Part shown: positions 1 to 23,986 of the stretch, in pieces
How the letters are laid out: each line of letters begins with the position of its first letter
Position numbering within the stretch: the first letter of the stretch is position 1
IMG/VR virus record: IMGVR_UViG_3300029624_000095
Location: 1-23,986 of that record
Length of the DNA stretch: 23,986 bases
Source: a virus
Strand: one strand, 5' to 3'
The notes under the pieces: generated by a model
The model's database searches: none
Told to the model about the DNA's origin: nothing
The model's input: only the letters and a program-made list of their open reading frames with translations
Program-made: the position numbers and the translations under genes

Positions 1-18
1 CTTGTTTACCAACAAAGC

Positions 19-735
19 CTAGTGGTCGGAAAATTCCAGAGATGAATTCTCTTTTCGGGCAACGTTGGCCACAAGCTGTCTAATGGCTTTCGTCTTATCG
101 TCCATGTCTTCCACGGTCGCCGATATTGAACTGGCATCCAGTCGGCCTTCTGCTATCGCTTTCTTTACCGCCCGTAGCCGCGTGTGTCCGTCTACCAACT
201 GGAACTTACCCGGATTGCCAGGATCGGGGCGCACTGTAATCGAATGCAATAACCCTTGCTCCACTACAGAGTCCGCTATATTTTGAACCGTCTCTGGATC
301 ATAAGACTTGCGAATCTGGCTTTCCTCAGTAATCAAATCAATATCCAGCTCTACCGTTTCACCGCGTAGCAAACTGGTCTTGATATTCTTGATGTCTTCT
401 TTTGTGATTTCCAGCTTTTCCGCACCCTTCGGGGGAGACTCAATGATATTCTCCGGCACCTTCTTTTCCAGTGCAGCGTATAGCTTAGTTTTCGACGGCT
501 CATAAATCGGAGCCCGCTTCAGGTCTTCGTGTAGCTTCATAACACTGTCTACAAACACCGGTTTGCTGACTGCTGCTATACGCCTGGACATATTCGCGAA
601 CGCCTGAACCGCTTCTTTTTGCTTTTTGTCGTCTGTATTCTTGACGTCGCTTGGATTCACCCACTGCTTGCGCCGAAACGTTTTACCGCCCCGCTGCACG
701 GTTGTCCACACCTGTACTTTGTTGGTCTTATTCAT
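19..735 (-). CDS. ParB-like nuclease/partition-fold protein, possibly shortened at the C-terminus
   Basis: This 238-residue protein has the ParB N-terminal fold at about residues 127-228: a D-x-D-L-I opening strand, an R-K-S-Y-D-P-E-T segment, and the signature G-H-T-R-L-R-A at 183-189, which in the family lines the CTP/nucleotide or nuclease site. In phages such domains are often DNA-binding or nuclease modules rather than true partition proteins. Residues 7-28 carry a basic G-K-T-x5-W-V-x-P module shared with three neighbouring enzymes. The start overlaps the helicase stop by 8 nt (ATGAATAA), so translation is probably coupled. The reading frame stops at a TAG just after the N-x-x-R box (225-228), where relatives usually continue with a helix-turn-helix region, so it is either a minimal domain protein or prematurely ended. 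Fold assignment is solid; function is inferred. Confidence 0.85.
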   Translation of the reverse strand: MNKTNKVQVWTTVQRGGKTFRRKQWVNPSDVKNTDDKKQKEAVQAFANMSRRIAAVSKPVFVDSVMKLHEDLKRAPIYEPSKTKLYAALEKKVPENIIESPPKGAEKLEITKEDIKNIKTSLLRGETVELDIDLITEESQIRKSYDPETVQNIADSVVEQGLLHSITVRPDPGNPGKFQLVDGHTRLRAVKKAIAEGRLDASSISATVEDMDDKTKAIRQLVANVARKENSSLEFSDH

Positions 736-2878
736 ACTTGGCCTGCCAGGTCAGTTCGCTGATTTGTTCGGGCCGCGCAATAATCGGCTTACCCATTTGC
801 TCATTTAGAAATTCCATGACATACTCTGGATTTGACTTTGCCACGGATGAAAGGTTTTTGCCCGAATACTCCCCGAAACCTGGACCTAACTTTGCATCCG
901 GCATCGCGTTTTCTTGAGTCACTGCGAAGTTCCCGTCTTTGTCCTTTGGAATGTAAGTCGAGTACATGCTGGTCGCCCGCGCAATCGGTTGCTCTATGAT
1001 AGGCTTGCCCCGCTTCATTAGGTTGCGCTTCTTATTCACTGCTGCTGACTTTGTTGCCTGACTGCTGTCGAAACCGCCAGGAGTCTTGTCAGCCACTACT
1101 GGAAACGGGCCGGTCTGTGCCTGTTGACTCTGGATGCGCTCAATGTATTCCTGCTGTGCGTTTTCAGGTAAATCGACCACCTGCTGCAACTGCTCATCGT
1201 TCAACCTTGCATACTCCCCGGATACCGACGCGCCCAGCGTTTGCATTTTCCCGGCAATGATTCCCGCGCCCCAACTGTCTACGCTATGCTTGGTCAGCAG
1301 CACTTCAATTTCAGCAGGCGACTTCGTATTCAGCCTGTTCACGCGCCCGGCCATCTGGACAAACTGCATGGCTGAAAACGGTGGACTCAATATGACTTCC
1401 TTTCGTGGTGCAATGCCCTGGGAATCGTCCAGTGATATACCGGTGCCGCCGGATTGTGGCGTTGTCAAAAATACCTGGACTTGCCCTTTCTGGAAAGACT
1501 GGACCGCGTCTTTCGATTTGCCTTCGCCGTAAAAACCGGCGTAAGTTATTCCTTTCTCTTTCAATCGCGCTTCGATCTCTTGCAGCGTCCCCGGCGACGT
1601 CAGTTTGTCGCTGCTGGTTTCGCCCATGAACTTAATGTCGCTGTCATTGATCCGGTCAGCAAAGACCACTACCTGCTTTCCTTCCTGCACGCCCTTCTCT
1701 ATCGACTGGACCGCTGCGTCTACTTTCATTGCTTCCACGGCTCTGCGAAGAGCCAGCAGGCCCATTGCTTTATACTTGCCCTCCAGAAACTTGGAAACGC
1801 TGTCCAGCCCGTCTTCATATCGCTTTTGCAGTTCAAGGTATTGCTTTTCGTCTTCCGGGCTTAACTGAACCGTACGCATATTCATTGATACGTTGGCCAT
1901 TGAAACTTCCCGCTTGCTGGCCAGTCCGTCTTTAGTAAGCGAATCAAAGAAGCCTTGGAGCCGCTTTGCGTATTCTTTGGCCCCTACCTTTCGCACCCAG
2001 TACGCTGATTCTTTCTTTTCTGCTACCTGCTGCTGGTAGCCTAACTGGTTCATAGTCGCGTCAAAGGAAAGGCCCAGCCCATTGCACACATACTCTATGT
2101 GCTCCGCTTTGTCCATCGGGGTCGCCGTGAAGTAAACCTTGTGCTTGGCTTTATCTGCCAGAGCCATACCAGCTTCTTGCTTTTTGGACTTGTTTTTCAT
2201 ATTGTGGGCTTCATCAAACACAACGAGCCCTGGCCTGCTATCTGCAAACTTTGCCAGTGCAGTGTACGTCATTGCGTACACTCCGGGGCCGCTCAGGTCT
2301 TTCTGGCTCTTTGCATAGGTTACTTCAGTGCCCAGCCTGGCCGCGCCGCGAATAATCGCATTCTCAATTATTGCTTCGTTTTCAGTTACAACGAAAACTG
2401 TTTCTGTTGGATTGTCGCGGCTGTATTGCTCCGCTAACGCTAACTCCTGAAGAGTCTTCCCGGTGCCGGTGCCATCAAAATTGAAGACTCCCGGCATTCC
2501 CTGTTCAAATTTCTCCAGCGCCAGATTGACAAAGTCTTTTTGATGCTGTCTTAAAATTCCTGCAATATCACTGGATAAGTGATTTTTTTCAGGTAGCGAA
2601 GTGATTGATTCTCTTCCGACAAGGACTCCGTCTCTTCGGTATTGCTCAAAGAAATCTCTTCTGTCGCTACTTCCATATTCAAGGGTAGATCCAGTTCCAC
2701 TTTCTCCAGAAACTCCGGGTTTTGAATCAGCGTCAGAATATCCGCCGCGTCCTGTATTTGTTTTTCCTTGCTCATTGGCTTCCTCCCCTGTATTGACGTA
2801 TCGAATTGCGTACGTAGTTTTGCCCGTCTTTGGATTTCGGACGGGCACTCTCTTTGCTACTTTACCGGGAACGCTCAT
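728..2878 (-). CDS. SF2 (SNF2/DEAH-type) helicase
   Basis: A 716-residue superfamily 2 helicase. Visible motifs in order are Walker A D-G-T-G-T-G-K-T (135-142), Walker B V-F-D-E-A-H (220-225), motif III T-A-T-P (251-254), and motif VI Q-M-A-G-R-V-N-R (508-515), with G-G-T-G-I (477-481) as motif V. It should couple ATP hydrolysis to movement on DNA or remodelling of DNA-bound proteins. Residues 10-30 carry the short G-K-T-x5-Y-V module shared with neighbours, followed by a Gly/Ser-rich linker (36-70) before the core. The start ATG lies 2 nt after the stop of the upstream small gene and has only a weak ribosome site, suggesting coupled translation. A second, out-of-frame ORF with a strong ribosome site lies within codons 35-109. 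The phage role is unknown; in other phages such helicases occur near virion genes and may be injected. Confidence 0.93.
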   Translation of the reverse strand: MSVPGKVAKRVPVRNPKTGKTTYAIRYVNTGEEANEQGKTNTGRGGYSDADSKPGVSGESGTGSTLEYGSSDRRDFFEQYRRDGVLVGRESITSLPEKNHLSSDIAGILRQHQKDFVNLALEKFEQGMPGVFNFDGTGTGKTLQELALAEQYSRDNPTETVFVVTENEAIIENAIIRGAARLGTEVTYAKSQKDLSGPGVYAMTYTALAKFADSRPGLVVFDEAHNMKNKSKKQEAGMALADKAKHKVYFTATPMDKAEHIEYVCNGLGLSFDATMNQLGYQQQVAEKKESAYWVRKVGAKEYAKRLQGFFDSLTKDGLASKREVSMANVSMNMRTVQLSPEDEKQYLELQKRYEDGLDSVSKFLEGKYKAMGLLALRRAVEAMKVDAAVQSIEKGVQEGKQVVVFADRINDSDIKFMGETSSDKLTSPGTLQEIEARLKEKGITYAGFYGEGKSKDAVQSFQKGQVQVFLTTPQSGGTGISLDDSQGIAPRKEVILSPPFSAMQFVQMAGRVNRLNTKSPAEIEVLLTKHSVDSWGAGIIAGKMQTLGASVSGEYARLNDEQLQQVVDLPENAQQEYIERIQSQQAQTGPFPVVADKTPGGFDSSQATKSAAVNKKRNLMKRGKPIIEQPIARATSMYSTYIPKDKDGNFAVTQENAMPDAKLGPGFGEYSGKNLSSVAKSNPEYVMEFLNEQMGKPIIARPEQISELTWQAKYE
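2551..2775 (-). CDS. Candidate nested (out-of-frame) small acidic protein inside the helicase gene
   Basis: This 74-residue reading frame lies wholly inside the helicase gene in another frame of the same strand. It has a better ribosome site than its host gene: GGGGAGG, six bases, then ATG. The product is acidic (about 16 Asp/Glu against 6 Lys/Arg), has no Gly-rich or low-complexity look, and starts with a probable amphipathic helix (M-S-K-E-K-Q-I-Q-D-A-A-D-I-L). By contrast the helicase frame over the same bases encodes a Gly/Ser-rich linker between its N-terminal tag and its ATPase core, which could tolerate overprinting. No family is recognised. A small acidic phage protein could be a DNA mimic or an inhibitor, but that is speculation. 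It could also be a chance ORF whose ribosome-like sequence is just the codons for Gly-Glu-Glu. Confidence 0.5.
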   Translation of the reverse strand: MSKEKQIQDAADILTLIQNPEFLEKVELDLPLNMEVATEEISLSNTEETESLSEENQSLRYLKKITYPVILQEF

Positions 2879-2880
2879 AG

Positions 2881-3090
2881 CTACACATCAAAGCCCGGTG
2901 GGTACATTCCTTTTACATCCTCCGCAAATAGCATTCCGACGTCTGCGTCGTCGTCTTGAACCATTTCAATGACTTCGCCTTTGTCTGGATTTGCTATTTT
3001 GGGGAACTTCTCAATTCTCGCTGCCTCTTCTTCGCTAAAAGCATAGTCTCCAGCAATCAGCGCGTCCATTAGCTCTTTGTCTGTTCTCAT
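2881..3090 (-). CDS. Small acidic protein of unknown function
   Basis: A 69-residue acidic protein. It starts with M-R-T-D-K-E-L-M-D-A-L, has a Glu-rich helix (F-S-E-E-E-A-A-R-I-E), an acidic D-D-D-A-D run and a C-terminal P-P-G-F-D-V. The ATG overlaps the stop of the upstream kinase gene (ATGA), and the helicase starts two bases after its own stop, so it sits in a coupled kinase/small protein/helicase operon. There are no cysteines, membrane segment or recognisable domain. A role as an adaptor or antidote for the neighbouring zeta-like kinase would fit the position, but nothing in the sequence shows it. Confidence 0.8.
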   Translation of the reverse strand: MRTDKELMDALIAGDYAFSEEEAARIEKFPKIANPDKGEVIEMVQDDDADVGMLFAEDVKGMYPPGFDV

Positions 3091-4133
3091 TTTCCTACCT
3101 TCCTTTTCATTCTTTTGTTCAGATTGTTATACATTGCAGAGTCACCTATAGTAACGTCGCCCGAATCCGTTTTCTGGACAATCATTTTCGGCGGCTGTCC
3201 AAACGGGACATTCGTATTGAATACCGCGTATTCATCCACTTTTTCAGCCACGGTAGCAAATGAATTAGGGATTGTTGGAAACGCGCCCGACAGGACATTT
3301 AGAGGCACATACCGCCCTGTCCGCTCGGCGCGTTTCTTAGCCCGGCCTATTGCAACTTTAGCGTCAATGTCGGCCATGTAAAGTTTTACCTTGTAACCTT
3401 GCTCTTCCAACTTATCCAGACTTTTCAAATAGGAACCTGGGTCTTTGCCGGTGCCATCAATTATGAGATTCTTTCGCTGCTCTATTGCCTTCGCCCGCGC
3501 CCGCTTTACCAGCATGGAGCTTTCTTCATGGACCATTGCAGCAGAACCTTTGTAATTATTTTTCACGCCTACCCGGTATTCTGGAATGCGCTCTTTTACC
3601 GCGTCCGCGTCCGCAATTACAAACTGCGATTTATCTACTCCCAGAGCCCGAACCATGCTGGATTTTCCCGATGCCGGGCCGCCCATCATAAACACAGCTA
3701 CCGGCTGCTGACCTTCTGGAACAGGTGGGACTTTGTTCAGAATTTCATTGACTATTTTCTGGTGCAGTGCAGCCCGCTCTGGCTTAAATACTCCGTCTTC
3801 CTGTTTGTGTGCATCCAGAGTAGATTTGGGCATCCCTTCCATTTTGGTTTTCCATGTACCGCGAAACGGTAGCAAAGTCCGCAACGGCTGCCCGGACATA
3901 ATGGATGCGTATTCGATTTGAATTAGTCCCTGCACATAAGATTCAGATTTCAGCTTTGTATCTGGGGCCACCCATCGAGTAGACCAGTAAGACGTCCCGT
4001 CTTTACGCTGCACCTTGACTTTCTTTGGTACTTTCGCCACGGCTGCTTTTATCAAGCTGCCCTTGAAAGGAATAACTGTGTAGTAAACTAACATTGTATT
4101 GACTTCAGCTCTGTCTTTGTAATTGCTCTGCAA
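3087..4133 (-). CDS. Zeta-toxin-like P-loop kinase
   Basis: A P-loop kinase of the zeta-toxin family. It has Walker A G-G-P-A-S-G-K-S at 151-158, then I-A-D-A-D-A-V-K (173-180), a V-H-E-E-S-S segment and a D-G-T-G strand end, as in zeta toxins, which phosphorylate UDP-N-acetylglucosamine; other members of the fold modify other small molecules or RNA. The N-terminal about 130 residues are not toxin-like and contain the module G-T-S-x5-W-V-A-P (46-57) also seen in nearby enzymes. No epsilon-type antitoxin is recognisable next door; the following gene encodes a small acidic protein. The start is uncertain: the first ATG overlaps a plus-strand ORF, and M14 (ATG at 4094) would avoid that overlap; neither has a strong ribosome site. 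Family assignment is firm, substrate unknown. Confidence 0.88.
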   Translation of the reverse strand: MQSNYKDRAEVNTMLVYYTVIPFKGSLIKAAVAKVPKKVKVQRKDGTSYWSTRWVAPDTKLKSESYVQGLIQIEYASIMSGQPLRTLLPFRGTWKTKMEGMPKSTLDAHKQEDGVFKPERAALHQKIVNEILNKVPPVPEGQQPVAVFMMGGPASGKSSMVRALGVDKSQFVIADADAVKERIPEYRVGVKNNYKGSAAMVHEESSMLVKRARAKAIEQRKNLIIDGTGKDPGSYLKSLDKLEEQGYKVKLYMADIDAKVAIGRAKKRAERTGRYVPLNVLSGAFPTIPNSFATVAEKVDEYAVFNTNVPFGQPPKMIVQKTDSGDVTIGDSAMYNNLNKRMKRKVGK

Positions 4134-4134
4134 T

Positions 4135-4431
4135 ATGATCTCAGATAGCGAGCTTCTAAATTCTCAGTGCATACAATCCCGCGACCGTTTGCAACAACTA
4201 ATTCAATCCGCATTTCTGTCTGGCCAGATAGAACAGGTCAGAGACCGCAAGTCTGGAGCCAGAGCGTTTTCCATTCGAGTCGATCCAGATAACATTGATC
4301 CCGATGAACTGGAAGCGAAACTGAAGCAAATCAAACATGCCGCGCAAGAATACCGGAGCCTACGCGCCCGCGAAAAGAAAGTGCTGGATCAGGTAGAAAA
4401 GGCCCGCGTCATTCGTGACAGTCTTTATTGA
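4135..4431 (+). CDS. Plus-strand coiled-coil small protein
   Basis: This is one of only two plausible plus-strand genes, filling about 275 bases that contain no minus-strand frame. The product (98 residues from this ATG; 102 if the ATG at 4123 is used) is mostly helical. A Gln/Arg-rich first half (D-R-L-Q-Q-L-I-Q) is followed by a segment F-S-I-R-V-D-P-D-N-I-D-P-D-E-L-E and a charged C-terminal coiled coil (L-R-A-R-E-K-K-V-L-D-Q-V-E). It starts divergently from the zeta-like kinase and runs tail-to-tail into the RecU-like gene with a 23-nt overlap. No ribosome site is visible at either ATG, so the start and even expression are uncertain. I recognise no family. It could be a moron-like insertion or a regulator of its divergent neighbour. 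Confidence 0.6.
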   Translation: MISDSELLNSQCIQSRDRLQQLIQSAFLSGQIEQVRDRKSGARAFSIRVDPDNIDPDELEAKLKQIKHAAQEYRSLRAREKKVLDQVEKARVIRDSLY

Positions 4432-4930
4432 TCCAGTGCATGAGCCTATCAAGCGGCCAATACATTCCTTCTCGAATATGCTTCACTCTCTGCATTACAA
4501 ACATAGCGTCGGCCTTTAGCTGATCTATCGGCACCGACTTCCGGTTCATTCCCAGCCAACCCGCGACCGCTTCCGGGGCCAGCACAGCCACAAATTTGTC
4601 AGTGCTGTTCTGAACCTTCACGATAAAGAAGGCCCGCGCCCCGGCCCGCGCCCACTTCTTTAGATTGTCTACCTGGCCGTCGCGTGTATCACTCCCCCAA
4701 CGGATCTTGGAAAGTGGGAACGCCTGCGTAGACGCATGATACTTGGCCTCGAAACAATAAAGCTGGCCCTGCGTCATCCAGAAAGCATCGAATGGCTTTT
4801 CAGATATTGAATGAAATCCGTCTCTGGTACCGGGGCTGTCGGCAATCTTGTACCATTGCGATTGCGGATCTACCAGCAATGCAGATTTCCTTAACTCAGT
4901 TAAGAACTGCTGTTCTTTCGCCGCTGCCAT
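4409..4930 (-). CDS. RecU-like Holliday-junction resolvase (PD-(D/E)XK nuclease)
   Basis: This 173-residue protein matches the layout of RecU-type junction resolvases, which cut four-way DNA junctions. Visible features are an N-terminal helix (K-E-Q-Q-F-L-T-E-L), S-P-G-T-R-D-G-F, a nuclease core with P-F-D-A-F-W (D48), C-F-E-A-K (E61, K63), and then Q-x-x-x-L-K-K-W-A-R-A-G-A-R-A-F-F-I-V (86-104), the usual helix and strand after the active site. Phages use such enzymes to resolve recombination intermediates before packaging. Its start lies 35 nt inside the 3' end of the metallopeptidase gene, and its 3' end overlaps the plus-strand gene. The C-terminal 60 residues are less typical. The nuclease fold is clear, the exact substrate inferred. 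Confidence 0.82.
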   Translation of the reverse strand: MAAAKEQQFLTELRKSALLVDPQSQWYKIADSPGTRDGFHSISEKPFDAFWMTQGQLYCFEAKYHASTQAFPLSKIRWGSDTRDGQVDNLKKWARAGARAFFIVKVQNSTDKFVAVLAPEAVAGWLGMNRKSVPIDQLKADAMFVMQRVKHIREGMYWPLDRLMHWINKDCHE

Positions 4931-6362
4931 TTTCCGCGCCGCCTATTTTTGCGAATGCGTCTCTAATGCTGTTGAATGCTTTCTGGAGTCGGGACAAATC
5001 TTTGCTGGCCCGCTCCGGCGTTATGATTTGAGTCTCCACCGTCGTCCGCACTTCCAGGCTCCCTGGCTCATACCAATGAGTCGTAACGACGGTCTTGCCT
5101 GCTTTGTTCAAGCGTCGATGCGTCACTGGAAACTTGCCCAGCCTTTTCTGTGCTGCCAGTCGCTCCATAGCCGGGGCATCAATAAAACCTGCCTTGTTCA
5201 AAGGCACTACTGCATTTTTTAGATGGCCCTGAAGTATTTGCACATACGTCTTATGCCCTGACTTATGCAAAACTCGATGCGGTACACTGTCCGGTAGCTG
5301 AATCTTGACTTTTGGCACAACGACCGGCATTTTTGCTTTCCGGAGCTTCACCTGGCCGTTGCCTGTTCGCACGGCTGCTGTCACGTCTTCGCCCATCAAT
5401 GCTCTGTAGTAACGCCCATACTGTCGCTCTTCCTTCGTCCAGGTAGACTGCACGGAACTTTTTTGCAGCACATAGCTGAAAATCATGCTCATGCACTTGT
5501 CAGCTTCCGGCCACTGCTTGCGTAGAATATCCCGATACCCACTGGAAAGGATCATGCCTTTCATGCGCCACATGTACAGGGTGCAGAATAGCTCCGCTTC
5601 GTTTTCATAATCCCACGGTGCCGTGAAAATACCTGGCTTCTCATCCATCTTTTCCAACGATTGATACAGCTCCGCGACCAATTCCTTGCAATGGTCATCC
5701 AGTCGGTTGTCCAGATACACATGGCCCAGCTCATGCAAAAACTCTTCCACGGGGTCCGACGGGTCGATTATGTAAACGTGAACGCCCAGACTGAATGCCC
5801 GCGCATGGTTCTTTCGGTCTTCCGGAGTCTCCTGCTGGAATACCAGAATGACCGGATGCTCTGGAAGCATAAATGCCGGAACTGTATTCAACCGGTTCAG
5901 GCAATTCATGGTCTGCTTGATTAGATCCTTTCGCTCTTCAATCCATGTGTCTTTGGTTTCATTGCGAATAATCAGCGACCGCTTGACCGGCTCCAGCTCT
6001 TGCTCTGCCTGCTCTTCACCGTACTGACTCACATCGCTGACAATGATACACTCCCCGGTCCAGTGCCTCCGGAGCTTTGTACTACTCCAGTACTTCGGCT
6101 TGTCTTCGCCTGGAGCCAGCAGATAGAGCCCGTTCAAGTCTTCGCCCACTACCAGAAACGTACAGGGCTTTCCGTCGATCATTAGATGGGCCACTGTAGG
6201 GAAACCGTCCTGCACGGCTTCCTGAACGTTGTCGATACTGTAATTGCTACCGTACAGGTTAGGATCGAATGCCAGTCTTTCTTTCAGATCCGAATAGTTC
6301 TGAAATTCACGGACCAGAGCTTTCAATAGCTCCATCTTTACCTGTGCTTGTTTCTTCTGCAT
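4896..6362 (-). CDS. HExxH zinc metallopeptidase-like protein with C-terminal shared module
   Basis: A 488-residue protein with a zincin signature, E-E-F-L-H-E-L-G-H (H210, E211, H214), followed by a helix and an acidic E-N-E-A-E segment (253-257) that could supply the third zinc ligand. The N-terminal 110 residues form a separate beta-rich domain ending K-Y-W-S-S-T-K-L-R-R-H-W. The C-terminal half contains K-A-G-K-T-V-V-T-T-H-W-Y-E-P (about 419-433), the tag-like module found at the N-termini of the ParB, helicase and kinase neighbours. It follows the MuF-like gene by one base and has a good ribosome site (AAGGAAGGA). In phages such peptidases near head genes act in prohead maturation or are injected with DNA. 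Which applies here is not visible. Confidence 0.82.
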   Translation of the reverse strand: MQKKQAQVKMELLKALVREFQNYSDLKERLAFDPNLYGSNYSIDNVQEAVQDGFPTVAHLMIDGKPCTFLVVGEDLNGLYLLAPGEDKPKYWSSTKLRRHWTGECIIVSDVSQYGEEQAEQELEPVKRSLIIRNETKDTWIEERKDLIKQTMNCLNRLNTVPAFMLPEHPVILVFQQETPEDRKNHARAFSLGVHVYIIDPSDPVEEFLHELGHVYLDNRLDDHCKELVAELYQSLEKMDEKPGIFTAPWDYENEAELFCTLYMWRMKGMILSSGYRDILRKQWPEADKCMSMIFSYVLQKSSVQSTWTKEERQYGRYYRALMGEDVTAAVRTGNGQVKLRKAKMPVVVPKVKIQLPDSVPHRVLHKSGHKTYVQILQGHLKNAVVPLNKAGFIDAPAMERLAAQKRLGKFPVTHRRLNKAGKTVVTTHWYEPGSLEVRTTVETQIITPERASKDLSRLQKAFNSIRDAFAKIGGAENGSGERTAVLN

Positions 6363-6363
6363 T

Positions 6364-7725
6364 TCAGTCCTTCCTTACTGGCTTCGGCTTCGCATCTTTG
6401 AAATACTCTCTATCACGTTTGTATATTCCTGCCCGCCTGTCAGCCTGTTTTTTGGCTTCCCTGTTTGCTACCTTTCTCTTTAGCCGATCCAGATAGTCAT
6501 CGTATTCAGTCGTCTGCTGGCCCAGCCCTGGAAGAGACTCCCCGCGCTCTTCCCGCTGCTTTGTATCCAGTGTTGCAATGCGTAAGTCTTTGTCCCATTT
6601 CTGGTCCGCTGGAAAGAACCGCTGTAGCCGCGCCCGGCCCCACGGATGCGCCGGAACGCATATTCTCCAGTCAGCTCTTTTGAATCCGACGTTGGATTTG
6701 CCCTGCCAGATAGCCAGGGAAGCGTAGGGATCGTCTGTAATACCCTGTGCTTTCAATGAATCGTCTACCGGGTCCACGACCGCGTCTTTTGGAATCATGC
6801 GAAGCACGGTCCCTTCCCTGGGATTGCAGAACTCGCATGTGCCGCCGGTAAAGACAAAATAGACCGGGTCGCCGTCCGTTGCCTGCGCTTCATATGCTGC
6901 CAGGTGGCCTATGCCATGTATCTGTGCCATTTCAGTATAGGCTACCCGCCTCCAATCGCGCTGTAGCTGCTCTGCATTCAAGTCGCGTAACTCCGGATTG
7001 TCTTCTTGCATCCAGTACAAATCGCTTGCTAACTGCTCCGGCGTTTTCCCGTCTTTGTGGGCAATGACTACCTGCTGCCGAATAGCTTCGCGCACGTCAT
7101 TGTCTACCCGCTGGACATACTGCGCCGCTTCGTTGTAAGCCTGATTGAATGCCCGCTTCTTTGTTCCGTCCAGCCTGTAATACTTTTCTAAATTGTCGAA
7201 TGAACCTGGAACATATCCGTTGAACTGCTCATCCAATATCTGATCGTATGATTTCTTGCCGTAGTACTTCATTTGCTTGCGCTGCATTTCTGCCTGCGCT
7301 GTGGCGAATGCCAGCAGCACACCGCGCACCGCAATGTCTTCGCTCATATTTTGCAAGTAGGGAGCCAGATACTCGCTGACTTCCCGCTCAAATTTCTGGT
7401 AGTCGGCGACCGTCATCGGCCTGCCCTGTCGATATAGACGCTGACCTTTGATCTCAAATGGAGAATGCGGGTCCGGGCCTTTGTCGTTTAGAATGATCCC
7501 TTTGTACTTTGCCGCCGTCGATTTGATCCAACTCCATACCGACGACTCCGCCTTTTCCAGCACTTTGGATTTCTTTGGCTTTGTCAGCTTACGTAGATCC
7601 GTCACGCCCAGGTTGCGAATCACCCCAGCAATGACGTTGTTGATTAGCATTTCCCCGACTATGGCCGCGTCTTCGGCCACGTCTTCGATATACTGAATGC
7701 GTAGGTCTCCGTCGTATCCGCTCAT
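6364..7725 (-). CDS. MuF/SPP1 gp7-like head morphogenesis protein
   Basis: This 453-residue protein (from ATG 7725, which has AGGAG four bases upstream and forms an ATGA overlap with the preceding gene) looks like the MuF/SPP1 gp7 minor head family. It has a long helical N-terminal half, a conserved R-R-V-A-Y-T-E-M-A-Q-I-H-G-I-G-H-L-A-A-Y-E helix, then F-T-G-G-T-C-E-F-C-N-P-R-E-G-T (C297, C300) and a C-terminal P-A-H-P-W-G-R-A-R-L-Q-R motif replacing the usual P-x-H-P-x-C-R-C. The last 70 residues are highly charged. Such proteins bind the portal and enter the host with DNA in some phages. Unusually, it lies more than 8 kb from the portal gene, separated by lysis and accessory genes. It heads an operon of enzymes. 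Confidence 0.85.
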   Translation of the reverse strand: MSGYDGDLRIQYIEDVAEDAAIVGEMLINNVIAGVIRNLGVTDLRKLTKPKKSKVLEKAESSVWSWIKSTAAKYKGIILNDKGPDPHSPFEIKGQRLYRQGRPMTVADYQKFEREVSEYLAPYLQNMSEDIAVRGVLLAFATAQAEMQRKQMKYYGKKSYDQILDEQFNGYVPGSFDNLEKYYRLDGTKKRAFNQAYNEAAQYVQRVDNDVREAIRQQVVIAHKDGKTPEQLASDLYWMQEDNPELRDLNAEQLQRDWRRVAYTEMAQIHGIGHLAAYEAQATDGDPVYFVFTGGTCEFCNPREGTVLRMIPKDAVVDPVDDSLKAQGITDDPYASLAIWQGKSNVGFKRADWRICVPAHPWGRARLQRFFPADQKWDKDLRIATLDTKQREERGESLPGLGQQTTEYDDYLDRLKRKVANREAKKQADRRAGIYKRDREYFKDAKPKPVRKD

Positions 7726-8144
7726 GGAACTCCTATCCATCGAATTGTATCACCCTTGGACGGGTCGATTGCAAACAATGCACCGCTATCTTTCTGAATC
7801 ACATAGATGACATTTCGATAGGAATACTTTAGCCACTCTTCAGAGCCCGCGTCAATCTCTTCTGGAGCATCGGAAGCGGTGCCGCCGTAGCCTTTCCAGA
7901 GTAATCTGTGCTGCTGCAATGAATTAGCCAGCTTTGCAAATGTCGTCGGCCCCAGATACAGATAGCCCTGGATCTTGCACCGTTGGCGTGTAAACTGATT
8001 AGCATTTACCGCGCCAACTGCTTCCGCTAATGACTGTGGATATTCTTTTCGAGAAATTCTTAGAAACGCAATTCTTGTTTCGTTCGGATGAACTATAGGA
8101 TGTGTGATAGAAAGCATGAAGCACAAAAGAACATAGGCCAGCAT
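7722..8144 (-). CDS. Exported small protein of unknown function
   Basis: A 140-residue protein with an N-terminal hydrophobic stretch (M-L-A-Y-V-L-L-C-F-M-L-S-I), probably a signal peptide or membrane anchor, followed by a mature domain without a recognised motif. The C-terminal part has Y-R-N-V-I-Y-V-I-Q-K-D-S-G-A-L-F-A-I-D. The ATG lies only 9 bases after a strong terminator and has no Shine-Dalgarno sequence, so the start or the mode of expression is uncertain; read-through or antitermination may be needed. It overlaps the MuF-like gene by ATGA, marking it as the first gene of that operon. Function unknown. Confidence 0.78.
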   Translation of the reverse strand: MLAYVLLCFMLSITHPIVHPNETRIAFLRISRKEYPQSLAEAVGAVNANQFTRQRCKIQGYLYLGPTTFAKLANSLQQHRLLWKGYGGTASDAPEEIDAGSEEWLKYSYRNVIYVIQKDSGALFAIDPSKGDTIRWIGVP

Positions 8145-8153
8145 TCAGGCAAC

Positions 8154-8178
8154 AAAAAAGCCGGGCTATTTGCCCGGC
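8154..8178 (-). terminator. Intrinsic terminator with stop codon in its loop
   Basis: Perfect 7-bp GCCGGGC/GCCCGGC stem with a 5-nt loop, followed by six T on the minus strand. The TAG stop of the upstream gene (8168-8166) lies at the loop/stem edge, so the gene's last codons are part of the hairpin. Confidence 0.92.
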
Positions 8179-8759
8179 TTGTAAATCTTGAGAAACAAGC
8201 GAAGTGTATTCAGCTTAACTTCACCCAAATTTTTTGCCTTCTTTAACCACTTCGGAACTTCCGCAATGATTAGTCGGCTTGTCTCGCCTGGACGATCAGG
8301 CACGTCCATAGTCATGTCGCGCTTGATCGTCATTTGAGACTTTGGCATCCACTCCTGGTGGACTCCGGCATCCGGGTAAATCAAATGCAACTGGAATGCT
8401 TTCTCGGTCTCCCGCATAACAACTCCCATTGCCAGAACCTTTTTCGGTGCAGGCTTTTTAGCCTTTCCCAACTTTGCTTGCTCCACTAACTCCCCGCCGT
8501 CCGGCATAGGCACCGATTCAAAATCAAATCCCATTCTGGAAAGCTGGTTCCGATACTTGCGAATCATCTTGTAAACGACTCGAAGTTCGTTCACATTCCA
8601 GAATGGCTGCCCGTTCAGCCGTCTGGCTGGCTGGGCATCCGTCCCACTAAAACCGGCTTCATCGTCGGTCTTCGCACCATCACAAACGCTTAGAAGCATT
8701 TGCATGGCCGTCCTTAGCTTGGATTCGCATTCGGTTACTGCTGTAGTGGTTGTCTGCAT
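8166..8759 (-). CDS. Hypothetical phage protein with W-M-P-K-S-Q motif
   Basis: A 197-residue protein with no domain I can name firmly. A helical N-terminus is followed by F-W-N-V-N-E-L-R-V-V-Y-K-M-I-R-K-Y-R-N-Q-L, a Lys/Ala-rich linker, then a beta segment A-F-Q-L-H-L-I-Y-P-D-A-G-V-H-Q-E-W-M-P-K-S-Q. The W-(M/L)-P-K-S-Q ending resembles a motif seen in small phage/plasmid nucleic-acid-related proteins, but I treat that as a weak hint. It has its own promoter-like element (8787-8822), AGGAG ten bases before the ATG, and ends inside the loop of its terminator. It is the last unit of the small-gene chain. Confidence 0.82.
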   Translation of the reverse strand: MQTTTTAVTECESKLRTAMQMLLSVCDGAKTDDEAGFSGTDAQPARRLNGQPFWNVNELRVVYKMIRKYRNQLSRMGFDFESVPMPDGGELVEQAKLGKAKKPAPKKVLAMGVVMRETEKAFQLHLIYPDAGVHQEWMPKSQMTIKRDMTMDVPDRPGETSRLIIAEVPKWLKKAKNLGEVKLNTLRLFLKIYKPGK

Positions 8760-8786
8760 ATTGTCTTGTCTCCTTTTCCCTTTTGG

Positions 8787-8822
8787 TTATGTATTTGATT
8801 GATCGATTGTGTGCATGGTTCA
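8787..8822 (-). promoter_or_regulatory. Repeated promoter-like element P1 (divergent copy)
   Basis: Minus-strand TGAACCATGC, 16 bp, AAATACATAA. It matches the family consensus TGAGTCATGC-N16-GAATAYATAG with a few changes, sits between a terminator and the ribosome site of the 197-residue gene, and is the most diverged of the eight copies. Confidence 0.7.
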
Positions 8823-8827
8823 GATAC

Positions 8828-8853
8828 AAAAAAGCCAGACGTTTCCGCCCGGC
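8828..8853 (-). terminator. Intrinsic terminator
   Basis: Eight-base stem GCCGGGCG/CGTCTGGC (two G-T pairs) with a GAAA loop, then six T on the minus strand, six bases after the stop codon of the 75-residue gene. Confidence 0.9.
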
Positions 8854-8859
8854 TTCCGA

Positions 8860-9087
8860 TCATCGAATTCGATGCTGGTACCACTTCCCGACTCGAAAAG
8901 TGTAGTAGTCATTAGCCTGCTGAACACAGACCATTTCATAAGCAGTCAATGCAAGCGAAGCTCCCGCTCGCGTATCCACAAAAAAGATACGATTGCCATT
9001 GCTTGGAACAGCAACTTCGATACGTTTTGAACTCAGCTTCAACTCTGCCATTAACTTGCGACCTTGTCTTACTTGTTCCATAGTCAT
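8860..9087 (-). CDS. Small hypothetical protein
   Basis: A 75-residue basic protein starting M-T-M-E-Q-V-R-Q-G-R-K. The ATG at 9087 is chosen because GGGAGG lies nine bases upstream; longer versions would cross the preceding hairpin. The C-terminal half has N-R-I-F-F-V-D-T-R-A-G-A-S-L and ends Y-Y-T-F-R-V-G-K-W-Y-Q-H-R-I-R, which suggests a compact beta-rich fold. There is no promoter element directly upstream, only a hairpin with a weak T-run, so it is probably transcribed by partial read-through from the DUF6908-like gene. No family recognised. Confidence 0.78.
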   Translation of the reverse strand: MTMEQVRQGRKLMAELKLSSKRIEVAVPSNGNRIFFVDTRAGASLALTAYEMVCVQQANDYYTFRVGKWYQHRIR

Positions 9088-9115
9088 AGTTTGTTTCCTC
9101 CCTTGCACCCAGAAA

Positions 9116-9141
9116 GCCCGGACCCCTTTCGGAGCCCAGGC
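9116..9141 (-). terminator. Hairpin with weak T-run (partial terminator)
   Basis: Eleven-pair stem with a GAAA loop, including G-T pairs, followed by only TTTCT. It lies between two genes and has no promoter element after it, so it may attenuate rather than stop transcription into the 75-residue gene. Confidence 0.6.
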
Positions 9142-9147
9142 TGGAAG

Positions 9148-9594
9148 TTATGCGGCTGCGCCGCGAATGGAAGCCTTGCTTGCCGCTTTGACAAAGCCTT
9201 GCTCTCCAATGTTTTTGTTCCAAATTCTGGGGAACTCTTTGTCTCGCAGAACGTAGCCTTCTGGAGCTTGCTGCTCATAACCGACGTAGTCGTTGCGAAA
9301 GTAGATCGGCGACCACTTGGACTTAATGACTCGCTTGTATTCCAGTTCACCGCGCACTTTCTGAAGTCGCTGCTGTCGCTGGAAAATGAAAACCATTTCT
9401 GGGTCGCGCATTGCATCGCCGTTCTGGTAGCCATAGTGGGCAACGCTGATCTCGATGCCGTAGCTTTTCTTGCCTACCACTTCGATTGTCAGAGGCATCC
9501 AGCCTTCATTTTCAACTTTGATATACTGGCCGGACTCAGCAAAATTCTCGACTGATCCGAACAGTTTTTCAATGATCTTTTCTACGTTTTTCAT
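9148..9594 (-). CDS. DUF6908-like protein
   Basis: A 148-residue protein with the look of the DUF6908 group found in phages and plasmids: W-M-P-L-T-I-E-V (32-39), an I-S-V-A-H-Y-G-Y-Q-N-G-D-A-M-R-D-P-E-M-V-F segment and a later P-I-Y-F-R-N-D-Y-V-G-Y-E-Q. No catalytic function is known to me for this group. It has its own promoter-like element (9620-9655) and AAGGAG seven bases before the ATG, and probably shares its transcript with the 75-residue gene downstream. The C-terminal A-S-K-A-S-I-R-G-A-A-A is Ala-rich. The family call is from memory of the motif pattern and moderate. Confidence 0.75.
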   Translation of the reverse strand: MKNVEKIIEKLFGSVENFAESGQYIKVENEGWMPLTIEVVGKKSYGIEISVAHYGYQNGDAMRDPEMVFIFQRQQRLQKVRGELEYKRVIKSKWSPIYFRNDYVGYEQQAPEGYVLRDKEFPRIWNKNIGEQGFVKAASKASIRGAAA

Positions 9595-9619
9595 GTCCTA
9601 ACTCCTTTTCCCTTTGTAT

Positions 9620-9655
9620 CTATGTATTCGATTCAGGCCGGTTTTGCATGATTCA
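9620..9655 (-). promoter_or_regulatory. Repeated promoter-like element P2
   Basis: Minus-strand TGAATCATGC, 16 bp, GAATACATAG, 25 bp before the ATG of the DUF6908-like gene. The 16-bp gap ends TGAATC, as in copies P4 and P5. Confidence 0.82.
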
Positions 9656-9658
9656 GGT

Positions 9659-9688
9659 AAAAAAAATAGCCGGACGTTTCCGCCCGGC
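9659..9688 (-). terminator. Intrinsic terminator
   Basis: Eight-pair GCCGGGCG/CGTCCGGC stem (one G-T pair) with GAAA loop, then TATTTTTTTT on the minus strand, directly after the 143-residue gene and abutting element P2. Confidence 0.92.
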
Positions 9689-9696
9689 CATCGTCA

Positions 9697-10128
9697 TTAC
9701 GCCGCCGTCTGCTGGTTGCGCTTCTGTTCTACCCGCATCCTGGCCGCTGCCAGTTCACGCTGCCAGTTCAAAAATAAAACGGAGCCCCTGGAGCTGTCTA
9801 CTTCTGTCAGCCTCAGTTCTGCTTTGCTCAGAGTCTCCCGAAGCACTTCAATGACTTCTTTCAGATACTCCGCTTCCTGCTCTGCCTGTTCGGCTGGAAC
9901 AAGCCCAGCAATGTCCTGTCGCCGCTTTTCTGTAATGGTTGCGACGTCATAACCATGCTCTGTCTTGCGAAAATGGTCTCGCAAGTCACGCTCCAGACTG
10001 TTCATAATCAGACTCACAGCCCGCTCACTCTCTGTCTGCTTTGCCGCTTTCTTACCTGCCATGTGAATCCGCTTGAAAAGCGAATGCACTTCCTCGACAA
10101 AGTAGCGGCCCGCAATTTTCACATTCAT
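9697..10128 (-). CDS. Helical hypothetical protein
   Basis: A 143-residue, mostly helical, charged protein. The N-terminal part is basic (M-N-V-K-I-A-G-R-Y, K-R-I-H-M-A-G-K-K-A-A-K-Q). The middle runs R-D-L-R-D-H-F-R-K-T-E-H-G-Y-D, and the second half is a Glu-rich likely coiled coil (A-E-Q-A-E-Q-E-A-E-Y-L-K-E-V). Its ATG overlaps the stop of the RadC-like gene (ATGA) and its GGGAGG is supplied by the last codons of that gene (K-G-G-K-R), so the two are translationally coupled. A role with the RadC-like protein is plausible from position only. No family recognised. Confidence 0.82.
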   Translation of the reverse strand: MNVKIAGRYFVEEVHSLFKRIHMAGKKAAKQTESERAVSLIMNSLERDLRDHFRKTEHGYDVATITEKRRQDIAGLVPAEQAEQEAEYLKEVIEVLRETLSKAELRLTEVDSSRGSVLFLNWQRELAAARMRVEQKRNQQTAA

Positions 10129-10643
10129 CGTTTTCCTCCCTTTCGATTCATGTAATCAATGACACTTCGCACTGTTGGCGTACCGCACTCGGAACGGCCC
10201 ACAACTAAATGGTCCATAAGCAGGACACCGACCAGTTCAAACGTTCCGAGTAACTTGCGAGTCACACGCACGTCTTGTTCGGACGGCTCTGGATCGCCGG
10301 ACAAATGATTGTGTGCCAGAATAATTTTCGTCGCTGCGTTGTGCTTGAGTAGCTTTTCCAGAATCATTCTCGGATTCATCGAAACGCCCGTTTTGTAGCC
10401 CCGCGCCAGTTCACAAAAACTAATAACTCTGTTTGCTTCGTCCAGAAACATTGCCACAGCCACTTCCTGCCTTTCTTGCAAGGCTCTGGGCCATCGGTCA
10501 AATAGCTCCCGCGCCGCTTCCTCAGTATTGGTAACTGGAAGACTGGCCATGCGCTTGCCGTGCCGACTCCGCATATAGGCAATAAATGCTTTTTGATCGT
10601 CTGCACTGAGACTATCCCATTCTACTTTCGGTTTCTTTTTCAC
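10125..10643 (-). CDS. radC-like: RadC/JAB-domain protein
   Basis: This 172-residue protein has the RadC-type MPN/JAB metalloprotease fold: a Q-E-V-A-V-A-M-F-L-D strand with the likely catalytic Glu, a K-I-I-L-A-H-N-H-L-S-G-D-P-E-P-S-E-Q-D zinc motif (H111, H113, D124) and L-L-M-D-H-L-V-V-G after it. The HNHxSG variant has Leu in place of the usual Pro. RadC-like proteins are common on phages and mobile elements, with roles in recombination or in countering host defence proposed but not settled. The GTG at 10643 is preferred because GGGAGG lies six bases upstream. It is separated from the preceding gene by a perfect terminator and has no promoter element of its own. Confidence 0.9.
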   Translation of the reverse strand: MKKKPKVEWDSLSADDQKAFIAYMRSRHGKRMASLPVTNTEEAARELFDRWPRALQERQEVAVAMFLDEANRVISFCELARGYKTGVSMNPRMILEKLLKHNAATKIILAHNHLSGDPEPSEQDVRVTRKLLGTFELVGVLLMDHLVVGRSECGTPTVRSVIDYMNRKGGKR

Positions 10644-10660
10644 TGCTTTCCTCCCTGAAT

Positions 10661-10689
10661 AAAACAAAAGGCCAGTCCGAAGACTGGCC
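10661..10689 (-). terminator. Intrinsic terminator with UUCG loop
   Basis: Perfect 8-bp GGCCAGTC/GACTGGCC stem with a TTCG loop followed by TTTTGTTTT, between the 66-residue gene and the RadC-like gene. No promoter element follows, so the RadC pair needs read-through or an unrecognised promoter. Confidence 0.93.
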
Positions 10690-10706
10690 CCTGCGCTTGC
10701 AAATGG

Positions 10707-10907
10707 TCAGGCCATATACAGTTTGTAAGCTGCCGCCACGGAAATTCCGCGTTGCATTGCCAGGTGCATAATTTCACCGGCAACGGTCTGAACTGAAACT
10801 CCCTTAGCTTGCGCTTTAGCAAAAAGCTGTCGGGGATGGCCTTTTATCTGCAAACTGTTGAATTGTCGAACCGCTTCAGTGCGGCTCATTTTGACTTGTG
10901 TCTTCAT
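10707..10907 (-). CDS. Small basic hypothetical protein
   Basis: A 66-residue basic, helical protein (M-K-T-Q-V-K-M-S-R-T-E-A-V-R-Q-F-N). The start at 10907 is set by GGGAGG seven bases upstream; the longer upstream frame would translate the promoter element itself. The segments F-A-K-A-Q-A-K-G-V-S-V-Q-T-V and Q-R-G-I-S-V-A-A-A-Y-K-L-Y look like two short helix-turn-helix-like repeats, so DNA binding is possible. It is the first gene after element P3. No family recognised. Confidence 0.8.
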   Translation of the reverse strand: MKTQVKMSRTEAVRQFNSLQIKGHPRQLFAKAQAKGVSVQTVAGEIMHLAMQRGISVAAAYKLYMA

Positions 10908-10924
10908 ACGCCACCTCCCGGCAT

Positions 10925-10960
10925 ATATACATTCAATCCGGGAAGTAACTGCATGACTCA
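10925..10960 (-). promoter_or_regulatory. Repeated promoter-like element P3
   Basis: Minus-strand TGAGTCATGC, 16 bp, GAATGTATAT. It directly follows a terminator T-run and precedes the 66-residue gene's GGGAGG by six bases. Confidence 0.82.
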
Positions 10961-10965
10961 GATAC

Positions 10966-10990
10966 AAAAAAGCCAGCCCGAAGGCTGGCT
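10966..10990 (-). terminator. Intrinsic terminator with UUCG loop
   Basis: Perfect 8-bp AGCCAGCC/GGCTGGCT stem with TTCG loop and a T-run on the minus strand, five bases after the stop of the 164-residue gene. T's also follow on the plus strand, so it could work both ways. Confidence 0.92.
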
Positions 10991-10995
10991 TTTAC

Positions 10996-11490
10996 TTACA
11001 ACGCCCAGGGAGCGTCTTCATAACCAGGCATTGTCTGGATCATCGCTTTGCGAATGACGCGCATTAACTTGGCAACTTCGGTTTCACCATAGCCGGTCAA
11101 ATCACTGGCTTGATACTCAAAACCGTCAATCAATTTGAGCACATTCATTTGAGTCACTGAAGCGACTACTTCTGAAGCAGGTCGCTTTTCCTCAATGATC
11201 GCTTTCTTGGCTTCAGCTTTTGAAAGGCCCCCTAACGGGATATTGTCAAAAAAGCGGAATTTGAAAGCAGCAACGCGCTCTTGAATTTCTTCCTCAGTAG
11301 TGTCGCCGTAACGTTCAGCGTAGGCCCGAAGGTTGACTTCTAACATTGCTTTGCCAGCAGCGTCCAACGCAGACTCAATTTTAGCCAACGTATGTCCGTT
11401 CCAGCGAACAGTGCCATAGCGGAAGTCATAGCGTTTTACTCCGCTCAGGATGAAATTTATGTGATTATCAGAAACAACGAAACAACTCAT
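10996..11490 (-). CDS. Conserved-looking hypothetical phage protein
   Basis: A 164-residue protein beginning M-S-C-F-V-V-S-D-N-H-I-N-F-I-L-S-G, a start pattern I associate with a widespread but uncharacterised phage/plasmid protein type, followed by N-L-R-A-Y-A-E-R-Y-G-D. A middle segment K-F-R-F-F-D-N-I-P-L-G-G-L-S-K-A and a helical C-terminus (Y-G-E-T-E-V-A-K-L-M-R-V-I-R-K-A-M) follow. The ATG has GGGAGG eight bases upstream and its own element P4. No enzymatic motif is visible, so no function is assigned. Confidence 0.85.
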   Translation of the reverse strand: MSCFVVSDNHINFILSGVKRYDFRYGTVRWNGHTLAKIESALDAAGKAMLEVNLRAYAERYGDTTEEEIQERVAAFKFRFFDNIPLGGLSKAEAKKAIIEEKRPASEVVASVTQMNVLKLIDGFEYQASDLTGYGETEVAKLMRVIRKAMIQTMPGYEDAPWAL

Positions 11491-11510
11491 AGTGGTTTCC
11501 TCCCTTGTAT

Positions 11511-11546
11511 ATATCTATTCGATTCACTGCTAAATTGCATGACTCA
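11511..11546 (-). promoter_or_regulatory. Repeated promoter-like element P4
   Basis: Minus-strand TGAGTCATGC, 16 bp (ending TGAATC), GAATAGATAT, followed by ATACAAGGGAGG and the 164-residue gene. Confidence 0.83.
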
Positions 11547-11551
11547 AATGC

Positions 11552-11581
11552 AAAAAAAAAGCCAGAGCAAACGCCCCCGGC
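11552..11581 (-). terminator. Intrinsic terminator
   Basis: GC-rich hairpin (GCCGGGGGC against GCTCTGGC, with G-T pairs) followed by nine T on the minus strand, just after the 84-residue gene. Confidence 0.88.
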
Positions 11582-11587
11582 TTTGAT

Positions 11588-11842
11588 TCAATCAATGTTT
11601 TGAATGCGAAGCGACTCTTCACAGGACATTGAACCAGCTTCCAGCTTACCATTTGTCGAACCAGAATAGAAACAAGAATAACCCTGCCTGTGCAGTGATC
11701 TCATTGCTTTTCTGGTCGCTACCCGGTTTTCATAGCCAGACTGCCAGATATAAACCTTGCGTGTGCTTGGCTTTAGATCCTCCGCTGGAACTCCAGCTTT
11801 CAGCAGCTCATTCATAATCTTTCTTGAAGTAGGTTTTTTCAT
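11588..11842 (-). CDS. Small basic hypothetical protein
   Basis: An 84-residue protein with a basic N-terminus (M-K-K-P-T-S-R-K) and the segment S-T-R-K-V-Y-I-W-Q-S-G-Y-E-N-R-V-A-T-R-K-A-M-R-S-L-H-R-Q-G-Y, which reads as a strand plus a basic helix and could bind nucleic acid. The C-terminal part is more acidic and has two Cys. GGGAGG lies six bases before the ATG, and element P5 drives it as a one-gene unit ended by its own terminator. No family recognised. Confidence 0.83.
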   Translation of the reverse strand: MKKPTSRKIMNELLKAGVPAEDLKPSTRKVYIWQSGYENRVATRKAMRSLHRQGYSCFYSGSTNGKLEAGSMSCEESLRIQNID

Positions 11843-11860
11843 GTCTTTCCTCCCTTGTAC

Positions 11861-11896
11861 CTATACATTTGATTCAGCCTGCATTCGCATGACTCA
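11861..11896 (-). promoter_or_regulatory. Repeated promoter-like element P5
   Basis: Minus-strand TGAGTCATGC, 16 bp (ending TGAATC), AAATGTATAG, then GTACAAGGGAGG and the 84-residue gene. Confidence 0.83.
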
Positions 11897-11900
11897 GGAC

Positions 11901-11929
11901 AAAAAAATAGCCGGACATTGCTGCCCGGC
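11901..11929 (-). terminator. Intrinsic terminator
   Basis: Seven-pair GCCGGGC/GTCCGGC stem with AGCAAT loop, then TATTTTTTT on the minus strand. Stem and loop nearly match the terminator at 13714-13740, suggesting duplication of the cassette. Confidence 0.92.
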
Positions 11930-11992
11930 CTACGTTGCACTCATGGCCCGACTGTTGCGGACTCTCTATCTTTGTTCAGGGATGGAAGGAAC

Positions 11993-12331
11993 TCACAGCC
12001 ACGGGGCCGCTCGATTGATAAGTTCAAATTCAGCCTTGTTTACTGTAGCCAGTGTTCCTTCCAGTGTTGCCAGTAGCATGTAATCCTGGCCGCTACGAAA
12101 CTTGCCGTCTGGGCGAAACGATCCCGGTAGCATGTCCGTTCGGATATTGTAACCGTCGATCATTTCAATCCCTTGCTCTATTTCGCCTTTGACTTCTTCC
12201 CACGCATGTCGCTTGGCATCGGCCAGCAACCCTGGAGTAAACAGGTCAGCTTCCGGTATATCATAACGTTGCATACGTGCTTCCACATTGGAGCGAAGTC
12301 CTTTCAATTCTCTAATTGTCAGCGTTTTCAT
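11993..12331 (-). CDS. Hypothetical protein
   Basis: A 112-residue protein starting M-K-T-L-T-I-R-E-L-K-G-L-R. The ATG at 12331 is preferred over the one at 12337 because AGAGGGG lies seven bases before it and only one base before the other. The N-terminal half is helical and charged (R-H-A-W-E-E-V-K-G-E-I-E-Q-G-I-E-M-I-D-G-Y); the second half has Y-M-L-L-A-T-L-E-G-T-L-A-T-V-N-K-A-E-F. It has no promoter element and follows a strong terminator, so it is probably expressed by read-through from element P6. About 60 bases between its stop and the next terminator are unassigned. No family recognised. Confidence 0.8.
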   Translation of the reverse strand: MKTLTIRELKGLRSNVEARMQRYDIPEADLFTPGLLADAKRHAWEEVKGEIEQGIEMIDGYNIRTDMLPGSFRPDGKFRSGQDYMLLATLEGTLATVNKAEFELINRAAPWL

Positions 12332-12352
12332 TTTCATACCCCTCTACCCTAC

Positions 12353-12376
12353 AAAAAAGCCGGGCTATTGCCCGGC
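12353..12376 (-). terminator. Intrinsic terminator with stop codon in its loop
   Basis: Perfect 7-bp GCCGGGC/GCCCGGC stem with a 4-nt loop and six T. The TAG stop of the upstream gene (12367-12365) is in the loop and stem edge, as at 8154-8178. Confidence 0.93.
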
Positions 12377-12736
12377 CTCCCTCAGAACGTCTGCATATTT
12401 GTCTACATGGCCGCAAGGATTGTCCCATCGGTCCACGCTCATATTCCAGCCATCCTCAGTCATTAGGTAGGGCCGGGCTTCTCCCCTGGGTCCGCCGCAT
12501 ACCGGACATACCTTGCGAACTGCAACCAGCTTGGAGCTGGTCAGATACCCGGCTGAATTTCGCACTGGAACTTTGACTTTCATGTAGTCGCCAGCTTTCC
12601 TGGCCGCTGCCAGTAGTTCCGAAAAATCAGTGCGAAGGCTCTTGCCTTGACTGTCTTTCATTTCAACCACATAGCCGTCGATGAAGTCCGCAATGTCCTT
12701 CAAAAGTTCCCTTAGTTCAATTTCATTCTCACGCAT
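12365..12736 (-). CDS. Small putative zinc-binding protein
   Basis: A 123-residue protein starting M-R-E-N-E-I-E-L-R-E-L-L, with an acidic helical N-terminus. A later zinc-ribbon-like half has V-C-P-V-C-G-G-P-R-G-E-A-R-P (C-x2-C) and then N-P-C-G-H-V-D-K-Y, giving four possible metal ligands (three Cys and one His). This suggests a small nucleic-acid or protein-binding zinc module. The ATG at 12736 is fixed by GGGAGG seven bases upstream and element P6 before that. Its last codons (A-G-Q-stop) form half of its own terminator. No family recognised. Confidence 0.83.
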   Translation of the reverse strand: MRENEIELRELLKDIADFIDGYVVEMKDSQGKSLRTDFSELLAAARKAGDYMKVKVPVRNSAGYLTSSKLVAVRKVCPVCGGPRGEARPYLMTEDGWNMSVDRWDNPCGHVDKYADVLREAGQ

Positions 12737-12754
12737 TGGTTTCCTCCCTTGCAC

Positions 12755-12790
12755 CTATATATTCAGTCTGGAGCAGATCGGCATGACTCA
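12755..12790 (-). promoter_or_regulatory. Repeated promoter-like element P6
   Basis: Minus-strand TGAGTCATGC, 16 bp, GAATATATAG, then GTGCAAGGGAGG and the 123-residue gene. Confidence 0.83.
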
Positions 12791-12796
12791 GAGCAT

Positions 12797-12822
12797 AAAA
12801 AAGCGGAGCCCGTAGGCCCCGC
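12797..12822 (-). terminator. Intrinsic terminator with UACG loop
   Basis: Eight-pair GCGGGGCC/GGCTCCGC stem (one G-T pair) with a TACG tetraloop and six T on the minus strand, just after the 67-residue gene. Confidence 0.92.
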
Positions 12823-12828
12823 CTGTGT

Positions 12829-13032
12829 TCACGGCATGTCGTGAAACTTACTGTGGTACTCGACCGCTTGATTGCGAATCTCATCCGCAATCAGCAATGC
12901 TTCTTTTGCAATCACTTCTGCATCTGCCCGGTCGATGGTTTCCAGTATGGTTTCCAGTTCAGCAGCCGCTTGCTGGGCAAGTCCTGCCGCAATGTTTGAT
13001 GCCATCAGGCACAGTAACTCAGTTTCGTTCAT
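12829..13032 (-). CDS. Small helical acidic protein
   Basis: A 67-residue all-helical protein: N-terminal M-A-S-N-I-A-A-G-L-A-Q-Q-A-A-A-E-L-E-T-I, then I-D-R-A-D-A-E-V-I-A-K-E-A-L-L-I-A-D-E-I-R and a short tail. The ATG at 13032 is preferred over 13038 because GGAG is seven bases upstream of it. It is separated from the gene before it by a hairpin with a broken T-run (TTTTCTT) and has no promoter element, so it probably shares the P7 transcript. Ala/Glu-rich amphipathic helices suggest a coiled-coil or bundle. No family recognised. Confidence 0.78.
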   Translation of the reverse strand: MNETELLCLMASNIAAGLAQQAAAELETILETIDRADAEVIAKEALLIADEIRNQAVEYHSKFHDMP

Positions 13033-13051
13033 TTTCATTCTCCTGTACACA

Positions 13052-13075
13052 AGAAAAGCCAGCCCGAAGGCTGGC
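13052..13075 (-). terminator. Hairpin with interrupted T-run
   Basis: Perfect 7-bp GCCAGCC/GGCTGGC stem with TTCG loop, followed by TTTTCTT. It probably gives partial termination between two genes of one unit. Confidence 0.75.
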
Positions 13076-13081
13076 CGATTG

Positions 13082-13321
13082 TTATTGAACGCAGGCTGCT
13101 TTCTTGATTTTGAATCCACGCTCTGCGTAGTCTTCGTCTTCTTTCCAGTTCTGAATGATTTCATCCAGCGTTTCACCGATTCCATTGAATGCCAGATACT
13201 TCGGCATAGGTCCGCCAGCCTGGCGCATTGCGTTGCATTTGCAGCTTGCGCTATGCACTGTTGCATTCATGGTCCTGGTAGAAACCAGAACCTTGTAATC
13301 AGGATTTTCTTCATAGCTCAT
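13082..13321 (-). CDS. Small hypothetical protein
   Basis: A 79-residue protein starting M-S-Y-E-E-N-P-D-Y-K-V-L-V-S-T-R-T-M-N. It has V-H-S-A-S-C-K-C-N-A-M-R (a His and two Cys that could bind metal with a third Cys near the C-terminus) and an acidic helix L-D-E-I-I-Q-N-W-K-E-D-E-D-Y-A-E-R. The ATG has GGGAGG seven bases upstream and is driven by element P7. It is the first protein gene after the candidate RNA. No family recognised. Confidence 0.82.
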   Translation of the reverse strand: MSYEENPDYKVLVSTRTMNATVHSASCKCNAMRQAGGPMPKYLAFNGIGETLDEIIQNWKEDEDYAERGFKIKKAACVQ

Positions 13322-13340
13322 AGGTTTCCTCCCTTGCTGA

Positions 13341-13376
13341 CTATGTATTCAATCTGCCTTGAGTCATGCAGACTCA
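13341..13376 (-). promoter_or_regulatory. Repeated promoter-like element P7 (variant with inverted upstream box)
   Basis: Minus-strand TGAGTCTGCA, 16 bp, GAATACATAG. The spacing is kept, but the upstream box is rearranged so that the normal TGAGTCATGC now reads on the opposite strand as part of a palindrome. Confidence 0.78.
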
Positions 13377-13380
13377 AGGC
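13356..13380. repeat. 25-bp inverted repeat within element P7
   Basis: Perfect 10-bp arms GCCTTGAGTC and GACTCAAGGC around ATGCA. It replaces the single upstream box of the other promoter copies and could be a double-sided protein-binding site. Confidence 0.9.
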
Positions 13381-13382
13381 AC

Positions 13383-13410
13383 AAAAAAAAGCGGGGCCGA
13401 TTGACCCCGC
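13383..13410 (-). terminator. Strong intrinsic terminator of the candidate RNA
   Basis: Perfect 6-bp GCGGGG/CCCCGC stem with further possible pairing inside its 8-base loop, followed by eight T on the minus strand. Confidence 0.93.
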
Positions 13411-13663
13411 TTCCTTCGTTGACCGCTTGGCAGTCTGCCCGGTACGTAACCCGGACTCCGGTGGAAACAATCTCAGTCCGCCCACTAGACTGCCAGCACA
13501 TAGGCTGGAACAAGGCACATGCGGATTCCGTAGAATCGGCGAACAGTCGGCCATTGCTGGCCCGTTGTGGTCTTGATTGCGGTAAATGCTCCAGCTTGCC
13601 GGTTGCCCGGACTCACCGTCTTTGCGGTGCGAAACTGGACGCGCCGAATGCTCGACCGTGCCC
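13383..13663 (-). ncRNA. Candidate structured non-coding RNA
   Basis: The stretch between element P8 and a perfect terminator has no ribosome site at the usual place and no convincing gene. Stable hairpins follow one another on the minus strand: a 5-bp stem (13635-13639 with 13590-13594) encloses two hairpins, 13614-13629 and 13599-13610 (CCGG stem, GCAA loop), forming a three-way junction. Then come 13549-13562 (GGCC stem), 13524-13537 (GATTC stem closed by a C-TACG-G loop) and 13493-13508 (CCAGC stem). A 9-bp perfect long-range stem pairs 13487-13495 with 13428-13436. The RNA would be about 280 nt, with its 5' end estimated from the promoter-like box. A 43-codon frame from a GTG at 13616 to 13485 exists but has a poor ribosome site. 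No match to tmRNA, RNase P or tRNA is evident to me. Confidence 0.62.
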
Positions 13664-13671
13664 CGTTACAT

Positions 13672-13707
13672 ATATAGATTCGATCCGACGTTACTTTGCA
13701 TGACTCA
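13672..13707 (-). promoter_or_regulatory. Repeated promoter-like element P8
   Basis: Minus-strand TGAGTCATGC, 16 bp, GAATCTATAT. It is the only copy not followed by a GGGAGG ribosome site, and it begins the candidate RNA. Confidence 0.82.
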
Positions 13708-13713
13708 GAGCAC

Positions 13714-13740
13714 AAAAAAATCCGGACATTGCTGCCCGGA
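13714..13740 (-). terminator. Intrinsic terminator after the lysis genes
   Basis: Seven-pair TCCGGGC/GTCCGGA stem (one G-T pair) with AGCAAT loop, then seven T on the minus strand. About 55 bases downstream of the holin candidate and directly before element P8. Confidence 0.92.
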
Positions 13741-13796
13741 TTCAGGGGTCATCTTGTTTGATAGGAAACATGGTCGCCTGTGGCGAAAAACACAGA

Positions 13797-14099
13797 CTAC
13801 TTCAATGATTTGCGTATGTCAATCCAATCCTGCACGGTCGGCGCACTGGCAATGATCCATCCGAAGACGATCATGCCCAGAACGAAAATCCACTGTGCCG
13901 ATCCGCTTACGCCCAGAATGGATAGCTGATTGTCCAACTGTCCTTCCGGGGCCGCTGGAGTAGTGGGCACAAATACGTCAGCCACTACCAGAAACGCTCC
14001 CAGCAGCACACCGATAAAAATCAGTATGTAACCTGGGATGCGTAGATGATCCGACTTGCTGAACCGGGTCTTGCGGTATTCCTTCTCTACAATTCTCAT
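13797..14099 (-). CDS. Holin candidate (two membrane helices)
   Basis: A 100-residue protein with a basic cytoplasmic-looking N-terminus (R-K-T-R-F-S-K-S) and two hydrophobic segments: about residues 22-45 (I-P-G-Y-I-L-I-F-I-G-V-L-L-G-A-F) and 68-86 (A-Q-W-I-F-V-L-G-M-I-V-F-G-W). A Pro-rich loop joins them and the tail is charged. The ATG overlaps the stop of the lysin gene (ATGA). Size, topology and position next to a lysin fit a class II holin, which makes membrane holes to release or activate the lysin, but holins have no conserved motif, so this is inferred from context. A terminator follows about 55 bases later. Confidence 0.72.
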   Translation of the reverse strand: MRIVEKEYRKTRFSKSDHLRIPGYILIFIGVLLGAFLVVADVFVPTTPAAPEGQLDNQLSILGVSGSAQWIFVLGMIVFGWIIASAPTVQDWIDIRKSLK

Positions 14100-14782
14100 A
14101 CAACCTTCACCACTTCCTTGCGCTCTTTATCGGAAAGCACCAGGTAAGGAAACCGGAGCTGGCCGGAATTGTAAAGCGTATCCCTGAACCGTTTCCATAT
14201 CTTAGACGACCAGCCACCAGCAATAACTGTACAGCCCGCACTCGATACACCTACAACGTCTTTTGTATAGCTTGCATGGATATTGATTCCGAAAAAGCCG
14301 TGCTGCACTGGCTCCGCTTCTGTCCATATACCGTCCAGGTTTCTATCCCGGCGCACGGCGACTTTCTGGAATTGAGTAAATGCTTTGTTGCCCCGGTGCA
14401 ATCCCTTCTGGTAAATGTAAAGCCCTGGCTCCAGTCTGGCCGCGCCGCCGGGAACCATCGGAGCACGAATCCAGTACCAGCCTGGGTCCATTGTGCATCG
14501 GTGACATTCAAACTCCAATCCTTTCTTTCCAGTGCGTAGCAGAATCAGCGTATCATTGAACTCATCTATTGCGTCGCTGTTCGCTATGAATCCTTTCTTC
14601 TTATCGTAGGTAAATCCACGCAAACCTACAATAACCCAATCTTTGAAATGAAGTCCGTACTTACTGGAAGCGATTTCCTCTACTTTGCGAATCACACGCT
14701 CGCCCGGATAAGTCTCTATCTGCTCCACCGCCGCTTCTGCCGTACCACTTAACGATTCTTTCATTGCTTTCCAGATACTCAC
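14096..14782 (-). CDS. L,D-transpeptidase-like (YkuD-type) probable endolysin
   Basis: A 228-residue protein with a YkuD-like active-site pattern: G-I-N-I-H-A-S (H169) followed by V-S-S-A-G-C (S181, G183, C184). In this fold the Cys attacks peptidoglycan stem peptides. Earlier segments, N-D-T-L-I-L-L-R-T and a Pro/Gly-rich P-G-W-Y-W-I-R-A-P-M, fit phage proteins of this type, which are thought to act as lysins or peptidoglycan modifiers. No signal peptide is seen, so export would need the adjacent holin. The GTG start at 14782 has AGGAG seven bases upstream, overlapping the methyltransferase stop. The enzyme direction (cutting or crosslinking) is not decided by the sequence. Confidence 0.78.
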   Translation of the reverse strand: MSIWKAMKESLSGTAEAAVEQIETYPGERVIRKVEEIASSKYGLHFKDWVIVGLRGFTYDKKKGFIANSDAIDEFNDTLILLRTGKKGLEFECHRCTMDPGWYWIRAPMVPGGAARLEPGLYIYQKGLHRGNKAFTQFQKVAVRRDRNLDGIWTEAEPVQHGFFGINIHASYTKDVVGVSSAGCTVIAGGWSSKIWKRFRDTLYNSGQLRFPYLVLSDKERKEVVKVV

Positions 14783-14792
14783 TGCCTTACTC

Positions 14793-15521
14793 CTAAATCA
14801 ATTTTGCTGCCTGCTCTGCCAGAGCTCTGGCCATAGCCGGGGGGATTGCCTCCGCTATGCTGTGCTTCTTTTCTGCTGCACTGCGTCCGGCATACAACCA
14901 ATTTATTCCGCTGCTCTGTTCCCAGACGTCCAGCCTGTTCAAGCCCACCGGATTGTTCCCGCCGTGGCCTGCCAGTGTCACGTAGTCGCCCGCCCGCACG
15001 GAGACTTCACCGCCTTCCAATCCTGGCCGCCCTACTCTGGGCATAGACTGCAATGGCAAATTAGATTCAAACCGGCGCATCTTTATGACACCTGGAATGT
15101 ATCGCTTACCATTTCGCTCCAGAATACCTTCTGGAGAGTACCGCGGAATCAGTCCGACTTGTGGGCCAGTCAATGTGATTGATTTGTCTTTCAGTAGCGG
15201 AGCCTGGACCACGTTCTCTATTATGTATGGCTTGCCGGTCTTGAGTATTGCGTTTCGCGTCCGGGCTACCAGATCTGCCCGCTTCCTGTCTTTCCATCGG
15301 GCCGCCGCGAATGAAAAAGCCTGGCATGGTGGACTGGCCCAGATCAGATCAAAGCCAGTCGCCAGTTCTTTCAGCATCTTGATTGCGTCACCCTGCATGA
15401 AGTTCTTGGGCGCAACGTAGTCTATTTGTCTTTCGATGTCTACGCCGACCACTTCCCAGCCCGCCTCCAAAAACCCCGCCGATACACCGCCGACACCACA
15501 ATATAAATCAAGTACTTTCAT
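14793..15521 (-). CDS. C5-cytosine DNA methyltransferase
   Basis: A compact 242-residue C5-cytosine methyltransferase. It has the SAM-binding D-L-Y-C-G-V-G-G (5-12), V-V-G-V-D-I (24-29), catalytic S-P-P-C-Q (63-67, Cys66 attacks C6 of cytosine), I-E-N-V (101-104) and a C-terminal motif-X-like H-S-I-A-E-A-I-P-P-A-M-A. The target-recognition part is short, which fits small phage methylases. No restriction enzyme is next to it, so it likely marks phage DNA against host restriction. The ATG overlaps the stop of the Acb2-like gene by ATGA and its own stop overlaps the lysin ribosome site, giving one operon. Confidence 0.92.
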   Translation of the reverse strand: MKVLDLYCGVGGVSAGFLEAGWEVVGVDIERQIDYVAPKNFMQGDAIKMLKELATGFDLIWASPPCQAFSFAAARWKDRKRADLVARTRNAILKTGKPYIIENVVQAPLLKDKSITLTGPQVGLIPRYSPEGILERNGKRYIPGVIKMRRFESNLPLQSMPRVGRPGLEGGEVSVRAGDYVTLAGHGGNNPVGLNRLDVWEQSSGINWLYAGRSAAEKKHSIAEAIPPAMARALAEQAAKLI

Positions 15522-15745
15522 TCATTTCGTGCTATTGCAGCATTGGCCCACATTGAAGCGTCTTCAATAGAAGTCAGAGCAATAGACAATTCTCTTGATT
15601 CCGGACACTCCTCAGCAATAACCTCAGCAAAACTTTTCGCCGCGTTGCGAATTCTTACATAACGATCCGCTTGTCCTTCTTTTGGAGGATGATACTTGAA
15701 ATTATTCTCCAACCGTTCCCGCATTTCTTTTGATATTCTATCCAT
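15518..15745 (-). CDS. acb2-like: Acb2-like cyclic nucleotide sponge (predicted anti-CBASS/anti-Thoeris)
   Basis: A 75-residue protein that matches the Acb2 pattern from memory: F-K-Y-H-P-P-K-E-G-Q (16-25), R-Y-V-R-I-R-N-A-A-K-S-F-A-E-V-I, C-P-E-S-R-E-L-S-I-A-L-T and the ending S-M-W-A-N-A-A-I-A-R-N (64-74). Known Acb2 proteins bind and sequester the cyclic di- or trinucleotide signals made by CBASS, and related sponges act on Thoeris signals, so this one is predicted to protect the phage from abortive defence. The start at 15745 (ATG nine bases after GGAG) is preferred over ATGs at 15751 and 15760, which lack proper spacing. It lies between an exported Cys protein and the methyltransferase, with an ATGA overlap to the latter. 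Confidence 0.85.
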   Translation of the reverse strand: MDRISKEMRERLENNFKYHPPKEGQADRYVRIRNAAKSFAEVIAEECPESRELSIALTSIEDASMWANAAIARNE

Positions 15746-15764
15746 TTTCATTCGCTCCATTTTT

Positions 15765-15986
15765 TTATTCGCTGTCAGCAAACTGAAATTCATGTCGCTC
15801 GCATGAAAAGAACTTTCCGTAACTATTCTGTCCCACTCTGACACACATATCGCGGTCTTCATAGGTAGCCATGACCTTGCCTTCGCAGACGCCTGCTTTT
15901 TCGTAACAGTCCTGCACTGACTCGACGCCCGGCTCCATTGCAGCCCAGACAATCAGCACCCAGAAAAATTCAGTTAGTATTCTCAT
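15765..15986 (-). CDS. Small exported cysteine-containing protein
   Basis: A 73-residue protein with a hydrophobic N-terminus (M-R-I-L-T-E-F-F-W-V-L-I-V-W-A-A-M), a likely signal peptide or anchor, then a short acidic mature part with four Cys spaced for two disulfides (D-C-Y-E, G-V-C-E, D-M-C-V, F-S-C-E). It would act outside the cytoplasm. GGAG lies eight bases before the ATG. The ATG overlaps, as ATGA, an in-frame TGA located downstream of the portal's three TAG codons. Possible roles such as superinfection exclusion or a lysis accessory are guesses. No family recognised. Confidence 0.75.
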   Translation of the reverse strand: MRILTEFFWVLIVWAAMEPGVESVQDCYEKAGVCEGKVMATYEDRDMCVRVGQNSYGKFFSCERHEFQFADSE

Positions 15987-15996
15987 ATTCGTGTCT

Positions 15997-16036
15997 CCGT
16001 TTTCTACTTGCCCGTTTTCTACTTGCCCGTTTTCTA
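15997..16036 (-). repeat. 15-bp tandem repeat carrying in-frame stop codons
   Basis: Two full copies and a 10-bp part of a third of TAGAAAACGGGCAAG at the end of the portal gene. Each copy puts a TAG in the portal frame (16036-16034, 16021-16019, 16006-16004). The frame then continues to a TGA that overlaps the next start codon. Confidence 0.95.
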
Positions 16037-17776
16037 AATCAGCATAGTGCCGCGCCGATCCGGGTCATCGGCCTTGAAAAATTCATCGTCTATCATGCCT
16101 TCCATGTCCATGTCATCGAACATGCCACCGCCGCCTTCGCCGCCGCCCGCCTGCGCCTCTTCCTGCGCTTTCATTTCTTCGGCCTGTTCTTTCTGCGTCC
16201 GATATTGGATATATTGCGGGTCCAGAATAATGTCCCCGTACGGGTCCGGCTTCAGGCCCTTGCGCTTGCGTAGTTCATTGATTGTAGTGTCGCGCTTGAC
16301 CGCCTCAGTCTCCAGCTTGCTCTTTTGCTCCCGGTCTTCCGGGTCCACACCCACAAAGCGAAACTTCCAGTCAGTCCAGCCAAACTTCTTTATGATCTTG
16401 TTGAATACGCCTTCAAACTCAGTGAGTATGTCGATGAGTCCCCTGGCCTTGCTGAACTTCTGTCGCGCATCCAGATTTTCGTTCATAACGTTCTGGGCCG
16501 ACTGGAACCGCAATCCCAACTCTGCTGTATCGAATCCCATGACCATGAGCGCAATACTGGCAGTGAACTGCATGTAATCGGAATACTCGAAGTCCCTGGG
16601 GCTGTTCAGCAGATTCATAACCTGCCAATCACCGTTCAGCATAGGAATGCGAAACGCTCCATAGATGCCCCGAAAGTTTGCAATCCACTGATCCTGCAAT
16701 TCGGCAAGCTGGTCGTTGCTATACCGATTCATCTTTTCTGACAGAGCGATTTTCGGAACACTGCCAGTGTTGAATGCCTCCGCATTGTAAGCCAGACCAA
16801 ACATGAATCCAATGATAACGCTGATTGCCTGCTCTATAGGTGGATAGCCGTAGCCATTCCATTGCAGGTCTGTTCGCTTCTGGTGGCTGTCAAAAACCAG
16901 ATTCTTATGCGTGAATGCCGCCCTCAGTTTGCCCTCGACTTCCTGCACAAACCGAATCTCTTCAAACGGCGGAATCATTTCCAGACGCTCTTGCTCCAAC
17001 CGTTCCTGGAGCGATTCGCCTTTACCGTCGTCTGCTGACCATCGCATTGTAGAACGTGGATCAAAGTCGTGCATACCACCGTGAAACCCTAACGATATAA
17101 CGCGCTTGATCGTGGCTCCATCTACTGCAAAGAAATCCAACGGCTTTCCGGCATAGTCGCGTCGCAATTCAATGCAGACCTGGTCGATTGTGTAATAATC
17201 CCGAACCGTCTTTACCATCAAATCCAGTAGATTGTCTTCCCTGTCGGCTGCACCTTCAAAGTCCCGGCGACCAGTCTCCAGCATGAACTGAGTCAGCCAC
17301 TTCTGAAATGCCTTCTCTTTTTCGTTTAGCTTTTTGTTCTCTTTGTCTACATGCTCAATGATAAACCCTGGGCTATCGCTGTCCGGACTTTCGGAAGGCT
17401 TCGCGAATTGCTTGATTTGCCGCGCTCTGTGATTGATCGCTCCATTAATGACCGGGTCTTTGCGCTCTATTTGTCGCAACACATGAAAGCTGAATGGCCG
17501 CAATGTTTCGCGGACGCCCCGCGCATCGCTGAATAGCTGGTCTACCGGATCGAGCATTGCCCGCGACGGTGGAGCTGCATCTCGGCCTTTCGCCTGCCCG
17601 GCAATGCCTGGAAGTATTTCCGGCTTCTGTGCCTTGGCCATGACACTTTTGGCTACCTGTTCCGGGCTTACGCCCAGAAATGCACTGACTGACTGCACGT
17701 CGCCCATACTGGTCATCGGATCAGATGGTTTCGCCTGTTCAGCAGTCTCCTTTGTCGCGTATTTTGCTTTAGCCAT
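16034..17776 (-). CDS. Phage portal protein
   Basis: A 580-residue portal protein, the dodecameric ring through which DNA enters and leaves the head. Supporting features are the early D-P-V-I-N-G-A-I-N-H-R-A-R-Q helix, W-L-T-Q-F-M-L-E-T-G and D-Y-Y-T-I-D-Q-V-C-I-E-L segments, Y-N-A-E-A-F-N-T-G-S-V-P-K near the core, W-I-A-N-F-R-G-I-Y-G-A-F-R and the R-F-Q-S-A-Q-N-V-M-N-E-N helix. The C-terminal tail is Gly/Glu/Met-rich (G-G-G-E-G-G-G-G-M-F-D-D-M-D-M-E-G) and acidic, a likely disordered region. The ATG abuts the stop of a 48-codon membrane gene. The gene ends with three evenly spaced TAG codons in a tandem repeat. No capsid gene appears next to it in this window. Confidence 0.92.
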   Translation of the reverse strand: MAKAKYATKETAEQAKPSDPMTSMGDVQSVSAFLGVSPEQVAKSVMAKAQKPEILPGIAGQAKGRDAAPPSRAMLDPVDQLFSDARGVRETLRPFSFHVLRQIERKDPVINGAINHRARQIKQFAKPSESPDSDSPGFIIEHVDKENKKLNEKEKAFQKWLTQFMLETGRRDFEGAADREDNLLDLMVKTVRDYYTIDQVCIELRRDYAGKPLDFFAVDGATIKRVISLGFHGGMHDFDPRSTMRWSADDGKGESLQERLEQERLEMIPPFEEIRFVQEVEGKLRAAFTHKNLVFDSHQKRTDLQWNGYGYPPIEQAISVIIGFMFGLAYNAEAFNTGSVPKIALSEKMNRYSNDQLAELQDQWIANFRGIYGAFRIPMLNGDWQVMNLLNSPRDFEYSDYMQFTASIALMVMGFDTAELGLRFQSAQNVMNENLDARQKFSKARGLIDILTEFEGVFNKIIKKFGWTDWKFRFVGVDPEDREQKSKLETEAVKRDTTINELRKRKGLKPDPYGDIILDPQYIQYRTQKEQAEEMKAQEEAQAGGGEGGGGMFDDMDMEGMIDDEFFKADDPDRRGTMLI

Positions 17777-17923
17777 TTATCGTCTCCAAATGAATCGAAC
17801 CACATCTTGATTGCGGCGCAACGTCATGCTATCGGCTTTTTTCTGTTTGTAAGCCCTGTACAATGCCACGCCCCAAACCAGAAAAACCAGGGCCATAACT
17901 ACTGCAATGTCAATCCATATCAT
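17777..17923 (-). CDS. 48-residue single-helix membrane protein
   Basis: A short gene starting M-I-W-I-D-I-A-V-V-M-A-L-V-F-L-V-W-G-V-A-L-Y, one membrane-spanning helix, followed by a basic tail (K-Q-K-K-A-D-S-M-T-L-R-R). It starts 14 nt inside the end of the upstream membrane gene and stops immediately before the portal ATG, so it fills the space exactly. The ribosome site is weak (GGGCGGCG), suggesting coupled translation. Topology resembles a pinholin, spanin or other small membrane accessory, but no family can be assigned. Confidence 0.65.
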   Translation of the reverse strand: MIWIDIAVVMALVFLVWGVALYRAYKQKKADSMTLRRNQDVVRFIWRR

Positions 17924-18137
17924 AACGATCGCCGCCCGATTCCTGTGTTCGATACTTGATCCAGAATCTAAACCAGACGGCTATGAAATGCCAGGCCATT
18001 GCCGTTGCTGGGGCCATCAAATCTATTGTTTGAACCAACAAATGCCCTCTTGCTTCTGCCAGAAACAAAAACGCCGAACCAGCAGCAATGAATGCAACCA
18101 CATCCATTGTATGAATTAGTATTTTCTTTATGCTCAT
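17910..18137 (-). CDS. 75-residue two-helix membrane protein
   Basis: The ATG at 18137 (M-S-I-K-K-I-L-I-H) is preferred over an upstream in-frame ATG because AGGTG lies nine bases before it. Two hydrophobic segments are seen: V-V-A-F-I-A-A-G-S-A-F-L-F-L-A and A-P-A-T-A-M-A-W-H-F-I-A-V-W-F-R-F-W-I, with a charged C-terminal tail (G-G-D-R-Y-D-M-D). Together with the next gene it forms a small membrane pair between the terminase and portal, a second possible holin-like unit apart from the lysis pair at 13797-14782. Function unknown. Confidence 0.72.
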   Translation of the reverse strand: MSIKKILIHTMDVVAFIAAGSAFLFLAEARGHLLVQTIDLMAPATAMAWHFIAVWFRFWIKYRTQESGGDRYDMD

Positions 18138-18346
18138 TTTTATCTGCACCTGTCCAAATGATTGCAAAATGGAGTCGCCTTTCGGACCACTGCCAGGAGA
18201 GTCAAGGGAAAGGAACTAAAAACCCTCACCTGGAAATAACTAGAAACCTGCTACCGGGTAATCAGTGTTAACAATGCACCGCACCGGCCACGGTACACTT
18301 TTCGACTCCACATCTGTACATTGATTGCCTTACTTTTTCCTGGCAA
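18138..18346. other. Non-coding gap with an 8-bp inverted repeat
   Basis: About 200 bases with no convincing gene on either strand. An inverted repeat TGATTGCC/GGCAATCA spans 18322-18349 with a 12-nt loop and takes in the TGA stop of the gene to its right. On the plus strand it is followed by TATTTTT, so it would suit a plus-strand terminator. A weak GTCC-GAAA-GG hairpin lies near 18180. A promoter for the membrane pair and portal probably lies here, but I see no clean box pair. Confidence 0.5.
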
Positions 18347-18598
18347 TCATATTTTTGGCCAGACGCGGGTCATTTCAGATTGCTCCACTACCCGCGCCCG
18401 ACTTCTCATTGCAGCCCGCCATTGATCCGCCTGTTTCGTTGAAAGAACATACCGTGCCGCCCTGTTCAAAGCGTTGCCCATAGTATTGCTTTTCCAGACC
18501 ACTACACCAACCGGTGCGCTCATATAAAACAGAGACATATCAAGCAACACCTGTTCCAGCTTCGTCGATTTTTCTTTCACTATGGGCCGTTCGAACAT
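18347..18598 (-). CDS. Small basic hypothetical protein
   Basis: An 83-residue protein: M-F-E-R-P-I-V-K-E-K-S-T-K-L-E-Q-V-L-L-D-M-S, then a hydrophobic F-Y-M-S-A-P-V-G-V-V-V-W, and a basic helical second half (A-L-N-R-A-A-R-Y-V-L-S-T-K, W-R-A-A-M-R-S-R-A-R). GGAG lies seven bases before the ATG and overlaps the stop region of the gene before it, marking a three-gene operon (19138-18347) after the terminase. No family recognised. Confidence 0.82.
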   Translation of the reverse strand: MFERPIVKEKSTKLEQVLLDMSLFYMSAPVGVVVWKSNTMGNALNRAARYVLSTKQADQWRAAMRSRARVVEQSEMTRVWPKI

Positions 18599-18600
18599 TT

Positions 18601-18948
18601 TCAGGCTCCTTTTTCAGTCTCAGGCCGGTCTTCGTCTTCGCCTTCGTTTGCATCCACGTCCGAATCTGGAGCATGAAACTCATAGATTGATCCAATGTCT
18701 TTCATGCCCCTGTAGACCATTGGATTGTAATCAATCATTAGATGCACGTTCGCCGTTCCTTGCAGATGCGGCGGAGCAATCCTTGCATCCCGTAGCAACA
18801 CTGAATAGCTCAGTCGAACCTGGCCGCTGATCTTGTTCTTTTCCGGAGTCTCGAAAACACATAGAATGTCGCTGGGCCGCACATACAGATTTTGTATGTA
18901 ATTGCCTTGCTCATCTATCTGCTGTAGTCGGATAAACCAGTTTTCCAT
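18601..18948 (-). CDS. Hypothetical protein with acidic tail
   Basis: A 115-residue protein with a beta-rich body: M-E-N-W-F-I-R-L-Q-Q-I-D, Y-I-Q-N-L-Y-V-R-P-S-D-I-L-C-V-F-E-T, V-R-L-S-Y-S-V-L-L-R-D-A. It then has a very acidic disordered tail (D-S-D-V-D-A-N-E-G-E-D-E-D-R-P-E-T-E). It follows the preceding small gene by four bases; GGGAG from that gene's last codons is eleven bases upstream. Compact beta bodies with acidic tails occur among small virion and decoration proteins, but that is only a possibility. Confidence 0.82.
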   Translation of the reverse strand: MENWFIRLQQIDEQGNYIQNLYVRPSDILCVFETPEKNKISGQVRLSYSVLLRDARIAPPHLQGTANVHLMIDYNPMVYRGMKDIGSIYEFHAPDSDVDANEGEDEDRPETEKGA

Positions 18949-18952
18949 TTTT

Positions 18953-19138
18953 TCACATTCTCCCGTTTGCTTTGTCGTTTTCGTCGATCATATCCCGCAA
19001 CCGGGACACCTGATTCAACGCCTGCTCGAATGTGTAATCGGCTGCATGATTCTTACCTTCTCCGGTGTACTGCCTGTATAGCTTTTTCGGTCTTTGCTCC
19101 GGATCGGGCTTTGATCCTGTCACTTCAGTCACTCGCAT
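18953..19138 (-). CDS. Small hypothetical protein
   Basis: A 61-residue charged protein: M-R-V-T-E-V-T-G-S-K-P-D-P-E-Q-R-P-K-K-L-Y-R-Q-Y, then a helix T-F-E-Q-A-L-N-Q-V-S-R-L-R-D-M-I-D-E-N. It starts 40 bases after the terminase stop, with AGGAG eleven bases upstream, just below a 13-bp motif (19160-19172) that also lies upstream of the 107-residue gene at 22528. It heads a three-gene operon. No family recognised. Confidence 0.78.
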   Translation of the reverse strand: MRVTEVTGSKPDPEQRPKKLYRQYTGEGKNHAADYTFEQALNQVSRLRDMIDENDKANGRM

Positions 19139-19159
19139 ACCTCTATCTACTCCTGCCTA

Positions 19160-19172
19160 AATTTACGTCAAC
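19160..19172 (-). promoter_or_regulatory. 13-bp GTTGACGYAAATT motif, copy 1
   Basis: Minus-strand GTTGACGTAAATT in the 40-base gap after the terminase gene. TTGACG resembles a -35 box, but the best -10 would put the start of transcription at the start codon, so the role is uncertain. Confidence 0.4.
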
Positions 19173-19178
19173 AAAATT

Positions 19179-21065
19179 TCACCGGGGTCCGATAACTCCA
19201 GGGCCCTGGCCGCTCTGGAGCCCGGTCAGCTTCTCAAATCCCAGCCTCGCATACATGGTCGCGTCAAAAAAGTGGTCTTCACCAAACTTGACCACGACTT
19301 CGTATTCCCGCTCTTGCTCCATATTCCACCGTGGTTGAATGCCCAGATTTTGTAAATGGTCTTCCAGTAGAATCAATGTCTCCGCGTCATCTGCTGTATA
19401 GTCTGGAAGTCCGAAACCTCCATGCCGGACTTCTGTTTGCATTTCCTTAACTGCCAGCAGTTTGCTGAACGTTACTCGCTTGGATTTCTCTTCCCACTTG
19501 GCCACGGTCAGCTTTGTATTTTTCATTTGCTTCTGATTGTCCATCGTATCGAAGAAAGCACCGTACGCCTTTGATGGAATCTTTTTCAGCAGTTCTTTGT
19601 TGCGATCTATACCTATTCCGTTCGCATCGTTGACCACAATCATAGCATCAAAAATATCCATGAGCTGGAGTACCCGGATGACGTGCGCTATCCCGGCACT
19701 ATCTGGATTGATTCCGTTGGCTGCCAGGGCTTCATTGTTGATCTCTTCTGCGTAGACCACACACGGCAAGTCCGGCTTGGTCAGGTCTGCTTGATCCGAC
19801 ACAATGACAGCCCATGAACTGTTTTCGCCCCAGTCTACACCTATGGCCGTGCGCCCGTGCCTGCCAGTACGGCCCTTGTACATTGTGTACTGCCGTCGTG
19901 CTGTAATCAAGTCCTGCTGATTCAGGCGACTGGAGCCTTTGATATACGCGACTCCAACCACTTCATTGTAGAACTGCCAGACATAGTTCTGAAGCAAATG
20001 GTAGCGTCGTGCAATCTCTACTCCCGTCTTCCATGCAATCATAAAGACGTTCACATGGTAGCTGCTATGAATATGCTGCAACGCTGGACGTTCCGCTATC
20101 CATTCACTGTTTTTCAAGTAGTGCTGACTGTTCCTGTCCAGGTATTGCCCGCAATGCCTGCAACCGATATAAACCTGGGACAGCTTTTTGAAATACTTCT
20201 CAGTGCCCATTTCAGAGCTGGACGCTTCCCAGAAATTGATAAGATTGTCCGGAAACGTTAGCCGCTGTTTTTTCTTACACTTCGGACAGGTTACATGCCA
20301 ATGGTAGCCACACCCTTCCAGAATCTTTTTGTCGATACCGACGCCTGGAACTGTTGGCGTAGATATGAACCTTTGCAGTCTCCATCTACTGTGCGATAGA
20401 AGCTGCTCAAATACTCCAATGATTGATTCCGGCATGAAATCGAATTCATCGAACGTAACCATGTCCCTGGAGCCAGCCCGACCAGCAGCCCGGCCCAACG
20501 CTCCAGCAATCGAATAGATGCCGCCATTTTTGAATGTTATACGCTCTGTCGCCAGCTTATCAACAAGTCGGTAGATATTCGGACTCTGGTCGATTGCAGG
20601 CTTGATCTTTTCTGTACTGAATCCCGTTCCTGTCTTATCGGTGGGGAAAACATGCGCCACGCCAAACGCCGGATTGGTTGCAAGCATGAACAAGTTCTCA
20701 TTGATCGCATTTTCCGAAAACTCCGATTGCCGTGGCTTGATAACAGACTTGTATTCCGTCCGGTCTTCCAGGTATTGCCTGAGATATGGACGGTGCAGAA
20801 CTTCCGAACGCACGTCATGCGCTCCCCATTCCATCTTTGGACCGGGGCTGGAAAAACTCCAGGGCATCCCAGCAATCCAACGGTTACGCTCAATCCAGGG
20901 AACTATTTCCTTGGATTGCTCATTCTGTTTGCGTACAGCGACGTTGACAAAGAACTGTCGCCGCATTCGGGCTTCTAACGCCTGAATTGGATTGCTTGCA
21001 AGTTTTGGCTGGCTGGGCTCTGGCTTTTTATTCGCTTGCTGGCTGTTCGCCTTGCGCTTCGCCAC
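19179..21065 (-). CDS. terL: Terminase large subunit (GpA-like)
   Basis: A 628-residue DNA-packaging motor of the GpA type. The ATPase part has a K-P-R-Q-S-E-F-S-E-N Walker A-like loop (110-119), an F-P-T-D-K strand and Walker B D-M-V-T-F-D-E-F-D (201-209). A middle zinc-ribbon insertion has C260-P-K-C263 and C302-R-H-C305. The nuclease part begins I-G-V-D-W-G (408-413, D411) and has N-D-A-N-G-I-G and D-D-A-E-T later. It cuts concatemers and drives DNA into the prohead through the portal. The GTG start lies 38 nt inside the preceding gene with a weak ribosome site, so the exact start is uncertain. No small terminase subunit is recognised; the genes just upstream are candidates by position. 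Confidence 0.94.
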   Translation of the reverse strand: MAKRKANSQQANKKPEPSQPKLASNPIQALEARMRRQFFVNVAVRKQNEQSKEIVPWIERNRWIAGMPWSFSSPGPKMEWGAHDVRSEVLHRPYLRQYLEDRTEYKSVIKPRQSEFSENAINENLFMLATNPAFGVAHVFPTDKTGTGFSTEKIKPAIDQSPNIYRLVDKLATERITFKNGGIYSIAGALGRAAGRAGSRDMVTFDEFDFMPESIIGVFEQLLSHSRWRLQRFISTPTVPGVGIDKKILEGCGYHWHVTCPKCKKKQRLTFPDNLINFWEASSSEMGTEKYFKKLSQVYIGCRHCGQYLDRNSQHYLKNSEWIAERPALQHIHSSYHVNVFMIAWKTGVEIARRYHLLQNYVWQFYNEVVGVAYIKGSSRLNQQDLITARRQYTMYKGRTGRHGRTAIGVDWGENSSWAVIVSDQADLTKPDLPCVVYAEEINNEALAANGINPDSAGIAHVIRVLQLMDIFDAMIVVNDANGIGIDRNKELLKKIPSKAYGAFFDTMDNQKQMKNTKLTVAKWEEKSKRVTFSKLLAVKEMQTEVRHGGFGLPDYTADDAETLILLEDHLQNLGIQPRWNMEQEREYEVVVKFGEDHFFDATMYARLGFEKLTGLQSGQGPGVIGPR

Positions 21066-21351
21066 CGTCGCCTGCCTTGGAATCCGCCACGCCCGCTAAT
21101 TTACTAGAAGTCTTTTTTGAACCTTTGGCTTTAGATTGATCTTTGTTACGGTAGGGATTCGGGCCGACCAGGTATTGAATACCGGCTGGACCTTGCTGCA
21201 CATCTACAAACTCATCAATAGCTTCAGGAAATACCATTGCCATTGAATTGTAGATCCGCACTAACATAGGCCAGGAAGCACTGTTCGGCCCATGCACAAA
21301 TACTTTGCCATGACTCTCTGCATGGTTATTGTGAAATTGCTCGAATGTCAT
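21028..21351 (-). CDS. Hypothetical protein upstream of terminase
   Basis: A 107-residue protein with a folded first half (M-T-F-E-Q-F-H-N-N-H-A-E, W-P-M-L-V-R-I-Y-N-S-M-A-M-V-F-P-E-A-I-D-E-F-V) and a Lys/Ser/Gly-rich disordered tail ending P-A-S-E. The ATG at 21351 is preferred over 21357 because AGAGG lies six bases upstream. It overlaps the terminase gene by 38 nt. By position it could be the small terminase subunit, but no helix-turn-helix is evident and it is short, so I leave it unnamed. Confidence 0.8.
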   Translation of the reverse strand: MTFEQFHNNHAESHGKVFVHGPNSASWPMLVRIYNSMAMVFPEAIDEFVDVQQGPAGIQYLVGPNPYRNKDQSKAKGSKKTSSKLAGVADSKAGDGGEAQGEQPASE

Positions 21352-21416
21352 AATCATCCTCTTCGGTTTCGTTGGTACTCCGAAACTTCAGGATTAGCTT
21401 CATTCGATTTTCATTT

Positions 21417-21812
21417 TTATAGATGCCCGCGCCGGGCTTTGTCGTTCAGCATCTTGGAATGCTCTTCAAAGAAGTCGAAGGCTTCCGTCTGTGTAAGCGT
21501 TAGCCGCCGCTCAATTTCAAAATTCTGACCTACATCGAATAGCGGAATTAGATTCCACTTCAATGCAAAGTCCATCATATCGCGGCCCAGCATGGGTGTG
21601 ATATTCGGGTTTCCGGCTGGATCTTTGAAGTTCATGCGCGACGTAAACTGCATTCGGAGATTGTCGGGCAAAGCCTGGAGCTTCCGGTAGTCTTCCATTT
21701 GCTTTTTGGTAAGCTCCCGCTTGATTGCTGGCTCCGGAAAGTACACATAGTACTCCTGTTCCAGATGAATCTTACGACCGCACCACTCGACTACGGGATT
21801 GTGGACACTCAT
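21417..21812 (-). CDS. Hypothetical protein
   Basis: A 131-residue protein. The N-terminal part is beta-like (V-E-W-C-G-R-K-I-H-L-E-Q-E-Y-Y-V-Y-F-P-E-P), followed by a charged helix (K-K-Q-M-E-D-Y-R-K-L-Q-A-L) and a helical C-terminus (L-T-Q-T-E-A-F-D-F-F-E-E-H-S-K-M). The start is four bases after the preceding stop and has no clear ribosome site, implying coupling. Part of the small-gene run before the terminase. No family recognised. Confidence 0.82.
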   Translation of the reverse strand: MSVHNPVVEWCGRKIHLEQEYYVYFPEPAIKRELTKKQMEDYRKLQALPDNLRMQFTSRMNFKDPAGNPNITPMLGRDMMDFALKWNLIPLFDVGQNFEIERRLTLTQTEAFDFFEEHSKMLNDKARRGHL

Positions 21813-21816
21813 GCCG

Positions 21817-22212
21817 CTATTTGACAGAGCGTTGCCATGTACGCAAGCGGTTTTTACGACGTTCCAGTAGCCCCGGTTTACCTACCCGCGCACTGTTCCA
21901 TATACGCCGCATCTGAACTTTTGACGTCCTGGGCTCTGCTGCCGCTTTCCAGAATTCCCACAAGTGCGTTTTCTTGATTGGATGGGTTGTCTGCTTATCC
22001 CATACCAGAACTTCATGCGTACAGGAATGCTTCCGGCTGGACAAAACAAGAATCGCGGTATGTCGATAGTCCCTGAGATTGCAGCAGAACAATACACCGT
22101 CCAACTTGCTATCCTTGATAGCGGCCAACATCTGTCCGGCTGTCACTCGATTAATGGAACAGTTCTCGTACCTCCACATCCGAGTCCGCCCCTCTATCTG
22201 TAGATTAGCCAT
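21817..22212 (-). CDS. Basic hypothetical protein
   Basis: A 131-residue strongly basic protein. The ATG at 22212 is chosen because GGAG lies seven bases upstream and it overlaps the preceding stop by 8 nt (ATGGCTAA); an earlier ATG would overlap by 77 nt. The core has T-A-G-Q-M-L-A-A-I-K-D-S-K-L-D-G-V-L-F-C-C and H-T-A-I-L-V-L-S-S-R-K-H; the tail (L-L-E-R-R-K-N-R-L-R-T-W-Q-R) is Arg-rich and may bind DNA. Position before the terminase suggests a packaging link, not proven. Confidence 0.8.
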   Translation of the reverse strand: MANLQIEGRTRMWRYENCSINRVTAGQMLAAIKDSKLDGVLFCCNLRDYRHTAILVLSSRKHSCTHEVLVWDKQTTHPIKKTHLWEFWKAAAEPRTSKVQMRRIWNSARVGKPGLLERRKNRLRTWQRSVK

Positions 22213-22528
22213 CCAGAATCTCCATAGTGATAGGAGGCCCATACACTTTGTACATTTCTCTGAATGCTTCGACAAACTCATGCACGGGAAGTCCTGGCAA
22301 TGTGTCTGCGAATTCCTCTACTTTTGTTCTGGCAGACGTGTAAGGTATTCCCTGTATCTGGCCCTGCACACCACTGGCAGATGCAAAATCTACCCGGTAG
22401 CAATACAGGCGCACTTCCTTGCCTTTATCCTTTACACCCAGATACCTTTGCTCTTGCGAAGTCATTTTCCGGAGCACCGCAATAACGCTGGCCGACACTA
22501 TATGATCGTTCTGTGGAAATGGTCCCAT
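22205..22528 (-). CDS. Hypothetical protein, first gene of the packaging module
   Basis: A 107-residue protein: M-G-P-F-P-Q-N-D-H-I-V-S-A-S-V-I-A-V-L-R-K-M-T-S-Q-E, then K-E-V-R-L-Y-C-Y-R-V-D-F-A and a C-terminal P-V-H-E-F-V-E-A-F-R-E-M-Y-K-V-Y-G-P-P. It opens the minus-strand run that leads to the terminase, divergent from the SGNH gene, with AAGGTG six bases upstream and the second GTTGACG motif before that. No family recognised. Confidence 0.82.
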   Translation of the reverse strand: MGPFPQNDHIVSASVIAVLRKMTSQEQRYLGVKDKGKEVRLYCYRVDFASASGVQGQIQGIPYTSARTKVEEFADTLPGLPVHEFVEAFREMYKVYGPPITMEILDG

Positions 22529-22550
22529 AGCGCACCTTGAACTGTATTTG

Positions 22551-22563
22551 AATTTGCGTCAAC
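22551..22563 (-). promoter_or_regulatory. 13-bp GTTGACGYAAATT motif, copy 2
   Basis: Minus-strand GTTGACGCAAATT between the divergent 107-residue and SGNH genes. It differs by one base from the copy at 19160-19172 and likewise lies shortly before a minus-strand gene. No -10 box at normal spacing is visible. Confidence 0.4.
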
Positions 22564-22571
22564 ACAAATCT

Positions 22572-22631
22572 ATGAAAAAGATTCTATTGCGGATTGACCA
22601 ACCGGCCCGCCTGTACTGTCTGATCGTATGA
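22572..22631 (+). CDS. Possible 19-codon leader peptide before the SGNH gene
   Basis: A short plus-strand frame starting M-K-K-I-L-L-R-I-D-Q-P and ending C-L-I-V. Its stop overlaps the SGNH start as ATGA, the arrangement used for translational coupling. It has no obvious ribosome site, so it may be chance. Confidence 0.35.
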   Translation: MKKILLRIDQPARLYCLIV

Positions 22632-23383
22632 AAGAACGTCTTTTGAAACTGCTCATGCAGCTTACAATACTCTGGAGAAAAACCAACCAGATCGGAGCCC
22701 GCAACCGCCCGCTTGTAGCTATAGGCGACTCATGGTTCAATCTGACTTACTTGAATCCCGTCGCCATTGATATTCTGGACTACCTTCGTGGGCATTTCAA
22801 TATCATCGACGCTGCATTTCCTGGATACACTCTGCGAAAAGAACTGTCTATGGAAATCTGGAAATTTGCCGCACTACGCCGACCGGACCAGACGTTTCTC
22901 ATTTCTTTGTCCGGCAACGACTATATGTTTCTGGAATTCGGAAAGCTCTACGATCCAGTATCAAAAGAACCCGATATAAACGGAATCATTGAAACCGTTC
23001 AGAAAGTGACTCTTCAAATGCAAACTCTGTTCGCTCGAATTCTGGAACGGTACCCTGAATCGCATATCGTCACGCACGGTTATGACTTCGCATTCATTCA
23101 CTGGTCCAGTAAATTCTGGAAAGGCAGTATGCACAACCATCGCGGATTGACCGACGATCAAATCAGCAAAATTGCCAGCCTGCTTATGCTGGAACACAAT
23201 GCGACCTGCACACGCATATTTGCCGACCATCCACAAGTCCATTTCATTAATCTGCTGAACACACTGGACAAGCCTGAAGACTACTTGGAAGACCTGCACC
23301 CTTCATGGGCCGGAGCCCGCAAACTGGCCTTGAAAATGAAGTGGGCAATTCAGGACAACGTGCCTCGCGAATTATGGACGTAA
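22628..23383 (+). CDS. SGNH/GDSL-type hydrolase
   Basis: A 251-residue plus-strand protein with SGNH-hydrolase blocks: I-G-D-S-W-F (GDS 33-35, nucleophile Ser35), S-L-S-G-N-D-Y-M (block III, Asn97) and E-D-L-H-P-S-W-A-G (His224). The usual D-x-x-H is shifted to E-D-L-H, so the catalytic pair may differ. A block II Gly is plausible at F-P-G-Y. Such enzymes deacylate sugars or lipids; phage versions can act on host surface polysaccharide. No clear signal peptide. It lies against the main direction, with no good ribosome site at its ATG, and runs tail-to-tail into the edge gene with no gap. Fits a moron or receptor-modifying gene. Confidence 0.85.
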   Translation: MKERLLKLLMQLTILWRKTNQIGARNRPLVAIGDSWFNLTYLNPVAIDILDYLRGHFNIIDAAFPGYTLRKELSMEIWKFAALRRPDQTFLISLSGNDYMFLEFGKLYDPVSKEPDINGIIETVQKVTLQMQTLFARILERYPESHIVTHGYDFAFIHWSSKFWKGSMHNHRGLTDDQISKIASLLMLEHNATCTRIFADHPQVHFINLLNTLDKPEDYLEDLHPSWAGARKLALKMKWAIQDNVPRELWT

Positions 23384-23986
23384 CTACTCATCCTGGCTGA
23401 TTGCATACAGGGTTATATCCATCGAAGGCTTTCGGGCCTGCTGATCCAGCTTGCTATAGATCGCGCTGTTCTTTGTGTACAGTCTCACCGCCATGTCTTG
23501 ACTGCTCTGTACAGGAATTCGCACGTCTTCATCAGTAGTGCGGGCTATGCTGTAATTCCACTGGAAAATGTCGTAGTCCCTCCACCGTCGCGGAGCCCCG
23601 ACACTGGCCGCAATCACATCCTTCTCATTCTTGTAGATTCTCCGCGCTGCAACGTAAGCTCCACCTGCTGCTACAATCTCGAAGAAGAACTGCGCGGTAT
23701 CTGCATCCGCATTGCGAAAATTCACTTCAGCCATATTGACTTTGAAGTATTTCCCTGGAAGTGCAAACATATCGAACCGATTGTCGGTAGCGTAGTGATA
23801 GGACAGCTTCGGCGCATCGGCCAGACTTTCTCCGATTTCTACTTGTCCGTTTTCAAAACTGGATACTCTCCACTGTCCCACGCCCAGCACCGCATCTGGA
23901 TCGTCTACGCGCTCAAGTTCCGTGTCGTCTGCTTTCTTCAACACTGGAATCAAGTGGTGCCCCTCCGGAAACCATCGACTCAAATC
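23384..23986 (-). CDS. Partial probable virion protein (runs off the right edge)
   Basis: At least 199 codons, open to the window edge; the first possible start is a TTG at 23983, so the true 5' end is probably outside. The visible part is beta-rich with few charged runs: V-L-G-V-G-Q-W-R-V-S-S-F-E-N-G, F-A-L-P-G-K-Y-F-K-V-N-M-A-E-V-N-F-R, A-Q-F-F-F-E-I-V-A-A-G-G-A-Y-V-A, and a repeated Y/F-rich region to the stop. This composition suits a head or tail structural protein, but I recognise no family. Its stop meets the stop of the SGNH gene tail-to-tail with no gap and no terminator. Confidence 0.75.
   Translation of the reverse strand, partial: DLSRWFPEGHHLIPVLKKADDTELERVDDPDAVLGVGQWRVSSFENGQVEIGESLADAPKLSYHYATDNRFDMFALPGKYFKVNMAEVNFRNADADTAQFFFEIVAAGGAYVAARRIYKNEKDVIAASVGAPRRWRDYDIFQWNYSIARTTDEDVRIPVQSSQDMAVRLYTKNSAIYSKLDQQARKPSMDITLYAISQDE

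Follow-up and report, generated by a model that had tools for sequence, protein, structure and literature searches.

A repeated two-part, promoter-like element heading terminator-bounded units of small genes in a virus record

We have found eight copies of a two-part sequence element in a 5-kb block of small genes of the virus record IMGVR_UViG_3300029624_000095 (IMG/VR), each located directly behind a terminator and at the head of a new unit. Judging from the sequence, this element is probably a non-standard promoter. Its promoter-like character is well supported by the fixed geometry, by the conservation of the boxes in unrelated surroundings, by the position between terminator and ribosome site and by the one copy that precedes a candidate RNA instead of a gene; that it acts as a promoter, where transcription starts and which factor reads it are what we infer beyond this.

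The window that we analyzed is the whole record, 23,986 bases classed among the linear virus records, and is probably a fragment of an incomplete genome. Terminase, portal and head-morphogenesis genes are present, and no major capsid, tail or polymerase genes were recognised in the 23,986 bases. Several other genes could be assigned. A gene at 15518-15952 (minus strand), which overlaps a cytosine DNA methyltransferase gene at the start of the latter, has in its C-terminal half a match to the Acb2/Tad1 hairpin domain (Pfam PF24729, E 3.8e-22; phrog_1454) and by this similarity probably codes for an anti-CBASS signal sponge. Also on the minus strand are a RecU-like Holliday junction resolvase domain (4409-4930; Pfam PF03838, E 9e-7) and a Zeta-toxin-like kinase domain (3087-4133; Pfam PF06414, E 1e-32), the latter with homologues in 19 of the distantly related phage loci retrieved. 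A ParB-like protein with a ParB-N domain is encoded at 19-735.

The eight copies and their two boxes

An initial annotation had placed minus-strand copies at 8787, 9620, 10925, 11511, 11861, 12755, 13341 and 13672, and every one of these coordinates proved right. It had also proposed a position matrix built from the eight. Scanned over the whole window, this matrix returned the eight copies and no others, each between a terminator and a new unit:

13672-13707, minus strand, element copy 1, before the non-coding RNA candidate (41.3 bits)
13341-13376, minus strand, element copy 2, first box degenerate (30.1 bits)
12755-12790, minus strand, element copy 3, exact match to the string of the initial annotation (37.1 bits)
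11861-11896, minus strand, element copy 4 (40.6 bits)
11511-11546, minus strand, element copy 5 (40.9 bits)
10925-10960, minus strand, element copy 6 (39.8 bits)
9620-9655, minus strand, element copy 7 (41.6 bits)
8787-8822, minus strand, element copy 8 (32.8 bits)

The copies scored 30-42 bits and the next best position in the window 12.4 bits, while 50 Markov-1 random sequences of the same length gave a mean maximum of 10.9 and a largest value of 17.9 bits. In leave-one-out scoring each copy ranked above all the non-copy positions. A search allowing up to three mismatches per box found seven of the eight and missed the one at 13341, which was recovered by the matrix and by the leave-one-out scoring. 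The 12.4-bit runner-up is a palindromic echo of this same copy on the plus strand.

From the column table of the aligned copies we refined the consensus to TTTTT-N6-TGAGTCATGC-N11-YRATYRAATNNATAK. The string given originally holds as a consensus but not as a fixed string, since only the copy at 12755 matches it exactly. Similarly, the gap between its two parts, described as 16 bp of variable bases, is indeed 16 bp in all eight copies, but the last 5-6 of these bases are conserved (YRRATY) and only about 11 are free. The element contains besides a direct repeat, TGARTC/YRRATY, 20 bp apart, which could be bound by a single regulator at both points from one face of the DNA. In the copy at 13341 the first box reads TGAGTCTGCA, with TGAGTC kept in the right place, and sits in a 10-bp inverted repeat, GCCTTGAGTC-TGCAT-GACTCAAGGC. 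The opposite strand of this copy carries a perfect TGAGTCATGC at 13360-13369 (plus strand), one helical turn away.

Mean pairwise identity between copies was 83% in the first box and 74% in the second, versus 31% in the 11 intervening bases and 31% and 23% in the flanks, which argues that selection holds the boxes and that they are not the product of a recent duplication of the whole stretch. With spacers diverged to near random, recent tandem duplication was rejected as the sole cause of the repeats. The terminator-plus-element stretches at 9611 and 11852 are, at the same time, 79% identical over 84 nt, and such blocks may have been copied in the past, their free bases drifting since then and the boxes not. 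A sequence resembling the second box (ATTGATTACATG) before the gene at 10128 was not counted; it has no first box and falls within the coding sequence of the RadC-like gene.

Terminators, ribosome sites and the eight units

As had been claimed originally, each of the eight copies directly follows the T-run of a terminator, and a hairpin precedes the T-run. Ahead of the first box, all eight have five consecutive T at positions -11 to -7 relative to it, without any shift between copies. Of the hairpins, seven came out of the terminator scan; the eighth, at 13382-13410, is evident from the sequence and its fold:

13718-13743, minus strand, terminator before copy 1 (terminator scan)
13382-13410, minus strand, terminator of the RNA unit, before copy 2 (GCGGGGTCAATCGGCCCCGC then T8; sequence and fold)
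12801-12824, minus strand, terminator before copy 3 (terminator scan)
11909-11930, minus strand, terminator before copy 4 (terminator scan)
11558-11584, minus strand, terminator before copy 5 (terminator scan)
10968-10993, minus strand, terminator before copy 6 (terminator scan)
9665-9692, minus strand, terminator before copy 7 (terminator scan)
8830-8857, minus strand, terminator before copy 8 (terminator scan)

Behind the terminators near 8180, 10692, 12378 and 13076 comes a gene that has no element ahead of it. Non-coding gaps account for 26% of the region, and all eight copies fall within such gaps, on the coding strand. Every gene unit discussed is on the minus strand:

13383-13671, minus strand, unit 1, candidate structured non-coding RNA of about 290 nt including its own terminator
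13082-13321, minus strand, unit 2, gene 1, 79 aa, no assigned function
12829-13032, minus strand, unit 2, gene 2, 67 aa
12365-12736, minus strand, unit 3, gene 1, 123 aa, phrog_9089 (a family without assigned function)
11993-12337, minus strand, unit 3, gene 2, 114 aa
11588-11842, minus strand, unit 4, 84 aa, no assigned function
10996-11490, minus strand, unit 5, 164 aa, no assigned function
9697-10907, minus strand, unit 6 as a whole, three genes
10707-10907, minus strand, gene of unit 6, 66 aa
10125-10643, minus strand, gene of unit 6, RadC-like
9697-10128, minus strand, gene of unit 6, 143 aa
9148-9594, minus strand, unit 7, gene 1, 148 aa, DUF6908
8860-9087, minus strand, unit 7, gene 2, 75 aa
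8166-8759, minus strand, unit 8, 197 aa, no assigned function

The strong ribosome site that had been reported just after seven of the eight copies was also found, of the GGGAGGA- or GGGAAAAGGAG-type and with the start codon 17-27 nt downstream of the element. Ribosome sites of this type occur without an element at 9094, where the stretch GGTGCAAGGGAGGAAAC recurs, and also at 10132 and 10647, so the element is a module separate from the ribosome site. Very strong ribosome sites (AAGGGAGGAAAC) are concentrated in 8100-13700 (minus strand) and are rare in the rest of the record, its structural genes included.

The remaining copy, at 13672, heads a different kind of unit. No ORF led by a ribosome site was found from this copy to the next terminator. 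The 252-nt stretch without the terminator folds at -0.394 kcal/mol per nt, within the top 1% of windows of the same size in the record, although its GC content is high as well (60%); against dinucleotide shuffles the z value of the candidate was -1.83 without the terminator and -3.72 with it. Rfam gave no match other than a sub-threshold, terminator-like one (E 0.28), and no convincing homologue appeared in the phage collection. From the predicted fold, it is plausible that 13383-13671 is a structured RNA. The presence of the element before a non-coding RNA candidate with its own terminator argues for a signal for transcription, not for translation.

Relatives and known repeated promoters

Peptide scans of viral and bacterial genomes with the terminase and portal revealed no close relative, and the identity to the nearest phages (SPO1-type and others) was only 26-31%. 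Profile scans provided 91 loci at about 26-31% portal identity and 11 loci with a DUF6908 gene. The best named phage matches of our DUF6908 gene (9148-9594) are the Leptospira phages LE3 and LE4 (37%); DUF6908 is also found on a Granulicella plasmid, at or adjoining an ArdC-like gene. The matrix detected no array of elements in the approximately 100 distant loci of the portal and DUF6908 sets, and a search for any repeated post-terminator motif among the portal and Leptospira phage loci recovered the window only. Motif scans over the whole viral collection, from which very near records may be missing, returned isolated single-copy matches in other contexts, which we judged to be due to chance. 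Nor was TGAGTCATGC found in any relevant phage paper among the matches listed, and we found no promoter that the element matches. Within the record, TTGACGYAAATT occurs in two exact copies before genes of the terminase/portal region (19160-19171 and 22551-22562, minus strand), possibly a different promoter class; when two mismatches are allowed its count is not beyond chance, and the exact copies are only two.

Comparable layouts are known. The early region of phiC31 has arrays of phage-activated promoters adjoining terminators, before small early genes; the likeness is one of general layout, and phiC31 belongs to a different phage group. In SPO1 the host-takeover module combines clustered small genes, strong ribosome sites and many promoters, but the early promoters of SPO1 are ordinary sigma-A promoters, unlike our element, and the homology to SPO1 in terminase and portal is distant.

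Phage sigma factors can use promoters with a single box, as gp36 of phiEco32, or with two, as gp47 of Salmonella phage 7-11 (PMC8948821). The late promoters of 7-11, GTAAtg-(16)-aCTA, read by the phage sigma SaPh711_gp47 (PMC8948821), resemble the element in being several copies of a phage-specific promoter with two boxes 16 bp apart. However, TGAGTCATGC is not GTAATG and RAATNNATA is not aCTA; the 7-11 promoters precede late genes across the genome, whereas the elements precede small genes in one 5-kb block, each behind a terminator; and 7-11 has a phage sigma gene, whereas none was recognised in the present fragment of an incomplete genome. The middle/late promoters of phiEco32, tAATGTAtA, are read by gp36 with starts 6-8 bp downstream (PMC8948821). 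This motif matches AATNNATA of the second box, exactly in the copies at 11861 and 10925; among the aligned copies AATGTATA is present in two of eight and AATNNATA in all eight, but a second conserved box is also there, unlike the single element of phiEco32, and the AAT..ATA likeness is, at the level of sequence, weak. The SAS/ESAS repeats of cluster K mycobacteriophages consist of one 13-bp block, GGGATAGGAGCCC, with 17-bp inverted repeats in about half of the cases (PMC3203893). Like the element, they are short, asymmetric and repeated, located directly ahead of many genes and for the most part oriented one way (PMC3203893); the element differs in its two boxes at fixed spacing, in the ribosome site outside it and in the terminator in register. 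The aligned copies do not contain GGGATAGGAGCCC, in agreement with the initial remark that the sequence differs from the start-associated repeats of actinophages.

What reads the element

On the pattern of the copies, we consider it fairly probable that the element is a bipartite promoter specific to the phage, and that the RNA polymerase reading it carries a specificity factor different from the usual housekeeping sigma. The factor would most likely be a phage-encoded sigma, or an activator replacing the -35 contact. Polymerase and factor would bind TGAGTCATGC at about -36 to -27, the position expected for sigma region 4 or an activator, the AT-rich box RATYRAATNNATA would be opened by the polymerase, and the RNA would start a few bases downstream of ATAK, in or just before the ribosome site. 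With a terminator directly ahead of each copy, the region would be cut into eight short insulated units, seven with one to three small, strongly translated genes and one with the structured RNA, all switched on together by one factor. Against this reading stand the copy at 13341, which lacks a good first box, and the occurrence of the motif in no other phage examined. The initial proposal of a promoter served by a dedicated factor thus stands as far as a promoter-like signal that is not ordinary sigma-70 is concerned; the dedicated activator, sigma or polymerase we infer, since the fragment holds no candidate for it (among the genes recognised in the 24 kb of the incomplete record there is none for a sigma factor, activator or RNA polymerase) and no relative with the motif turned up in the scans.

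It is also conceivable, although unlikely, that a housekeeping or alternative sigma of the host with a preference unlike TTGACA/TATAAT reads the element, that no phage factor is required and that the units are early genes. SPO1, whose takeover regions contain many repeated early promoters of host type, is distantly related through its terminase and portal (26-28% identity). The spacing depends on the register. It had been argued that the upstream box, starting 29 bp before the -10 box, is too far away for a normal sigma-70 -35; this holds if TNNATA is the -10 box, but a start right after ATAK puts the first box at about -36 to -27, in the normal -35 zone, and the second over about -15 to -2. 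The boxes would then fall near -36 and -12, spaced as is normal for a sigma factor and with TYRAAT serving as a poor -10, but the -11 A of a normal -10 is missing in all copies. Besides, the sigma-70 consensus scan lists no promoter at any element, and the mean best -35/-10 match to TTGACA/TATAAT was 7.38/12 versus 7.35/12 in shuffles, not above the shuffle level. Rigid spacing and a first box of 10 bp, longer than usual in housekeeping promoters, also speak against a host sigma.

A site for protein binding or recombination, for example for the ParB-like protein or at the boundary of gene cassettes, would account for the two-fold symmetry of TGAGTCA, for the recurrence of YRRATY 20 bp (two helical turns) after TGARTC and for the block copying suggested by the 84 nt shared at 79% identity between 9611 and 11852, and a protein with a ParB-N domain is encoded in the record. 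This is nevertheless quite improbable: the copies have a single orientation, always behind a terminator and just before the start of a gene or RNA, the AT-rich second box and the fixed spacer are promoter-shaped, and the terminator-walled units would otherwise have no promoter. The least probable of the readings is that a single-subunit, T7-like phage RNA polymerase recognises the second box (RATYRAATNNATAK, in which ATAK immediately precedes the start), the first box being the site of a separate regulator. The second box is 14 bp long and well conserved, and promoters of T7 type likewise end in TATA just before +1. Such polymerases, however, need neither a first box, which here is equally conserved, nor its rigid spacing; the bases next to the start are variable, the fragment has no recognised gene of this kind, and the terminase and portal have their relatives in myophage types that rely on the polymerase of the host. 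With its two boxes, the element is better suited to a holoenzyme of sigma type than to a single-subunit phage polymerase.

Repeated phage promoters are a known layout; what is new here is the sequence, the register with the terminator, the tight terminator-promoter-ribosome-site unit and the RNA unit. It is possible, and we put this forward tentatively, that the copies belong to a class of phage promoter not described before and served by a sigma or activator of its own. The compact unit of terminator, promoter and ribosome site would then allow the phage to gather insulated gene cassettes, among them one for a new structured phage RNA. If this is true, the consensus would be a tag for one co-regulated set of small phage proteins without assigned function and an RNA, and could serve as bait in the search for the factor by which the phage redirects the polymerase. 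The promoter would provide a channel apart from the housekeeping sigma promoters, and the phage would have a modular route to add small genes without read-through into their neighbours.
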